A stretch of 64,000 bases of DNA, taken from Candidatus Izemoplasma sp. (GTDB taxonomy: Bacteria > Bacillota_I > Bacilli_A > Izemoplasmatales > Izemoplasmataceae). The position numbers and the translations under genes were made by a program. Below are positions 1-64,000 of the stretch, in pieces. The notes beneath the pieces are model-generated. The model had not been told where the DNA came from. It searched no databases and saw only the letters and a program-made list of their open reading frames with translations. Each line of letters opens with the position of its first letter. The stretch's first letter is position 1. The stretch lies in NCBI GenBank assembly GCA_036172455.1, contig JAXKVY010000001.1, positions 62,001 through 126,000 on the forward strand, in the 5' to 3' direction.

Positions 1-291
1 ACGATTAAAGCGCAACAAGATGTGTTAAGCATTATTCCCGAAATTCAAAACAAATCATTGATTAAAGCAGGGGCTAGTTCAGCCGCACTACTTTTCATTA
101 GTGGTGAGTATGATGCCTTATCTGATTATGGCAATGGCATTAAGACATTATGTCGGATATATCAAGATTCGGGATATTCTAATGTGCATTATAAGGTCTT
201 AAATAATTGTCGACATGAAATAATCAACGAAATTGAACGCGATAAACACATAGAAACGATTTTATCATTTATTCAGTCCAATTTAAAATGA
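1..291 (+). CDS. Alpha/beta hydrolase, C-terminal part (5' end outside window)
   Basis: The reading frame is open from base 1 and ends with TGA at 289-291, so only the last 96 residues of a longer protein are present. They look like the end of a serine hydrolase of the lysophospholipase/S33 alpha/beta-hydrolase type. GEYDALSDYG carries the likely catalytic Asp after a beta strand (LLFISG). CRHEIINE carries the likely catalytic His, followed by a final helix. The nucleophile Ser would lie upstream of the window. A GTG at 22 is an internal codon, not a start. It converges on the M16 gene and shares its terminator. The substrate cannot be told. Confidence 0.7.
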   Translation, partial: TIKAQQDVLSIIPEIQNKSLIKAGASSAALLFISGEYDALSDYGNGIKTLCRIYQDSGYSNVHYKVLNNCRHEIINEIERDKHIETILSFIQSNLK

Positions 292-319
292 TGCCTTACA
301 AATAAGGCATCATTTTTTT
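287..319. terminator. Bidirectional rho-independent terminator
   Basis: ATGATGCCTTA (288-298) pairs with TAAGGCATCAT (303-313) around a 4-base loop, followed by a T-run on the plus strand and preceded by an A-rich stretch for the minus strand. It overlaps the stop codons of both convergent genes. Confidence 0.85.
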
Positions 320-1581
320 ATGAGTATTTTAGCAGTTTGTGCATCCTTTAAGATAGCTTTTGCGTGATTGATATCATCGAGGGTAATGGTTTTAGAATAA
401 TCAAGTATGTTGAACAAATCATCCTTTAAGAAATGATATTTTGTAAATTGGTTCGCAATATATTCAATGCTATTCAAGGCATGAATAAAGCCACCTAGGA
501 TTTGCTTTTTCACACGCAAGAAATCTGTTTCATTAAACGTTAAGGTATCCAGTTCTTGTAAGTAAGTATCTAGGGCTGTTAAGAATGCCTCTGCTTGTGG
601 TGTATTACAACTAAATAATACATTTGCTGTGTCTTGCTCAATGGTAATATCAACATCAAAAGAGTCATTAATATAACCTTTTTCAATCCATGCTTGATAG
701 CGGTCTGTGCTTTTACCTATAATGAGTTCAAGCAACATCGCAAATATGAGTTCTTGTTTCATGACATGGTGATCCGATAATTGACTTGGATCAAGTTTAG
801 CCCCTAAGGCACTATGGGGGACAAAAACATCTTTCTGTAACAATGTAAGGGTATCATCCACAACGTCAGTTGGCTCTTGAATGGGAGTTTCTTGTAATGT
901 TGTATTTTTTTCTTGATAAGGAATTATTAAATTATGTAGCGTATCTTCTATCGTCTCTAAATTAACATTTCCAGCAATAACCATGACCATCTCTTTGGGA
1001 TGGTAATACTGTTTGTGCACAGTGTTTAATAACTCAGGTGTAATCTGTGTGATACTCTCTTTTGTCCCTAAAACACGGTGTTTTATCGGATGATTATGAT
1101 ACATATTATCCATCAATGTTTCATACATGACCGCGTTAGGATCATCTTGATACATATCAATTTCTTCGGCAATAACGCTGATTTCCTTGGACACACCTTT
1201 TTCTGTAAAGGTTGGCTCGTAGACGAGATCTATCAATGTATGTAGATTGGTCTTAAGATCCTCAGAACAGGAAAAGAGATACGTTGTTTGATTATTTTGT
1301 GTATAGGCATTAACACTCGCATGGTGTTTCGCAAACTTTGTCGATAGTTCTTCCCCATCACGATCAAATAATTTATGTTCTAAGAAATGCGCTGTCCCTA
1401 AAGGAATTTCAATTGAGGTATCTGTTTTATGCAGGGTCGTTGTGTTCGCACCAAAGGGTGTGGTTAAAGTGACATAGGTTTTATGAAAGTTTGGTTTCGG
1501 TATAACAACAATAGATAAACCACTGTGATGTTGATAGGTGTAGGTAGTTTCTTGGAGCGCTTTATAGGTTGTTGTTTTCAT
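310..1581 (-). CDS. ymfH: M16-family zinc peptidase, YmfH-like (active-site partner)
   Basis: Protein of 423 residues of the M16 (pitrilysin/processing peptidase) family, closest in architecture to Bacillus YmfH. The inverted zinc motif HFLEH (residues 65-69) is intact, with the third ligand glutamate expected in the EISVIAEEID helix near 140. The C-terminal half is the second, non-catalytic M16 domain. The gene overlaps the upstream M16 gene by 20 bp, so the two are translationally coupled. In this family a catalytic and a non-catalytic member usually pair as a heterodimer. The Bacillus pair has been linked to EF-P modification by genetics, but the substrate is not known here. No signal peptide is seen, so the protein is probably cytoplasmic. 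Confidence 0.85.
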   Translation of the reverse strand: MKTTTYKALQETTYTYQHHSGLSIVVIPKPNFHKTYVTLTTPFGANTTTLHKTDTSIEIPLGTAHFLEHKLFDRDGEELSTKFAKHHASVNAYTQNNQTTYLFSCSEDLKTNLHTLIDLVYEPTFTEKGVSKEISVIAEEIDMYQDDPNAVMYETLMDNMYHNHPIKHRVLGTKESITQITPELLNTVHKQYYHPKEMVMVIAGNVNLETIEDTLHNLIIPYQEKNTTLQETPIQEPTDVVDDTLTLLQKDVFVPHSALGAKLDPSQLSDHHVMKQELIFAMLLELIIGKSTDRYQAWIEKGYINDSFDVDITIEQDTANVLFSCNTPQAEAFLTALDTYLQELDTLTFNETDFLRVKKQILGGFIHALNSIEYIANQFTKYHFLKDDLFNILDYSKTITLDDINHAKAILKDAQTAKILIKK

Positions 1582-2830
1582 CGTTACCCCCTTCTACAAT
1601 AACCGTCACATTTAAGATGAGTTGTTTTGCACATCTTGCTATATCATCTTGAGTCACACGCTTAACAGCTTCAATCGCATGATCTGGATCAAATGGCTTA
1701 TTAAAGTATAAGCCCTTAGCTAAATGATTGAGTAAGCTATAACTAGAATCTAGACTTGATATTAGAGATGTGATAATCGCTTTTTTCGCAATAGTAAGGT
1801 GATCTGTTTGGTAAGTAGTTGATTTAATCGAATCAATAACATCATTAATTAATGGTAATACCGCTTCTTCGTTTGATTTCTCAATGCCGGTATAAATAAT
1901 GACACTCCCTTTAAACTGATCATAACTCGAGCCTATAAAATAACATAATCCTGCGTTATTTCTTACTTCATGAAAGAGTAGACTATCACTGCCACCACCA
2001 AGTAACGCGTTTAATACGACTAAGGTGTAGTAGTCATCATGATCGTATGTGACTGGGACACGATAACTGGTAACTAGTTTGGTTTGTTTGATGGGTTTAT
2101 ACAGTCTTTTATCAATTGGTTGGATATTTGAAAAATCAGATGGACTGATAAAAGAATGGGCTTTTTTCACTGTGTTGGGTTTTAAATAGTGTGATACTAA
2201 GTTTGTGACTGTCTCTTCGTCACGGTTACCAACATATTCTACATAGATCGTATCTTCTTCAATGAGTGATTGGTAACTTGCGTGTATATCCTCTAAGGTT
2301 ACAGCTTCTAAATCTGCGATAGTACCGAGTGAACGTGTATGATAAGGATCACCATCATACATTGTATTATAAGTTTCTAAAAGGGCATATTTTAATGGAT
2401 CAGACGCGACTTCATTCATATAGTCAATTAACGCTTGCCGTTCTTCATTAAATATTGATGGGTCAAATAATGGCGAATAGAGACTGCCACTAAGAACCTT
2501 AAATAACGCTTCTAATAAATCTTCTTTTTCTAACGTAAAGTCGTGATTAATGACGGATAGGTAAAAGGTGATAACATGGGCATTACCAACTTTTTTCACA
2601 CCAACACGTAGATGTGATGCATAAAGTGATTCTAAGTGATGGTTCATCTGTTTTCGAGTGGGAAAATCTTGTGATACTGCTTTTAATAAATATGCAAGAA
2701 GCGCTCGTCGCGGAGCGCTTTTGTTTGATAAAGGACTAACAAATTGAATTTGACATTGTGAGGTTTTAAACTGTGATGTAGTTAAGCCTCTAATGTGAAT
2801 CCCATTTGTTGTGGATGTAAATTGTTGCAT
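1562..2830 (-). CDS. ymfF: M16-family protein, YmfF-like (non-catalytic partner)
   Basis: Protein of 422 residues with the M16 two-domain fold pattern. The segment that should hold HxxEH (around residues 35-65, after SPLSNKSAPRR) has no such motif, so it is predicted to be catalytically dead. The C-terminal half keeps the glycine-rich loop region (LGGGSDSLLFHEVRNN). It lies directly upstream of the active partner with a 20-bp overlap. The ATG at 2828-2830 has no clear Shine-Dalgarno sequence and sits only 8 bp after the deoD stop, so translation may depend on coupling to deoD. It is probably part of one transcript deoC-deoD-ymfF-ymfH. Confidence 0.82.
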   Translation of the reverse strand: MQQFTSTTNGIHIRGLTTSQFKTSQCQIQFVSPLSNKSAPRRALLAYLLKAVSQDFPTRKQMNHHLESLYASHLRVGVKKVGNAHVITFYLSVINHDFTLEKEDLLEALFKVLSGSLYSPLFDPSIFNEERQALIDYMNEVASDPLKYALLETYNTMYDGDPYHTRSLGTIADLEAVTLEDIHASYQSLIEEDTIYVEYVGNRDEETVTNLVSHYLKPNTVKKAHSFISPSDFSNIQPIDKRLYKPIKQTKLVTSYRVPVTYDHDDYYTLVVLNALLGGGSDSLLFHEVRNNAGLCYFIGSSYDQFKGSVIIYTGIEKSNEEAVLPLINDVIDSIKSTTYQTDHLTIAKKAIITSLISSLDSSYSLLNHLAKGLYFNKPFDPDHAIEAVKRVTQDDIARCAKQLILNVTVIVEGGNDENNNL

Positions 2831-2838
2831 AAAAAGTA

Positions 2839-3549
2839 TTATTCAGCCATTTCTAAGGCAATTTTCATCATATTTGTGAACGCATTTTGGCGTTCTTCAC
2901 TTGATGTTTCTTCTTTTGTCACAAGATTATCTGAAATAGTTAGTAAACAAGCCGCGTTTTTCCCTGTAACGTTGGCATTGTGGAAGAGCGCAAACGACTC
3001 CATTTCAACGGCAATACATCCTTTATTTTTATGGATGGTCTTGAACTCGTCAAAGTTTTCACGATAGAACACATCACTAGAATGAATGGTACCTTTATGG
3101 ATATCAATCTCTAATGATTTTGCATATTTAGCTAATTGTTGATTTAACGCAGTAGATGGGTAGGTATATTCAACATGATCAATATCTCCCTGTGTGGATG
3201 CGAATGTTGATTCGCTCCAAGCACGGTCAACTAACACAACATCATATAAATCTAGTTCGTCAGTATAAGCACCCGCACTACCAATACGGATAATGTTTTC
3301 GACATCATAAAATTTAAATAATTCATAACTATAGATACCAATACTTGGCATCCCCATACCGCTTCCCATAACACTGATTCGTTTGCCGTTATATGTTCCA
3401 GTATAGCCAAACATGTTACGGACATTATTAAATTTAGTCACATCTTCTAAAAATGTTTCAGCAATAAATTTAGCCCGTAATGGATCGCCAGGCATTAATA
3501 CTGTTTTTGCGATGTCATCCTTTTTTGCTTCAATATGTGGTGTTGCCAT
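2839..3549 (-). CDS. deoD: Purine-nucleoside phosphorylase, DeoD type
   Basis: Enzyme of 236 residues that phosphorolyses (deoxy)purine nucleosides to a free base and (deoxy)ribose-1-phosphate. It has the family's N-terminal phosphate loop (MPGDPLRAKFIAE, near residue 19), the GSGMGMPSIGIYSYEL motif, RIGSAGAY and the substrate-binding EMES segment (VAVEMES in consensus; here AVEMESFAL). Length and start match the hexameric low-molecular-weight DeoD class. The ATG shares one base with the deoC TAA (TAATG), a coupled start. Together with deoC and the distant deoB it forms a deoxynucleoside catabolic route. Confidence 0.95.
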   Translation of the reverse strand: MATPHIEAKKDDIAKTVLMPGDPLRAKFIAETFLEDVTKFNNVRNMFGYTGTYNGKRISVMGSGMGMPSIGIYSYELFKFYDVENIIRIGSAGAYTDELDLYDVVLVDRAWSESTFASTQGDIDHVEYTYPSTALNQQLAKYAKSLEIDIHKGTIHSSDVFYRENFDEFKTIHKNKGCIAVEMESFALFHNANVTGKNAACLLTISDNLVTKEETSSEERQNAFTNMMKIALEMAE

Positions 3550-4208
3550 TAATATGCCTCCTCAGATTGTTTACCTTCCATGATTTTAACACCACTACTT
3601 GCACCAATACGTGTAGCGCCTGCATCGACCATGTTATTTAAGTCTTCTAGACTTCTTACGCCACCTGAGGCTTTGACTTCTTTATCTTTTGCGACTGATT
3701 TCATTATTTTAACATGTTTTACCGTAGCGCCACCAGTGCCAAATCCAGTTGAGGTTTTAATGAAGTCTGCCCCACCGTCTATTGCAGCTTTACCGGCTTC
3801 TTTAATCTCTTCATCTGTCAGATAACAGGTCTCTAAGATCACTTTTAATGTGTGATCGCCACAAGCCTCTTTTACAGCGTTTACTTCATCTGTGATAAAT
3901 CCATAGTCATGTGCTTTCGCAGCACCAATATTTAAAACCATATCAATTTCATCTGCGCCTTTTGTTAAGGCATCTTTTGCTTCAAATACTTTTGTCTCAG
4001 TTGTGTTTGCGCCAAGTGGAAATCCAACAACCGTACAGACTAATACATCGGTATCTTTTAATGCCCGTTTCGCCTTTTGCACCCATGTTGGGTTAACACA
4101 AACACTTTTAAAATCATACCGTTTAGCTTCATCGATAATGGCATCAATTTCATGTGCCGTACCAACAGCTTTTAAGTACGTATGATCAATTAGTTTATTC
4201 GTTTTCAT
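3549..4208 (-). CDS. deoC: Deoxyribose-phosphate aldolase
   Basis: Class I aldolase of 219 residues that cleaves 2-deoxyribose-5-phosphate to glyceraldehyde-3-phosphate and acetaldehyde. DHTYLKA at the N-terminus, CTVVGFPLGAN, EIDMVLNIG, the Schiff-base region GADFIKTSTGFG and the second lysine motif VKASGGVR are all intact. A good ribosome binding site (AAAGGTGA) precedes the ATG. An extended -10 box (TGTTATAAT, 4251-4259) lies upstream, so this is probably the first gene of the deoC-deoD-M16 transcript. Confidence 0.96.
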   Translation of the reverse strand: MKTNKLIDHTYLKAVGTAHEIDAIIDEAKRYDFKSVCVNPTWVQKAKRALKDTDVLVCTVVGFPLGANTTETKVFEAKDALTKGADEIDMVLNIGAAKAHDYGFITDEVNAVKEACGDHTLKVILETCYLTDEEIKEAGKAAIDGGADFIKTSTGFGTGGATVKHVKIMKSVAKDKEVKASGGVRSLEDLNNMVDAGATRIGASSGVKIMEGKQSEEAY

Positions 4209-4250
4209 CTCATATCACCTTTCTTTTTACAGTTACTTTTATTATAACAT

Positions 4251-4259
4251 ATTTTAAAA
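4251..4259 (-). promoter_or_regulatory. Extended -10 promoter element of deoC
   Basis: Read on the minus strand this is TGTTATAAT, a TGn extended -10 box about 43-51 bases upstream of the deoC ATG. No good -35 box is present, as expected for extended -10 promoters. Confidence 0.55.
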
Positions 4260-4264
4260 ATATT

Positions 4265-4939
4265 TCAGTTATTTTGATAGTATGGTTTTAAAGATCGTAT
4301 ATAAAACGACATTATAGGTCCCAAAGCAAATGCTAAAAAGACCGTTCCAAGATTCACTTTTCCAAATCCAATGTCGGTCCCGAAAATAGCGTCTGATAAA
4401 AATCCGAATACCAGCGCGAGGAGTACACCAAGGATTTCGATACCAAGCCGAACCAACCCGAGTTTTTTGGTTTTTAAGACATCCATAATCAATAACATCA
4501 ACTCATCAAATACAAAAGCAGGAAATTGACTTAGCACGATTAATGATAATCCTAATGGGAGTGTTATGGTACCGACGACAAAAAGCACTACCCGTTCAAT
4601 CCCAATCGCTTTAAAATCACGATAAACAACCAAATCCCAAAAATCAATGCTTATCGCTACTAACAAAATCGGAAGTAGCATAAATAAAAGATACCATTGT
4701 TTACGGCTTATAATCACGATTGTCATAATCGTTAGACTAATCATCATACTCGCCATACCGAGTGTGAAAAAGGGGATGAGTTGTGTCATAAAGGCGTGCA
4801 AACTAAAAGTTGTTGTATCCCACGCCCCAGCGCCTAAATTTGAGCGTAATAATGAGACAACGGCAAACCCTAAGATAAAAAAGCCTAGAATGTACGAGAG
4901 TATATTTTGTGCATTAAAAACAATTTTTCGTTTTTCCAT
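4265..4939 (-). CDS. YczE/YyaS/YitT-family integral membrane protein
   Basis: Hydrophobic protein of 224 residues with about five membrane segments. The N-terminal signature SLLRSNLGAGAWDT (near residues 30-43) is typical of the YczE/YitT-like family, which has a conserved GxGAWD turn after the first helix. Transport substrate and role are unknown in the family. A strong ribosome binding site (AAAAGGAGA) supports the ATG at 4937-4939. It stands alone between the ileS terminator and the deoC promoter. Confidence 0.75.
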   Translation of the reverse strand: MEKRKIVFNAQNILSYILGFFILGFAVVSLLRSNLGAGAWDTTTFSLHAFMTQLIPFFTLGMASMMISLTIMTIVIISRKQWYLLFMLLPILLVAISIDFWDLVVYRDFKAIGIERVVLFVVGTITLPLGLSLIVLSQFPAFVFDELMLLIMDVLKTKKLGLVRLGIEILGVLLALVFGFLSDAIFGTDIGFGKVNLGTVFLAFALGPIMSFYIRSLKPYYQNN

Positions 4940-4980
4940 AGTATGTCTCCTTTTGATCTATATCATATAAAGTATACATG

Positions 4981-5008
4981 AAAAAAGCCTATTTTCATAA
5001 GCTTTTTG
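4981..5008 (-). terminator. Rho-independent terminator of ileS
   Basis: On the minus strand an 11-bp stem with one G-U pair (AAAAAGCTTAT / ATAGGCTTTTT) closes on a GAAA tetraloop and ends in a U-run. It lies just after the ileS stop codon. Confidence 0.85.
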
Positions 5009-5010
5009 TC

Positions 5011-7740
5011 TTAATCATGAACAATTGAATGACAACGATCACATAATCCGTCATCAACCTCAGGAACTACTTGCCAACAACGTTCACAAGTATGTCCTTC
5101 TGCTTTTTCAACATCAATTGATAATTCATCGAATGTGTATTCGCCAGTACCTTCAGCCATTTCAAACTGGGAAACGATAAAGACTTGACCTAGGTTCACA
5201 TCTAATCCCTCTAAGAAGGTTTTTGTGTCTCCCTCAGGATACAAGGTTAATTTTGCATTGAAACTTTTACCGATCACTTTATTGTTACGGGCAGTTTCAA
5301 GCGCTTTTAGAACATTATCTCGTATCTTCATGAAACGGTCGTATTTGTCAACTAACTCAGGGTTATCAAACGTTTTAACCTCTGGCATGTTTTCTAAATA
5401 GACATGGGCTTCTTTTGCATGTGGTAAATGCGGATAGGCTTGGTGTGTTGTATGGGGTAAGAAGACAGTTAATAAGCGTAATAAATCTAATGTCATATCA
5501 TATAGAACCGTTTGGATAGAACGTCTTGCATGATCATCTTCTTTTTCGATATATAAGATATCTTTTGTAAAATCAAGGTAGAACGCAGACAGTTCACGTG
5601 TGACAAAGTTAGTAATATCACGATAAACCCCATCAAATTCAAAGTGATCAAAACGCTCTAACGTTGTTTTGGTTAAGATGTTCATCTTTTGGACCATATA
5701 CTGATCAATTTCTGCTAAATCATCATATGCTACTCGGTCTGTGTCTGGATTAAAATTCTTTAAGTTTCCTAGCATAAAGCGAATTGTATTACGGATTTTC
5801 CGGTAAGATTCACTAATTTGACGCATCATTTTGTTGCTAATCCGGACATCGCTTTGGTAATCGACGCTTGCTACCCATAAACGTAAGATATCTGCGCCCA
5901 TTTGTTTCATCACTTTTAATGGATCAACCACATTACCGATGGATTTACTCATCTTACGACCATCACCATCAAGTACAAATCCGTGGGTTAAACACGCTTT
6001 GTATGGGCTTTTTCCAGTATGCGCAACACCGGTTGATAAACTACTGTTAAACCAACCACGGTATTGGTCACTACCTTCTAAGTATAAATCACTCGGATAT
6101 GGCAGACCAAAGTCTTTCATACCACCATGGTGACTTGTACCACTATCAAACCATACATCTAAGATATCTGTTTCTTTTGTAAAAGTGCCATTTGGACTAC
6201 CTGGATGGGTGAACCCTTCAGGCAGTAATTCTTCTGCGCTATGGCTAAACCAAGCGTTAGTTCCTTCTTCACTGAAGATATCAGCAACGTGATTGATGAC
6301 ATCTTTATCAAGGATCGCAGTCCCGTCTTCTGCATAAAACACAGGGATTGGGACACCCCAAGTACGTTGTCGACTAATACACCACGCCTTGCGGTCTTTG
6401 ACCATGTTTTCCATTCGTTTTTCGCCCCATTTAGGGACCCAATTAATAGTATGGATTTCTTTAATCATGTCATCTTTTAATGACTCAATTGATGCGAACC
6501 ATTGATCAGTTGCTCGAAAGATGACTGGTTTTTTAGTTCGCCAATCATGTGGGTAACTATGGGTGATGGTTTTGACTTTCAAGAGTGCACCCAAAGCTTT
6601 TAAATCATTGATAACACTATCGTTACACTCTAAGATAAACTGGCCTTTATATTGACCCGCTTCTTCAGTCATATATCCTTTTTCATCGACCGGACATAAG
6701 ACATCTAATCCATAATTTTGGCCAATGATGAAGTCATCTTCACCATGTCCTGGTGCGGTATGAACAAGGCCTGTTCCCCCATCAGTCGACACGTGGTGTC
6801 CTAAAACAACAGGACTGACGCGATCATATAGGGGATGTTTATAGGTCATGTTTTCTAATTCATACCCTTTAACGTCTTGGAGGGTTTCAACAGTTTCCCA
6901 TCCAAGGATATCTTTGAGTTCATTAATAAGTTCTGTTGCGACTAAGTATACGGTATCATTATCCACTTTAACAAATGAATATAAGATGTGGTCACCTACC
7001 GCAATGGCTAAATTGGCTGGAATTGTCCATGGCGTGGTTGTCCAAATAAGAAATTTAAAGTCAAAATCAAATTTTCCTAAGGTATCCACTGCATCCATTC
7101 CAACATAGATTGAAGGATCTTTAACATCGTGATACTCAATTTCTGCTTCTGCAAGTGCGGTTTCACTTGATGGACTCCAGAAGATTGGCTTGAGACCTTT
7201 AAAGATTAATCCTTTTTCAACCATATCAGCAAAAATCCGTAGTTGTGATGCCTCATATTTCGGTTTTAATGTCACATACGGATTATCCCATTCACCAAGC
7301 ACACCTAAGCGCTTAAATTGGTCGCGCTGACGATCAACTTGTTCATAAGCATACGCTTCGCATTGTTTTCTAAACTCTGCCTTGCTCAGTTCATGGCGTT
7401 TAACTTTTTTATGTTTAACTAAAGCTGTTTCAATCGGTAATCCATGGGTATCCCATCCCGGTACATAGCGTGTATAAAATCCACGCATACTTTTATACCG
7501 AACAACAAAGTCTTTTAATATTTTGTTTAAGGCATGGCCAATATGAATATCACCATTTGCGTACGGTGGGCCATCATGTAATACGTACTCCGTATTCCCT
7601 TTATTTTTGTCTAACCGCTTTTGATACAAATCCATGTCTTCCCATGCTTTTTGCATCTCTGGTTCTTTGTTACCGAGGTTTCCGCGCATTGGAAAGTCTG
7701 TTTTTGGTAACTGTAAAGTGTCTTTGTAGTCTTTACTCAT
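5011..7740 (-). CDS. ileS: Isoleucyl-tRNA synthetase
   Basis: Class Ia synthetase of 909 residues that charges tRNA-Ile. It has the HIGH motif (HIGHALNK, residues 66-73), a CP1 editing domain (WTTTPWTIPAN region), KMSKSIGN near residue 595, and a C-terminal zinc knuckle CERCW ... CDRC. A GTG three codons upstream (7747-7749) is in frame, but it lies inside the ribosome binding site AAGGAG. The ATG at 7738-7740 has an 8-base spacing and begins like other bacterial IleRS (MSKDYKDTLQLPKTDFPMRG), so it is chosen. The gene has its own promoter and T-box leader and is separated from ylmH, its usual upstream neighbour group, by that leader. Confidence 0.97.
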   Translation of the reverse strand: MSKDYKDTLQLPKTDFPMRGNLGNKEPEMQKAWEDMDLYQKRLDKNKGNTEYVLHDGPPYANGDIHIGHALNKILKDFVVRYKSMRGFYTRYVPGWDTHGLPIETALVKHKKVKRHELSKAEFRKQCEAYAYEQVDRQRDQFKRLGVLGEWDNPYVTLKPKYEASQLRIFADMVEKGLIFKGLKPIFWSPSSETALAEAEIEYHDVKDPSIYVGMDAVDTLGKFDFDFKFLIWTTTPWTIPANLAIAVGDHILYSFVKVDNDTVYLVATELINELKDILGWETVETLQDVKGYELENMTYKHPLYDRVSPVVLGHHVSTDGGTGLVHTAPGHGEDDFIIGQNYGLDVLCPVDEKGYMTEEAGQYKGQFILECNDSVINDLKALGALLKVKTITHSYPHDWRTKKPVIFRATDQWFASIESLKDDMIKEIHTINWVPKWGEKRMENMVKDRKAWCISRQRTWGVPIPVFYAEDGTAILDKDVINHVADIFSEEGTNAWFSHSAEELLPEGFTHPGSPNGTFTKETDILDVWFDSGTSHHGGMKDFGLPYPSDLYLEGSDQYRGWFNSSLSTGVAHTGKSPYKACLTHGFVLDGDGRKMSKSIGNVVDPLKVMKQMGADILRLWVASVDYQSDVRISNKMMRQISESYRKIRNTIRFMLGNLKNFNPDTDRVAYDDLAEIDQYMVQKMNILTKTTLERFDHFEFDGVYRDITNFVTRELSAFYLDFTKDILYIEKEDDHARRSIQTVLYDMTLDLLRLLTVFLPHTTHQAYPHLPHAKEAHVYLENMPEVKTFDNPELVDKYDRFMKIRDNVLKALETARNNKVIGKSFNAKLTLYPEGDTKTFLEGLDVNLGQVFIVSQFEMAEGTGEYTFDELSIDVEKAEGHTCERCWQVVPEVDDGLCDRCHSIVHD

Positions 7741-7761
7741 TGCTTTCACTCCTTCAAATAA

Positions 7762-7985
7762 AAAATCGTCCTCAAAAAAGGACGAAATTATTTCCGTGGT
7801 ACCACCTTAGTTCTAGTTGCCTAGCACTCATTGCTCATAACGCCGAGTCGCGAAGTCACTTACTATTTTCAGTGCTTAACTCATAGGGGATATATAATAA
7901 GGCATCATTCCAAGCTTTCACCGAACCTTGGTCGCTGTAAATGTGGGACTTATCACACGTGTCCTATTCATCGTTTTCTATATTC
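7762..7985 (-). ncRNA. T-box leader (tRNA-Ile sensing) of ileS
   Basis: The minus-strand leader between the promoter and ileS has the T-box core AAGGTGGTACCACGGAA (about 7792-7808). This is followed by the terminator stem CGTCCT/AGGACG (7767-7784) and a U-run. Upstream, AGCGACCAAGGTTCGGTGAAAG matches the AG-bulge and GGTG apical part of Stem I. The base helix ATAGG/CCTAT places the specifier loop around 7888-7896. ATC (Ile) can be read at 7889-7891, but the loop is not canonical. Uncharged tRNA-Ile is expected to stabilise the antiterminator. Confidence 0.85.
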
Positions 7986-7991
7986 TTTTAT

Positions 7992-8019
7992 ATTTTAACA
8001 AATTCTATCATTATTACAA
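7992..8019 (-). promoter_or_regulatory. Promoter of the ileS T-box transcript
   Basis: On the minus strand TTGTAA and TAAAAT are 16 bases apart, and the -10 box is preceded by TGT (extended -10). It ends about 5 bp before the ylmH stop, so ileS starts its own transcript. Confidence 0.65.
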
Positions 8020-8024
8020 CCATT

Positions 8025-8726
8025 TTAAGTATATTTTCCAATTTTTAGTAGATATTTCCCTTTTCTTGTCGTTTTTAATGTCTCCATGATGACAAACCGG
8101 CCTTCACGATGGATTGATAAAATATCATCAATAGCAAGCATTTGTTTACTGTCATCAGTTGGAAAATGGTTAATTTTTACATGATTGTTTTTGATAAATG
8201 ATTGGCTTTTACTACGCGAGGTATGTAAAATTGCTGCGACAATGACATCAAGACGCATCGAACTTACAATAATGTTGAATGGTCTTAAGGAAACGGTTTT
8301 TTCAATCGCTGATCCATCAATCTCAGTCACATGGACAGGACTTTTACCAATCTTTTCTAATCGGTAACGTAGGGTATCTTTTACATCATTTGTGACATAA
8401 ACCAATCCCTTTTCTGCGATAATATCACCGACTCTGTCACGCGCAATCTCAAGTCCCATAAGACTGCCCAGTATTTTAGGATGGGTTAATTTGGCGTAAG
8501 GGTTCTTTAATGTAAGACGCAAACACGTGATATCTTCTTTGATATCAGTAAAAAAGTAGGCGCGTTGTCGCGATGGGTTTAGAAATCCCCCAGCAAAGTC
8601 AACATTGTTCCCTTTCGTGATTTGACTGATAATAGCTTGTTCTTCTTCGGTTAAGAAATGGGTGATGTGGGGTGTTTTATTCGCTAGTATAGCATGGATT
8701 TCTTGGTGGAATGCTTTTTGATTCAT
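8025..8726 (-). CDS. ylmH: YlmH, S4-domain RNA-binding protein
   Basis: Protein of 233 residues matching Bacillus YlmH, a ribosome-associated RNA-binding protein encoded downstream of sepF and ylmG. The N-terminal YlmH domain has NVDFAGGFLNPSRQRAYF near residues 40-57. A C-terminal S4 domain (about 155-230) holds LDVIVAAILHTSRSKSQSFI, the usual S4 arrangement. The start is coupled to the yggT stop (one-base overlap), with only a weak ribosome binding site. In Bacillus divIVA follows ylmH; here the ileS promoter and T-box follow directly. Confidence 0.9.
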   Translation of the reverse strand: MNQKAFHQEIHAILANKTPHITHFLTEEEQAIISQITKGNNVDFAGGFLNPSRQRAYFFTDIKEDITCLRLTLKNPYAKLTHPKILGSLMGLEIARDRVGDIIAEKGLVYVTNDVKDTLRYRLEKIGKSPVHVTEIDGSAIEKTVSLRPFNIIVSSMRLDVIVAAILHTSRSKSQSFIKNNHVKINHFPTDDSKQMLAIDDILSIHREGRFVIMETLKTTRKGKYLLKIGKYT

Positions 8727-8992
8727 TAGCTACCCATCAAGAAAAGCGCTTGTTGTAAGGTATCGAGACCCCACTGATATAAAATAAATCCTAAAATCGG
8801 GGTAAAATCCATTTGGCCAAATACCAATAAGCCGCGGAATATCCGCATATATGGATTGGCTAAACGATAAATATAAAGATAAAACTTAGATTGTCTAAAC
8901 TCAGGGAACCATGAGAGTAAAACATAAGCGATGAGAACATAGAAATAAATGCGCAATAACCAGTATGCGCCAAATAATAAATAATAAAGCAT
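8726..8992 (-). CDS. ylmG: YggT/YlmG-family membrane protein
   Basis: Small protein of 88 residues with two YggT-type membrane segments (residues about 3-25 and 55-80). The conserved linker includes SWFPEFRQS and the motif RLANPYMRIFRGLL. This family sits in division clusters next to sepF in Bacillota and is thought to affect membrane or nucleoid organisation; its biochemical role is unsettled. The ribosome binding site AAGGAGT precedes the ATG. It is 7 bp from sepF and overlaps ylmH by one base, so all three belong to one operon. Confidence 0.9.
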   Translation of the reverse strand: MLYYLLFGAYWLLRIYFYVLIAYVLLSWFPEFRQSKFYLYIYRLANPYMRIFRGLLVFGQMDFTPILGFILYQWGLDTLQQALFLMGS

Positions 8993-8998
8993 AGTTTG

Positions 8999-9289
8999 TT
9001 ACTCCTTATATTGTTGTACAAAGTCTCTTAGTGTGCCATCTTTGTAATCTTGTTTTGTTGCGAATAAGAAGATATATTGTTGAATAACTTCAACTTCGCC
9101 ATCAATGGCGTAGGTGATACCACTTAAAAAGGTGATAACCTTGTTCGCTTCAATGGCATTATAATCTTCAAAGTTTATGACAAGAGGAATGCCTTTTAAG
9201 AGTCGATCGCCTAGTTTATAGATGTCAATATCCTTACTCATTTTAATAAACTGCACACGGTCTATGGCTTTCTTTCGTTTAAAAAACAT
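8999..9289 (-). CDS. sepF: SepF, FtsZ membrane anchor / division protein
   Basis: Protein of 96 residues, shorter than most SepF (about 150) because the linker between the membrane helix and the core is nearly absent. The N-terminus MFFKRKKAIDRVQF can form a short amphipathic segment. The core has VINFEDYNAIEANKVITFLSG, of which the EANKVITFLSG-like helix and the GxxYAIDG strand are hallmark SepF features. SepF binds the FtsZ C-terminal peptide, and ftsZ with an intact peptide is two genes upstream. With no ftsA seen here, SepF may be the main FtsZ anchor (inference). Confidence 0.92.
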   Translation of the reverse strand: MFFKRKKAIDRVQFIKMSKDIDIYKLGDRLLKGIPLVINFEDYNAIEANKVITFLSGITYAIDGEVEVIQQYIFLFATKQDYKDGTLRDFVQQYKE

Positions 9290-9291
9290 AC

Positions 9292-9933
9292 TTACACCTC
9301 TTCTTTAAATAATACACTACCTAGTCTAATAAAACTAGAATTGTGCCTTAGCGCTATTTTATAATCATTACTCATCCCGATAGATAATCTGTCTAAGGAG
9401 ATGTTTAATGTTTCTTTAATCGTATCTTGTAAATCGTTTAAGATTTGAAACTGTTGATTGATTACAGATTCATCATCAGTATGTGATGCCATTCCCATAA
9501 GGCCAATGAGATTAACATTAGGTAATGGTTCAATGGCTTTCACAGCATCCACAACCGCATCTTTGCTAAAGCCATGTTTATTCTCTTCATCACTGATATT
9601 CACCTGAAGAAAACAGTTTAGTGGTGTTTTACGACGTTTATTCACTTCTTTAGCGGTCTTCAATTTATGAATCGAATGCAGATAATCAATCTGATTAATC
9701 ATTTTTTTAATTTTCTTGGTTTGCAATGTTCCAATAAAATGCCAGGTGATATCTAAATCAGCTAATGCCTCTTGTTTAGCTAATAAAGCACTGACTCTAT
9801 TTTCACCAAAATGTTTAACACCTTGATGATACAGTTCACGCATCTTATCAGGTGTAAAATATTTGGTTGCAGCAACTAAAGTAACAGGGGTCTCTTTCAG
9901 TTCATTTAATACTTTGTTTGCAATAATCTTCAT
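9292..9933 (-). CDS. yggS: YggS/YlmE-family PLP homeostasis protein
   Basis: Single-domain alanine-racemase-fold protein of 213 residues that binds pyridoxal 5'-phosphate and helps balance B6 vitamers and amino acids. The PLP lysine lies in LVAATKYF (K24). HFGENRV, WHFIGTLQTKK and the phosphate-binding RLSIGMSNDYKIAL segment near the end match the family. GLMGMA is also typical. Its ATG overlaps the stop of the upstream 52-codon gene (ATGA), and sepF follows after 2 bp. Confidence 0.94.
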   Translation of the reverse strand: MKIIANKVLNELKETPVTLVAATKYFTPDKMRELYHQGVKHFGENRVSALLAKQEALADLDITWHFIGTLQTKKIKKMINQIDYLHSIHKLKTAKEVNKRRKTPLNCFLQVNISDEENKHGFSKDAVVDAVKAIEPLPNVNLIGLMGMASHTDDESVINQQFQILNDLQDTIKETLNISLDRLSIGMSNDYKIALRHNSSFIRLGSVLFKEEV

Positions 9934-10088
9934 TTTTTCCTCGTCGAATAAGTATAGATACTGGTCATAAATAAGGCAATAATCGCCATTATCATCCAGA
10001 TCATATCGTTTGATCGAAAGAGTAATGCAAACGTTAATAGTAGCCCCATAGTTACTGCATATATAATTGTATATCGTCGTTTATGCAT
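9930..10088 (-). CDS. Small two-helix membrane protein, 52 residues (unknown)
   Basis: Short reading frame between ftsZ and yggS. Its ATG (10086-10088) follows a good ribosome binding site (GAGGTGA, 5-base spacing). Its TGA overlaps the yggS ATG as ATGA, so it is translationally coupled to yggS. The product starts with a basic MHKRRY. It has two hydrophobic stretches (about 7-24 and 28-46) split by the polar turn RSNDM, and ends in a basic STRKK. No family is recognised. Position in a division operon suggests an envelope role, but this is only inference. It starts the yggS-sepF-ylmG-ylmH group after the ftsZ terminator. Confidence 0.68.
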   Translation of the reverse strand: MHKRRYTIIYAVTMGLLLTFALLFRSNDMIWMIMAIIALFMTSIYTYSTRKK

Positions 10089-10104
10089 TGTCTCACCTCA
10101 TATC

Positions 10105-10126
10105 TTAAAAAAGCGCATAAGCGCTT
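10105..10126 (-). terminator. Terminator after ftsZ
   Basis: On the minus strand AAGCGC / GCGCTT with a 4-base loop, followed by a U-run. It overlaps the ftsZ stop codon. It lies about 17 bp upstream of the small membrane gene, so it probably attenuates rather than fully separates ftsZ from yggS-sepF. Confidence 0.7.
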
Positions 10127-11255
10127 ATTTAAATCGAGATTTTAACCACGATGGAATTGAAGTTTTTGATGGTTCTTCTTCATCATCGTCATTATCTTTA
10201 GGTTTTGATTTCTTTTTCTTAGACGTGGTTTCTTCTTCAATGACTTCTTGTGGTGTTTCGTCTTCATATTCACCAGTACCAATATCACTAAAGGTCACTT
10301 TATTTTCATCGAAACCAGTTGCGATGACAGTTACAATGATTTCCTCATCGATATCTTGATTGACGGTTGCTCCATAAATAATATTAATTTCTGTAGAACT
10401 TGCGTTTTGGATGGCTTCAACCGCTTCATTGATTTCCCATAAGGCAACATTAACGTCACTCGTAATGTTAACCACAGCATCTGTAGCACCATCAATATTC
10501 GCGTCTAAAAGAGGCGAGTGAATGGCTTTTTTGGTTGCTTCAATGGCACGATTCTCTCCACTAGCAATTCCAATCCCCATTAGCGCCGTTCCTTTGTCTT
10601 TCATAACAGTTTTAACATCCGCAAAGTCAACATTGATTAAGCCAGGTACGGTAATGATTTCGGCAATACCTTGAACCCCTTGGCGTAATACTTTGTCAGC
10701 TTCTCTAAATGCTTCTAACATACTTGTTGATCGGTCGACAATATAAAGTAAACGATCGTTAGGCACAACTATAAGTGTGTCGACATACGGTTTTAAAGCA
10801 TCTAATCCTTCAAGGGCAGTAGCCACGCGACGACGTCCTTCAAAACTGAACGGTTTTGTAACGATACCAATGGTTAGACATCCGGCTTCACGTGCGATTT
10901 TAGCAATGACTGGCGCAGCACCTGTCCCGGTTCCGCCACCCATCCCAGCGGTAATAAAAACCATATCCGTATCATTCAATAACTCACGCAACTCATCTTC
11001 TGATTCAATGGCGGCACGTCGTCCAATATCTGGATCAGCCCCAGCACCGAGTCCACGTGTTAACATTTTACCAATTTGAATACGTGAGTCTGCTTTTGAA
11101 AGTCTTAATACTTGTGCGTCTGTATTGATCGCAACAAATTCAACACCTTGAACCTCGTTTTCAATCATTCGGTTCACAGCGTTACCTCCGCCACCACCAA
11201 CACCGATTACTTTAATTGTAGGCTTTTGATTAAAGTTATCCATTGACTCAAACAT
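10125..11255 (-). CDS. ftsZ: Cell division protein FtsZ
   Basis: Tubulin-like GTPase of 376 residues that forms the Z ring. It has [15 protein letters not shown] at the N-terminus, the T4 signature GGGTGTGA (106-113), the T7 catalytic region with NVDFADVK, a charged linker rich in K/E/D (about 320-358), and an intact C-terminal peptide ending [11 protein letters not shown]. This peptide binds SepF and other anchors. An in-frame TTG at 11268-11270 overlaps the GGAGG ribosome binding site, so the ATG at 11253-11255 (8-base spacing) is chosen. FtsA, normally just upstream, is absent; tgt lies there instead. Confidence 0.97.
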
Positions 11256-11285
11256 AAAAAATACCTCCAATTAACTTGTTAATTC

Positions 11286-11294
11286 ATTATAGCA
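11286..11294 (-). promoter_or_regulatory. Extended -10 promoter element of ftsZ
   Basis: Minus-strand TGCTATAAT lies about 30 bp before the ftsZ ATG; the -35 region (TTTATT) is weak. Confidence 0.55.
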
Positions 11295-11334
11295 TTAATA
11301 AACAAAGAAATAAATATCTTTTTAAGAAATTGAC

Positions 11335-12444
11335 CTATTTATAGTACCGATCAAAAAATGATGTTTTAAAATCATTCAACCGATCTGCTTTTATGGCTTC
11401 TCTGATATTATACATTAATGTTTTTAAGAAATATAGGTTGTGATAGGTCACTAAACGAGGCCCAAGATTTTCATTTGCTTTAAATAAATGCCGTAAATAA
11501 CTTTTGGTATAAGTTTGACAAACTTTACAATCACAGTTGGCATCGAGAGGTGATTGATCAGCTTCATAGCGTTTGCTTTTGATTGAGATCCGTCCGACAC
11601 TTGTCATCGCGCTACCGTGTCTTGCTAAACGGGTTGGATTGACACAATCAAACATATCAACACCCCGAATAACCCCTTCTATGAGGTCATCTGGCGTTCC
11701 TACTCCCATTAAGTAACGCGGTTTATCTTTGGGCATATCATCTTTAAGTGCATCAAGTACCGTATACATCTCTGCTTTGGTTTCACCCACACTTAAGCCA
11801 CCAATTGAATAACCATCAAAGCCAATATCGGTTAAGGCTTTGAGTGAGTGTTTTCGTAAATCAATGAATGGCCCACCCTGTACAATTCCAAATAAAGCTT
11901 GTGTATCTTTCTTTTGGTGAACGTCTTTTCCACGTTTGGCCCATCGGATTGTTCTTTCGACACTATCTTTCATATAATCATAGGAGGCATCAAATGGTGG
12001 ACATTCATCAAAACTCATTATGATATCTGCGCCTAGATTGTTTTGTATGCGAATTGAATCTTCCGGGCGCATAAATAATTTAGCGCCGCTTTTGTGATGT
12101 CGAAATTCGACCCCTTCTTCCGTGATAGTACGGATATCACTAAGACTAAAGACTTGATACCCACCACTATCTGTTAATAAGGCACCATCCCATTTGCTAA
12201 AACCACGAATTCCCCCATGATCTTTTATGAGTTCATCGCCAGGTTGTAACCATAAATGGTAGGTATTGCCTAAAATTAAATCATCACTGACTTCGTGAAT
12301 TTCTGTATTATCAAGTGTTTTAACGGTTGCCTTCGTGCCAACAGGCATGAATATCGGGGTTTCAAAGGTTCCGTGCGCTGTATGGAGTTTACCATAGCGT
12401 GCTCCCGTTTGTTTACACTCATGGATTAGTTCATATTTAAACAT
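11335..12444 (-). CDS. tgt: tRNA-guanine transglycosylase
   Basis: Enzyme of 369 residues that swaps guanine-34 of GUN-anticodon tRNAs for preQ1, the first tRNA-level step of queuosine synthesis. It has [13 protein letters not shown] near the start, the catalytic Asp loop [12 protein letters not shown], the nucleophile Asp in [17 protein letters not shown], and the zinc site CDCKVCQ with a downstream His. Upstream in-frame starts extend the protein by 12 residues, but the family begins near [13 protein letters not shown]. The ATG at 12442-12444 has a GGTGA ribosome binding site. It follows the dehydratase-like genes by 47 bp. queA and the preQ1-controlled transporter are elsewhere in the window. 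Confidence 0.96.
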
Positions 12445-12491
12445 GTTATCACCGTTTCTATTGTACATAAATCTCAACAAAAGATAAATAC

Positions 12492-13757
12492 TTATACGAG
12501 ATTATTTTTTGCGTTTGTAATCATTAATTTAATCCGATTTAACTGATTAATCTCTGTCGCAGAGGTATCATAATCAATCGCAACGATATTGCTTTCTGGA
12601 TACGCCTTTTTAATCTTTTTAAACATACCCTTACCAGCGATATGGTTCGGTAGACACCCAAATGGTTGGGTACAGACAATATTTGGAGCACCGATGTTGA
12701 TGAGTTCAATCATTTCGGCTGTAAGTAGCCAGCCTTCACCGACATGCATGCCTTTATCAATAACACCATCCGCATAAGACCTTAAGGTGTTATATGAGGT
12801 AAATGAATGGAAACCATACTTCGTCAATAACTTACGGACAGTATTTCGCCGATGTTCAATAAAGCGAATTAAGAATTTATAAACCCATTTTGTTAATGTA
12901 TTTCCACCATATTGTTCAATATCATGGATTGATGAATCAAAGGTGTAGAGGAAAAAGTCTAAAATATGCGGTGTAACAACCTCACATCCTTCATCCCGTA
13001 ATGTTTTTTCTAAATTGTTATTTCCTAACGGGCTATATTTGACATAAATTTCCCCAACAATCCCTACTTTTGGTTTCTTAACGGAGCGATCAGTCGCAAT
13101 TTGATTGAAGCGTTTTACCACTTTCTCAAATAACTTTTTAGGATGATAAAACACTTTACGTGCAGGGTAATAAAAATAATCATCAAGTAAACTGTTAACA
13201 TCTTTATAGACTTGCTCAGTCTCACCTTTTACCACTTCATATGGGGCTATTTCATTATACAACTGCATAATCATATCGCCCATCATTAATCCTGTGATTA
13301 GCTTTAATAAGACCGTTGCCGTAATTTTGAAGCCAGGATTTTTTTCAAGTCCCACGGCGTTGACACTAATGATTGGAATAAAGTCATATCCCGCTTGTTT
13401 AAAGGCTTTACGGATTAAACTAACATAATTACTTGCACGACACCCGCCACCTGTTTGGGTAATGATTAAGGCTACTTTATGAATATCATACCCACCAGAC
13501 TGGATCGCATCAATAAACTGTCCAATCACAAGCATTGCAGGAACACAAATATCATTATGTGAGTATTTCATTCCTGTATGAATCACATCAAAACTAGTGT
13601 TTTCTAAAATCTCTGCTTTATAGCCTTCACTTTCTAAAATAGGGATAAAGTATCTAAAGTGATAAGGGGCCATACTCGGTATTAGTATCGTGTATTCTTT
13701 TTTCATCTCTTCGGTGAAAAGGAGACGACCCGTGTCGTCGTATTCTAACTTAGCCAT
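12492..13757 (-). CDS. 2-hydroxyacyl-CoA dehydratase-family protein (split partner of activase)
   Basis: Protein of 421 residues related to the 2-hydroxyglutaryl-CoA dehydratase alpha/beta family. It keeps [12 protein letters not shown], the [11 protein letters not shown] cysteine motif near residue 120, and [11 protein letters not shown] near 370, whose cysteines could bind an iron-sulfur cluster. It overlaps the double-activase gene by 8 bp. In many clostridia these parts are one protein of about 1400 residues; here they are two coupled genes. The reaction is unknown in this subfamily. No acyl-CoA pathway genes are nearby, so a classical fermentation role is not supported. Confidence 0.75.
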
Positions 13758-16692
13758 TATCTGGGTCTCCTTCCATCGTTGAGAGTAAACTTCGAATACG
13801 GATATTTGCCGTACCTAGGTTATTGACTTCATCAATTTTGATTTGTGTATACCGTTGATGATGAGATTCTAAGATATGTTTAATTTCATCAGAGGTAATG
13901 GCGTCTAATCCACACCCAAAAGATACTAATTGAATCATATTGGCATTCGGAACATGTGCGATAAACTTCGCGCTATCATAGAGTCTTGTGTGATATGTCC
14001 ATTGGTTTAAGACATTGACAGATTCTTGATTAGCCTTTGTATTAACACTATCTTCACTAATCACAACGACATCTAAACTTCGCATAAGTTTCGGTAAACC
14101 ATGATTGATTTCTGGGTCGATATGATAGGGTCTACCGGCTAATAATATAATGTTTTTATGATGCTCTTTCGCATACTTTAAGGCCCTTTCGCCCTCTTTT
14201 ATAACATCTTCTCGGTAATCTTGATAGGCTTTAATAGCCTTATCATATGCCTGTTTCACAGCTCTTTTTTTAAGAGGTAAGACATCTTTAAATACATCAA
14301 TTAAGTTTTTGACAAAGTGAGTTTTGTTATTAAAAGATAAATAGGGTTTAAAATATCGTTTTTGATCAATATGTTCAAGATTGGCATCAATCACTTCTGG
14401 ATAAAAGGCAACGACAGGACAGTTATATTCATTGTCTCGATAATCTTTTTCAACCACATTAAACGGCATATTAGGATAAAAAATGGCATCGATGTCTTTA
14501 GTCAGTAAGTTTTCAATATGACCATGAACGAGTTTAGCGGGATAACATGCTGTATCACTCGGGATACTGTTTTGTCCAAGTTCATACAGTGCTTTATTAG
14601 ACCGATCACTATAGATAACTTCAATATTTAAATCTTCAAATAGTGTCTGCCAAAAAGGGATGTTTTCATACATATTAAGGACAAGTGGAATCCCGATTGT
14701 GTAGTTGTAGTCATTTAAATGATTCGAAGTATACGAAATAATTTTATTATATTTATATAAATAAAGGTTTGGAATATCATCTTTATGTTGGGTAATACCA
14801 GCTCCGCGTTCACAACGGTTCCCAGAAATATATTTGTGATCTTTAAACATATTGATGGTTAATTGGCAATTGTTGTTACATTGACGACAGACGGCATTTT
14901 TAGTTTCGTATGTAAAATCTTTTAACCCATTAAATGTGACGATACGACTGACTGTATCCGTGGCGTGTTCCTTTGCGACAATCGCAGCGCCAAACGCTCC
15001 CATTAATCCTGCGATATTCGGGCGCGTAACAGTCATACCAATTTCTTTTTCAAAGGCGCGTAATACGGCATTATTATAAAAAGTTCCCCCTTGAACAATG
15101 ATGTTTTCACCTAAATCTCGTTTTACATTGGTGGTTCTAATGACTTTGTATAAGGCGTTTTTTACCACACTATAAGCGAGTCCTGCGCTAATATCTTTTG
15201 TCGGTGCAGCGTCTGCTTGTGCTTGTTTAACACCACTGTTCATGAACACAGTACAGCGACTTCCTAAATCAACAGGTTGAGTTGCCTCTAATGCAAGTTC
15301 AGCAAAGGCTTTGATGTCATAGCCCATACTCGTTGAGAATGTCTCTAAAAACGAGCCACAACCGCTTGAACACGCTTCATTTAGAATAATTGATGTAATC
15401 ATCCCATCGTCTAATTTAAAGCATTTCATATCTTGGCCACCAATATCAATGATAAAATCAACATCAGGATTAAAGAACTGTGCTGCTTTTGCGTGACAGA
15501 TTGTTTCGACTTCATTGCCATCCAGGGTAAAGGCATGTTTAATCAGTTCTTCACCGTATCCAGTACTATAAGCTCCCTTAATAACAACTTCTTTTGGCAT
15601 GGATTGGTATAATTCAGATAGGGCATGCTTGATGATTTCAATCGGATTCCCTTGGTTATGTGAATAATAATAATGAAGAATCTCATTATCGTCTGAAATT
15701 AGGACCATTTTCGTTGTTGTGCTCCCGGCATCAATACCTAAATAGGCATTACCATGATATGTATCTAGTGAGCGTTCTTTTACGGCGTTTTTATTATGTC
15801 GGTCAATGAATGTTTGAAGTTCTTCTTTGTCTTTAAATAGAGCAGGTAAAGTTTTTCTTACTTTTTTTCTATTGTTTTGGTCATGCAAAATAACCCGTTC
15901 AATTAAGTGGTCGATTAAGAGCTCTGATGTGTCAGCCTCTAAGGCTGCGCCATAGGCGACAAAGACTTCACCGTTTTCAGGAATAAACACATCCTCCAGA
16001 TGCAATGTAGTAATGAAACGTTGGCGTAGTTCGCTAGAAAACGTTAATGGGCCTCCTAAAAAAGCAACGCGTCCTTCTATTGTTCTTCCTTGGGATAGGC
16101 CTGCGATTGTTTGGTTGACGATTGCTTGATAAATACTGGCTGCGATGTCCGCATGACTCGCGCCTTGATTCAACAATGGTTGAATATCGCTTTTAGCAAA
16201 AACACCACATCGAGAAGCAATAGGATATATTTTTTGATGTGCTTTAGCTAAGTCATTTAATTCAGGTGTTTGGCGGTTGATCAGTGTCGCCATTTGATCG
16301 ATAAAAGCGCCAGTTCCACCTGCACACGTTCCGTTCATGCGTTGTTCAATGTTATTCCCATCAAAAAAAATGATTTTTGCATCTTCTCCCCCGAGTTCGA
16401 TACAAACATCAAAATGTCCTCCATCTTCTTTTAAAGCCATTGTGGCACTAATGACTTCTTGTGTAAACTGCACATTTATGCCTTTCGCAAGTAGCATACC
16501 GGCACTCCCCGTAAAATTCACCATCATCGTTTCTTCAGGAAAATGTTGATCAACGGTTTTTAAAAGTGTTAATAAGGATGATGTAATTGAGCTTTTATGG
16601 CGTAAATAGTCTTTATAGACGATCTTATTTGCCTCATCTATAATAACTGTTTTTATGGTTGTGCTTCCAATATCAATACCAATTCGTTTCAT
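13750..16692 (-). CDS. Tandem acyl-CoA dehydratase activase (BadF/HgdC type) with C-terminal DUF2229-like region
   Basis: Protein of 980 residues with two ASKHA ATPase domains of the BadF/HgdC type. The first opens with RIGIDIGSTTIKTVII at residue 3, the second with LGIDAGSTTTKMVLI near 320. Each has a cysteine signature for a subunit-bridging 4Fe-4S cluster: CAGGTGAF and SRCGVF in domain one, ACSSGCGSF and GSRCTVF in domain two. A cysteine-rich stretch near 600 (CRQCNNNC, GNRC) leads into a DUF2229-like C-terminal part with GRPYHIDPEINHG. By homology it would use ATP to inject a low-potential electron into its partner, the following gene. Substrate unknown. The ATG has only a G-rich, weak ribosome binding site. 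Confidence 0.82.
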   Translation of the reverse strand: MKRIGIDIGSTTIKTVIIDEANKIVYKDYLRHKSSITSSLLTLLKTVDQHFPEETMMVNFTGSAGMLLAKGINVQFTQEVISATMALKEDGGHFDVCIELGGEDAKIIFFDGNNIEQRMNGTCAGGTGAFIDQMATLINRQTPELNDLAKAHQKIYPIASRCGVFAKSDIQPLLNQGASHADIAASIYQAIVNQTIAGLSQGRTIEGRVAFLGGPLTFSSELRQRFITTLHLEDVFIPENGEVFVAYGAALEADTSELLIDHLIERVILHDQNNRKKVRKTLPALFKDKEELQTFIDRHNKNAVKERSLDTYHGNAYLGIDAGSTTTKMVLISDDNEILHYYYSHNQGNPIEIIKHALSELYQSMPKEVVIKGAYSTGYGEELIKHAFTLDGNEVETICHAKAAQFFNPDVDFIIDIGGQDMKCFKLDDGMITSIILNEACSSGCGSFLETFSTSMGYDIKAFAELALEATQPVDLGSRCTVFMNSGVKQAQADAAPTKDISAGLAYSVVKNALYKVIRTTNVKRDLGENIIVQGGTFYNNAVLRAFEKEIGMTVTRPNIAGLMGAFGAAIVAKEHATDTVSRIVTFNGLKDFTYETKNAVCRQCNNNCQLTINMFKDHKYISGNRCERGAGITQHKDDIPNLYLYKYNKIISYTSNHLNDYNYTIGIPLVLNMYENIPFWQTLFEDLNIEVIYSDRSNKALYELGQNSIPSDTACYPAKLVHGHIENLLTKDIDAIFYPNMPFNVVEKDYRDNEYNCPVVAFYPEVIDANLEHIDQKRYFKPYLSFNNKTHFVKNLIDVFKDVLPLKKRAVKQAYDKAIKAYQDYREDVIKEGERALKYAKEHHKNIILLAGRPYHIDPEINHGLPKLMRSLDVVVISEDSVNTKANQESVNVLNQWTYHTRLYDSAKFIAHVPNANMIQLVSFGCGLDAITSDEIKHILESHHQRYTQIKIDEVNNLGTANIRIRSLLSTMEGDPDNG

Positions 16693-16804
16693 ATTTAGCC
16701 CCCATGTCAGTCAATATGTCATAATATTATTGTACAATAAATTGAGAAATTTTAAACAGTTTAATTTGAAAAGATTGTATGTAAGCCATTTCACGCTAAA
16801 TATT

Positions 16805-16833
16805 TTGACAAAAGACAGTAAATAGCGTATAGT
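16805..16833 (+). promoter_or_regulatory. Sigma-A type promoter of the preQ1-controlled transporter
   Basis: TTGACA at 16805-16810 and TATAGT at 16828-16833 are separated by exactly 17 bases. Transcription would start about 4-5 bases before the riboswitch. Confidence 0.85.
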
Positions 16834-16844
16834 GATATTGCTCA

Positions 16845-16883
16845 CGCAGTTCGTAACCATCCTGCGATAACAAAACTAGGAGG
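16845..16883 (+). ncRNA. PreQ1-I riboswitch
   Basis: P1 is CGCAG (16845-16849) with CTGCG (16862-16866) around a 12-base loop starting TTC. It is followed by an A-rich tail ATAACAAAACTAGGAGG that folds back as a pseudoknot. The tail contains the Shine-Dalgarno sequence GGAGG of the next gene, so ligand binding should block translation. Stem length, loop length and the AAAACTAGGAGG tail match the class I preQ1 aptamer. Confidence 0.85.
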
Positions 16884-16891
16884 AATAAATA

Positions 16892-17587
16892 ATGAGTAAT
16901 GAAGTACTATGGTTATTATTTGCCTTGGTGAATTTTTTATTAATCACAACGGCATATAAATTATTTGGTAAAACGGGCTTATTTGCCTGGATTGCCCTCG
17001 GCACTATTTTGGCTAATATTCAAGTATTAAAAAGTATTGATTTATCGGTTGCGGGGATTACCTTAGCCGCAACGCTTGGTAATATCATGTATGGGACACT
17101 GTTTTTAGTGACAGATGCCTTAGGTGAGAAATACGGGATTAAAGATGCAAGACGGGCTGTGACTATCGGATTCTTTAGTTTAATTACAACCGTTATTGTG
17201 ATGTCTATGGCATTAATGTTTACCCCTAACGAAGCTGATTTTGCGGACGGGGCATTACGGACAATCTTTGAACTTGTACCAGGACTTGCGGTCGCAAGTC
17301 TTGTTGCATACTTAGCATCACAGTTTTTAGATGTTTATTTATTTGAAAAGATTAAGACAAAACTACCAGACAAATCATTTTTATGGATTCGTAATAACGG
17401 ATCAACCTTGATTAGTCAATTCGTCGATACATCCATCTTTGTATCGATTGCGCTACTGTTTGGTGTCTTTCCACAATCTTTAGCACGTGACATTTATATC
17501 ACAACCTATGTCATCAAAGTAATTGTTGCGATGCTTGATACCCCATTTGTCTATTGGATCAAATCGATTAAGCCATTATCAGATTAG
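16892..17587 (+). CDS. yhhQ: Queuosine precursor transporter, YhhQ family
   Basis: Integral membrane protein of 231 residues with about six membrane segments, of the YhhQ/DUF165 (Vut_1) family that imports queuosine precursors. Typical features are ATLGNIMYGTLFLVTDALGEKYG near residues 70-90 and STLISQFVDTSIFVSIAL near 170. The preQ1-I riboswitch directly over its ribosome binding site supports preQ1 (or preQ0) as the likely substrate. With tgt and queA in the window and no preQ1 synthesis genes visible, this points to salvage of an imported precursor. A terminator follows, so it is monocistronic. Confidence 0.92.
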   Translation: MSNEVLWLLFALVNFLLITTAYKLFGKTGLFAWIALGTILANIQVLKSIDLSVAGITLAATLGNIMYGTLFLVTDALGEKYGIKDARRAVTIGFFSLITTVIVMSMALMFTPNEADFADGALRTIFELVPGLAVASLVAYLASQFLDVYLFEKIKTKLPDKSFLWIRNNGSTLISQFVDTSIFVSIALLFGVFPQSLARDIYITTYVIKVIVAMLDTPFVYWIKSIKPLSD

Positions 17588-17611
17588 AAGGAGACTCTCC
17601 TTCTTTTTTTT
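17587..17611 (+). terminator. Terminator after the transporter gene
   Basis: GAAGGA/TCCTTC stem (17587-17603) followed by an eight-base T-run; the first base overlaps the stop codon. Confidence 0.75.
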
Positions 17612-17621
17612 GTAAAAACCA

Positions 17622-17637
17622 TTGTAAACGCTATCAT
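17622..17637 (+). promoter_or_regulatory. Catabolite-responsive element (cre) for CcpA
   Basis: TTGTAAACGCTATCAT matches the Bacillota cre consensus WTGNAARCGNWWWCAW at every position. It covers the -35 box of the tryptophanase promoter, a position where bound CcpA would block RNA polymerase. Confidence 0.78.
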
Positions 17638-17650
17638 AATCGTATATAAT
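17622..17650 (+). promoter_or_regulatory. Promoter of tryptophanase gene
   Basis: TTGTAA (17622-17627) and TATAAT (17645-17650) are 17 bases apart. The untranslated leader is only about 20 bases, too short for a tnaC-like leader peptide. Confidence 0.8.
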
Positions 17651-17679
17651 GTGTATAGCATTCACAAGGAGATGATGAC

Positions 17680-19065
17680 ATGGACAAGAAATATGTGGCT
17701 CCACCATACCGTATCAAGATGGTTGAGCCAATTAAAGTTACGACCCGAAAAGAACGCGAAAAATATCTTAAAGAAGCAGGGTACAATCTGTTTAGTTTAC
17801 GCAGTGAAGATGTGTATATTGATTTACTCACAGATAGTGGCACAGGCGCAATGAGTCACCATCAATGGGGTGCATTGATGCAAGGTGACGAAGCTTATGC
17901 AGGGAGCCGTAGTTTTTATAAACTAGAATCAGTCGTTAAAGAAATTACTGGCTATAAATACGTTATCCCAGCACATCAAGGACGTGGGGCTGAACAAGTT
18001 ATGTTACCCCAATTGGTTGATAAAGAGGGGATGTATTTTATTTCAAATATGCATTTTGATACGACTCGAGCACATGTTGAATTAGCGGGTGCTAGGGCTC
18101 TTGATTGTGTTATAGATGCCTGTTTTGATACAGAAACGTATCATCCATTTAAAGGGAATTTTGACTTAGAACAACTTGAGTATTTAATCCAAGACAAAAA
18201 ACCTGAAAATGTTGCTGGTATTATTATGACCATAACCAACAATAGTGCTGGGGGACAACCTGTAAGCCTTGAGAATATGAAGCATGTGAGAGAGTTAGCA
18301 GACAAATACAATCTCACGGTATTGATAGATGGTGCCCGTTATGCTGAAAATGCTTATTACATTAAACAACGGGAAGCGGCTTATCACGATAAAAGTATAC
18401 AAGACATCGCTAAAGAGACTTTTGATTTAGCTGATATCTTTTTGATGAGTAGTAAAAAAGATGGGCTGGTAAATATTGGGGGTCTCATTGCGATTAAAGA
18501 TAATGAGTCATTATTCAATAAATGTCGTACTTATATCGTTCCGATGGAAGGTTTTCCAACATATGGCGGGCTTGCTGGCCGCGATATGGAGGCCTTAAGT
18601 GTTGGATTAAAAGAAGCGCTTGAAGAGCCATATTTAGAACACCGTCTTGATCAGGTTAGGTATTTAGGTGAACGCTTAAGAACGGCTGGTGTACCTGTAC
18701 AATATCCCATCGGAGGCCATGCAGTGTTTGTTGATTGTAAAAAATTTGCACCGCATATCCCTTATGATCAGTTTCCAGCACAAGCTGTCTGTAATGCCGT
18801 ATATTTAGAGGCGGGTATTCGTCCGGTTGAAATTGGGAGTTTCCTATTAGGAAGAGATCCTGATACCTTAGAAAACTTAGAGAGTCCAATGGAGTTGATG
18901 CGGTTAACAATTCCTAGAAGAACATATACATATAAGCATTTAGATGTTGTCGCAGAAGCTGTTATTAGTGTCTATAATTCACGTGAATCATTGAAGGGAT
19001 TAACCTTTACTTATGAACCACCAGTATTAAGACATTTTACAGCCAGATTAAAACCTATTGATTAA
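17680..19065 (+). CDS. tnaA: Tryptophanase (tryptophan indole-lyase)
   Basis: PLP enzyme of 461 residues of the beta-eliminating lyase family that splits tryptophan into indole, pyruvate and ammonia. It has [24 protein letters not shown] and the PLP lysine in MSSKKD (K260). The nearest alternative is tyrosine phenol-lyase. Here Asp127 in HFDTTRAH matches the tryptophanase-specific Asp, where the phenol-lyase has Thr. [16 protein letters not shown] also has Ile where tyrosine phenol-lyase needs Arg. Tryptophanase is therefore preferred. The ribosome binding site AAGGAG supports the ATG. It is likely catabolite repressed through the cre site. No tnaB-type permease or leader peptide is adjacent. 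Confidence 0.88.
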
Positions 19066-19086
19066 TAGAGTTAATTGTATTATAAT
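19058..19086 (+). promoter_or_regulatory. Promoter of the DUF805 gene
   Basis: TTGATT at 19058 and TATAAT at 19081 are 17 bases apart; the -35 box lies within the last codons of the tryptophanase gene. Confidence 0.65.
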
Positions 19087-19122
19087 GGGTATGTTAGATT
19101 ATTCAACTTAGGAGGAAAAGCA

Positions 19123-19470
19123 ATGTTTATATTAGAAAGTTATACCAAGTTTTTCACACGCATTTTAGATTTTATGGGTGTATCGAGTAGAAAAGAATTT
19201 TGGCCTATATTTCTTACCAATGCCTTAATTGTGACGTTATTACGCGTTATGTCAGCGCAAGTTAGTGGCGTATTTGGAACGATATCAATCGTGTTCGGAT
19301 TAATTATCTTAATCCCATCGATTACACTTGGCATCCGCCGTTTACACGATATTCACAAAAGTGGTTGGAATATGCTTCTACACTTCATTCCAGTGTTTGG
19401 TTCTATTTATTTAATCGCTTTATGGGCTCAACCTGGCGACTTATCAAACGTTGATAAAACACTTAACTAA
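19123..19470 (+). CDS. DUF805-family membrane protein
   Basis: Small membrane protein of 115 residues with three to four hydrophobic segments. SRKEFWPIFL near residue 23 and GIRRLHDIHKSGWN near 69 are the hallmark motifs of DUF805, whose function is unknown. In-frame ATGs upstream (from 19075) would place the strong GGAGG ribosome binding site inside the gene, so the ATG at 19123-19125 is chosen. It has its own promoter and ends at a strong bidirectional terminator. Confidence 0.85.
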   Translation: MFILESYTKFFTRILDFMGVSSRKEFWPIFLTNALIVTLLRVMSAQVSGVFGTISIVFGLIILIPSITLGIRRLHDIHKSGWNMLLHFIPVFGSIYLIALWAQPGDLSNVDKTLN

Positions 19471-19478
19471 ACCTATTT

Positions 19479-19507
19479 AAAAAAGTACCCGCTGGGGTAC
19501 TTTTTTT
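19479..19507. terminator. Bidirectional terminator between DUF805 gene and fur-family gene
   Basis: AAAAGTACCC / GGGTACTTTT stem with a GCTG loop (19481-19504), with A- and T-runs on both sides. Confidence 0.88.
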
Positions 19508-19512
19508 ATATA

Positions 19513-19926
19513 TTAAGATGATTGACATTCCGGACATAAGCCGCGTAGTACGACTTCTTCATTTTCAATCTGAAACGCATGTAAGTTATCTTTATTCAAT
19601 ACTGTCTTGACATGTGGAATATCATAAATATTATGACATTCATTACAGATGAAATGGGAATGATTATCTAATAAGAGTTCGTATTGTTTTTGATTTGTGG
19701 CCATTGGAATAGCCCGCACCAAATTATGCTCAACAAAGAGATTTAATACATTATAGACAGTTGTTTTTGATAATGTTGGAATCTCTTTTTTGACGTTTTT
19801 ATAGATATCATCAACCGTTGGATGATGTTTATCTTGTGAGTTGTGCATATAGTTAAATATTGATTTCCGGGTAATCGATGGACTAATATGATGCGCCTGA
19901 CAGAGTTTTTTGAATGTGTGTTGCAT
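19513..19926 (-). CDS. Fur-family transcriptional regulator (Fur or PerR type)
   Basis: Metal-dependent repressor of 137 residues. The N-terminal winged helix has SITRKSIFNYMHN and TLSKTTVYNVLNLFVE (recognition helix, near 53-68). The C-terminal part carries the regulatory-site motif NHSHFICNEC and a second CPEC, which together form the structural Cys4 zinc site. Fur, Zur and PerR cannot be separated with certainty. A ferritin gene and msrA in the same region fit iron or peroxide control, but that is inference. The ribosome binding site AAAGGAGG precedes the ATG. Two TTATAAT direct repeats sit in its promoter and may be an autoregulatory operator. Confidence 0.87.
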   Translation of the reverse strand: MQHTFKKLCQAHHISPSITRKSIFNYMHNSQDKHHPTVDDIYKNVKKEIPTLSKTTVYNVLNLFVEHNLVRAIPMATNQKQYELLLDNHSHFICNECHNIYDIPHVKTVLNKDNLHAFQIENEEVVLRGLCPECQSS

Positions 19927-19962
19927 AGAAAATCCTCCTTTTATACTTGTAATTATTTCAAT

Positions 19963-19989
19963 ATTATAATAGCATCAAATAGTTATAAT
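19963..19989 (-). promoter_or_regulatory. Candidate fur-family promoter/operator with two TTATAAT repeats
   Basis: The minus strand has a TATAAT -10 box at 19963-19968. On the plus strand TTATAAT occurs at 19964-19970 and 19983-19989, 19 bp apart. TTATAA is the core of Per/Fur-type half-sites, but no full inverted repeat is present. Confidence 0.35.
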
Positions 19990-20004
19990 GTAAAACTTTG
20001 TACA

Positions 20005-20031
20005 CAAAAATACTAGCAATTGCTTGCTAGT
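20005..20031 (-). terminator. Terminator after queA
   Basis: ACTAGCAA / TTGCTAGT stem with a 4-base loop, followed on the minus strand by ATTTTTG. Confidence 0.75.
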
Positions 20032-20037
20032 AAGGGG

Positions 20038-21063
20038 TTATGTGATTAACATACTGTCTCCAAAACTGAAGAAACGATAGTGTCTCTTGATTGCTTCTTG
20101 ATAAGCATTCATAATAATATCTTTAGACGCTAGGGCACTAACAAGCATTAATAATGTTGATTTAGGTAAATGAAAGTTTGTAATAAGTGCATCGATTGCT
20201 TGAAAGTCATATCCTGGATAGATGAATATATCGCTATAGCCACTGGTTTCGATAAATTTATCGTGTTTCTTTATAATCGTCTCAAGTGTTCTAAGCGAGG
20301 TTGTCCCTACAGCAACAATACGTTGATTGTTTTGCTTAGCTTTGTTTAAGATATCTGCTGTAACTTGTGACATATGGTAATATTCTTCATGCATTTTATG
20401 TTCTTTAATATTATCGACACTAACAGGACGAAAGGTTCCTAATCCGACATGTAATGTAACATGTACAATGGTAATACCTGCCGTTTCTAATTCGTTTAAG
20501 AGTTCTTTTGTAAAATGAAGCCCAGCAGTTGGCGCAGCCGCACTCCCTTTCACCTTGCTATAGACAGTTTGGTAACGATCGGGATCTTCTAGCTTTTCAT
20601 GGATATAAGGGGGCAGTGGCATTTCACCAAGCGCTTCTAATATTTCATAAAAAACACCATCGTAAAGCATTTTGAATTCACGGATACCTTGATCATGCAC
20701 AGCGACACATTCTGCTTTTAAGCGACCATCACCAAAGGTAACAAGTGTGCCAACTTTGATTTTTTTAGCCTTGCGAACCAAACATTCCCATAAATCGTCA
20801 TGTTTTTGTTCTAATAATAAGACTTCAATCGATGCGCCAGTTGCTTCTTTAGTTCCAAATAATCTTGCCGGAATAACTGATGTGTTGTTTAAAACTAGAA
20901 CATCGTCTTTTTTTAAATACGATAAAATGTTTGAAAATATATCGTGCTGTGTGTTACCGGTTGTTTTATCAAGGACCATTAATCGTGAATCACTACGATT
21001 TTTTAAGGGTGTTTGCGCAATTAAATTATCGGGAAGTTCATAATTAAAATCTTCTAACTTCAT
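20038..21063 (-). CDS. queA: S-adenosylmethionine:tRNA ribosyltransferase-isomerase
   Basis: Enzyme of 341 residues that uses the ribosyl group of SAM to turn preQ1-34 in tRNA into epoxyqueuosine. It has the N-terminal [30 protein letters not shown] near 55-70, and the signature [13 protein letters not shown] near 175. Full length. The ATG shares one base with the ruvB stop (TAATG), the ruvB-queA order known in Bacillota. It works directly after Tgt in queuosine synthesis. The last reduction step (QueG or QueH) is not in the window. Confidence 0.96.
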
Positions 21064-22067
21064 TAAAATAACCTCATGTTATGTTTTTTCTTTAGGTGTT
21101 TATAGGCTTTATCTGTTGCGACACGACCTCTTGGGGTACGCTTAATAAAACCAATTTGTAATAAGTAGGGTTCATAGACATCTTCTATTGTTGTAGGTTC
21201 TTCTCCGATGGATGCGGCTAAACTTTCTAGTCCGACAGGGCCACCTTCAAAGTTTTCTATAATCCCGAGTAAATACGCATGATCTTTGGCATCAAGACCA
21301 ATATGATCAATATGTAATTTATCGAGTGCAAGCTCGCACATATCTTTAGAAATTACGCCATCATTTAAAACATCGGCAAAATCTCTGACACGGCGGAACA
21401 AACGATTGGTAATTCGGGGTGTACCCCGGCTTCTTCTAGCAATTTCAGAGGTAGCATCTTCATGAATGGTTGTGTCATATATCCGCGCTGTTCTTGCACA
21501 AATTTCAGTAAGTTCATTTTCAGTATAGTAAGTTAACTTGTGTACAACACCAAAACGATCACGTAAGGGGGCACTTAAATCACCGAAACGCGTTGTTGCA
21601 CCTACAAGGGTAAAAGGTGGCAACTCAACACGGATAGATTTTGAGGTAGCATCATGCCCAACGACGATATCAATGACAAAATCTTCCATCGCAGGATACA
21701 GAATTTCTTCAACAATACGAGGGAGACGATGAATTTCATCAATAAATAGGATATCACCAGGTTCTAGACTTGTTAAAATAACCGCCAAATCACCACTACG
21801 CTCGATTGATGGTCCACTGGTTACTTTTATATTGACACCAATCTCATTGGCGATGATGTTCGCCATAGTTGTTTTCCCTAGGCCAGGTGGGCCATAAAGC
21901 AAAACATGATCAAGTGACTCATTCCGATGTTTTGCGGCAGTGATAAAGATATTCATCATCTCTTTCACTTCGCTTTGACCAATATACTCAGTTAAGTACT
22001 TCGGTCGTAAGGAATGGTTTTCGATATCTTCAGCTAAGGGTTCTTCTGTAAATACATTTTCATTCAT
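21063..22067 (-). CDS. ruvB: Holliday junction branch migration helicase RuvB
   Basis: AAA+ motor of 334 residues that drives branch migration with RuvA. It has [12 protein letters not shown], Walker [12 protein letters not shown], Walker [10 protein letters not shown], the sensor [18 protein letters not shown], and a C-terminal winged helix ([14 protein letters not shown]). An in-frame TTG at 22092 is unlikely. The ATG at 22065-22067 has a GAGGTG ribosome binding site with 6-base spacing. ruvA, normally immediately upstream, is missing; a divergent gene lies there. Confidence 0.96.
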
Positions 22068-22150
22068 ATGCAACACCTCATGCAAATTATACAATAAATA
22101 GCCATTTTTGCCAACTATTTTATGTTTCTTCTCATAATAAAAACTCGATA

Positions 22151-22179
22151 TTGTATATTTTTCTGTTCTGTGATAAAAT
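22151..22179 (+). promoter_or_regulatory. Promoter of the coiled-coil gene pair
   Basis: TTGTAT (22151-22156) and TAAAAT (22174-22179) are 17 bases apart, and TGA precedes the -10 box as an extended -10. About 40 bases separate it from the first ATG. Confidence 0.7.
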
Positions 22180-22225
22180 TATGTAAAGGAACGGCTTAAT
22201 TAGAACATATCAAGGAGGTGCACAA

Positions 22226-25200
22226 ATGGGCAAAGATGGATTACAGTCATATGATATCGGATCATACGATATACAAATTGACTACGATAAAAAGACAACA
22301 CCAATTGAAAAGAAAATTCAGACATTAGAAAAAAGACACCAACAAAAGTCTGATCGAGCCCACAAGGCTTTTTTAAAGAAACAACAAACAACAGACAAAA
22401 AAATTAACACCTTACGCGAAAAAAACATTGTGCGCAACCAAAAACTTGATAAAGCCACGGAGAATAAAGTTGAGAAAGTCCAAAAGAAAATTACACGTGC
22501 TAAAGACGATTATGATAAATTTGTTGAAGCAAAAATCACCGAAAGAGATGCTAAAATTGCCCATCACCAAGAAGAGATTGATAACTTAAAGGTTGCTGAA
22601 CAGGAAGATATCCAAGAGATTCAACAAAAATACAAAGAGAATATCTCTTCATATGTTGAGAAACTTGATATTTATAATGATAACTATGAAGATAATATTG
22701 ATCACTATCAAAAAGAGATTGACGCTTTCTTATCGGAATTAAACGAACATCAAGAAAATATTAAAAATCATCAACACGCTACGCTTGATGCTTTGAACGA
22801 TCAGTTTCGCGCATTTAATGGCTTGATAGAATCACGTAAAAACACACGCAACAAAGAGTTTTCAACGCATATTTCTGAAAGCATGTCATATACTAATAAA
22901 GTGCGTCATGAAGCAAATAACCAAATTCAAAAACTACGGGAATTTATTACATCATTCACTCAAAATATGACAGAACACTACGAATCCGAAATAGAACAAT
23001 ATAATACTTATATTAAAGAGAAAAAGCTAGCCCATAGTCAAAAAATAGAGTTGATTGATAAAGATAAATCGATTCAGTTAGAAAAACTTATGAATCAAAA
23101 AGAAGAATTGAGCGATTCTAATAATAAAAAAGCATTGAAGCATGTGGATATGAAAATCAACCTTTTTGAAGAACGGGCTAAGATATCAAAACAATTTGAA
23201 ACAAACCTATTTAATCACCAACTAACGTTTCTTAAAGATGAAAAAAAGCGTGTCATTGAATGGCGTGATCATGAAAAAATCAACTTGAAGAAATTAGAAA
23301 TATTTTTAGAACTAGACCAACAAGAAATAAAAGATTTTGTTGAGTATTATGATGAGACAAACCAAGCATTATTAAATGGGCAAAAGCAATTAGAGATGGA
23401 TCAGTTTGATGCGATTAAACAACATGAGTCACGGCGTAAAGCATATCTTGAGTCACAACTTGAAGCATATACAGCCTATCAAGACGCATTGATTCAATTA
23501 AATGACACACATTTAAATGTATTAACAGACCATTATCATGAGGTTGATAAAATCAACCAATTCCTCGATACAGCTGAGCCTAAAAAAGAAATTGAAGTGA
23601 ACCAACTAAAAGAACGACTAGAAATTAAGGAAACCAAACAACGTTTTGCTGTGAAGTATGCAAAACAGAATCATGATATTGCCTTGATTAAAATTGATTA
23701 TGATACCCAGTTTGAACTTGAAGCCATTGAACGTGATCAAACAATCGCTCATTTTCAACAGTCGATTGATAAACTTTATTTAGAACGCGATTACGACAAA
23801 GAAGTTAATGAGGCGAAATTACAATATGACATTGCCTCAGAACATCACAAAGTTTTGATGAATAACCGTAAATTAGAGCGCCGTTTGTTGGACAGTCAGT
23901 TTGATACAAAGGAACAGATTTTAACACATCAAAAAGAGATTGCAGAACTAGATGTCCTAAGAGAAAATGCATTAGAACAAAAAGAACTAGAGTATGAGAT
24001 AAAAACCATTAAAAACGAAGCAAATTATAAAATCGAAGTCATTAACAAAGGTCTTGAAGAAGACTTATTAAAGCATGAAGAGGATCTAACTAAAATCCGT
24101 AATGAAATAAATGCTTATAAGGTAAATCTTGATACGATGATTCATAACAAAAAAGCGGATATTGAACAACGTAAGCAATCGATTCTTGATCAGTATCAAG
24201 AGAATTTAAGTAAAATTGATGATGCCTTGCAACGTGAAATTAAAGATCCAAAAATACGTTTAGAAGAATCAAAACACTTGATTGATACCCGTATTGAAAC
24301 ATTTAATAAACTCAATATTAACTTTGTGAAACATATGAATGACTTACTCGCACCATATCAAGCGACTGCTTCTTTTGATATTGAGACTGCGAGAAAAAAT
24401 GTTTTAAAAGATATGCGTTTTCAATCACATGTAACAGATTATATTAAAGAATCGTATACGATATTAAATGATGCTGTAACATTTATGCATGATATAACGT
24501 TACGCCGTATCGATAACAAAATATCACAAACACGAGATAAATCTGCCTTAAAGAAACTGAAAAAACAACGTCAAAAAGCCATTGATAAATATAAACGTGA
24601 GAGTAAAGACATTACAACAGCTACTAAAGATTATGTCGTTGTAATGACATCGCGCTTAGATACTGCATGGAAAAAATTTAAAAAGGCCAATATTACCTCT
24701 CATGATATATTTATAGAGAAGTTAACTGTCCTTTATCACCAAATATTTGATGTATTAAAACACTTTCAAGAAAATGTCATTAAAGAAACTAAAATGAAAT
24801 ACGAACCACTCACTGAAACAGATCAAAAGATGATTGAATATGCAAAAGAGAGTGCTATCAAAGCAAAAGCAAAAATCAAAGCATCACAAGCCAATGCTTT
24901 AGCCCCATTAGATGATGAATTTAATGCGTTTGTTAAAGATAAACAAGCGCAAAAAGAACAAGAGCTTAATGCATTGTATAAATCCCGTGATGAACTTAAA
25001 GCTACCATCCAGCACTTAAAGAATGAGGCATTACAGAAAGTTAAAGAAGTGAATCATGTTAAGACGCAAAAACTTGCACCTAAGTTCGAGAAGAAATCTG
25101 CTTTAGAAGCCTCGTTAGAGGCTGATGTTGCTAAGCGGAAAAAAGCGATAGATGATGGCATTAGTCAGCTAAAAGAACTGTACAATCAAAAAGTACGTGT

Positions 25201-25813
25201 TTTAGACGATAAGAATACCGAAGCTAAAACGATACTTTCTTACGAAGAAAATATTTATAAAATGGCTCAAGAAAGTGCTAAAACACGCCTTTCAGATAAT
25301 ATTGAAAAGGCCCAAAATGCCTACCGTGCAACCATGCAAAAACTAGCCAAAAAACAAGGGCGAATCGAGTCAAATAAGAAAGAACAAACCCGTGATGTAA
25401 AAGCACATCTTAAAGACACCTCACGCGTGGATGAGATTACGACTGAAGTCAGTATTAAACAACAGATCCAAGATGTTAAACATCGCATTGATAATGAAGT
25501 TACTGACAAAGAAAATGAATTAGCACAATTACATGATAAAATTCATACCTTACTCCAAGCTGCTGAAGACACACTTTATACCAAACTACAAAAAACAAAA
25601 GATGCTTTAACTGAGAATCTAGAGCATTATCTTGATGATTGCCAAGCGTATATTGAACACTATAATGCCTTTGCAAGTCAAGATAATTCATTAACTATAA
25701 ATAATCTTACAAGCTTTAAAGCCGCCTTAAACACTGTTAAAGCAGAAAAATATGTAACTACTACTGACGCGTTAGAAAAGACTAACAAATCACTTTTTGA
25801 AGAGGAGGAATAA
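22226..25813 (+). CDS. Giant coiled-coil protein A, 1195 residues (unknown function)
   Basis: I do not recognise a family. After a short non-helical head (residues 1-25, with SYDIGSYDIQIDYD) the chain is almost entirely charged alpha-helical sequence rich in K, E, Q, N, D and I/L heptads. Only two tryptophans and one cysteine (DDCQAY near the end) were seen. There is no signal peptide, membrane segment or Walker motif, so it is not an SMC/Rad50 ATPase. The coil is interrupted near 705-722 (LLAPYQATASFDIETAR). A strongly basic stretch lies near 771-796. The ribosome binding site AAGGAGGTG is near perfect, which suggests strong translation. The next gene starts 2 bp after its stop. A cytoskeletal or scaffold role is plausible but unproven. 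Confidence 0.85.
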   Translation: MGKDGLQSYDIGSYDIQIDYDKKTTPIEKKIQTLEKRHQQKSDRAHKAFLKKQQTTDKKINTLREKNIVRNQKLDKATENKVEKVQKKITRAKDDYDKFVEAKITERDAKIAHHQEEIDNLKVAEQEDIQEIQQKYKENISSYVEKLDIYNDNYEDNIDHYQKEIDAFLSELNEHQENIKNHQHATLDALNDQFRAFNGLIESRKNTRNKEFSTHISESMSYTNKVRHEANNQIQKLREFITSFTQNMTEHYESEIEQYNTYIKEKKLAHSQKIELIDKDKSIQLEKLMNQKEELSDSNNKKALKHVDMKINLFEERAKISKQFETNLFNHQLTFLKDEKKRVIEWRDHEKINLKKLEIFLELDQQEIKDFVEYYDETNQALLNGQKQLEMDQFDAIKQHESRRKAYLESQLEAYTAYQDALIQLNDTHLNVLTDHYHEVDKINQFLDTAEPKKEIEVNQLKERLEIKETKQRFAVKYAKQNHDIALIKIDYDTQFELEAIERDQTIAHFQQSIDKLYLERDYDKEVNEAKLQYDIASEHHKVLMNNRKLERRLLDSQFDTKEQILTHQKEIAELDVLRENALEQKELEYEIKTIKNEANYKIEVINKGLEEDLLKHEEDLTKIRNEINAYKVNLDTMIHNKKADIEQRKQSILDQYQENLSKIDDALQREIKDPKIRLEESKHLIDTRIETFNKLNINFVKHMNDLLAPYQATASFDIETARKNVLKDMRFQSHVTDYIKESYTILNDAVTFMHDITLRRIDNKISQTRDKSALKKLKKQRQKAIDKYKRESKDITTATKDYVVVMTSRLDTAWKKFKKANITSHDIFIEKLTVLYHQIFDVLKHFQENVIKETKMKYEPLTETDQKMIEYAKESAIKAKAKIKASQANALAPLDDEFNAFVKDKQAQKEQELNALYKSRDELKATIQHLKNEALQKVKEVNHVKTQKLAPKFEKKSALEASLEADVAKRKKAIDDGISQLKELYNQKVRVLDDKNTEAKTILSYEENIYKMAQESAKTRLSDNIEKAQNAYRATMQKLAKKQGRIESNKKEQTRDVKAHLKDTSRVDEITTEVSIKQQIQDVKHRIDNEVTDKENELAQLHDKIHTLLQAAEDTLYTKLQKTKDALTENLEHYLDDCQAYIEHYNAFASQDNSLTINNLTSFKAALNTVKAEKYVTTTDALEKTNKSLFEEEE

Positions 25814-25814
25814 T

Positions 25815-28718
25815 ATGGCAAAAGACAAAGACCTTTCTTTACCAAAAGTGATTAAAGATGCTGATAAACAAATCTCAACAATCATTGAAAAAGATATTGA
25901 GGCTGAGTCAAAACTTCTTAAGCAATTAGTAGATGATGTCCTCGAAGCGAATATGGAGATTAAAAAACGTAATAACGAGCGTATTACCTCAACACGTCGT
26001 AAGTTACGCGAGCTTAATGAGGAGATTGAAGCCTTAAATCACACGATTGATACCGTTGATCGTGAGACGGTTGTCGAACAGTTAAATCACATGATTGATG
26101 CAGAGAATATTATATACAATGCGAAGAAACAAATTCGTTTTTTTGAACAAGTACAATTATCTGATCGCCTCAATACAACAAAAACCCTTTATCACCAGTT
26201 TCATAACCAGGTTCTAACAATGAAAACTACTGAATTGGCTTTTAGTGATTTGTTTAGTGAGCACAATATGATTCTATTTGGCCAACAAAAAGCCTTAACT
26301 GAAGAGGTTGTGTCACATTTTGTGCATAACCATCAAGAAAAAATCCAAACCATAAAAGACCAACTTGATGCACTAGGTGAAAAGCGCACACAATTAATTA
26401 ATGAAGAGAAAAGTTATTTTAACACCATCGAACAGAAGCTTGAAAGGATCGATGACATAAAAGCTGCTTCTTCTGCACATTTCTCTGATGTTGAAGACGA
26501 TATTAATATAAGTGAAAAAGTTGAACAAGACCATCAAAATAAACTCAAACAGATTGAAGAGAAAAAAGAAACGTTAAAAGATACTTACGAAGCTAAACAA
26601 ATGGAAATTAAACAAAACTTTGCAACCTACTATCAAAAACAAAAAGAAAAACTTGAAGCTAATAATAAAGAGGTCATTGAACAAGAAAAAGCAGACATCA
26701 AAAATAAGAATGAACAATTAAAAAAAATTAAACTACGTATTATTGACGCAGAAAAGAAACAGAATTATGGCAAAGTCCAACAACTTATGCGTGAGTATGA
26801 CCAAGTTGAAAAATCTAAAAAAACGAAAGTTGTCAGTAAAACAGAAAAAGAATTAGAAATTACAACACGCAAACAAAAAGAAAAAACGATTGATGCACTA
26901 CGTGATCTCAAACTTAAATATGAAAAAGATTATATGCATCAAGAATATTTATTAGAACTTGCTGACATTGAATATGAAGAAGCCAAAATATTGTATAAAA
27001 TCAAACAAGATCGGGATGCCTTACAAGACAATATGACAATAAGTAAAAATGTCTTTAATGAACTGACAGAATTACTGAAGACAAGAAAACATAAAGGCGA
27101 TATAATCGCAAAAAAAAGATTAAAACTACGTTTAGAAGAATTAGACGTTATGAAATCTTATGAACATATTGAATATAGTGATTATGACTTTTATCAGCCA
27201 CTACTTGAGGGCTTATTTAAAATGAGTAAGAAACGCTATGAACAATTAGTTCAAGAGATTCCATCCTTTCAGAGATTATCACACTTTCAACAATATTATG
27301 TAGATTTACAAAAAGCGCAGCTCGATTTTTACCAACAAGTTGAACAACTTGATCGGCAAATTTTAAATAAACAAAATCAATCCATTATTGAAATTGAGAA
27401 ACAAAAAGAATCCATAAATTCAGAGATTATCTATCAAGAATCCTTAATCTCTGTGGCTCAAAAAGAAAATGAACTACAACGTATTAAAGTCAATGCCTTA
27501 TATGAAAACGAGCGTTCCTTAGCTGAAGAACAGGCTGACCGCATTGAACTTGGGATAAAGGTTAATGATACGTTTGTAAAATCAACCTTAGAAAACCAAC
27601 TTTTATTCGCTACTCAACAGATGGAATGCGCTAAAAGCGAGTACGATATTAGACTTGAAAATATTGCGCTGACTAAAGAACAAGAGATGGCTTATGCACT
27701 GCGTAAAATCGACTATTATAGTCAAAAATATGACTATGATATTCATCAGTTAGAAAATGAACGGGATAAAAAGTTAGAAGATTTAGAATTTAAACGGTTA
27801 TTATTTACCGATAAAAAAGACAACATAAAAATTGAACAATCAATTGAAAAAATTCAAACATCTTTTGACGAAAAAATTCAGAAAATACAAAAACAACGCG
27901 ATAGTGACCCCGATATCAAACGATATCAAAAAGTTATCGATGATGCTGAAAAACGCGCTGATGAAGCGATGAATGAGGCAGAAAAACTTAAAAATGAAAC
28001 AGTCGATGCGTTTCAATTACTATATGATCAAACCAAAACAAAGTTTGATCGCATCAAGAAAACGAATCACGCAGAAGCCACTGAAGGCATTGTACCACTT
28101 CTCAATACGAGTGCTGTTTCTTCTGCCAATGATCGATTGAAAAATGCGGTCGAAGAAGCTGACGAGTTGTATCAAGAGCGCATTCAAAAACCTCAAGAAG
28201 AAATTAAAAAACTAAAAGAAGCTTTGCTTAAAATTACAAATGATGAAGAAACGGATGCTTTCATTAAGCAATTAAAAGAGGAAAAAGCATTATTAGCTAA
28301 GCAATTGAATACAACAAAATCAAAGCTCAAGCAATCACTTAATGATGCACTTGAAGACTCAGATAATGCCATAAAAGGATTTCCATTAGAAATGATTGAG
28401 AGACCTAACCCTGTTAGGACTAAACAACAAATTAATGATGATTATGACGTTATTAAAGAACGTGAAGAACGTGAATATAAAGATCACATCAAAGCCAGTA
28501 AATCACAGTTAAAGAAAGATTTGAAGACACATAAGAAAGATGTTAAACGGCTAAATAAAGCAATCAAGAAATCTTTAAAACCATACAAGAAATATATTCG
28601 ATATGCATCTAAAGGGTTACGAGCTGAGAAAAAAGAATTAATGAAGAAACACAAACGTCAGCTTCAAAAACATTTAAAAAAAGTACAAGATCAGTTTATA
28701 CCCGATTTAGACCTATAA
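25815..28718 (+). CDS. Giant coiled-coil protein B, 967 residues (unknown function)
   Basis: No family is recognised. Like its partner it is nearly all charged coiled coil, with one cysteine, no tryptophan seen and few prolines. An aromatic-rich break lies near residues 453-479 (EYSDYDFYQPLLEGLF). A proline-containing hinge lies near 857-872 (FPLEMIERPNPVRTK). It ends in an exceptionally basic tail (about 893-962) with many Lys/Arg and almost no acid clusters. No membrane segment, signal or nucleotide-binding motif is present. The ATG at 25815 follows GAGGAGG with good spacing; an upstream in-frame start inside gene A is less likely. The pair forms an isolated two-gene transcript ended by a terminator. 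The products probably act together. Confidence 0.85.
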   Translation: MAKDKDLSLPKVIKDADKQISTIIEKDIEAESKLLKQLVDDVLEANMEIKKRNNERITSTRRKLRELNEEIEALNHTIDTVDRETVVEQLNHMIDAENIIYNAKKQIRFFEQVQLSDRLNTTKTLYHQFHNQVLTMKTTELAFSDLFSEHNMILFGQQKALTEEVVSHFVHNHQEKIQTIKDQLDALGEKRTQLINEEKSYFNTIEQKLERIDDIKAASSAHFSDVEDDINISEKVEQDHQNKLKQIEEKKETLKDTYEAKQMEIKQNFATYYQKQKEKLEANNKEVIEQEKADIKNKNEQLKKIKLRIIDAEKKQNYGKVQQLMREYDQVEKSKKTKVVSKTEKELEITTRKQKEKTIDALRDLKLKYEKDYMHQEYLLELADIEYEEAKILYKIKQDRDALQDNMTISKNVFNELTELLKTRKHKGDIIAKKRLKLRLEELDVMKSYEHIEYSDYDFYQPLLEGLFKMSKKRYEQLVQEIPSFQRLSHFQQYYVDLQKAQLDFYQQVEQLDRQILNKQNQSIIEIEKQKESINSEIIYQESLISVAQKENELQRIKVNALYENERSLAEEQADRIELGIKVNDTFVKSTLENQLLFATQQMECAKSEYDIRLENIALTKEQEMAYALRKIDYYSQKYDYDIHQLENERDKKLEDLEFKRLLFTDKKDNIKIEQSIEKIQTSFDEKIQKIQKQRDSDPDIKRYQKVIDDAEKRADEAMNEAEKLKNETVDAFQLLYDQTKTKFDRIKKTNHAEATEGIVPLLNTSAVSSANDRLKNAVEEADELYQERIQKPQEEIKKLKEALLKITNDEETDAFIKQLKEEKALLAKQLNTTKSKLKQSLNDALEDSDNAIKGFPLEMIERPNPVRTKQQINDDYDVIKEREEREYKDHIKASKSQLKKDLKTHKKDVKRLNKAIKKSLKPYKKYIRYASKGLRAEKKELMKKHKRQLQKHLKKVQDQFIPDLDL

Positions 28719-28746
28719 AAAAATGCGCTAATAAGCGCATTTTTAT
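28719..28746. terminator. Bidirectional terminator between coiled-coil operon and deoB
   Basis: AAATGCGC / GCGCATTT stem (28721-28742) flanked by an A-run and a T-run. Confidence 0.85.
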
Positions 28747-28747
28747 T

Positions 28748-29923
28748 TTACTTGAGTTTATCTAGAAAACTTTTTCCATGGGGTGGTACCTTCGCATTGA
28801 AATTGTCGCTGACAGTCGCAGCAATATCTGCGAATGTTTGTCTTATAGGGATATGACCACTACTTAGCGTATTACCATAGATTAACAGTGGCACATATTC
28901 TCTTGTATGATCTGTTCCTTTAAATGTTGGATCATTTCCGTGATCTGCTGTGACCATTAAAAGATCATCATCTTTTAAGTTATCCATTAGAATTTGTAAT
29001 TGGCCATCAAATTCTTCTAAAGCATCTTTATACCCTTCTGGGTTTCTTCTATGTCCATATAAGGCATCAAAATCCACTAAATTGATATAAGCAAGTCCGT
29101 TGAAATCTTTTTTAGCATAGTTGATGAAGTTTTCCATACCTTCTTTATTTGACCCATGACGATAACTTTCAGTGATGCCTTCACCATCATAGATATCATT
29201 AATTTTACCAAAGGCAACAACATCTAGGCCTTTATCTTCTAAAAAGTTTAGGGTGGTATCACCATAGGGTTTTAAGGCATAATCATGACGATTTGCGGTA
29301 CGTTTAAAGTGACCTTTTTTATCGCCCACGAATGGTCTAGCAATAACGCGCCCTACTTTCCACTCATCTTTTAAAGTGATTTCTCGGGCAATTTCACAGG
29401 CTTCATATAGTTCGTCTAGACCAATTTTTTCTTCGTGTGCCGCAATTTGTAAAACACTATCTGCGGATGTATAGACAATTAAGTCGCCTGTTTCTAATTG
29501 GTGTTCGCCATATTCATCAATAATGACAGTACCACTTTCGGCCTTGTTTCCAACAATATGGCGGCCTGTCCGTTCTTCTAGTTCTTTAATTAATTCGTCT
29601 GGAAAGCCGTTTTCTGTGAATGTTATAAAAGGATTTTCAATTTTCAATCCCATGATTTCCCAATGACCAGTCATAGTGTCTTTACCGTTACTAATTTCTT
29701 TCATTTTGGTGTAATACCCGAGGGGATCATCAATTGGCTTAACACCATTAATCTCGGTTAAATGACCATATCCTAATTTCTCCATTGTCGGGAGATGAAT
29801 TGGCCCTGCCACTTCACTGATATGTTTGATGGTATTGCTACCGACATCACCAAACTCATTGGCATCTTCTAATGCTCCGCATCCAACGGAATCAATGACG
29901 ATTAAAAATACGCGTTTAAACAT
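28748..29923 (-). CDS. deoB: Phosphopentomutase
   Basis: Alkaline-phosphatase-superfamily mutase of 391 residues that interconverts (deoxy)ribose-1-phosphate and -5-phosphate, linking DeoD to DeoC. It has the N-terminal metal-binding [32 protein letters not shown] near 149, and the C-terminal metal site [19 protein letters not shown]. Full length. AAGGAGGAATAAAC precedes the ATG, which lies 2 bp after the xerD stop. The xerD-deoB order is conserved in Bacilli; here deoD and deoC are about 24 kb away. Confidence 0.97.
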
Positions 29924-29925
29924 GT

Positions 29926-30831
29926 TTATTCCTCCTTATTATGTGATCGGGGATGATACCGATCGTAAACATCTTTTAATTGATTTTTATTTATATGGGT
30001 GTAAATTTGTGTAGTTGACACGTCTTCATGCCCAAGTAATTCTTGAACATATCGTAAATCTACGCCGTTTTCAAGTAAATGTGATGCAAAACTATGACGT
30101 AGTGTGTGTGGACTGACATCCTTCATAATACCGGCCTTTTTTGTTAAAGTTTTAATGACTTTGTACAGTCCAACACGAGATAACTTGTTCCCTCTACTGT
30201 TGATAAATAAAGCCGGTTCATGGTGTTTTTTTAGAGATTGTCTGCCATCTTCTAAATAGCGCTTTAAGGCATAGGCACTTTCTTCTCCTAAAGGCACAAT
30301 ACGCTCTTTATTGCCTTTACCGATAATATCGATAAAGCCGGTATTAATATGTAAATCATTTAAGGATAAATTTAGCAACTCTGAAACCCGCAATCCTGAC
30401 CCATAGAGAAGTTCTAACATCGCGCGATTGCGTTGTTCTAAAGGGTTATCTCCTTCTGAAGCAACCATTAAAGCATCAATTTCTTTAATGCTTAAGACAG
30501 TCGGCAATTTTTTATCTTTTTTGGGTAAGTGAATCCCGAATGCCACATTTTCATCAACTTCTTTTTCTTGAAGTAAGAACCGATGAAACGACCGTATCGC
30601 ACTTATTTTACGGGCTATACTACTCGCAGCTTCTTCTTTTCGTTTAAGACGATTGAGAAAGTTACGAATGTGTTGTTTAGTAATGGTATCTGGTAAGCTA
30701 GTATTATAATTTTTAGTTAAAAAACGTATATATTCATCTAAATCCGACATGTATGATGTGATCGTATTATGCGCAAGACCTTTCGTTATTCGTAAATAAT
30801 AGCCATATTCTTTTTGTAGTTGCTTAAGCAT
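29926..30831 (-). CDS. xerD: Tyrosine recombinase XerD
   Basis: Site-specific recombinase of 301 residues that resolves chromosome dimers. It has an N-terminal SAM-like domain ([14 protein letters not shown]). The catalytic residues are Arg in [10 protein letters not shown], Lys in [27 protein letters not shown], His in [11 protein letters not shown] and the nucleophile Tyr in IYTHI. In-frame codons upstream extend it by 13 residues, but the ATG at 30829-30831 has GGAGGG at the right spacing and starts like XerD. It overlaps the hemW end by 8 bp. The position between hemW and deoB, not beside any mobile element, argues for the housekeeping recombinase. Confidence 0.93.
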
Positions 30832-31945
30832 GTGATCCCTCCACAAAGATACTAAAGACGTTGTTACCAAGTAAACGGCCTTGATTGGTTAATCTTAAAT
30901 AATCATTTTCAAAGACAACTAGCCCTTGATCAATATAGTGGTTAATATCTGGAAATACACGAAATAGATCAATTTTGTATTTAGCGTTAATCTCCGGCAC
31001 ATAAAGACCACGTGTTAATCTTAGTCCCATCATACAAGCATCTTGTAAAGGGTAACTGGCTTCTTCAAAAATCACATCTGAATAATCTTCACTTGCCTCT
31101 AGATACTGTTGGATATTCCTTGTATGATAATAGCGTTTAGGATAAACATAAGAATGTGCGCCAACACCTAGACCGATATAATTTTGGTCTGTCCAATAAA
31201 GCATGTTGTGTTTTGATGTATATCCTGGTTTTGCAAAGTTACTAATTTCATAATGAGCATACCCTGCATCGATTAACTTTTCTCTAACTTTAGTATACAT
31301 CAACGCTTCTGTTTCTTCATCAATAACACGTTCTTGATTATGTGTAACTTGGTGATTTAAGATGGTTTTATCTTCTAAGATTAAAGCATAGTAAGATAAG
31401 TGATTCACCTCATACTTTATCGCTTGATCAAGATCGTTTAACACCATCTTTAGTGTTTGACCAGGGTAGGCAAAAATCAAGTCAATACTCACATTGTTGA
31501 TTCTGTGTTTTCGTAAAAGGGATAGCGCGTTATCAATCATGTTGGTATTATGCGTTCTTCGCATTTTTGTGAGTATCCTATTATCAAATGATTGTACCCC
31601 TAAACTAACACGATTTATCCCATAATCTTTAATGGTTTCAATAAATGTTGTTGAGATGTCTTCTGGGTTACATTCAATTGTATATTCTGAGACACCATCT
31701 AAATCAACGGTTTTTTGAATCGTTGCTAATACATGACTTAAATCATTAAGAGCTAAACTTGATGGTGTTCCGCCACCTATATAAATAGTACCTACATCTT
31801 TGATGGATTCTTTTGATAAGGCAATCTCTTTCACTAATCTATTAATATAAGCATGTTTGCGTTTTGGTTTAGCCACAGTTTTAGCAAAATCACAATAGGT
31901 ACAAATATCGTGACAAAATGGAATATGGATGTACAGACCGGTCAT
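30824..31945 (-). CDS. hemW: HemW-type radical SAM protein
   Basis: Radical SAM protein of 373 residues related to oxygen-independent coproporphyrinogen oxidase. The 4Fe-4S motif is CHDICTYCDF near residue 12, preceded by GLYIHIPFC as in HemW, a heme chaperone; true HemN has an extra N-terminal region. It has YIGGGTPSSL, VSLGVQSF and the C-terminal HemN-like domain (LRLTRGLY). A GTG at 31952-31954 lies in the ribosome binding site, so the ATG at 31943-31945 is used. No heme synthesis genes are in the window, so whether heme is the ligand here is open. Confidence 0.88.
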   Translation of the reverse strand: MTGLYIHIPFCHDICTYCDFAKTVAKPKRKHAYINRLVKEIALSKESIKDVGTIYIGGGTPSSLALNDLSHVLATIQKTVDLDGVSEYTIECNPEDISTTFIETIKDYGINRVSLGVQSFDNRILTKMRRTHNTNMIDNALSLLRKHRINNVSIDLIFAYPGQTLKMVLNDLDQAIKYEVNHLSYYALILEDKTILNHQVTHNQERVIDEETEALMYTKVREKLIDAGYAHYEISNFAKPGYTSKHNMLYWTDQNYIGLGVGAHSYVYPKRYYHTRNIQQYLEASEDYSDVIFEEASYPLQDACMMGLRLTRGLYVPEINAKYKIDLFRVFPDINHYIDQGLVVFENDYLRLTNQGRLLGNNVFSIFVEGSHA

Positions 31946-31993
31946 AAAAACCACCTCATGAATAGTATATCATATGTTGGTTATGATACGAAA

Positions 31994-32018
31994 AAAGATG
32001 AGTAAAAATTACTCATCT
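31994..32018 (-). terminator. Terminator after lepA
   Basis: AGATGAGTAA / TTACTCATCT stem overlapping the lepA stop codon, followed on the minus strand by a U-run. Confidence 0.85.
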
Positions 32019-33841
32019 AATGAAAGGACACTCAAGAATGCTTCTTGTGGAATTTCAACATTTCCAACATTTTTCATGCGTTTCTTTCCTTCTTTTTGCT
32101 TTTCTAATAATTTACGCTTACGTGAAATGTCGCCACCATAACATTTTGCGATAACATTTTTACGTAATGCTTTGATTGTAGAGCGTGCGATAACGCGGCC
32201 TTCAATCGCTGCTTGAATAGGTACCTCAAACATATGTCTTGGAATCACTTCTTTAAGTTTTTCTGTAATGGCTTTACCACGACGGTACGCAAAATCTTTA
32301 AATACAATCGTTGATAAGGCATCGACAACATTGCCATTAATTAAAATGTCCATCTTAACAAGATGTGTTTGTTTATACTCTTTAAACTCATAGTCAAAGC
32401 TTGCATATCCTTTGGTTGAACTTTTTAATCGATCAAAGAAATCATAGACAATCTCTAATAAGGGCATATCATAGGTTAACTCAACGCGCGTTTCATCTAG
32501 GTATTCCATATTAATGAAGATGCCTCGCTTATTTTGACAGATTTCCATCGTATTTCCAACAAATTCTTCAGGTGTCATAATCGTTGCTCTTACGTAGGGT
32601 TCTTCAATCTTGCTGATATGTTGTGTTTCAGGTAAATCACATGGATTATCGATTTGCACAACATCGCCATCTGTTTTTGTCACGTGATAAATAACACTTG
32701 GGCTGGTCGCAATTAAAGGTATATTAAATTCTCGGTTTATTCTTTCTTGGATAATCTCCATGTGAAGTAATCCTAAGAAACCAATTCTAAATCCAAAGCC
32801 AAGTGCCTGTGAGGTTTCAGGTTCATAAATTAAAGAAGCATCATTTAACCGTAATTTATCAAGAGCTTCTCTTAAGTCATCATAGTCATTTGAATCTATC
32901 GGATAAATCCCGCAAAAGACCATTGGATTAAGCTTTCTATATCCTGGGAGTGGGTTTTCAGTTGGGCGTTGTTTATGGGTAATAGTATCCCCAACATTGA
33001 CATGATCCACCGTTTTGATTGATGCGACTAAATAACCTACATCCCCCGGACCAAGATACTCCCGTTTTAATTCTTTTGGCGTAAAGACACCGACTTCTAA
33101 GACTTCATAACTTTTCTTAGAGGCCATTAAATAGATCATGTCTCCTTTTTGAACAGTCCCTTCTACAACACGTATAGAGGGAATAATGCCGCGGTAACTA
33201 TCATAGTATGAATCAAACACCAATGCTTTCAAAGGGGCTCTTGGGTCACCTTGTGGTGCGGGAATATAGTGAACAATTTGTTCAAGTATTTCTTGAACAC
33301 CAACGCCTTCTTTTGCACTGGCTAAAACAGCGTTACTGGCATCTAAGCCAATCACATCTTCGATTTCTTGTCTAACGACATCTGGTCTAGCACTTTGTAA
33401 ATCTATTTTATTTATCACAGGTAATATTTCAAGATCATTATCTAATGCTAAATATACATTTGCTAAAGTCTGTGCTTCAATTCCTTGTGCCGCATCCACA
33501 ACTAATACAGCGCCTTCACAGGCAGCCAATGAGCGAGATACTTCATAAGTGAAGTCAACATGACCGGGGGTATCGATTAAATGGAACACATAGCGGTTAC
33601 CATCTTTGGCTTCATAAGCCACCTCAACCGCATTTAATTTGATTGTAATACCGCGTTCACGTTCTAAATCCATTGAATCCAATAATTGTTCTTTCATTTC
33701 CCGTTTTGTGACGGTTTGGGTATGTTCTAAAATACGATCAGCTAAGGTAGATTTACCGTGATCGATATGGGCAATGATTGAAAAATTTCGAATTGTTTTC
33801 TGGCGAGTTTCTATTTTTTTATAATCAAGCGTTTTAGACAT
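32009..33841 (-). CDS. lepA: Elongation factor 4 (LepA)
   Basis: Ribosome-binding GTPase of 610 residues. It has the G1 motif [10 protein letters not shown] near residue 18, the switch region RERGITI, G3 DTPGHVDF, G4 NKIDL and a LepA-specific C-terminal domain ([16 protein letters not shown]). Full length, with no EF-G domain IV, which separates it from EF-G. The upstream in-frame start at 33863-33865 would cover the ribosome binding site GGAGGTGA, so the ATG at 33839-33841 is used. A TATAAT box (33864-33869, minus strand) is just upstream, with a weak -35. Confidence 0.97.
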
Positions 33842-33898
33842 GTTCTCACCTCCATTTGAGTCCATTATATTGTACTGTATATTGGGCTTAAAATCAAC

Positions 33899-34606
33899 TT
33901 ATTTTGATGTTCTTGTAAAAACAAAATGTTGGGCATTACTCAATGTTTTGTTAAAGTGATACCCATCTTTATTAAAGGTTTTAAGTGCATTAATATCTGA
34001 GATATGTTTCTGTGCACAAAAGCGTAAAAACATCCCTCTTGCCATTTTTGCGTAGGTACCAATGGTTCGGTACTTACCGTTTTTATTTTCTTTAAAACTG
34101 ATGGTTACTTCTGGCTTTCTAGGTAATAGTTTTGCATATTCCTTTGATGCTAAGTTTATAATGACATTATCCTTAAGCACTCGGTCTATATTCCAATAGT
34201 TATATAAATTCTTTTCTAATGGCATTTTAAAATCAAGCCGGTAGGGCATGATTACATCACTTGGTCGTAAGACACCATACATCGCGTCTAAAATAAGCAA
34301 ATGGTCATTTAAATAACGCATATCTACAGGTGACAAGGTAGTAATATCAAGATACTTAAACACCAATCCTGTATAAGATGCTAATGCTTGTCCTTGTGTT
34401 AGATTAGGGTAATCTTGGTAGGTATCATAGGTATCATCTAGTAATTCACCTTTTATTTTCATAAGGATTTTGAGTTCATCTCTTGAATACCCTTTTAGAA
34501 GTTGATATAATGTCTTTGCTTCATCTAAAAAGATAGGGTGCGTTTTTGAGATGGTAGCTAAGTCTTTCATTGTTAGTGTCTTACTTGGTGAAATGATAAA
34601 TTGCAT
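33899..34606 (-). CDS. yaaA: YaaA/DUF328-family peroxide stress protein
   Basis: Protein of 235 residues of the YaaA (DUF328/UPF0246) family, which in E. coli lowers free iron and protects DNA during peroxide stress. It has FIISPSKTLTM at the start, YTGLVFKYLD near 80, LLILDAMYGVLRPSD near 105-119 and PYRLDFKMPL near 125. The ribosome binding site AAGGATGTGA precedes the ATG. It stands alone and is divergent from the small membrane gene. Confidence 0.9.
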   Translation of the reverse strand: MQFIISPSKTLTMKDLATISKTHPIFLDEAKTLYQLLKGYSRDELKILMKIKGELLDDTYDTYQDYPNLTQGQALASYTGLVFKYLDITTLSPVDMRYLNDHLLILDAMYGVLRPSDVIMPYRLDFKMPLEKNLYNYWNIDRVLKDNVIINLASKEYAKLLPRKPEVTISFKENKNGKYRTIGTYAKMARGMFLRFCAQKHISDINALKTFNKDGYHFNKTLSNAQHFVFTRTSK

Positions 34607-34654
34607 TTACGTCACATCCTTAAATAACTGATACTACTAACTATTATAAGTGTG

Positions 34655-34663
34655 TGGTATAAT
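34655..34663 (+). promoter_or_regulatory. Extended -10 promoter element of the small membrane gene
   Basis: TGGTATAAT at 34655-34663 lies about 26 bp before the ATG; no clear -35 box. Confidence 0.5.
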
Positions 34664-34688
34664 AAACTCAAGCAAAAGGAGGAAAGAT

Positions 34689-35027
34689 ATGTTACTGATG
34701 TATCTATGCGATCGTTATTTGTCGAAAAAGAGCGATTATCAGTTTGAACAACTGTATGAAAAATGGTTTATTCAACGAATCAGAACATTATGGTTAAGTG
34801 GCTTTATTACTTTGATATTAGGAACCGTTATCATTACTGAGATTTTAATGCTGGGAACAGATTCAATCTTTTTAACCTTGATTGTATATACAGGTGTATT
34901 ATTGTTTTATGGTGGTGCATTTATTATGCGTGGATTACGGTTTTATGCCAAACAAAACCAACGTTATATGTTCATTAAAATGGGTGGCCATTATGAATCA
35001 TTTTCAAAAGATAATGTGGTAAACTAA
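34689..35027 (+). CDS. Small membrane protein, 112 residues (unknown)
   Basis: No family is recognised. The protein starts with a charged, probably cytoplasmic stretch (about 1-33). Two membrane segments follow (about 36-58 and 63-83), and then a basic C-terminal tail (RGLRFYAKQNQRYMF). The ATG at 34689-34691 follows a strong AAAGGAGG ribosome binding site; in-frame codons further upstream overlap the promoter. Monocistronic, with its own promoter and a strong terminator. Transcription converges on rnpB. Confidence 0.7.
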   Translation: MLLMYLCDRYLSKKSDYQFEQLYEKWFIQRIRTLWLSGFITLILGTVIITEILMLGTDSIFLTLIVYTGVLLFYGGAFIMRGLRFYAKQNQRYMFIKMGGHYESFSKDNVVN

Positions 35028-35053
35028 AAGGCGGAAAATTTTCCGCCTTTTTT
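35026..35053. terminator. Bidirectional terminator between the small membrane gene and rnpB
   Basis: AAAAGGCGGAA / TTCCGCCTTTT stem with an AATT loop, followed by a T-run on the plus strand and A-rich on the other side. It serves both the plus-strand gene and rnpB. Confidence 0.88.
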
Positions 35054-35059
35054 ATATAA

Positions 35060-35395
35060 AATAATAACGATAAGCCATGTTCTGTACCTCTTACGAGGTG
35101 ACAACCATTTATCTACGTTTTCACGTCTCAATTGTTGGTTCATTTCCCACGCTTGAGTGCCCCTACCAAATTTGGGTTGCTAGCTTAAGGGGTTTACCCG
35201 TTCCACCTGACTTATCACTAAGCCAGCTCGTCTCTGTGGCACTTTTATAGAGCATAGAATCTCCGAAGAGACGCGTACTCAGCCGTCGCTTTCGCGCATA
35301 GAGTTATGCTTTCCTCTATCTCAATCACTACAAACATCGCAGTTTGTGCTAGCATGGACTTTCCTAACCTTTCGGCTCGGTTGTCTGTTATTATT
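35060..35395 (-). ncRNA. rnpB: RNase P RNA, type B
   Basis: The catalytic RNA of RNase P, which trims tRNA 5' ends. Read on the minus strand it has the conserved GAGGAAAGTCCATGCT-like segment (here TTAGGAAAGTCCATGCTAGC), GCGAAAGCGACGGCTGAGTAC, AAAGTGCCACAG, GGTGGAACGGGTAAACCCC, and AACCCAAATTTGGTAGGGG, which is typical of the Bacillus (B) type. It also has the 3' motif ACAGAACATGGCTTA. The terminal helix P1 is AATAATAAC (35387-35395) with GTTATTATT (35060-35068), giving about 336 nt, shorter than the Bacillus RNA of about 400 nt. Its 5' end is only about 5 bases after the pnp stop, and no separate promoter is obvious. Confidence 0.95.
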
Positions 35396-35400
35396 TACAA

Positions 35401-37572
35401 TTATTTTTTATCTTTTGAATCTTTTTTCTTGTTCGGATGACGCGGTTCTTTCTTTTCGAACTTAGGTTTTGGTAATGTTGCTTTGCGTGATAAATCAATT
35501 CTTCCACGATCGTCAATACCGATAACCTTAACCGTAATACGGTCTCCTACTTTACAGATATCTGTCGTTTCTTTCACATGCTTATGCGCAAGTTTAGAAA
35601 TATGACATAATCCTTCAGTACCTTCCCAAAGTTCAACGAATGCACCGAATTTTTCTGTACGTGTTACTTTACCATTGTACACTTCGCCAACTTTAGCGAC
35701 ACGAACGATATCTTCGATGATAGACAATGCTTTCTCAATATCTTCATAGTTAGTATGCATGACAGTAACTGTACCATCTTGTTCAATATCGATTTTAACA
35801 TCGTTGCATTGTTCAATAATTTTTGTAATTTGTTTTCCACCTGGGCCAATAACATCTCTGATTTTCTCAGGATCAATAACCATAATCTTAACTTTAGGTG
35901 CATGTTTACTGACTTTTTCACGTGGCTGATCAATTACGGCAGTCATATTATCAAGGATTTGTAAACGTGCTTGTTTTGCTTGTTCTAAAGCTTCTTGTAA
36001 GATTTCTTTACGTAATCCTTCAATTTTGATATCCATTTGTAAGGCAGTAATACCATCTTTTGTTCCAGCAACTTTAAAGTCCATATCACCATAATGGTCT
36101 TCCATACCTTGGATATCAGTTAAAATACTATAACTGTCTCCTTCTTGGATAAGTCCCATGGCAATTCCTGCGACAGGAGCTTTAATCGGTACACCTGCAG
36201 CCATTAAACTCATACTACCAGCACAAATTGTGGCTTGTGAACTACTACCATTTGATTCTAAGATTTCAGATACAACACGTACAGTGTAAGGGAAATCTTC
36301 TTTATTAGGCATGACCTGTTTCAATGCGCGTTCACCTAACATTCCATGACCGATTTCACGACGTCCAGGTCCACCGTAACGTCCGGTTTCACCAACACTA
36401 TATGGAGGGAAATTGTAATGTAACATAAATGTTTTACGTTCAATTTCATCCATACCATCAATCATTTTATATTCTGATAATGAACCGAGTGTTGTTAACG
36501 CAAGTGCTTGTGTTTGCCCTCTTGTAAACATTGCACTACCATGTGTTCTCTCAAATAAGTCAATTTGTGACTCTAAATCACGAAGTTCATCTAATTGACG
36601 ACCATCTGGACGTACCTTATCTTCACTAATTAAACGACGCATTTCCTGTTTAACAATGTTTCCACAAACTGTCTTTACATCACTTAAAATAGATTTCAAT
36701 TCATCTTTATCTAAGTCACTATAGGTCTCTTCAAATGCTTCTACTGCTTTATTCGTTACGTCATCAATCGCATCTTGACGTGCAAGTTTTTCTTCGATTG
36801 ACGTTGCTTTAACCAATGCATCTTTATACGTTTCAGTAACGTCTTTTTCAACGGTTTCATCAACTTTAATTAATGTGAACTCAGCTTTTTCTTTACCGAC
36901 TTCTTCAATGATAGTTTCTTGGAATTCACATAACTTTTGAATCCATTCAAATCCATAAAGCATAGCTTCTAGCATATCTTCTTCATTCACTTCTTTGGCA
37001 TCAGATTCAACCATGTTAATCGCATCTTTTGTTCCTGAGATACTTAAGTTAATATCTGATAATTCAAGTTGTTCTTGTGTTGGGTTAACAATAAGTTCTC
37101 CTTCAACACGACCAACATTGACACCCGCAATTGGTCCATCAAATGGAATTTGACTAATACCTAATGCTAACGAACTACCAAACATAGCTGTCATTTCTGG
37201 TGTATAGTCAATATTCGCACTCATGACTTGGTTAATGACTTGTGTTTCATATTTAAATCCATCTGGGAAAAGTGGTCTAATTGGACGATCAATCAAGCGA
37301 GCTGTTAATGTTTCATTATCACTTGGTCTTCCCTCACGTTTCATAAATCCACCAGGAATTTTCCCAGCTGCATACATTCCTTCACGATAAACTACCATTA
37401 GTGGGAAGAACGGCAAAGTTGATGGTTCTTTCCCTACGGCGGCAACACTCAAGACGGCTGTATCATTGTACCTTACAATTGCGGCACCAGCTGCCTGTTT
37501 TGCGACACCTCCGATTTCAACAACCAATTGACGGCCATCAAAATCCATTTCAAATTTTCTCACATTACTCAT
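35401..37572 (-). CDS. pnp: Polyribonucleotide nucleotidyltransferase (PNPase)
   Basis: Phosphorolytic 3'-5' exoribonuclease of 723 residues. It has two RNase PH-like cores, the second with the active region ESNGSSSQATICAGSMSLM near 435. A KH domain (VMVIDPEKIRDVIGPGGKQI, near 560) and an S1 domain (GEVYNGKVTRTEKFGAFVEL, near 627) follow, then a lysine-rich tail. The ATG follows a purine-rich leader with GAGGA. In Bacilli pnp follows rpsO; here three membrane-protein genes lie between them, and rnpB follows directly. Confidence 0.97.
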   Translation of the reverse strand: MSNVRKFEMDFDGRQLVVEIGGVAKQAAGAAIVRYNDTAVLSVAAVGKEPSTLPFFPLMVVYREGMYAAGKIPGGFMKREGRPSDNETLTARLIDRPIRPLFPDGFKYETQVINQVMSANIDYTPEMTAMFGSSLALGISQIPFDGPIAGVNVGRVEGELIVNPTQEQLELSDINLSISGTKDAINMVESDAKEVNEEDMLEAMLYGFEWIQKLCEFQETIIEEVGKEKAEFTLIKVDETVEKDVTETYKDALVKATSIEEKLARQDAIDDVTNKAVEAFEETYSDLDKDELKSILSDVKTVCGNIVKQEMRRLISEDKVRPDGRQLDELRDLESQIDLFERTHGSAMFTRGQTQALALTTLGSLSEYKMIDGMDEIERKTFMLHYNFPPYSVGETGRYGGPGRREIGHGMLGERALKQVMPNKEDFPYTVRVVSEILESNGSSSQATICAGSMSLMAAGVPIKAPVAGIAMGLIQEGDSYSILTDIQGMEDHYGDMDFKVAGTKDGITALQMDIKIEGLRKEILQEALEQAKQARLQILDNMTAVIDQPREKVSKHAPKVKIMVIDPEKIRDVIGPGGKQITKIIEQCNDVKIDIEQDGTVTVMHTNYEDIEKALSIIEDIVRVAKVGEVYNGKVTRTEKFGAFVELWEGTEGLCHISKLAHKHVKETTDICKVGDRITVKVIGIDDRGRIDLSRKATLPKPKFEKKEPRHPNKKKDSKDKK

Positions 37573-37578
37573 TTAACG

Positions 37579-37614
37579 TTTCCTCTTTTCTTCTTTCTTC
37601 TCTTCTTTTCTCTT
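37579..37614 (-). promoter_or_regulatory. Purine-only leader tract upstream of pnp
   Basis: All 36 bases are pyrimidines on the plus strand, so the pnp mRNA leader is an unbroken A/G tract ending in the ribosome binding region. It could be a binding site for autoregulation by PNPase or simply an unstructured leader. Confidence 0.45.
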
Positions 37615-37697
37615 ATTATTTATCTCAATTTATAATAATAACACATTTTTTATAAAATTGATAGTATAATCCCTTAATTCATGTGAGAATGTGTGGC

Positions 37698-38219
37698 TTA
37701 TTTCCGAAACATGCGATAACCGCCATAGATTGGCTTAATATCATGAATAGTAATCACTACATTTTTATTGATTTCACGAATAAATTTCACTGTTTTTTGG
37801 AGCTCTTTTCTGGAGATATACATCAGTAATATTTCACGTGCTGTTGTCATCCCTTTTGCTGGAACACTCGTAACACCGTGTCCTTTAGAACGGAGCGCAC
37901 GCGTAATTTCTTTTGCATCACTGCGCTTACAAATGACTTCCACACTCGCGTTACCGGCACCTAAAAAGCCTTCTAGCCAGCTACCGACATAGTTACCAAC
38001 CGCAAAACCAAGGGCATACACAACCACTTTAAATGGATCTTCAGTGATATCACTGATCACCGCAGAAATGATTAATAGCCATAAAATAACTTCAAAAAAG
38101 GCTAAAACCGCACCTTTAGTGCGTTCACCTTTGGTGATTAATACAATTCTTAAGGTTGAAATACTAACCTCAAATACTTTGATGATAAAAATTAAAAAAT
38201 AGATGATAAGTGCGTCCAT
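37698..38219 (-). CDS. YebE/UPF0316-family membrane protein (DUF5698-DUF2179)
   Basis: Protein of 173 residues with three membrane segments in the first 90 residues. The family motif VFEVSISTLRIVLITKG is near 16-32 and AVGNYVGSWLE near 74. A soluble C-terminal DUF2179-type domain (ITRALRSKGHGVT; ILLMYISRKEL) follows. The family's role is not established; the C-terminal domain resembles that of YitT-type proteins. It has a consensus promoter and lies between the antiporter gene and pnp. Confidence 0.85.
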   Translation of the reverse strand: MDALIIYFLIFIIKVFEVSISTLRIVLITKGERTKGAVLAFFEVILWLLIISAVISDITEDPFKVVVYALGFAVGNYVGSWLEGFLGAGNASVEVICKRSDAKEITRALRSKGHGVTSVPAKGMTTAREILLMYISRKELQKTVKFIREINKNVVITIHDIKPIYGGYRMFRK

Positions 38220-38262
38220 GAAGACCCCTCTTTTCCAGTGATATTATTAGTCAAACATACAT

Positions 38263-38291
38263 AATATACTCCTATTCAATGACTTTGTCAA
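38263..38291 (-). promoter_or_regulatory. Promoter of the YebE-family gene
   Basis: Minus-strand TTGACA and TATATT are 17 bases apart, about 45 bp before the ATG. Confidence 0.75.
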
Positions 38292-38334
38292 TATCTTTTT
38301 TTTGATAGTGTTTTCACAGTTTTAGGCAATAAAA

Positions 38335-38357
38335 AAACCCCTTTGTTAAGGGGTTTA
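38335..38357 (-). terminator. Terminator after the antiporter gene
   Basis: AACCCCTT / AAGGGGTT stem with a 4-base loop and a seven-base U-run on the minus strand; overlaps the stop codon. Confidence 0.88.
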
Positions 38358-39368
38358 AAGAATTTCTCGTAAAACAACAAATGTAATGTACAACAGGTAT
38401 GATCCGATGAACATATAGCCACTCGTTTTGCCAATCTTTTTATAGTAGAAAATGATGAAGGTAATGATACCGGTAACCCCAATTAAAATAAGAAAATCAT
38501 AGATTGCATAGATTGAGATTGTCATCGCAGCAATATTTGACCCAATACCTAATATAAACAAAATATTGAAGATGTTAGAACCAATGACATTTCCTAAAGC
38601 AATATCATTTTCATTTTTACGGGCCGCAACCACACTTGTGACAAGTTCTGGTAAACTCGTACCTATCGCAACAACGGTTAAACCAACCATTGTCTCGCTT
38701 ACACCGATTTGTAAGGCTGTGTTTTTTGCCCCATGTACAACAAATTCTCCACCAGCAATAATCATTATTAGTCCAACAAACAATAACAAGATACTTTGTT
38801 TGAGTGGCATAATATCAACACTGTCATCAATATCAATAACGACTTCTTCACCCTTTTGCGCGTTGCGATAATTCATATATAAGTAACCAACAAATAAGAT
38901 GAGTAAAATCGCACCTTCAATGCGTATTAAAGCATTAGAACCATTAAAATCGAAGAATAATGCCATGAAAAATAATAATAAAGTGACGATAATCATAAAT
39001 GGAATTTCTCGCCTGACGAGTCTATAATGAATAATAATTGGCGCATAGATTGCTGACATTCCAAGAACGACTAACGTATTAAAAATATTACTTCCAACAA
39101 CGTTTCCTAATGAAATGTCACTTGAGTTATTAATTTGTGAAAAGATACTAACACTTGCTTCTGGGGCACTTGTCCCAAAGGAGACAATTGTTAGACCGAT
39201 AATGAGTGTTGATACACCTAATATCTTTGCTAAACTACTCGCGCTATCAACAAAATAATCAGCACCCTTCACTAGAAAGAAAATCCCAAGTACTAAAAAT
39301 CCTATAAATGATATGACCTCTGCCCAATTTGGCAAGGTCGTGAATAAATCAAATAACCAGTTAAACAT
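38355..39368 (-). CDS. CaCA-family sodium/calcium antiporter (YrbG type)
   Basis: Membrane antiporter of 337 residues with about ten membrane segments. The two inverted alpha repeats are clear: TIVSFGTSAPEASVS with GNVVGSNIFNTLV in the first half, and TVVAIGTSLPELVTS with GNVIGSNIFNILF in the second. The acidic residue in each GTSxPE motif binds the cation. An acidic loop (VIDIDDSVD) separates the halves. Calcium export in exchange for sodium is the family function; actual ions here are inferred. The ribosome binding site GGAGG precedes the ATG. Confidence 0.93.
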   Translation of the reverse strand: MFNWLFDLFTTLPNWAEVISFIGFLVLGIFFLVKGADYFVDSASSLAKILGVSTLIIGLTIVSFGTSAPEASVSIFSQINNSSDISLGNVVGSNIFNTLVVLGMSAIYAPIIIHYRLVRREIPFMIIVTLLLFFMALFFDFNGSNALIRIEGAILLILFVGYLYMNYRNAQKGEEVVIDIDDSVDIMPLKQSILLLFVGLIMIIAGGEFVVHGAKNTALQIGVSETMVGLTVVAIGTSLPELVTSVVAARKNENDIALGNVIGSNIFNILFILGIGSNIAAMTISIYAIYDFLILIGVTGIITFIIFYYKKIGKTSGYMFIGSYLLYITFVVLREIL

Positions 39369-39419
39369 AAATTTCCTCCAGTATCAATGTTTTGCAAGGC
39401 TTAGTATAACATATTTGGT

Positions 39420-40502
39420 TTAATTTTGTGAAGAATTGTGTAATTCTTTATAATAAATTGCTGACGTTCTAATAATACCTGTAATTGGAATCGCTAAAAT
39501 AACCCCGGCAATACCGAAAAGGGCTCCAAAGAAAACAAAACTTGATAAAACAAGTAATGGATGGAGATTCACTTCTTTTCCCATAATATAGGGCTGTAAA
39601 ATACTACCTTGGAAGGCTTGTAAGCCGGCGTTTGCCACTAGTAATCCTAAGAATGTATATTGTCCTAAAAAGAGCCTATCTGGAATCGTAAAGGAGTAAA
39701 GAATCGGAAGTAAGATACCAATAAATGCACCTATATATGGAATAATATCTAAAAAGCCAAGTAAAAAGCCAAAGAATAAGCTGCGTCTGAAACTAAAGCC
39801 AAACGATATGAACATGATTGTAAACAAAATACTCATAATCAAAATAGAAATAAATCGACCACTGAAGTATTTTTGAATAACTTCATTAGCTCGTTTACCG
39901 AGTTCTTCTGCATGATCTTGGTACTTGTTTGGCAATGTTTTTACAATCCCTTTGAAAATCGTTGATTTGTCCTGCAATAAGAAAAACAAAAAGACAGGAA
40001 CCAACACAATTGTAGCTACAATTGTCACCAAGCTTTTGAAGACATTAATAATATTAAAGATGATTGGTGCGCTACTTTCTCTAATTTCTCTTATCGCATA
40101 ATCATAAGCATCTTGAATGGTGGTATTTTCTAAAAAGACATTTTGTATCCAAACTTGGATGTTTTGAAAATCATTATTAAAAAAGGACACTGCTTGTTCA
40201 TAAATAACATCACCAATAAAGTAGACAAATAATGCTAATAATGCTAAAAATAAAAGCAAGACAATAATCACGACTACCCAGCGTGGTTTAACGGGGGTAT
40301 ATTGTTCTATTAAATTAACTAATGGTGATAATAAATAAGAAATAAATAAAGCTATCCCAAATGGTAATACAATTGCTGTAATTGCCCCACGCAATAATTG
40401 AATTTGATCTGAAAATAATAAATTAAGGTAATATAATGAAATCACAGCAAGTGCTGTCATTCCTAAATAATGCAATATTTTTATCCGTCTATCTTGTTCC
40501 AT
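39420..40502 (-). CDS. AI-2E-family transporter (first copy)
   Basis: Membrane protein of 360 residues of the AI-2E (PerM/YdgG-like) permease family, with about seven to eight membrane segments. Typical motifs are VLPFGIALFISYLLSPLVN near 58, VPVFLFFLLQDK near 175 and LGFLDIIPYIGAFIGILLP near 255. Some members export small molecules or sodium; the substrate cannot be told. In-frame codons upstream were discarded because GGAGGTG precedes the ATG at 40500-40502. A second member of the family lies near 55.3-56.4 kb. Confidence 0.9.
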   Translation of the reverse strand: MEQDRRIKILHYLGMTALAVISLYYLNLLFSDQIQLLRGAITAIVLPFGIALFISYLLSPLVNLIEQYTPVKPRWVVVIIVLLLFLALLALFVYFIGDVIYEQAVSFFNNDFQNIQVWIQNVFLENTTIQDAYDYAIREIRESSAPIIFNIINVFKSLVTIVATIVLVPVFLFFLLQDKSTIFKGIVKTLPNKYQDHAEELGKRANEVIQKYFSGRFISILIMSILFTIMFISFGFSFRRSLFFGFLLGFLDIIPYIGAFIGILLPILYSFTIPDRLFLGQYTFLGLLVANAGLQAFQGSILQPYIMGKEVNLHPLLVLSSFVFFGALFGIAGVILAIPITGIIRTSAIYYKELHNSSQN

Positions 40503-40555
40503 AAGGCACCTCCATACTTTATAACAGTATACCATATGTAGCGCTTGTTTAAAAT

Positions 40556-40579
40556 AAAAAAAGCGTAAATACGCTTTTT
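40556..40579 (-). terminator. Terminator after rpsO
   Basis: AAAAAGCGT / ACGCTTTTT stem with an ATTT-type loop, followed on the minus strand by a U-run. Confidence 0.85.
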
Positions 40580-40581
40580 GT

Positions 40582-40851
40582 TTATCGACGAATACCTAAT
40601 TTTTTAATCAGTGTACGATAACGTTCGATTTCGTTCTTTTTCAAGTATTTTAGCAAGTTACGACGATGTCCAACTTTTTTGAGTAGACCACGACGAGAAT
40701 GGTAATCATGTTTGTGTTTTTTTAAGTGCGTATTTAATGCTTCAATTTCTTTTGTTAGTAACGCAACTTGAACTTCAACACTACCAGTATCGCCTTCTTT
40801 TAAACGATATTCTTCAACGATTTCTTTTTTTACTGTTTTTGAAATTGCCAT
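40582..40851 (-). CDS. rpsO: Ribosomal protein uS15
   Basis: Small-subunit protein of 89 residues that binds 16S rRNA early in assembly. It has [22 protein letters not shown]-type sequence, the conserved HxxDxHSRRGLL region ([22 protein letters not shown]) and LKKLGIRR at the end. Full length, with a GGAGG ribosome binding site. It has its own strong promoter just inside the ribF boundary and its own terminator, so it is transcribed alone as well as possibly with truB-ribF. Confidence 0.97.
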
Positions 40852-40934
40852 ATTAGTACCTCCTATATTTTTTCTTACCTAATTCCGTGTAATACGTTGG
40901 AGTATCGTAAAACATAGAAATAGGCGCACAATAT

Positions 40935-40962
40935 ATTATAGCATACCTTTTTTGAGATGCAA
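40935..40962 (-). promoter_or_regulatory. Promoter of rpsO
   Basis: Minus-strand TTGCAT and TATAAT are 16 bases apart, with TGC before the -10 box (extended -10). The leader is about 80 bases. Confidence 0.78.
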
Positions 40963-40965
40963 GGA

Positions 40966-41874
40966 TTATTCCTTATTCTTTTTTAGATACGCTAATGTAT
41001 TTTCTTTATCCTCATCAATACGCTTTATTAAGGCATCAACAGAATCAAACTTCTCTTCATCACGTAGACGATGTAAAAACTTAATCGTGATCTCTTGACC
41101 GTAAATATCTTGGTTAAAATTAAAAATATTTGACTCAACGCTTAGTTCTACACGACAGTTGAGTGTTGGATTGTGTCCCACACTACTCATCGAATCATAC
41201 CATCTATCGCCAACTTTTGTTTTTGTCACATATACCCCTTGTTTAGGGATAAGATAATGATCAGTATCAACATTTGCGGTAGGATATCCAATCATTCGGC
41301 CTTTCTTTTGACCATGAATGACTTCTCCTTCAATCATGTAATAATCACCCAAAATAGGGGTAACCTGTTCAACATGCCCAGACTGAATTAAATCTCTAAT
41401 ATGGGTGCTACCAATTTTAAAGCCATGATAAGTAATCTTTTTAACAATGACAGTATCAAATTCAGTGTGTGCTTGTAAGGTCTTGATTGTACCACTACCT
41501 CGTGCACCGAATTTAAAATCAAAGCCACAGACCAATGTATCAATATTGAGTAAATAATGATCAATAAACTTACTTGGTGATAAATTCGCTTTTTCTTTTG
41601 TAAAGTTAATAACATAAACAGTATCGATATTATATTGTTTAAAAATTTCAAGTTTTCGTTTTAAAGGGGTAATATAATGGTAATCAAAATCATATAAAAT
41701 ACTTTTCGGATGCTCATCAAAGGTAATGATTGCGGTAGGCAATTGTTTTTGATTTCCTATCTCAATCGTTTTTTCAATTAATGCTTGATGGGCTAAATGA
41801 ACACCATCAAAAAATCCTATAGCCGCAACTGTTTTTTCTTTAATTGCATGCCCATTTAATGTTTTAATTTCCAT
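40966..41874 (-). CDS. ribF: Bifunctional riboflavin kinase / FAD synthetase
   Basis: Enzyme of 302 residues that makes FMN and FAD. The N-terminal FAD synthetase domain has AAIGFFDGVHLAHQ near 17 and a TTHIRDLI-type motif (here STHIRDLIQSG). The C-terminal riboflavin kinase domain has GQKKGRMIGYPTANV near 190 and HNPTLN. Both domains are complete. It lies 4 bp after truB with an AAGGATTG ribosome binding site, in the conserved truB-ribF-rpsO order. Confidence 0.96.
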   Translation of the reverse strand: MEIKTLNGHAIKEKTVAAIGFFDGVHLAHQALIEKTIEIGNQKQLPTAIITFDEHPKSILYDFDYHYITPLKRKLEIFKQYNIDTVYVINFTKEKANLSPSKFIDHYLLNIDTLVCGFDFKFGARGSGTIKTLQAHTEFDTVIVKKITYHGFKIGSTHIRDLIQSGHVEQVTPILGDYYMIEGEVIHGQKKGRMIGYPTANVDTDHYLIPKQGVYVTKTKVGDRWYDSMSSVGHNPTLNCRVELSVESNIFNFNQDIYGQEITIKFLHRLRDEEKFDSVDALIKRIDEDKENTLAYLKKNKE

Positions 41875-41878
41875 TGTA

Positions 41879-42757
41879 TCAATCCTTTACAAAGACATTT
41901 GTTGGCTTCATAGCCATCCGCTTTGGATGCTTTGTGTAAATGGCCAGTAATTGATTACTTTCATCCACAACACGGGTTAATCCTAAATGTGGGAAATCGG
42001 TCACAGATAATAGTCTACCATATTTTATGTCTTCTTGCATCCTTTTATTTGCGATAACTTTCGGTAAATGACCTAACGCATCTGATAATGATATTAAAGT
42101 ATAGTTACCGCCTTTAATATCTTCTAAGGTATAAGCGTTATCCAAACTAAAATGTCCAGCTTTCACTCGATTTAATTGATAGTTATACCCAGGATAGCCT
42201 AATTTCTTGGCCAGATCATAAGATAATGTTCTAACATAAAGCCCTTTGGATCCTAATACATTATACTCAAAATAAGCCTTATCATTTTCATATCGAATCT
42301 CACTTGTTCTTGCAATTTCTTTAATCGTAATATCCCGTGAGGGAATATCATCGATTATAATCCCTTTACGGGCATATTCATAGAGACGTTTCCCCTTATA
42401 TTTAATTGCTGAATACATGGGTGGTGTTTGTGTATACTGACCTAAAAAAGATGCCAAGACATCATCGACACCAGTTAATCTAGATACTGACTTAGTATCA
42501 GTAACCTCCCCTGTATCATCTAGCGTTGTTGTTGCTTTACCAATACAGACCGTTGCTTCATAGCCTTTATCATCTTGGTTTAAGTAGCGCATAATTTTTG
42601 TGCCTTTACCAATCCCGACAACCAATAAGCCAGTCGCATCAGGGTCTAAGGTCCCACTATGACCAATTTTTCGAGTTTTCAAGATACCTCTTAATACCGC
42701 AACAACATCATGTGAAGAGTAATCTTTAGGCTTGTTTACAAGTAGAATACCATCCAT
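41879..42757 (-). CDS. truB: tRNA pseudouridine-55 synthase
   Basis: Enzyme of 292 residues that makes pseudouridine in the T-loop of tRNAs. It has GILLVNKPKDYSSHDVV near 3-19, the catalytic HSGTLDPDATGLL (Asp40), YEATVCIG and GLYVRTLSYDLAKKLG near 172. The C-terminus is a short PUA-like remnant. First gene of truB-ribF; trxA lies upstream with its own terminator. Confidence 0.96.
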   Translation of the reverse strand: MDGILLVNKPKDYSSHDVVAVLRGILKTRKIGHSGTLDPDATGLLVVGIGKGTKIMRYLNQDDKGYEATVCIGKATTTLDDTGEVTDTKSVSRLTGVDDVLASFLGQYTQTPPMYSAIKYKGKRLYEYARKGIIIDDIPSRDITIKEIARTSEIRYENDKAYFEYNVLGSKGLYVRTLSYDLAKKLGYPGYNYQLNRVKAGHFSLDNAYTLEDIKGGNYTLISLSDALGHLPKVIANKRMQEDIKYGRLLSVTDFPHLGLTRVVDESNQLLAIYTKHPKRMAMKPTNVFVKD

Positions 42758-42786
42758 TATATCACCAGTCTCATTATACTAAAAAG

Positions 42787-42817
42787 GCAAAAAAAAACCA
42801 AGTTATAAAACTTGGTA
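42787..42817 (-). terminator. Terminator after trxA
   Basis: ACCAAGTT / AACTTGGT stem (42797-42816) with an ATAA-type loop and a long U-run on the minus strand. Confidence 0.88.
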
Positions 42818-42819
42818 TT

Positions 42820-43128
42820 TTATGCGTTTTTAACCCAATCAACTAATGCGTCTTTAGGTAAGAACCCAGCACGTGAAGCAACTTGTTTTCCATCTTTCAT
42901 AACATGGATTGCTGGAATTCCGCGAACACCATGTTCAGCAGCTAATGATTGATTTTCATCAACATTGACTTTGACGATTGTGATGTCTTCGTTTTCTTCA
43001 GCAATCTGTTCTAATACTGGCGCTAACATGCGACAAGGCGCACACCAATCTGCGTAGAAATCTACGAGACATGTTCCTTCTTTAGTTTTTTCTTTAAAAT
43101 CATCTGCATTTGCATAAATTATTGCCAT
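42820..43128 (-). CDS. trxA: Thioredoxin
   Basis: Redox protein of 102 residues with the active site WCAPCR (Cys30/Cys33), the variant with Ala in place of the usual Gly. It also has VDFYADW, KVNVDEN and the cis-proline loop RGIPAIHV. Full length and cytoplasmic. It has a consensus promoter and terminator, so it is monocistronic. Confidence 0.96.
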   Translation of the reverse strand: MAIIYANADDFKEKTKEGTCLVDFYADWCAPCRMLAPVLEQIAEENEDITIVKVNVDENQSLAAEHGVRGIPAIHVMKDGKQVASRAGFLPKDALVDWVKNA

Positions 43129-43158
43129 AATTAATTCCTCCTTCTAAAATACATGATT

Positions 43159-43187
43159 ATTATACTTAATAAATTCTTTGTTTTCAA
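43159..43187 (-). promoter_or_regulatory. Promoter of trxA
   Basis: Minus-strand TTGAAA and TATAAT are 17 bases apart, about 30 bp upstream of the ATG. Confidence 0.8.
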
Positions 43188-43213
43188 TCAATTTGCCTAT
43201 ATAAATACTTTTT

Positions 43214-45538
43214 TTAATTTTTTAACTCAATGATGGTTGCGCCATTCCCACCTTCATTGGCTTTCCCATCACGATGACTGTTGATTTGAGGGTGTTTATC
43301 GACATAATCTTTTACAAGTTTTCGTAAGGTCAATGTTCCAAAACCATGGATGATTGTCGCAAATGGAATATTTGCTAAAACACAATCATCTACATATTTA
43401 TCAAGTTTGGCTTTTGCTTCTTCATATCGAAGACCTCTTAAATCCAGCGTGGTTGGCGTGTACTTATGAACCTTTGATTTCACTTTTACAGGTTTTTTAG
43501 GTTTATCTTTATGTTCGATAAATTCAAACTCTTTTTCATCTAAGTTCATCGTTAATGAGCCCATTTTGACAGACCATTTTCTATTTTTTTGTTGTTCTAA
43601 GAGTTCGCCTGTTCGGTTAAACTTTAACACGGTGACTAAATCTCCTGTTTGGTAAGTATGTTCAAGTGTTTCTGAATCCCTTACGTCATTATGCAACAAT
43701 TCTTTGGTTTTATATTTTAATTCAGCTAGTTCATGAGGCTTAATTTCGCTTTCTTTTTGTAAGGCTTCTATTTCTTTAATCAGCTTACTTGCTTCGCGTT
43801 TTGCCTGTGTCAAGACCTTATGTTTTTCTAGACTAGCCTTCTGTTTTAATTGATCTTTTTCTTCCCGTAAATCACGTTTTAATCGTTTGTTGTCTTCGAT
43901 TAATTCTTTGTTTCGGGCAATCAATTGATCATATTCTTGAATTTTTTCATCTAGAACATTCCCTTGTTTCTCTAATTTATTGATCAATTCTGATACATCG
44001 GTATTTGTTGTAATAACGTGCTCTTTGGCTCTGTCAATCACTTTTTTGGGTAACCCGAGCCGTTCACTAATTAATAACGCATTTGATTTACCGGGGGTAC
44101 CTAGTAATAAACGATATGTAGGGGATAATGTGTTCACATCGAATTCGACACTGGCATTTATAATATGCTCTTTATCATAGGCGTAGGCTTTTAACTCGGG
44201 ATAATGTGTTGTGGCAATCGTGTACACATTAAATTGATTAATATGATCTAAAATAGCCATCGCAAGACTAGATCCTTCTTTCGGGTCAGTCCCACTACCT
44301 AACTCATCTAGTAAAATAAGTGATCCTGGGGTACATTGTTTAATAATTCGGATAATCCGAGTCATATGTGATGAAAATGTAGATAAGGATTGTTCAATAC
44401 TTTGTTCATCACCAATATCGGCGAAAATATGGGTAAAAATGATTGTTTTACTTTCCGGTTCAACAGGAATAAGCAACCCTGATTGAACCATTATAGAGAG
44501 TAATCCCATCGTTTTTAAAGCAACAGTTTTCCCACCTGTATTTGGTCCTGTAATAATAATGGTATCTTGTCCAGGATTAAATGCAATGGTATTCGCAACA
44601 ACCTCTTTTTGATCAATTAATGGGTGTCGGGCTTTTTGTAAGTCAATGGTCTTTTTCGTAATATCTGGTTTCACACACAGTAACTCAATACTATATTTAC
44701 CTACCGCGAATAGGTAATCTAGGGTTGTTAAAACATCAAAGTTTGTTTTAAGCACACCATGATATCCGGCAATAAAAGCGGTTAAATCTCGTAACAATTT
44801 TTCAATTTCATTTTGTTCTTCAATTTTAAGTAAAGAAATTTGGTTATTGATTTCTGCGACGCTTGCGGGTTCAATATAGACTGTTTCACCACTGCTAGAC
44901 ATGTCAACAACTGTTCCTTTGACACTGTTTTTGTCGCTTGCTTTTACAGGTACAACAAACCGGTTAGACCGCATAGTAATTAAAGATTCAGTTAATTTTT
45001 TCTTGTTGCGATTTAAAAATTGATTTAATTTTTCATTCACTTTACGTTCTTTACTAGCGATATTTCGTCTGATACGCGACAGTTCAGATGAGGCATCATC
45101 ACGTATTTTACCATCAATCGTAATAACCTGCATGATCTCGTCTTTAATTGTTTTGACATGATTTAAGTCATCGAGATACGGTAATAAGGCATCAAAAGGT
45201 AATTCATTTTCTTCGACTTGCTTAAAAAAGCGTATCATATTTTTCGACGCATCCACAAGTCCCATAATATCAAGAAAGTCTTTTGGAGTAAGGGTCGCAT
45301 ATATCTTCGCTTGTTTGAGGATATCTGTGACATCTCTAACACCACCAAAAGGAGCTTCTTTGTATCCTTCTGTGATGTATTTTGCTTGTGATACTTCGTT
45401 TAATTTACGTGTGATTTCTAAATTATTATTGCTAGGCGCTAATTGACGAACTTTGTCTTTTCCAATCGTCGTGTGTGCATAGGCAGTAATGTGTTCTTTT
45501 ACTTTATTAAATTCTAGTAATTGTGTTTCTGCATACAT
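43214..45538 (-). CDS. mutS2: Endonuclease MutS2
   Basis: MutS-family protein of 774 residues that acts on recombination intermediates and, in Bacillus, on collided ribosomes. It has Walker A TGPNTGGKTVALK near 330, Walker B LILLDELGSGTDPKEG near 410, a long coiled coil (about 510-610), and a C-terminal Smr domain with TLDLRGLRYEEAK and IIHGFGTLTLRKLV. It lacks the mismatch-binding N-terminal domain of MutS, as expected. In-frame GTG and ATG three to five codons upstream are too close to AGGAG, so the ATG at 45536-45538 is chosen. Confidence 0.96.
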   Translation of the reverse strand: MYAETQLLEFNKVKEHITAYAHTTIGKDKVRQLAPSNNNLEITRKLNEVSQAKYITEGYKEAPFGGVRDVTDILKQAKIYATLTPKDFLDIMGLVDASKNMIRFFKQVEENELPFDALLPYLDDLNHVKTIKDEIMQVITIDGKIRDDASSELSRIRRNIASKERKVNEKLNQFLNRNKKKLTESLITMRSNRFVVPVKASDKNSVKGTVVDMSSSGETVYIEPASVAEINNQISLLKIEEQNEIEKLLRDLTAFIAGYHGVLKTNFDVLTTLDYLFAVGKYSIELLCVKPDITKKTIDLQKARHPLIDQKEVVANTIAFNPGQDTIIITGPNTGGKTVALKTMGLLSIMVQSGLLIPVEPESKTIIFTHIFADIGDEQSIEQSLSTFSSHMTRIIRIIKQCTPGSLILLDELGSGTDPKEGSSLAMAILDHINQFNVYTIATTHYPELKAYAYDKEHIINASVEFDVNTLSPTYRLLLGTPGKSNALLISERLGLPKKVIDRAKEHVITTNTDVSELINKLEKQGNVLDEKIQEYDQLIARNKELIEDNKRLKRDLREEKDQLKQKASLEKHKVLTQAKREASKLIKEIEALQKESEIKPHELAELKYKTKELLHNDVRDSETLEHTYQTGDLVTVLKFNRTGELLEQQKNRKWSVKMGSLTMNLDEKEFEFIEHKDKPKKPVKVKSKVHKYTPTTLDLRGLRYEEAKAKLDKYVDDCVLANIPFATIIHGFGTLTLRKLVKDYVDKHPQINSHRDGKANEGGNGATIIELKN

Positions 45539-45574
45539 TTTCATCACTCCTAGATATTATTTTATCAAAGATTG

Positions 45575-45583
45575 TGGTAAAAT
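45575..45583 (+). promoter_or_regulatory. Extended -10 promoter element of rnhC
   Basis: TGGTAAAAT lies about 22 bp before the start codon; the -35 region is weak. Confidence 0.45.
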
Positions 45584-45604
45584 AATAGATGCGAGGTGGT
45601 TTTT

Positions 45605-46510
45605 TTGAATTTTGTCTTAAAAAATATGAGTAAAACAGATATAGCGCGAATAAAACAGTTCTATCAAGACTATGAAGTTGAGAATAATAGTCCGCATATT
45701 GTGTTTTTTGCGAAAACAGAATATGTTGCTGTATCCATATATACAACTGGTAAGGTTATGTTTCAAGGCGAAGATGCCGAAGATGAGTATAATATGTGGT
45801 TGACTATACTTAATTACCCTGCGGCCGAGTCAGCGTCAAAAAAACCAGATTTCAAAGATTACTTCTACCCGTCTATTGGTAGTGATGAAGTAGGAACGGG
45901 TGACTTTTTTGGACCAATTACTGTGTGTGCTTTTCATTTGAATCAAAGTGATATAGAAGTATATAAACAATTAAATATTCGTGACTCTAAAAATGTGTCT
46001 GATGAGCAAATCCTCATTATTGGTGAAGCAATTAAAGATATGGGCACATTTAGTTTGTTAACCCTCCATAATGATAAGTATAATCAACTCGTTAAAAAGG
46101 GATTCAATATGAATAAAATTAAAGCGTATTTACATAATAAAGCAATTTTAAATTTGCTTCAAAAAATCCACGGAAGTCCAGAAGTGATTATCGATCAATT
46201 CACACCTGAGAAAAAATATTTTCAGTATTTAAATACTGAACAACGTGTATATCGCAATATCACCTTTTTAACCAAGGCAGAAAGTCGTTATGCCAGTGTG
46301 GCTTTAGCCAGTATTTTGGCTAGATATGCTTTTTTAAAGCACTTTGATCACTTATCTGATCAAGTTGGCGTAACCTTGCCAAAAGGGGCAGGCGCAAAAG
46401 TTGACGATATCGCGGCCTCGTTGATTAAAAAACATGGTGAAGCATACTTGGAGAATATTGCCAAAACACACTTTACAACATTTGATAAAGCAAAAAAATT
46501 AGCGAAATAG
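45605..46510 (+). CDS. rnhC: Ribonuclease HIII
   Basis: RNase H type 2 enzyme of 301 residues that cuts RNA in RNA-DNA hybrids. It has an N-terminal TBP-like substrate domain (YTTGKVMFQG near 48), the catalytic IGSDEVGTGDFFGP near 88, and RDSKNVSDEQI. The C-terminal Asp is in VIIDQFTP. The start is probably a TTG at 45605-45607, 5 bases after GAGGTGG; the next ATG is 7 codons later and has no good ribosome binding site. It is divergent from mutS2, which is its neighbour in many Bacilli. Confidence 0.92.
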   Translation: MNFVLKNMSKTDIARIKQFYQDYEVENNSPHIVFFAKTEYVAVSIYTTGKVMFQGEDAEDEYNMWLTILNYPAAESASKKPDFKDYFYPSIGSDEVGTGDFFGPITVCAFHLNQSDIEVYKQLNIRDSKNVSDEQILIIGEAIKDMGTFSLLTLHNDKYNQLVKKGFNMNKIKAYLHNKAILNLLQKIHGSPEVIIDQFTPEKKYFQYLNTEQRVYRNITFLTKAESRYASVALASILARYAFLKHFDHLSDQVGVTLPKGAGAKVDDIAASLIKKHGEAYLENIAKTHFTTFDKAKKLAK

Positions 46511-46520
46511 TATGTTTATG

Positions 46521-46549
46521 TTGTCATGATAGAATAACTTCGTTATAAT
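46521..46549 (+). promoter_or_regulatory. Promoter of the ferritin gene
   Basis: TTGTCA (46521) and TATAAT (46544) are 17 bases apart. No Fur-type palindrome is visible over it. Confidence 0.8.
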
Positions 46550-46572
46550 AAGTATGAAAAGGAGATGACATT

Positions 46573-47076
46573 ATGGATAAAAAATTAGTAGAAGCAATCA
46601 ACGAACAATTGAATTTTGAAATTGAATCGGCACATATCTATCTTGCAATGGCTGGATATGTCGCAACATTAGGATTAGACGGATTTGAAAATTGGTTTAT
46701 GATTCAATACGAAGAAGAATTAGCGCATGCAAAGAAATTCATTAACTATCTTAATGATCGCGGTGAACGTGTAAACATTACAGGATTTGATACACCACAA
46801 AATGATTATGATAGTTTATTAGATGCTTTTGAAACTTCACTTGCACACGAGAAAAAAGTAACTGCACGGATTAATAATTTAATGAAAATTGCTAATGAGG
46901 TTAGTGACTATGCGGCAATCAGCTTTTTAAACTGGTATTTGGATGAACAAGTTGAAGAGGAAGATACTTTCTCTTCATTAATCGACAAAATCAAACTTGT
47001 AAAAGATGCCGGTCTTTATGTTTTAGACCAAGAAATGGCACAACGTACTTTCGTTGATCCTACTCAAGAAGCATAA
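46573..47076 (+). CDS. ftn: Ferritin (non-heme, FtnA type)
   Basis: Iron-storage protein of 167 residues with a four-helix bundle and short fifth helix. The ferroxidase residues are visible: Glu in NFEIESAHIYLAM, EEELAHAKK, and the second helix pair DEQVEEEDTFSSL. No heme-binding Met of bacterioferritin type is obvious. AAAGGAGATG precedes the ATG. Monocistronic between its own promoter and terminator. Confidence 0.94.
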   Translation: MDKKLVEAINEQLNFEIESAHIYLAMAGYVATLGLDGFENWFMIQYEEELAHAKKFINYLNDRGERVNITGFDTPQNDYDSLLDAFETSLAHEKKVTARINNLMKIANEVSDYAAISFLNWYLDEQVEEEDTFSSLIDKIKLVKDAGLYVLDQEMAQRTFVDPTQEA

Positions 47077-47094
47077 GACAAAACATCAAAAAAA

Positions 47095-47121
47095 ATACGG
47101 TACTGATGTACCGTGTTTTTT
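47095..47121. terminator. Bidirectional terminator after ferritin
   Basis: ACGGTAC / GTACCGT stem with a TGAT loop, followed by GTTTTTT; overlaps the stop codon of the convergent membrane gene. Confidence 0.82.
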
Positions 47122-47563
47122 ATAATACGCCATAACTTGCTAAACCAATGCCACCCATGATAAACAATATAAGCATAACATGTGTGATAATGAGAAATCC
47201 ATCTAATATAATCCGTGTTGTCTTATTATTTTTTGAAGAATAGAGTGAGGCATAGGCATAGGTCATTATCAGTAGAATGGGGACCGCAATAGAGAGCGCA
47301 CTCGTCCCGCCTCTGTATCCTGAAAATGTCATATACGTATATATAATGAAATATAAACAGGTACTTATGGCAAATATATAGCCCATTCTTTGTTGTGTAA
47401 TATCCATAGTGTAAAAAATCATTTTTAGTATGCCAAACAGTATAATCACAATAAATACTGGACCAAAATTGAATGTTTCCCATGCAATAAATTGCTCAAT
47501 GTAAAAGGCGGTACTAAGGATTATAATCAGTAATATCGATAATATAATTTGTTTAGTCTTCAC
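47120..47563 (-). CDS. Membrane protein, 147 residues, about five segments (unknown)
   Basis: No family is recognised. Five hydrophobic segments are visible, starting with LSILLIIILSTAFYI near residue 8. Short polar loops separate them (DITQQRMG, SGYRGGTS, SSKNNKTT). The GTG at 47561-47563 follows AAAGGGTGA at reasonable spacing and is preferred over an ATG ten codons upstream that precedes the ribosome binding site. It stands alone between two terminators. No functional hint comes from the neighbours. Confidence 0.6.
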   Translation of the reverse strand: MKTKQIILSILLIIILSTAFYIEQFIAWETFNFGPVFIVIILFGILKMIFYTMDITQQRMGYIFAISTCLYFIIYTYMTFSGYRGGTSALSIAVPILLIMTYAYASLYSSKNNKTTRIILDGFLIITHVMLILFIMGGIGLASYGVL

Positions 47564-47668
47564 CACATCACCCTTTCTTTTACATTGTATCACGAAAGCG
47601 TCATGTGGTCGATATCTTTTTTAGTGGGGGACTATAAAAAATATAGAAACCAAGCTTAATTTAATCAA

Positions 47669-47700
47669 AACGGTACACGTGTATAATCGTGTACCGTTGT
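47669..47700. terminator. Terminator after the YolD-like gene
   Basis: AACGGTACACG / CGTGTACCGTT stem with an 8-base loop, followed on the minus strand by TTTTGATT; the plus strand also ends in T-rich sequence. Confidence 0.75.
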
Positions 47701-47701
47701 T

Positions 47702-48043
47702 TTATTGAAATCTAATATCAGTGATTTGCTGGGCAGATAATCGTGTCCCATTAATGGTTAGTTGTCTATGCATCTGATCGACTTTTGTGACTAAGCCACT
47801 GATTGTATGATACGTATACTGTTCAAAGTAGGTTACTTTAATAGGTAAAGACATTGCGATTGCTTCTTCTAAAATATAGTTCATCTCATTTTCCGCATCG
47901 CTTAATAAGGTTGGCTTCTCTTGTCTATTTCGTTTCGCAAAGAGTTCTTGTAAGTAGTCACCTTGTTCTGTTAAGGCACCAAAAGGCAACCATTTCATCA
48001 TCTTACGATCGCGATAAACATAATGTTCTAAGGTGTTAGGCAT
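47702..48043 (-). CDS. yolD: YolD-like protein
   Basis: Protein of 113 residues with the YolD domain. KWLPFGALTEQGDYLQELF near residue 16 and the C-terminal beta-barrel-like part (IKVTYFEQYTYHTISGLVTKVD, GTRLSAQQITDIRF) are typical. Such proteins are encoded directly after UvrX/UmuC-type polymerases in Bacillota, on chromosomes and phages, and probably regulate them. The ATG at 48041-48043 overlaps the polymerase end by 8 bp. Confidence 0.85.
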   Translation of the reverse strand: MPNTLEHYVYRDRKMMKWLPFGALTEQGDYLQELFAKRNRQEKPTLLSDAENEMNYILEEAIAMSLPIKVTYFEQYTYHTISGLVTKVDQMHRQLTINGTRLSAQQITDIRFQ

Positions 48044-49301
48044 TATGACCACCAACCATTTCGTTACGTGCTTGTATGGTAGAGGCATCGGTTAAACTAG
48101 AACCTCTTATAATCGTATTTTTGCCATGTTTAAATTGAATATTGTCAATTGTTTTATGGATTTTGTGTTCTTTAATTTTTTGTGAAACATCACTAAATAA
48201 GTTGAGTTGAATAAAATATTCTTTCACAAGGTTTGAGGCTCTAATCGATACCCGTCTAATGGGTGATTCATCATAATGTTCATCCAGTAAATCAAGGCAT
48301 ATTCGATAAATTTCACTTTCATTCCATGTGGGAAATGGTAGCGTACGTTGATGAGAAAACCCACCACCAACTACCTTTGAATAGCCAATACCAAAGTGAA
48401 TTGTGTAAGCCTTCTTCTCTCCTTCTCGTAACCGTTTAGCAACTAAATCAGTCATCTCTAAAATAATTTGTTTAACGTCATCATAAAAGTAATCATGAAA
48501 GAGTGTTTGACCGTGGCCAACACTTTTTGAGACAGGTTCATACGCTATTTTTTCACTGATGATGGATTGATCAATACCGTGTGCATGATGATATAACTCT
48601 TCGCCTAAAATACCGTAGTATTTACGAAGGCGCTTCAGTGGATAACGGGCAATATCACCAACCGTATATAAACCGAGCTGATTCAAATTTTGTTCCATCC
48701 GTGAACCAATGCCCCACATTTCTGATAATGGTGTAATATTCCATAGTTTATGTTCTACATCATCATAACTCCATTTAGCGATGAAGGTCGGTGAATGTTT
48801 GCTCTCAATATCAAGGGCAATCTTACTTAGTAACATATTCGGACCAATCCCACATGTTGCGGGTATTTTAGTAGTTTCTAAGATATCATCAAGAATAATC
48901 TTTGCCATTTCTTCATCGCTTTTTTCATAGTAATTCAAGTAAGTGGTCAAATCTAAAAAGACTTCATCAATACTATAAATATGCATGTCTTCATAGGAGA
49001 CATATTTTAGATAGATATCAATAATCTTAGTCGACATTTCTAAGTATTTCTTCATCCGTGGTTTGGCATAGATAATCTCTCCATCTTTTGGAAGATTATG
49101 AATGCGACAGCGGTTCTTAACCCCACGTTTTTTCAAGTACGGTGTCACAGCTAGAACAACACTGCCGCCACCCCGTGATTTATCTGCTACAACGAGTGGG
49201 GTGGTAAATGGGTTTAGCCCTCTAATAGCGCATTCTACTGATGCATAAAAGCTTTTCAGGTCAATACATAATATATTTCTATGTATCCGATAATTATCCA
49301 T
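48036..49301 (-). CDS. uvrX: Y-family DNA polymerase, UvrX/UmuC-like
   Basis: Translesion polymerase of 421 residues. The palm has ILCIDLKSFYASVECA (metal Asp near residue 13) and SIDEVFLDLT (Asp-Glu near 110). The thumb helix-hairpin-helix is MWGIGSRMEQNLNQLGLYTVGD. The little-finger domain follows. The C-terminus lacks a clear beta-clamp peptide, though QLNLF near 370 could serve as one. With its YolD partner it matches the Bacillus UvrX/YqjW arrangement used in damage tolerance. GGAGGTGG precedes the ATG. No CGAAC-N4-GTTCG LexA box was found upstream. Confidence 0.9.
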   Translation of the reverse strand: MDNYRIHRNILCIDLKSFYASVECAIRGLNPFTTPLVVADKSRGGGSVVLAVTPYLKKRGVKNRCRIHNLPKDGEIIYAKPRMKKYLEMSTKIIDIYLKYVSYEDMHIYSIDEVFLDLTTYLNYYEKSDEEMAKIILDDILETTKIPATCGIGPNMLLSKIALDIESKHSPTFIAKWSYDDVEHKLWNITPLSEMWGIGSRMEQNLNQLGLYTVGDIARYPLKRLRKYYGILGEELYHHAHGIDQSIISEKIAYEPVSKSVGHGQTLFHDYFYDDVKQIILEMTDLVAKRLREGEKKAYTIHFGIGYSKVVGGGFSHQRTLPFPTWNESEIYRICLDLLDEHYDESPIRRVSIRASNLVKEYFIQLNLFSDVSQKIKEHKIHKTIDNIQFKHGKNTIIRGSSLTDASTIQARNEMVGGHNA

Positions 49302-49331
49302 TTTACCACCTCCAAGTGTTTTGTGTATTCT

Positions 49332-49359
49332 ATTATACGCGCTATTTTGAAGAATGCAA
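49332..49359 (-). promoter_or_regulatory. Promoter of the polymerase-yolD operon
   Basis: Minus-strand TTGCAT and TATAAT are 16 bases apart, about 30 bp before the ATG. Confidence 0.65.
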
Positions 49360-49435
49360 GAGAGGTAAAATGATAAAAATACGGGTTTTAGTTTTTATTT
49401 AGGGCTAAGGTCTTTTATTGAAAAAAACTATAAAA

Positions 49436-49462
49436 AAAGCAACTTTTTTATTGTTGCTTTTC
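49436..49462 (-). terminator. Terminator after the phospholipase gene
   Basis: AAAGCAAC / GTTGCTTT stem around a 9-base A/T loop, followed by a U-run on the minus strand; overlaps the stop codon. Confidence 0.8.
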
Positions 49463-50401
49463 AGTATATATTTGAATATATTTCATCTTGCTTCCGCGGT
49501 CACAATTAATCCCTGTATTAAAAGATAAATTGGTAAAAACTGTCGACAGGTCAACGGTGCCTTTTCCTTCAATATACGGTAATACAGTATCTAATATATT
49601 AAGCACAAATTCTTTTGCCTGGTCATATAAATCAAAGACAGAGGCAGTTGATTTTTGATTAGTGATGGGGTGATGCCAAGGATGATGATCTATATTAAGA
49701 TAATCAAACGGGATTGGCTTCGCATGTAAAGAGAGGTCTTGTAAGAATAAATCCGTTTTATGATTAAAGCGATCTAAGCCTTTATACAATAATCGCTTCA
49801 TGCCAAAACGGTCACGAACCATCCATTTTAACGTACGTTTCATTGCTTTTGAAGCTACGGTGTAAGATAAGCCTGGATTACTGTCAAAGGTTTTATGAAT
49901 GATATGCGATATGGCATAATCGATTGTCTCTTCTGTATTGTACTTAGGTAATAAACTATTCACATTGAACTGATGCGCTTTTATATCATAATCATGTTCA
50001 ATTAACTTGATATCGACAGCGCGCTCAAAGCGTAAGTGTAAGCCGCGCCACGGATGCGTGGTTGGTTGATTGACATCATAGACACCCACATGGTGATAGA
50101 TGTAAGGATGCACAGTCACATCGAGAGCATAGTGACATAAATACCCAATATAAAAACTGATAAGTTTTTGATTGGGATGCGTTTTAACATACGTGGTTAA
50201 AAGCGATAGGCTTTTTGCTGTGTCGGTATCGTGTAGTCGATCCGCATAGTATCGATAATCGTGTGTTTTACCGCCTAAAACTTTATAATAAAACGGATCT
50301 GGTCCTTGCGCACCAAGCAATAAGGATGGTGTATCAAGCGATACAGGTAATATTTCTTCAATCTCTTTGGCAAATTTAGCATGCATATAAAAATCTGGCA
50401 T
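49448..50401 (-). CDS. Zinc-dependent phospholipase C-family protein (PF00882 type)
   Basis: Protein of 317 residues with the metal-binding layout of the S1/P1-nuclease-like zinc phospholipase C domain. It has MPDFYMHAKFAKEI with His7, LGAQGPDPFYY near 30, and YLCHYALDVTVHPY near 108-121 with His and Asp ligands. No signal peptide is present, so unlike the secreted clostridial toxin it is probably intracellular; the cellular substrate is unknown. The gene follows the pseudouridine synthase gene by 10 bp. Confidence 0.83.
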   Translation of the reverse strand: MPDFYMHAKFAKEIEEILPVSLDTPSLLLGAQGPDPFYYKVLGGKTHDYRYYADRLHDTDTAKSLSLLTTYVKTHPNQKLISFYIGYLCHYALDVTVHPYIYHHVGVYDVNQPTTHPWRGLHLRFERAVDIKLIEHDYDIKAHQFNVNSLLPKYNTEETIDYAISHIIHKTFDSNPGLSYTVASKAMKRTLKWMVRDRFGMKRLLYKGLDRFNHKTDLFLQDLSLHAKPIPFDYLNIDHHPWHHPITNQKSTASVFDLYDQAKEFVLNILDTVLPYIEGKGTVDLSTVFTNLSFNTGINCDRGSKMKYIQIYTEKQQ

Positions 50402-50411
50402 GTGGATTCCT

Positions 50412-51305
50412 CTATTCTAGTTCATTTAAGGTTGTTTGAAAAAAGTCTGGTAATGGGCTTTCAAAAAACAAGGTTTCTTCTGTCCGGGGATGTTTAAAGC
50501 CAAGGGATTTTGCATGAAGATATTGTCCATGCGATGTGTCTGTTTTACGTCTACCATATTTTGGGTCACCTACTAAGGGATGACCGATATAAGCTAAATG
50601 GACGCGAATTTGATGGGTTCTACCGGTTTCTAATTGGCATTCGATTAGGGTATGGTTTTCATATCGTTTTATAACGGTAAAATGGGTAATTGCTGGCTTT
50701 CCATTTTCGACCACAGCCATATGTTGGCGCCGTGTTTTATGGCGGCCAATGGGAGCATTGATTTTACCTTTGTTGTGATCAATAACGCCTTCTACAAGGG
50801 CAACGTATGTGCGTTCAACCGTTTTTTCTTGGAGTTGCTTTGATAGGTGTTCAACGGCTAAATCATTTTTGGCAACCATCAATAATCCGCTGGTTTCTTT
50901 ATCAATCCGATGGACGATTCCAGGGCGAATCTCCCCCTTAATCGCAGTTAAATCATCTAAATGATATAATAACGCATTTACCATTGTATGACTTGGATTT
51001 CCTGCGCCGGGATGGACAACCATCCCCACCGGTTTATTCACCACAGCAACATCATCATCTTCATAGATGATATCTAAAGGAATATCTTCTGGTTTTAAAG
51101 AAATTTCTTTAGGTGCTGGCGGATTAATCGTAATGGTGTCTTCAACCTTGATTTTATAATTGGCTTTACTAGATGCCCCATTCACTAAAATGTGATCATC
51201 TTTAATATATTGTTGAATAACATTACGCGATAATGTGAGTTGATCGGCTAAAAAACGATCGAGTCGCTCATGTTCATTTTGTTGTGTTACGATGATGGTT
51301 TCCAT
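50412..51305 (-). CDS. RluA/RluD-family pseudouridine synthase
   Basis: RNA-modifying enzyme of 297 residues, probably acting on 23S rRNA. An N-terminal S4 domain (HERLDRFLADQLTLSRN) precedes the catalytic domain with GIVHRIDKETSGLLMVAK (catalytic Asp near 138). The GRTHQIRVH motif follows near 231. It corresponds to Bacillus YlyB, which also follows lspA. The ATG at 51303-51305 has GAGGAGG; it overlaps the lspA end by 32 bp. The exact uridine target is not predictable. Confidence 0.92.
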   Translation of the reverse strand: METIIVTQQNEHERLDRFLADQLTLSRNVIQQYIKDDHILVNGASSKANYKIKVEDTITINPPAPKEISLKPEDIPLDIIYEDDDVAVVNKPVGMVVHPGAGNPSHTMVNALLYHLDDLTAIKGEIRPGIVHRIDKETSGLLMVAKNDLAVEHLSKQLQEKTVERTYVALVEGVIDHNKGKINAPIGRHKTRRQHMAVVENGKPAITHFTVIKRYENHTLIECQLETGRTHQIRVHLAYIGHPLVGDPKYGRRKTDTSHGQYLHAKSLGFKHPRTEETLFFESPLPDFFQTTLNELE

Positions 51306-51774
51306 AAAATACCTCCTCGATGATGACATCTAAGGTAAACATAATCATTCCGATAACTAAACAAATATCGGCAATATTAAAGATGGGAAATGTTGTATAA
51401 CTGAAAATGTCAATATCAATAAAATCAACGACTTGTTTATAGGCTAGACGGTCAATGAAATTACCGATCCCACCGGCAACCATAAGAAAAATACCATACG
51501 AATAAAATTTCTTTGTTGTTACATCTGACTCTTTTAACAAAAGATAAAAGAGTACACCAGCGATCAAAGTAATGAGATAGAAAAAGAGCATGTTTCCACT
51601 GAAGATTCCCCATGCAGCACCGTCATTACGGTGCGATGTGATTGTGAAAAATTGTGGGATTACAGGTATTTCTTCACCAAGATATAACTGTGTCTTGATG
51701 AGTAATTTTGTGATCTGATCGAGGGCAACTAATATACTAATTACCAGGAGACCAATTCGGGTTGTTTTTGTCAT
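51274..51774 (-). CDS. lspA: Lipoprotein signal peptidase (signal peptidase II)
   Basis: Aspartyl membrane protease of 166 residues that removes signal peptides from prolipoproteins. It has four membrane segments. The motifs are SHRNDGAAWGI near 49, AGGIGNFIDRLAYKQVVDFID (catalytic Asp) and PIFNIADICLVIG (second catalytic Asp). Its presence shows that the organism makes lipoproteins. It overlaps the downstream synthase gene by 32 bp. Confidence 0.95.
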   Translation of the reverse strand: MTKTTRIGLLVISILVALDQITKLLIKTQLYLGEEIPVIPQFFTITSHRNDGAAWGIFSGNMLFFYLITLIAGVLFYLLLKESDVTTKKFYSYGIFLMVAGGIGNFIDRLAYKQVVDFIDIDIFSYTTFPIFNIADICLVIGMIMFTLDVIIEEVFYGNHHRNTTK

Positions 51775-51791
51775 GATGTCACCTCTTTGTG

Positions 51792-52139
51792 TTAGTTAAT
51801 GGTAAAATATAAGCCAATTAAGGCAATAAATAATAGCGTAATATCAAATAATGTATTTTGTTTATACATCCGTTCATAGGGAAATGTGGCTAAATGCGTT
51901 TCTTTTTTTAATTGATCAATGATGACTGTATTACCCCGAGCTAAAATAAAACTGCCTAAAATGAAGGCGGATGTTAGAAAGTAGACAAGATAAGGAATGT
52001 ATAAGAAAATCAGATTAGCGAGTATAAGACCAAGTCCAACGAGACCAATGATATGATATATCACGCCAGTAAGAAAGGCATTTGCAATCTCTTTTTTATT
52101 ATAGTATTTGTGTAGATGAAAGATTGGGAAACGGATCAT
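51792..52139 (-). CDS. Small membrane protein, 115 residues (unknown)
   Basis: No family is recognised. The N-terminus is polar and basic (MIRFPIFHLHKYYNKKE). About three membrane segments follow (near 24-45, 47-68 and 96-114), with the last two separated by a charged loop (IIDQLKKETHLATFPYERMYK). The ATG overlaps the ylbL stop by 4 bp (ATGA), so it is translationally coupled to the membrane protease. lspA follows 17 bp later. It may work with YlbL, but this is inferred only from coupling. Confidence 0.65.
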   Translation of the reverse strand: MIRFPIFHLHKYYNKKEIANAFLTGVIYHIIGLVGLGLILANLIFLYIPYLVYFLTSAFILGSFILARGNTVIIDQLKKETHLATFPYERMYKQNTLFDITLLFIALIGLYFTIN

Positions 52140-53155
52140 GATGAACCACTACTTTCTAATGACGATAAATAGGTAATCGCATCGTCTAACGATGTGATTG
52201 GAACCAATTTTAAATCAGTATCTAATGTATCATATAACGCTTTTGCGACCACATAATTATCCGTATTTTCATTGCTTAAGTGAGGCACGAAAAAGATATC
52301 AATATCGTTGTGAATTGCGGTAATCAGTTTTTGTTCTACGCCCCTAATTAAGCCAGCTTTACCAGCTAAATCAATGGTTCCTGTTCCGGCTATTTTATAG
52401 CCTTTGGTAATATCTGTCTCAATCATTTGGCTATAAACATATAATGCCTGCATAATCCCACCACTAGGCCCCCCTGTATTGGTCTCGATAATATGATAAG
52501 GAAGGTTCTCTTCAGTGATTTCAGTAAACGCTTTAAGACTAATCCCAAATCGGCAACTGTCATCAATTTCTGTTGGACTCATTCTCACTGTCATTGGTTC
52601 TTTGTCGCGTAATATATCAAAAGTTGCAGTATCATCACAACTGACAGTGGTAAAATCAAACGTGTCGATGGGTATATCATTCACCCTTAAAATATGGTCG
52701 CCTATTTCTAGTGTATCGGGTTCTAAATAGCTCCATGTTAAATATACCGTGGTGTACGTGGTATAATCAAGGTCAATACCGGCTTCATTGGCTGCGTTGA
52801 CAATACTTGTTGCAATGCTATCATCCTTAGAGAGATAGCTTTGCACACGCAAATCCTCTAAATCTAAGTAGGCATAAAACGGTGGCATTTCATTAACATC
52901 CACATGGTTAAATAACTTGGCAGCATAGTATTGAAACATTGTTGTCCGCTCATAATGAATCACACTTGTTGTGTGAAAAGAACCTGTTAAGGGAGTAGGT
53001 GTATCAAATTCAATGAAGCTAGATACATTATTATTATATCCTGGGGATGTGAAGGTATAGTCTACACGGATTAATGATGTGATTAAAACAAGCAGTGTTA
53101 TAAGACTCAACACTGCCCATTCAAGGATTTGTTTACGTTTTGTTTGGTTTACCAT
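52136..53155 (-). CDS. ylbL: YlbL-type PDZ/Lon-like membrane protease
   Basis: Protein of 339 residues with one N-terminal membrane anchor (about 12-28). A divergent PDZ domain is near 140-185 (LEIGDHILRVNDIPID). A C-terminal Lon-type S16 protease domain has Ser in NTGGPSGGIMQAL and Lys in GKAGLIRGVEQKLITA, the expected Ser-Lys dyad. The active site is predicted outside the cell membrane. In Bacillus YlbL removes the SOS division inhibitor YneA. The gene overlaps the deaminase gene by 23 bp and the next membrane gene by 4 bp. Confidence 0.9.
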   Translation of the reverse strand: MVNQTKRKQILEWAVLSLITLLVLITSLIRVDYTFTSPGYNNNVSSFIEFDTPTPLTGSFHTTSVIHYERTTMFQYYAAKLFNHVDVNEMPPFYAYLDLEDLRVQSYLSKDDSIATSIVNAANEAGIDLDYTTYTTVYLTWSYLEPDTLEIGDHILRVNDIPIDTFDFTTVSCDDTATFDILRDKEPMTVRMSPTEIDDSCRFGISLKAFTEITEENLPYHIIETNTGGPSGGIMQALYVYSQMIETDITKGYKIAGTGTIDLAGKAGLIRGVEQKLITAIHNDIDIFFVPHLSNENTDNYVVAKALYDTLDTDLKLVPITSLDDAITYLSSLESSGSS

Positions 53156-53621
53156 GATTCATCACCAGTTCATAGTTTGTTAATCTGCGGTACGTTACCT
53201 TTGCGGCATCAAACATTCGACGAGAAGCCACGAAACTCAGTTGGTCGTGATATTTATCGGCTAAATAGACCACTTCTTTAATGCCACTTTGAATGATTAA
53301 CTTTGCACACTCATTGCATGGAAATAAGGTGACATAAAGCGTCGCTCCTTCGAGGGGGACTGTCGCATTTAATATTGCATTGGGTTCGGCATGAACGACA
53401 TATGGATATTTAGATTCAAGCCAAACTTCATTTTTATCCCACGGAAAATCATCATCATCAACGCCATAGGGAAAGCCATTATAGCCAATACCCACAATGC
53501 GCTTTTGTTCATTCACAATACACGCACCAACTTGCGTTCTTGGATCTTTACTTCGCATAGCACTTAAACTTGCCACACCCATAAAATAGGTATCCCAAGA
53601 AATATAATCTGTTCGTTTCAT
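53133..53621 (-). CDS. dCMP deaminase
   Basis: Zinc deaminase of 162 residues that turns dCMP into dUMP for dTMP synthesis. The zinc and catalytic motifs are VVHAEPNAI near 76 and LFPCNECAKLI near 99. DPRTQVGACIV is also typical. It resembles Bacillus ComEB. AAGGAGCAT precedes the ATG. First gene of a tightly overlapping run: deaminase, ylbL, small membrane protein, lspA, pseudouridine synthase. Confidence 0.92.
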   Translation of the reverse strand: MKRTDYISWDTYFMGVASLSAMRSKDPRTQVGACIVNEQKRIVGIGYNGFPYGVDDDDFPWDKNEVWLESKYPYVVHAEPNAILNATVPLEGATLYVTLFPCNECAKLIIQSGIKEVVYLADKYHDQLSFVASRRMFDAAKVTYRRLTNYELVMNHGKPNKT

Positions 53622-53643
53622 TATATGCTCCTTCTTTAGCGGG

Positions 53644-54129
53644 TTATTTTACGTTTTTATAAGAGTCTAAATCAATATGGCAATACCCATGTTTATTTTT
53701 CTCTAAATAATCTTGATGATACTCTTCTGCAGGGAAAAAGGTTAGATTTGTTTTAAGTTCTAACGCAAGTGGTTTTTGATACTCCTTGGCACGAATATTA
53801 AGATAGTTTTTAATAAATGGGATTTCGTCACTCGCATAGTTATAAATCCCAGTCCGATACTGAACACCAACATCATTTCCTTGTTTATTCACACTTGTAG
53901 GATCAATAATGTTAAATAAATGATCTAATAATTTCTTCAGTGAAATAATCGATTCATCATAGCGGATTAACACAGCTTCTGCATGCCCACTTCCAGAGCA
54001 TACTTCTTCATAAGTCGCTTCTCCTGTTCCGTCAATATAGCCCACTTCTGTGTGGTCGACACCGTCTAATTGTTTAAAATAGGCTTCTACACCCCAAAAG
54101 CAACCTCCGGCAAAAACAATTGATTTCAT
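53644..54129 (-). CDS. msrA: Peptide methionine sulfoxide reductase A
   Basis: Enzyme of 161 residues that reduces methionine-S-sulfoxide with thioredoxin as donor. The catalytic motif is GGCFWGVEAYF (Cys10). GYIDGTGEATYEEVCSG, where most homologs have GG, HAEAVLI and QYRTGIY follow. Full length; no MsrB domain is fused. AGGAGAG precedes the ATG. Confidence 0.95.
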   Translation of the reverse strand: MKSIVFAGGCFWGVEAYFKQLDGVDHTEVGYIDGTGEATYEEVCSGSGHAEAVLIRYDESIISLKKLLDHLFNIIDPTSVNKQGNDVGVQYRTGIYNYASDEIPFIKNYLNIRAKEYQKPLALELKTNLTFFPAEEYHQDYLEKNKHGYCHIDLDSYKNVK

Positions 54130-54140
54130 GTTATTCTCTC

Positions 54141-54836
54141 CTATCGTTTTATTTTTTCAAGTAAGTATCTTGTGACATAACTACTGGCCATAAGTCCAGC
54201 ACTCGCAGGGACAAATGCATTAGACGTTGGTGTACGGCCTTCCTTATTAATCGCACTTGGTTGTTCAAATGAACACACTGTCTGAAGCGTTTTATATCCA
54301 GGATGTGTTTTAAGCTTGCGGCGCATCACACGCGCAATGGGGTCTGTTTGTGTTTTATAAAGAGGCATAATATTTAGGTTTTCTGGGCCTAATTTATCCC
54401 CTGTACCCATGACAGCTATATGACCAATATCCCGGTTTAAACATTCCTTTGCAAGATCTATTTTATAGGTGATTGTATCGATTGCGTCAACAATGAAATC
54501 AATCTTGTGTTCAAATAGTTTCGTTTTTGTATCCGCATTATAAAAAACAGGATACACAGTAATCTCTATTTCTGGATTGATATCAGTTATACGTTTCTTT
54601 AAAACATCCACCTTAAGATTACCTATCGTTGAGTGTAAAGCAACTATCTGCCGATTTATGTTACTTGCTTCAACAGTGTCGTGATCCACTAAAATTAAAT
54701 GTTTGATCCCAAATCGTGCAAGCGATTCAGCAACATAGCCACCAACCCCACCAAGTCCGACAATCATGATCGTGTGGTTGATTAGTTTTTGATAGGTTTC
54801 TTCACCAAATTGTCTTTGTGTTCTTGCGTGTATCAT
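54141..54836 (-). CDS. tcdA: tRNA threonylcarbamoyladenosine dehydratase (TcdA/YgdL family)
   Basis: E1-like (ThiF/MoeB fold) protein of 231 residues that cyclises t6A-37 of ANN-decoding tRNAs to ct6A using ATP. It has the nucleotide loop VGLGGVGGYVAESLARFG near 26, the DHDTVEASNINRQ motif near 51, and DAIDTITYK near 116. ThiF/MoeB are alternatives, but the RQFGEE start and CSFEQPS segment fit TcdA. The ribosome binding site is AAGGTGATGTC. Confidence 0.88.
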   Translation of the reverse strand: MIHARTQRQFGEETYQKLINHTIMIVGLGGVGGYVAESLARFGIKHLILVDHDTVEASNINRQIVALHSTIGNLKVDVLKKRITDINPEIEITVYPVFYNADTKTKLFEHKIDFIVDAIDTITYKIDLAKECLNRDIGHIAVMGTGDKLGPENLNIMPLYKTQTDPIARVMRRKLKTHPGYKTLQTVCSFEQPSAINKEGRTPTSNAFVPASAGLMASSYVTRYLLEKIKR

Positions 54837-54881
54837 GACATCACCTTTTGAAAAAGGCTACAGGGTAGCCTTCATATAAAT

Positions 54882-55304
54882 TTAACGAAAATTGTCAACG
54901 TTAAAGTATCGTCTACCAATAAAGAATAATGCTGCATAAACACCTAAAAACAATGGAATAACGACATGCGGAATGTATTTGGCAGGACCACCTAGATAGG
55001 TAAAGATAATACCCAGTCCAAAAACACCTAACGCTGAAATAAATAATAAGTAACTAAATTCTTTGTGATAGGATGCTTTAACAGCGCGATAATTACGTTG
55101 TCGTTGGAAGACTAACAACAACATGCCCATACCTATAAAGATGCCCAGTCCAGCTGCCCCAATAAGCAAAATCGTTAATGGATCAATCATTGTTTGTAAA
55201 TCAAAGATAAAAGCAAATACAACAATAATTGGGACAAACATCACAGATGTAATAATAAACAAAATGATATTTATCTGGTGAACGGTATAAATATTAGGCT
55301 TCAT
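54882..55304 (-). CDS. Membrane protein, 140 residues, four segments (unknown)
   Basis: No family is recognised. Four membrane segments are visible (near 13-35, 43-64, 85-104 and 112-130). A basic loop (FQRQRNYRAVKASYHKE) sits in the middle and the tail is RRYFNVDNFR. The ATG at 55302-55304 shares bases with the stop of the AI-2E-family gene (TGATG), so the two are coupled and may form a complex. No function is assigned. Confidence 0.62.
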   Translation of the reverse strand: MKPNIYTVHQINIILFIITSVMFVPIIVVFAFIFDLQTMIDPLTILLIGAAGLGIFIGMGMLLLVFQRQRNYRAVKASYHKEFSYLLFISALGVFGLGIIFTYLGGPAKYIPHVVIPLFLGVYAALFFIGRRYFNVDNFR

Positions 55305-56431
55305 CACGCATCACTGGCGACAACTTCCTCGCCACTTTTTTCATGTTGTTTTTCTTTATAAAATTGATAAAGGACACGTATCGACGCGGCAATTGGTGAT
55401 GCAAAGACAACACCAATGGTGCCAAATAAGCTACCAAAGAATAAGATGGATACGATAATAACAATCGGATGCATTTCTAACTGTTTTCCCATAATGATTG
55501 GTTGGAAGATATTTCCTTCAATCATTTGCAATCCGATATTCACCGCAACAACTAACAGTGGTGCTGGTCCAGTATCACGTGTAATAACAGCATAAATAAC
55601 TACCGGTACCATCGCAATAATGGCCCCGAAATAAGGTATAATGTTTGTTAATCCAACAATAATACCAAAGATAAAGAAATATTGTAATCCAATCAATTTA
55701 TACAGGATTGTCGCAACAATGCCAATCGCAAGCATTAAGACAAGCTGTCCCCGAAGGTATGCACCAACGGTATGGTTGAAACGACTTCCGAGTTCTGATG
55801 TCGACTTTTCAAAGCGCGCAGGAATCAGCGAACGCATTGAGTCATTAATTAATTCATAATCTAATAGATAGTATAATAATAAGATTGGCAATACGATAAT
55901 AACCGTAAACACATTAATCAAGGTGCTCGATAGTGAGGCAGTAACATTATCGACGAAACTTGATATCGTATCTTCAATAATGGTTGAATTATTAATCGTT
56001 TCAATAATCCAGTCGTAAATCTCTGTCCCAAAAATAAACTCATTACGAAAATCATTCTCAAAATATAATTGAATCATGACCCAATCATTTTCAAAGAAAC
56101 TTCTAACTTGGCTAATCAAAAATGGCCATAAGTAATAAATAACAAGCAAGAATACACTGATACTACCAATGTAAACAACACTGACACTAAGCCCTCTAGA
56201 GCCAACACCACGTTGTTCTAAAAGTCGAATAAGTGGGTACATTATCAGTGATATTAGCCACGCTAATGCCACAGGTACCAATACTGAACGTAATGCATCC
56301 ATAAATTTAAACCATAAGGCATTAAATTGTGATGCCAATAGCAAAATCGCAAGCGATAATAAAATAACAACAAGCACACGAATTGCCTTGTTCAAAAATT
56401 GGTCACTTAAGAATTTATTTTGTTTATCCAC
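55304..56431 (-). CDS. AI-2E-family transporter (second copy)
   Basis: Membrane protein of 375 residues with the AI-2E permease layout. It has VPVALAWLISLIMYPLIRLLE near 50, LPILLLYYLLDYELI near 180, GLTNIIPYFGAIIAMVPV near 255 and the C-terminal EGNIFQPIIMGK motif. It is a clear paralog of the protein at 39.4-40.5 kb but well diverged. A TTG at 56447 is in frame. The GTG at 56429-56431 is preferred, because AAGGATGTG upstream matches the anti-Shine-Dalgarno sequence at good spacing. It is coupled to the downstream four-segment protein. Substrate unknown. Confidence 0.88.
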   Translation of the reverse strand: MDKQNKFLSDQFLNKAIRVLVVILLSLAILLLASQFNALWFKFMDALRSVLVPVALAWLISLIMYPLIRLLEQRGVGSRGLSVSVVYIGSISVFLLVIYYLWPFLISQVRSFFENDWVMIQLYFENDFRNEFIFGTEIYDWIIETINNSTIIEDTISSFVDNVTASLSSTLINVFTVIIVLPILLLYYLLDYELINDSMRSLIPARFEKSTSELGSRFNHTVGAYLRGQLVLMLAIGIVATILYKLIGLQYFFIFGIIVGLTNIIPYFGAIIAMVPVVIYAVITRDTGPAPLLVVAVNIGLQMIEGNIFQPIIMGKQLEMHPIVIIVSILFFGSLFGTIGVVFASPIAASIRVLYQFYKEKQHEKSGEEVVASDA

Positions 56432-56486
56432 CTTAATCACATCCTTCAATCCACTTTATTATACCATAAAGTTGTCTTTTTGAAAA

Positions 56487-58235
56487 TTATTTCAGCGTTT
56501 TGATGTGTAAATCTTTTAACAATGACGGGTCAATCACACTTGGCGCTTTGGTAAGTAAGCATTGTGCACTATTTGTTTTTGGAAATGCGACAACATCACG
56601 GATATTATCTGTGCCTGCTAAAATCATCACTAAACGATCAAATCCAAAAGCAATACCACCATGTGGCGGTGTGCCGTATTTTAAGGCATCTAATAAGAAA
56701 CCAAATTTCTTTCTCGCCTCTGCTTGGCTAATACCGAGTACATCAAAGACGGTTTCTTGTACAGATTCTTTATGGATACGAATACTTCCACCACCAAGTT
56801 CTTGTCCCTGAACAACTAAATCATAAGCGTATGCTAAGGCGTTTTCAGGGTCATCTTTTAAAGAATCTAAATAGTCTTCTTGAACCATTGTAAAGGGATG
56901 GTGTAATGAGAAAAATTTGTCAACATCAGCACGATATTCAAACATTGGCCAATCAACAACCCATAAGAAATCATAGGTATCATTATCATATAATACAAGA
57001 TCTTTTGCGATATGACGACGTAATTGGTCTAGTGATTGATGGACAACAGCTCGTGAATCAGAGACCATTAATATTAAATCTCCATTCTCAGCATCCATCC
57101 TATCGATTAAAGTAACTTGCTGTTCTTCTGTAAAGAACTTTTTAATACCACCAGATAAGCCATCTTCTTTCACTTTTAGAGTGGCTAAACCTTTGGCTCC
57201 AAACTTTTTCACAAAGTCAGTTAACTGATCGACATCTTTATTTGAGTAATGAGATTGTCCATTTTTAACAGTAATCCCTTTAACAATTCCACCTTTATCG
57301 ATGTTATTGGTAAAGACACCAAAAGTTGTATTTTTTGCCCAGTTTGTTAAATTAACAAGTTCCATACCAAAGCGTGTATCAGGCTTATCCGTTCCATAAC
57401 GTTCAACCGCTTCTTTGTAAGTCATAATTGGAAACGCATCATTAAACACAGCACCTTTCACTTTTTTCATGATATGTTTGATTAACCGTTCACTAATATC
57501 CATAATATCAGATTGATCTAAGAAACTTGTTTCAATATCAATTTGGGTGAACTCAGGTTGACGATCACGACGTAGATCTTCATCACGAAAACATTTAGCT
57601 ATCTGATAATACTTTTCAAACCCACCAACCATCAACAATTGTTTAAAGATTTGTGGTGATTGTGGCAAGGCGAAAAACTCCCCTTCGTTTATGCGGGAAG
57701 GTACTAAGTAATCTCTTGCCCCTTCTGGGGTAGATTTGGTTAATATCGGCGTTTCTATTTCTAAAAAGCCTTCTTGGTTTAAGAATTCACGAGTCGCTTG
57801 CGCTGCTTCATGTCGAATTTTAAAGGTTTTTTGTAAGACGGGTCTGCGTAAGTCTAAATAACGGTATTTTAAGCGAATTTCTTCTAGTGCATCGGTCTCA
57901 TCTTTAATTAACATAGGTGATTGTTCAGCAGTGTTTAAGATGTTTAATGTTGTGACATCTACTTCAATATCACCGGTTGGAATCTCTTTATTTTTACTGC
58001 TTCGTTCAATGACTGTTCCTTCAATTTCTAAGACATACTCACTTTTAATGGCTTGGATAATATGTTTAAAATCAGAGTCTTGGTTAAAAGCAAGTTGGGT
58101 AATACCAGTACGGTCTCTTAAGTCAATAAACGTCAGTTTACCCAAATCACGTTTTTTAGCAACCCAGCCTTTTAATACAACTGTGTCACCTACATTTTCT
58201 ATTCGTAATTCACCATTTGTATGTGTTCGTTTCAT
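56487..58235 (-). CDS. aspS: Aspartyl-tRNA synthetase
   Basis: Class II synthetase of 582 residues. It has an N-terminal OB anticodon domain (VVLKGWVAKKRDLG), motif 2 (YYQIAKCFRDEDLRRDRQPEFTQ in pieces), a bacterial GAD insertion domain (about 290-410) and motif 3 (GIAFGFDRLVMIL). The proline-rich site KSTPEGARDYLVPSR is intact. Two adjacent ATGs exist; the one at 58233-58235 has better spacing to GAGGAG. It follows hisS by 11 bp, so both are under the same T-box leader. Confidence 0.96.
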   Translation of the reverse strand: MKRTHTNGELRIENVGDTVVLKGWVAKKRDLGKLTFIDLRDRTGITQLAFNQDSDFKHIIQAIKSEYVLEIEGTVIERSSKNKEIPTGDIEVDVTTLNILNTAEQSPMLIKDETDALEEIRLKYRYLDLRRPVLQKTFKIRHEAAQATREFLNQEGFLEIETPILTKSTPEGARDYLVPSRINEGEFFALPQSPQIFKQLLMVGGFEKYYQIAKCFRDEDLRRDRQPEFTQIDIETSFLDQSDIMDISERLIKHIMKKVKGAVFNDAFPIMTYKEAVERYGTDKPDTRFGMELVNLTNWAKNTTFGVFTNNIDKGGIVKGITVKNGQSHYSNKDVDQLTDFVKKFGAKGLATLKVKEDGLSGGIKKFFTEEQQVTLIDRMDAENGDLILMVSDSRAVVHQSLDQLRRHIAKDLVLYDNDTYDFLWVVDWPMFEYRADVDKFFSLHHPFTMVQEDYLDSLKDDPENALAYAYDLVVQGQELGGGSIRIHKESVQETVFDVLGISQAEARKKFGFLLDALKYGTPPHGGIAFGFDRLVMILAGTDNIRDVVAFPKTNSAQCLLTKAPSVIDPSLLKDLHIKTLK

Positions 58236-58246
58236 CATTCGCTCCT

Positions 58247-59554
58247 CTATTCGCAATTGCAGTCGTCACAACCGCAATCTTTACTTGGTTTCATGAGTTC
58301 TGTCATGACATGTTGATATAGATCATTGGTTGGTATTTCAACCTGTTCACCAGAAATCTGATCTTTCACAGCAATCACATTCTTTTCACGTTCTTGATCA
58401 CCGTAAATTGCGACAAAACGTGCATTATATCGGTCAGCTTCTTTCCATTTCGCTCGCATACTGCGATCTAAATAATCAATGTCAGCCGTTAAGCCTCCTT
58501 GGCGACAGCGATGTAATAATTTAATCCCATCTGCCTTTTGTTTATCACCAAGAATCATAATGTATAAATGAATCATGTCTTTTTTTGGTGTGTAGTTACT
58601 GTGTTCTAATGCGAACAGTAGACGTTCAAGTCCAAAGGCAAATCCAACCCCTGGCTTATCCGGACCATCTAGTGAACTGACTAAATGGTTATAGCGTCCC
58701 CCTGCACAAATTGTATTTTGTGCACCCAAGGTAGGCACGTTCGCATCCAGTTCAAACACAGTATGGGTATAATAATCGAGCCCACGCACTAAATTAGGAT
58801 CTACTTCATAATTTAAATCCATACTGTCAAGAAAAGCAATGACTTGATCAAAGTGTGCTTTACTTGTTTCATTCAAGTAATCAATGGGTTTTGGGGCAGA
58901 TTGTAATAAGGGATGATCTTTATCGACTTTACAGTCTAATATCCTTAAGGGGTTTGTGTCATAGCGTACTTGACAGTCATGACACAACTCAGTAATGTCA
59001 TCCTTTAAGTGATCTAGTAACGCGTCACGGTAATTGTCGCGGCTTTCTTCATCCCCGATCGAATTGATTCTTACAGTAACATTTTTGAGTTTTAAAGCTT
59101 TAAGAATTGTTACAGCATAATCTATTAATTCGGCATCCATTTCTGGTAATGGACTGCCAAAACTTTCTGCGCCAAATTGAACAAACTGGCGATAGCGTCC
59201 TTTTTGGGGACGTTCATAACGAAACATTGGTCCTAAGTAATACAGCTTTTGAACTTGATTCGCATCCGCATATAGTTTATTTTCAATATAGCTTCTTACG
59301 ACACCAGCGGTTCCTTCAGGGCGCAATGTATTATCACGCTTTCCACGATCACTAAAGTCATAAGTCTCTTTTGACACAATATCAGAACTTTCACCTACAC
59401 TACGGTGAAAGAGATCAGATGATTCTACAATAGGGGTTCTAATTTCTTTGAAATGATAGAGTTTGCTTACACTGTGAAGTACTTTTTCAATGTGTTGCCA
59501 TGTACTTACTTCATCTGGTAAAACGTCATACATACCTTTCATTTTTCGTATCAT
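58247..59554 (-). CDS. hisS: Histidyl-tRNA synthetase with cysteine-rich C-terminal tail
   Basis: Class II synthetase of 435 residues. It has motif 1 (EIRTPIVESSDLFHRSVGE), motif 2 (GPMFRYERPQKGRYRQF), the His-specific LVRGLDYYTHTVFE and AGGRYNHLV, motif 3 (GVGFAFGLERLLF) and a C-terminal anticodon domain. The end is odd: after the normal domain comes DCGCDDCNCE, four cysteines in ten residues, which could bind a metal. An upstream in-frame start lies before the GGAGG ribosome binding site, so the ATG at 59552-59554 is chosen. First gene of hisS-aspS. Confidence 0.96.
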   Translation of the reverse strand: MIRKMKGMYDVLPDEVSTWQHIEKVLHSVSKLYHFKEIRTPIVESSDLFHRSVGESSDIVSKETYDFSDRGKRDNTLRPEGTAGVVRSYIENKLYADANQVQKLYYLGPMFRYERPQKGRYRQFVQFGAESFGSPLPEMDAELIDYAVTILKALKLKNVTVRINSIGDEESRDNYRDALLDHLKDDITELCHDCQVRYDTNPLRILDCKVDKDHPLLQSAPKPIDYLNETSKAHFDQVIAFLDSMDLNYEVDPNLVRGLDYYTHTVFELDANVPTLGAQNTICAGGRYNHLVSSLDGPDKPGVGFAFGLERLLFALEHSNYTPKKDMIHLYIMILGDKQKADGIKLLHRCRQGGLTADIDYLDRSMRAKWKEADRYNARFVAIYGDQEREKNVIAVKDQISGEQVEIPTNDLYQHVMTELMKPSKDCGCDDCNCE

Positions 59555-59576
59555 ATTGATATTTCCTCCTTTATAT

Positions 59577-59806
59577 AAAAACGTCCCTAAACACATGTTT
59601 AAGGACGAATCAGTTTCTCCGCGGTACCACCTTAGTTCCTAGCAAGCTAGGCCCTTTCCTCTTAACGCGAGGGAACGTCTTTTTTTACTTTGTTCAAAAA
59701 AGCCCTTGAAAGTGTCTTTCAATAGTGATCATAAAGATGCTTACACCAACCATCCTCGCTTATGTTATGATCTATTTATCTACTCATCTTTCGCATTGGT
59801 TTTCTA
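59577..59806 (-). ncRNA. T-box leader of hisS-aspS with overlapping Asp/His specifier
   Basis: Minus-strand leader with the T-box core AAGGTGGTACCGCGGAGAA (about 59616-59634) and a terminator stem built on CGTCC/GGACG plus an inner ACA-rich helix (59582-59607) followed by a U-run. In Stem I the base helix GAAAG/CTTTC encloses the K-turn GATGA, the loop E strand AGTAGA and the specifier strand GAAAGACAC. GCGAGGATGGTTGGTG is the AG-bulge and apical part. The specifier reads GAC (Asp, 59714-59716), and CAC (His, 59712-59714) overlaps it by one base. Confidence 0.9.
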
Positions 59807-59812
59807 TATGTG

Positions 59813-59841
59813 ATTATACAATGTTTATGACATACAGTCAA
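59813..59841 (-). promoter_or_regulatory. Promoter of the hisS-aspS T-box transcript
   Basis: Minus-strand TTGACT and TATAAT are exactly 17 bases apart. The -35 box and part of the spacer lie inside the 3' end of the preceding GNAT gene. Confidence 0.85.
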
Positions 59842-60430
59842 TACAAACAGTCTCTTTTATTTTAGATAACCAAGGGATATTGTCATTCTCGTAATCATCA
59901 TCAATTAATGAATAGACTACATCGTCTAATAATCTACCATCATACATTTGAAACTTTTTGCGTAACACGCCTTCAAAGACAAAGCCTAGTTTGTCACATA
60001 CACGTTTTGAAGCAAAATTATGATGAAAGTGACAATACGCTAGACGTTTGAGCTTTAACACCTCAAATGCATAGATTATAATGGCTTGTGCGGCTTCTGT
60101 AATAATGCCTTGGTTCCAATAATCTGGATGTAATACAAAACCAATTTCACCTCGTGTGTTATGCACTGAATGAACTTCAATTGTACCAATTAAGGTGTCA
60201 TTCTCTTTGAAGGTAATCGCATAAACACCTGGTTGGCCTAAGTCACGCTTCTTTATTGAATATTGAATAAAAGCCAGTGAATCTTTCATATGTGCATGCG
60301 GCGCCCATCCTGCATTGGGTCCTACATCATCCCGTTTCGCATAATCGTATACCGCCCGTTGATCTGTTTCTTTAATCGGTCGTAAACGTAGCCTTTTAGT
60401 TGTAATAATCGGCTGTCTAAATGCCATCAT
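59825..60430 (-). CDS. GNAT N-acetyltransferase, RimJ/RimL type
   Basis: Acetyltransferase of 201 residues. It begins TTKRLRLRPIKETD and has the acetyl-CoA-binding region EIGFVLHPDYWNQGIITEAA (the Q/RxxGxG/A-like loop) near 95-115, then KRVCDKLGFVFEGVLRKK near 150. This is the layout of RimJ/RimL-type enzymes that modify ribosomal protein N-termini or small molecules. The substrate cannot be predicted. Its start overlaps the preceding GNAT gene by 4 bp. Confidence 0.88.
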   Translation of the reverse strand: MMAFRQPIITTKRLRLRPIKETDQRAVYDYAKRDDVGPNAGWAPHAHMKDSLAFIQYSIKKRDLGQPGVYAITFKENDTLIGTIEVHSVHNTRGEIGFVLHPDYWNQGIITEAAQAIIIYAFEVLKLKRLAYCHFHHNFASKRVCDKLGFVFEGVLRKKFQMYDGRLLDDVVYSLIDDDYENDNIPWLSKIKETVCIDCMS

Positions 60431-61221
60431 GATGCCTGCTTCCGAAGCATCATCCACTGTCCAATTGTCTGGTATCCTAAGCGATGATAGATGGATCCTG
60501 CTTGTGGATTATCATAAAATAGACACAGGGATTTATGTTTCTGAGCGATGAAAATTGTATTCAGTGCTTGAATCAACTCACTCGCATATCCTTTATTTCG
60601 ATAATCTTTGTGTGTTGCAACACCAACTAACATCCCGTTTTCACTTGTTTCACTGGTGACTGTCGCTGTTGCAATGGCTTGATTATCTTTTTCAATATAT
60701 AGTTTAGTATGACCTTTTGTCCATTTTAAATGCTTTTTGACATAGTCTTCTTCTGATTGATTTTTGATATCAAATTCATCAATCGTTTTAAGTAATTGAT
60801 ATACTTTTTTAAAGTCCTCTTCATCTGTGGCATATGTAATATAAGACGGTACAGTCGTTGCTTGTAACTGATCTTTGTTCTCGCAAAAATATAGTAACTG
60901 TTCACTAAAATTTGGATGACTGGATTTAAATTGTTGAATTATGCGCGCTTCACCAGATATATGGCGATAGGTATGGGTATTTAAAATGGGTAAGAATTCA
61001 TCATTAAGCTGTGACTTTTGACTATAATAACAGACATTATCATGATAAATTAACATCATACTAACTAAAGTATCTGCTTCAAATTCACCATAAATTGTTT
61101 GAAAAGGCTTATCGAAGCCAAACATTTCAATATCACCAATCATGAAAATATTGTAGGTACTGTTACGTTTTAGAAATGTTTGTGTCTTTTTTCGATCAGA
61201 TTCATTTAATTGGCGTATCAT
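60427..61221 (-). CDS. GNAT-family acetyltransferase, two-part (264 residues)
   Basis: Protein of 264 residues. The N-terminal half (about 1-130) is a degenerate GNAT-like or family-specific region. The C-terminal half is a clear GNAT domain with LVGVATHKDYRNKGYASELIQAL, the RNKGYAS loop that binds acetyl-CoA, and YHRLGYQTIGQW near the end. Substrate unknown. It overlaps dtd by 4 bp (ATGA) and the next GNAT gene by 4 bp, so it is part of the rel-dtd transcript. Confidence 0.86.
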   Translation of the reverse strand: MIRQLNESDRKKTQTFLKRNSTYNIFMIGDIEMFGFDKPFQTIYGEFEADTLVSMMLIYHDNVCYYSQKSQLNDEFLPILNTHTYRHISGEARIIQQFKSSHPNFSEQLLYFCENKDQLQATTVPSYITYATDEEDFKKVYQLLKTIDEFDIKNQSEEDYVKKHLKWTKGHTKLYIEKDNQAIATATVTSETSENGMLVGVATHKDYRNKGYASELIQALNTIFIAQKHKSLCLFYDNPQAGSIYHRLGYQTIGQWMMLRKQAS

Positions 61222-61664
61222 GTCTCTTCACGCTCCATTATAATCGTTACTGGGCCATCGTTTATGAGGGCAATGTCCATATGCTCACCAAATACACCTT
61301 CTTTGACGGTAATCCCTTGTTTACGTAATAGGGTATTAAAGCGTGTGTAGAGTATTTTGGCTTGATCCGGTTTCATCGCGTTCACAAATGACGGGCGATT
61401 TCCTTTTTTGGTATCGGCGTATACTGTAAATTGAGAAATGGATAATACGGGCAGTGATTTATCCTTTAATGCAATATTTAATTTCTCATGATCATCTTCA
61501 AAAATCCGTAGTTTTGCAATTTTTTTCGCTAGATAGGCACATGTATTTTCTGTATCGGAATGGGTAAAACCTACCAATAGTAAAAACCCTTGATTGATTG
61601 AGGATACAATCTCATCATTGACTGTGCAAGACGCTTTTTTTACGCGTTGAACAATGACTCGCAT
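61218..61664 (-). CDS. dtd: D-aminoacyl-tRNA deacylase
   Basis: Protein of 148 residues that removes D-amino acids (and glycine) wrongly attached to tRNA. It has MRVIVQRVKKASCTV at the start, the catalytic SQFTVYADTKKGNRPSF near 80, and the cross-subunit NDGPVTI motif near 138 (GPVT where the family has Gly-cisPro). Full length. The ATG overlaps the rel stop (TAATG), a common rel-dtd arrangement in Bacillota. Confidence 0.96.
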   Translation of the reverse strand: MRVIVQRVKKASCTVNDEIVSSINQGFLLLVGFTHSDTENTCAYLAKKIAKLRIFEDDHEKLNIALKDKSLPVLSISQFTVYADTKKGNRPSFVNAMKPDQAKILYTRFNTLLRKQGITVKEGVFGEHMDIALINDGPVTIIMEREET

Positions 61665-63835
61665 TATTTCATCAACCGTTCGATAGAAATAATATTTTTA
61701 ATGTTTTGAACACTAATAATAATGCTTTCTAACTCTTTTTTATTTGCGATACTCACTTTTACTTTTATGACACCTTCTAATCGTTTATTGGTTGAGGCAG
61801 CAACTTGTGTCACTTTACCTTTTTTCGCTGTGATAGTATTTATGATTTCAGCTAAAATGTTATCTCTATTTGATGCGATGATCTTTAAGTTGACAGTATA
61901 GGATTTAGTTGTATCTGTTCCCCAATAAACATCAATTAAACGGTTTTGATCGAGTGATTTTAAATTATTACAGCGTACTCTATGAACGGCAATTCCAGAT
62001 CCTTTAGAGATATACCCTTTAATCCGGTCACCTGGAATTGGGGTACAACAATTAGACAGTTTGACACTTGGATTGTCAATCCCTTCAACGATGATGTTTG
62101 AGTCACTTTCCTTATCGACATACACACTATCATTAATCCGTTGGATGAGTTCTTCTTCGGTATATTCGGACTCGCCAACTAATAAGTTTACTGCTGACTT
62201 AGGACTGATTGTGTTTTTGCCAATTTCATAATATAAACCTTCAACAGTTTTAGCACCTTTATTAGTGAAAAAATCAGCTATCATATCGTCTGTTAATTTA
62301 ATTTCAACATTTCTGCGTGAAAGTTCTTTTTGGAATTCTTCGCGTCCAACATCAATCAAGTAGTTCTTTTGACGTTTATTTAAAAAGTTCTTTATTTTCG
62401 ATTTTGCATTTGATGTTTTAACAATCTTTAACCAGTTATCGTTTGGTCCAAAAGAATTTGTGCTGGTTTTGATATTACAGACATCGCCTGTTTCTAATTG
62501 ATAATCAAGTGGAACAATTTTACCATTGACGATTGATCCAACTGTCCTTATACCTACTTCTGTATGAATTCGAAACGCAAAATCGATGGGTGTTGATCCT
62601 TTGGGTAAGTCAATGATATCCCCGTCTGGGGTAAAAACATAGACGTTTGATTGAAAGATATCATCACGTAATAAATTAACAACATCACTTTCATTATCAG
62701 CTTCTTTAGTGAACTCAACTAAGTCACCAAACCACCGTAATTTTTTAGAGATTTCATCGGTCATTTTAATGCCAGGGGCCCCTTCTTTATATGCCCAGTG
62801 AGCCGCAACCCCGTACTCTGCGATTTCATCCATTTGTGGGGTTCTGATCTGAATCTCATAAATTTTACCATTCGCAATCACACTGGTATGGAGTGACTGA
62901 TACAAGTTAGGTTTTGGCATTGCGATATAGTCTTTAAAACGATTAGGGATTGGTGTCCACTTGGAGTGAATAATCCCAATGGTACTATAACAATCTTCGA
63001 CACTATTCACAATAACGCGTAGCGCTAATAAATCAAAGATATCTTCAAATTCTTTATTGCGACTAACCATTTTTTTATGTACAGAATAGATATTTTTAAT
63101 GCGCCCTTTTACACTACATTCAACATTATTCTCACCAAGTAAATATTCTAAGTTGGTTTTCATAATGTTTAAATCACTTTCGCGATTTTGTTTGGTATCA
63201 GAAATCATTCGTGCAATACGACGATACCGATCACGATTAATATATTTAAATGAGGTATCTTCAAGCTCTGCCTTCATTACATACATCCCTAAGCGATGTG
63301 CAAGAGGAGCATAGATTTCCATTGTCTCTTTGGCAATTCTCTTCTGTTTTTGTTCACTTAATGAACTCAAAGTACGAATATTATTTAAGCGATCTGCAAG
63401 TTTAACGATGACAACACGTATATCTTGGGCCATCGCAAGCAACATTTTTTGATAGTTTTGTGCTTGGGCCATTTTCTTTTCGGTTTCTGTGTTCATCCCT
63501 TTAAACTTATATTGACCTAATTTGGTAACCCCTTCAACAAGTAACGCTACTTCGCTACCAAAGCGTTCTTCAACATTAGTATGAGTCGCAGTCGTATCTT
63601 CTATAACATCATGTAACAACCCAGCAACAATTGTTGTCGGATCAGTTTTATATTCACTTAAAATAATCCCTACATCAAGGGGGTGAACGATGTATTCTTG
63701 GCCACTTTTACGCATTTGTCCATCGTGCATTCTTTTGGCATACAAATACGCATCTTTAATGGATTTAAGATGTGTTTTATCGGTTATGTAAGTTTCAACA
63801 TTGTTCATTAAGACATCAATTCTTGATGTAGACAT
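61664..63835 (-). CDS. rel: Bifunctional (p)ppGpp synthetase/hydrolase (Rel)
   Basis: Stringent-response enzyme of 723 residues. The N-terminal HD hydrolase domain has YIVHPLDVGIIL and the metal pair LLHDVIEDT near 72, followed by KLADRLNNIRT. The synthetase domain has IKNIYSVHKKM near 245 and PNLYQSLHTSV. TGS (VYVFTPDGDIIDLPKGSTPIDFAFRIH region, near 395), a zinc-finger/helical part with NCCTPIPGD and an ACT domain complete it. Both catalytic halves look intact. GAAGGTGATT precedes the ATG, which is 11 bp after apt. Confidence 0.95.
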   Translation of the reverse strand: MSTSRIDVLMNNVETYITDKTHLKSIKDAYLYAKRMHDGQMRKSGQEYIVHPLDVGIILSEYKTDPTTIVAGLLHDVIEDTTATHTNVEERFGSEVALLVEGVTKLGQYKFKGMNTETEKKMAQAQNYQKMLLAMAQDIRVVIVKLADRLNNIRTLSSLSEQKQKRIAKETMEIYAPLAHRLGMYVMKAELEDTSFKYINRDRYRRIARMISDTKQNRESDLNIMKTNLEYLLGENNVECSVKGRIKNIYSVHKKMVSRNKEFEDIFDLLALRVIVNSVEDCYSTIGIIHSKWTPIPNRFKDYIAMPKPNLYQSLHTSVIANGKIYEIQIRTPQMDEIAEYGVAAHWAYKEGAPGIKMTDEISKKLRWFGDLVEFTKEADNESDVVNLLRDDIFQSNVYVFTPDGDIIDLPKGSTPIDFAFRIHTEVGIRTVGSIVNGKIVPLDYQLETGDVCNIKTSTNSFGPNDNWLKIVKTSNAKSKIKNFLNKRQKNYLIDVGREEFQKELSRRNVEIKLTDDMIADFFTNKGAKTVEGLYYEIGKNTISPKSAVNLLVGESEYTEEELIQRINDSVYVDKESDSNIIVEGIDNPSVKLSNCCTPIPGDRIKGYISKGSGIAVHRVRCNNLKSLDQNRLIDVYWGTDTTKSYTVNLKIIASNRDNILAEIINTITAKKGKVTQVAASTNKRLEGVIKVKVSIANKKELESIIISVQNIKNIISIERLMK

Positions 63836-63846
63836 ATAATCACCTT

Positions 63847-64000
63847 CTAATAACTCATTAATGTTTTAACATTGTAGCCTTTCAGTTTTTCACGTCCGTT
63901 TAAAGCAGTAAGTTCAATTAAAAATGCAATCCCAACGACTTCTGCGCCAGATTCTTGAACTAAGTTAATGGTGGCTTCAATCGTCCCACCTGTCGCCAAT
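63847..64000 (-). CDS. apt: Adenine phosphoribosyltransferase, C-terminal part (5' end outside window)
   Basis: The frame is open to the window edge and ends with TAG at 63847-63849, giving the last 50 residues or so. It begins in the PRPP-binding motif (LATGGTIEA), then has [19 protein letters not shown] and NVKTLMSY, the typical end of Apt, which salvages adenine to AMP. The apt-rel order is conserved in Bacillota. Confidence 0.9.

Follow-up and report, generated by a model that had tools for sequence, protein, structure and literature searches.

Among the systems described so far, Scy and FilP of Streptomyces are the nearest in kind to the gene pair analysed here, since both are long, non-heptad helical scaffold or cytoskeletal proteins encoded by adjacent genes (PMC9858780). 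Scy itself, whose gene adjoins filP, has more than 1000 residues and consists almost entirely of hendecads (PMC9858780). The period of an undistorted alpha-helix is 3.63 residues, and hendecads lie 0.03 away from it, whereas the period of heptads is 3.5 (PMC9858780). Crescentin and the intermediate-filament-like proteins are also long, helical and motor-less and are thought to shape cells internally; crescentin is a heptad coiled coil with a stutter and has about 457 residues. Its basic N-terminus is needed for membrane attachment (PMC10873595). Another giant helical protein is HMW2 from the attachment organelle of Mycoplasma pneumoniae, where the number of residues sets the length at 0.15 nm per residue (PMC8191905).

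The locus that we compared with these systems belonged to a Candidatus Izemoplasma genome of 1.69 Mb; the window, meaning the whole 64,000-nucleotide stretch of DNA that was analysed, corresponded to G000:C1:62001-126000. It contained two adjacent genes, hereafter A and B, which apparently represented a real, order-wide and so far undescribed pair of the Izemoplasmatales. Searches of the open-licence literature on Izemoplasma with coiled coils or ScpA/SMC did not turn up this pair. The features of the locus were as follows.

22152-22180, + strand: possible promoter, TTGTAT-17-TAAAAT with TG before the -10 (from sequence)
22213-22221, + strand: Shine-Dalgarno site of A, AAGGAGGTG (from sequence)
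22226-25813, + strand: gene A, predicted helical rod protein of 1195 residues, order-specific family
23537-23593, + strand: A signature, residues 438-456, EIDxIxxFLDTxExxK (from orthologue conservation)
25803-25810, + strand: Shine-Dalgarno site of B, GAGGAGGA, within the 3' end of A (from sequence)
25815-28718, + strand: gene B, predicted helical rod protein of 967 residues, order-specific family
27498-27665, + strand: conserved core of B, residues 562-617 (from orthologue conservation)
28416-28715, + strand: C-terminal 100 residues of B (charge computed over orthologues)
28719-28744, + strand: intrinsic terminator, 11-pair palindromic stem flanked on either side by T/A tracts (from sequence scan)

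The two open reading frames had the lengths given in the preliminary description of this DNA (1195 and 967 codons). The gap between them was 1 bp rather than the reported 2 bp, as the TAA stop codon of A occupied 25811-25813 and the ATG of B started at 25815. The promoter had been called a consensus one, which was overstated: the candidate matched 8 of 12 consensus positions and was below the threshold of the promoter scan. On the other hand, the strong ribosome binding sites of both genes were confirmed and turned out to be over-represented among the orthologues: of the 38 orthologues each of A and B, half had a Shine-Dalgarno match of at least 6 nt, versus 12% of 171 control ORFs. The closing terminator was also confirmed, and since its stem was palindromic, it could be used by the convergent deoB gene as well. 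The ruvB-queA genes located upstream of A were divergent from the pair, and the deoB-xerD-hemW-lepA genes downstream of B were convergent with it. The same arrangement was observed in families f1 and f3.

The same pair was found at the same place and with nearly the same length in nearly every Izemoplasmatales genome. A protein search in 61 genomes detected A in 23 genomes and B in 35; direct reading of the loci revealed many pairs missed by the sequence search that had the right size, pairing, orientation and site (f1 and f3). A profile search with B matched 72 of the 90 genomes of the order. With a B profile enlarged by the f2 sequences, B was found in 49 of 55 sampled order genomes, that is, in all but about six, a count that leaves out noise-level matches in G006 and G030. 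Outside the order, no match to the B profile exceeded 29 bits among approximately 340 genomes, and class-wide hits were at most 29 bits. Thus, at the search sensitivity used, the pair is absent elsewhere in the class. A scan of named genomes turned up one close relative.

The pair in family f2 was first spotted by its size and place and later by profile comparison. Namely, the first f2 gene scored 96.9% against the A profile, 2.7% against the reversed control and 0.3% against B, and the second scored 97.5% against the B profile, 0.4% against the reversed control and 7% against A. By these comparisons the f2 pair is remotely homologous to A and B, with an unambiguous one-to-one match. The pair was apparently inherited vertically across the order; as a group, the relatives neither lacked it nor carried it in decay.

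The dN/dS ratios were 0.09 (A) and 0.08 (B) in comparison with locus L041 and 0.18 (A) and 0.15 (B) in comparison with L060. Judging from the sequence data, A and B are real genes under purifying selection. The opposite reading, in which they are open frames that arose by chance or the decaying remains of charged low-complexity sequence, has in its favour the low identity between distant orthologues, which drifted to 10-30%, and nothing further. It is contradicted by the dN/dS values of 0.08-0.18, by the conserved Shine-Dalgarno sites and by the one-to-one synteny and lengths across three families, and we give it practically no credence.

No family in Pfam, NCBIfam or PDB fitted A or B, in agreement with the initial statement that the proteins had no known domain; a clear match to a characterised family did not occur. 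In particular, neither protein matched SMC in Pfam or NCBIfam, DivIVA gave no Pfam hit at E up to 1, and a hit to ASRP reached 20 bits (cut-off 300) and covered a helix stretch only. A few A orthologues (1-5 of 28, the window protein not among them) had weak Pfam hits: Baculo_PEP_C at 3e-6, Apolipoprotein at 5e-4 and Prominin at 1e-3. The match to Apolipoprotein (PF01442) was not significant, its best E of 5e-4 being reached in 3 of the 28. Foldseek against PDB returned low-TM helix matches only (query-normalised TM below 0.14), which we set aside as evidence. The earlier claims that the proteins had neither a Walker motif nor a membrane segment were correct: a sequence scan found no Walker A motif in A or B, and no membrane segment was detected, the maximal 19-residue Kyte-Doolittle mean being 0.66 (A) and 0.60 (B).

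AlphaFold2 models of A and B contained long helices only; they were built on two sequences (the window and L041) and had low confidence (pLDDT 60, pTM 0.26-0.29). By prediction, both proteins are almost entirely helical. Their hydrophobic period was 3.62 (A) and 3.61 (B) and stayed at 3.61-3.63 across all orthologue groups including f2, whereas the same computation gave 3.49-3.50 for the SMC arms of three genomes from the same class. In the A profile, 300-residue windows kept a period of 3.63, the autocorrelation peaked at 11, 18, 29 and 40, and two periodic rods flanked a weakly periodic stretch at about 440-600. The latter was bordered by the A signature with its nearly invariant D441. The long-range periodicity of the B profile was weaker than that of A and split between 3.59 and 3.74. 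The conserved core of B followed the pattern SLYENE...Q.ER...VN..FV.TT...Q..FA.QQI..A..EY..R.E.I.

There was no heptad peak in the periodicity of A or B. Since the period was 3.62-3.63, as in an undistorted alpha-helix, and not 3.50, the helices are probably nearly unsupercoiled, with the hydrophobic stripe running almost straight along the helix. Thus, of the original description as almost pure coiled coil, the long helices were retained as a prediction, but the coiled coil is not of the classical heptad type. With a period of 3.62-3.63 and the A peaks at 11, 18, 29 and 40, the pair shared with Scy the character of a long non-heptad rod, and the statement that no comparable pair was familiar was therefore too strong in view of Streptomyces Scy-FilP (PMC9858780). 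Alanine made up approximately 17% of the hydrophobic residues in A and B, whereas the core of hendecad dimers has been described as rich in Ala. B is far longer than FilP. The N-terminal motif GYDxxEVD that defines the DivIVA-like superfamily was found in none of the 43 A and none of the 43 B sequences, even when a loose pattern was used; A and B are therefore not members of this superfamily, although they may work in a similar way. In comparison to crescentin, A and B were 2-3 times longer and non-heptad, so the heptad-with-stutter character was missing, and no sequence relation was found.

The same periodicity could be read differently, as amphipathic helices that coat the cytoplasmic side of the membrane in an apolipoprotein-like manner and stiffen or curve it. 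Apolipoprotein-type proteins have a hydrophobic period near 3.6-3.67, as do A and B with their non-heptad 3.62-3.63; a wall-less cell has to support its membrane, and the weak Pfam hits mentioned above were to amphipathic-helix families. However, these hits concerned 1-5 of 28 members and not the window protein, and hendecad-type coiled coils have almost the same period (PMC9858780). Moreover, the helices of A and B were much longer than those of the apolipoprotein type. Their near-fixed spacing and the scarcity of indels over hundreds of residues suit a packed rod better than loose lipid-bound helices. We consider a membrane lining rather improbable.

The length data were as follows. Over the order, A had 1166 +/- 25 and B 965 +/- 15 residues. 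In almost all B orthologues, the landmark spacings were 33 (E31-L64), 47 (E566-R613) and 109 (R613-A722), and in A the spacing between D866 and L1062 was 196 in nearly all f1 sequences and 192 in f3. At about 32% identity, internal indels occurred at 0.20 per 100 aligned residues in A and at 0.34 in B, while the controls at 39% identity, the flanking housekeeping enzymes hemW and xerD, had 0.29 and 0.59 per 100 residues. Therefore, indels in A and B were comparable with or rarer than in these enzymes. The B indels corresponded to whole helical turns in 56% of cases versus 30% expected; the trend in A was weak (38%). Comparison of net and gross indels revealed no compensation beyond chance, so the constraint was visible as a rarity of indels and not as compensating pairs. 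Fast substitution with few indels fits a rod that is constrained in length and phase.

Because of the gene pairing, the predicted helicity, the non-heptad stripe and the length constraint, we favour the reading in which the two proteins are subunits of a cytoplasmic rod or scaffold system peculiar to the free-living, wall-less Izemoplasmatales, and we assign it a probability of roughly 50%. The pair would then belong to a known kind, the long helical scaffold proteins, and its function is our proposal made from sequence. The preliminary description had placed the pair in a lineage related to wall-reduced bacteria, and indeed a relative in the family of the host, Xianfuyuplasma coldseepsis zrk13, is wall-less and coccoid with a size of 300-800 nm (PMC8397711).

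In such a scaffold, the stripes would let long, nearly straight helices bundle as A-A, B-B or A-B, the last of these contacts being suggested by the gene pairing. The bundle would be a stiff rod with a length set by the gene: with 0.15 nm per residue, A could reach about 170 nm and B about 145 nm at most. Inside cells that have no wall and are a few hundred nanometres wide, such a rod, or a polymer of rods, could serve as a scaffold, a spacer or a ruler. The A signature around residue 441 and the B core at 562-617 might mediate contact or nucleation, and the basic C-terminus of B could provide an anchor to the membrane or to nucleic acid. As no nucleotide-binding site was recognisable, the scaffold would work without a motor. 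A role as a scaffold, like the formation of a filament or skeleton proposed earlier, is what we infer from these properties. HMW2 offers a precedent for a giant helical protein serving as a ruler in a wall-less bacterium (PMC8191905); the organelle to which it belongs is an adhesion structure of a motile parasite, whereas zrk13 is described as non-motile and free-living (PMC8397711). A bolder version, in which A and B form a two-component cytoskeleton of wall-less bacteria, of a previously unknown type whose rod length is encoded in the genes, is possible but doubtful.

Free-living wall-less bacteria must keep their shape and order the cell interior in the absence of peptidoglycan. The pair was present in many genomes without MreB, and all order genomes tested were without Smc. 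As an order-wide pair of giant rods encoded at a constant site, A and B are a concrete candidate for part of this work. With its near-fixed spacing and non-heptad design, the pair would also add a new case from nature of long helical rods with almost no supercoiling. Since the cultured strains zrk13 (Xianfuyuplasma) and zrk29 (Hujiaoplasma nucleasis, from another family of the order) carry the pair and natural losses exist, the question is directly testable. The host genome had three consecutive mreB genes at G000:C2:271515-274558; the same triple was found in G009, G011, G013, G025, G029 and G031, whereas the remaining order genomes tested lacked it. Dependence of the pair on MreB was rejected, because the tandem mreB genes were present in only some of the genomes carrying it.

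With respect to Smc, none of 51 order relatives reached the SMC_prok_B cut-off, whereas 25 of the 40 genomes from other parts of the class did, and ScpA was found in none of the 36 order genomes tested. This raised the alternative that the SMC-sized A and the basic-tailed B passively bridge or compact DNA, being encoded beside ruvB and xerD. The absence of Smc and ScpA agrees with it, as do the SMC-like length of A, its two rods around a weakly periodic centre and the C-terminal 100 residues of B, which, with few exceptions, were basic in the f1 and f3 orthologues. However, these residues were nearly neutral in f2, so the basic tail was not conserved there. Furthermore, A and B had no ATPase heads or Walker motif, the genome had no kleisin, and the helix period was unlike that of SMC. 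Smc was also missing from the class families f5, f7, f9, f12, f16, f18 and f20, where A and B were not found; thus, Smc loss did not track the gain of A and B. Finally, ruvB, queA, deoB and xerD were also near one another in other families (L128, L131) and look like ordinary ancestral neighbours. A chromosome organiser is accordingly unlikely, and its radical form, in which rods without heads or ATP dependence would organise the chromosome throughout a bacterial order that has lost Smc-ScpAB, is less likely still.

The amount of the two proteins and their dispensability had to be considered as well. Among 354 ORFs, codon usage, measured by a C-ending codon index instead of a CAI with ribosomal reference genes, ranked A at the 42nd percentile and B at the 22nd, which does not support the abundance implied in the preliminary description. 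In G015 the pair was cleanly lost, with ruvB 11 bp from deoB (L111 3239-5454), and in G035 it was cleanly lost with only a membrane-protein gene between ruvB and deoB (L109 4933-8558). G006 kept a 702-residue A-like gene (L113 10680-12788) and had no B. These genomes were draft assemblies with contigs that spanned the site. The clean losses in at least two genomes mean that the pair is dispensable in some lineages and, together with the moderate codon usage, do not support an abundant, essential skeleton. They would also suit a non-polymerising, lineage-specific tether or polar scaffold of low copy number, such as a spacer between the membrane and a complex, for which the short conserved signatures could be docking sites. 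Nevertheless, none of the genomes read had a partner gene linked to the pair, and nothing positive indicated a particular cargo, so we regard a tether as improbable and retain the rod or scaffold system as the preferred reading.

Several candidate relationships of the pair were examined and rejected. In most of the other class families read, a ruvA-sized gene preceded ruvB, on the side that the pair occupied in the window (ruvB at 21063-22094). Replacement of RuvA by the pair was rejected since ruvA was located elsewhere in the genome, at G000:C1:38701. A helix protein of 1205 residues beside ruvA in G080 (L127) was not detectably homologous to A or B by profile comparison, and one of 1279 residues in G062 (L125) failed the same comparison. 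The former protein (L127 7387-11004) had a period of 3.63 and was encoded divergently from ruvA-ruvB in a Smc-less genome of another family. Paralogy of A and B was not supported either: hhalign gave 97.5% for A against B, yet 98.3% for A against its own reversed profile, so the A-B score may reflect helix bias. The C-terminal part of the B profile (about 740-974) weakly matched the A N-terminus in several genomes, with E down to 6e-10, which may be due to helix bias or to a partial common origin. In several relatives (L043, L045, L047, L050 and L078), a predicted membrane protein of 460-464 residues, MATE-like by eye, was encoded between deoB and B.
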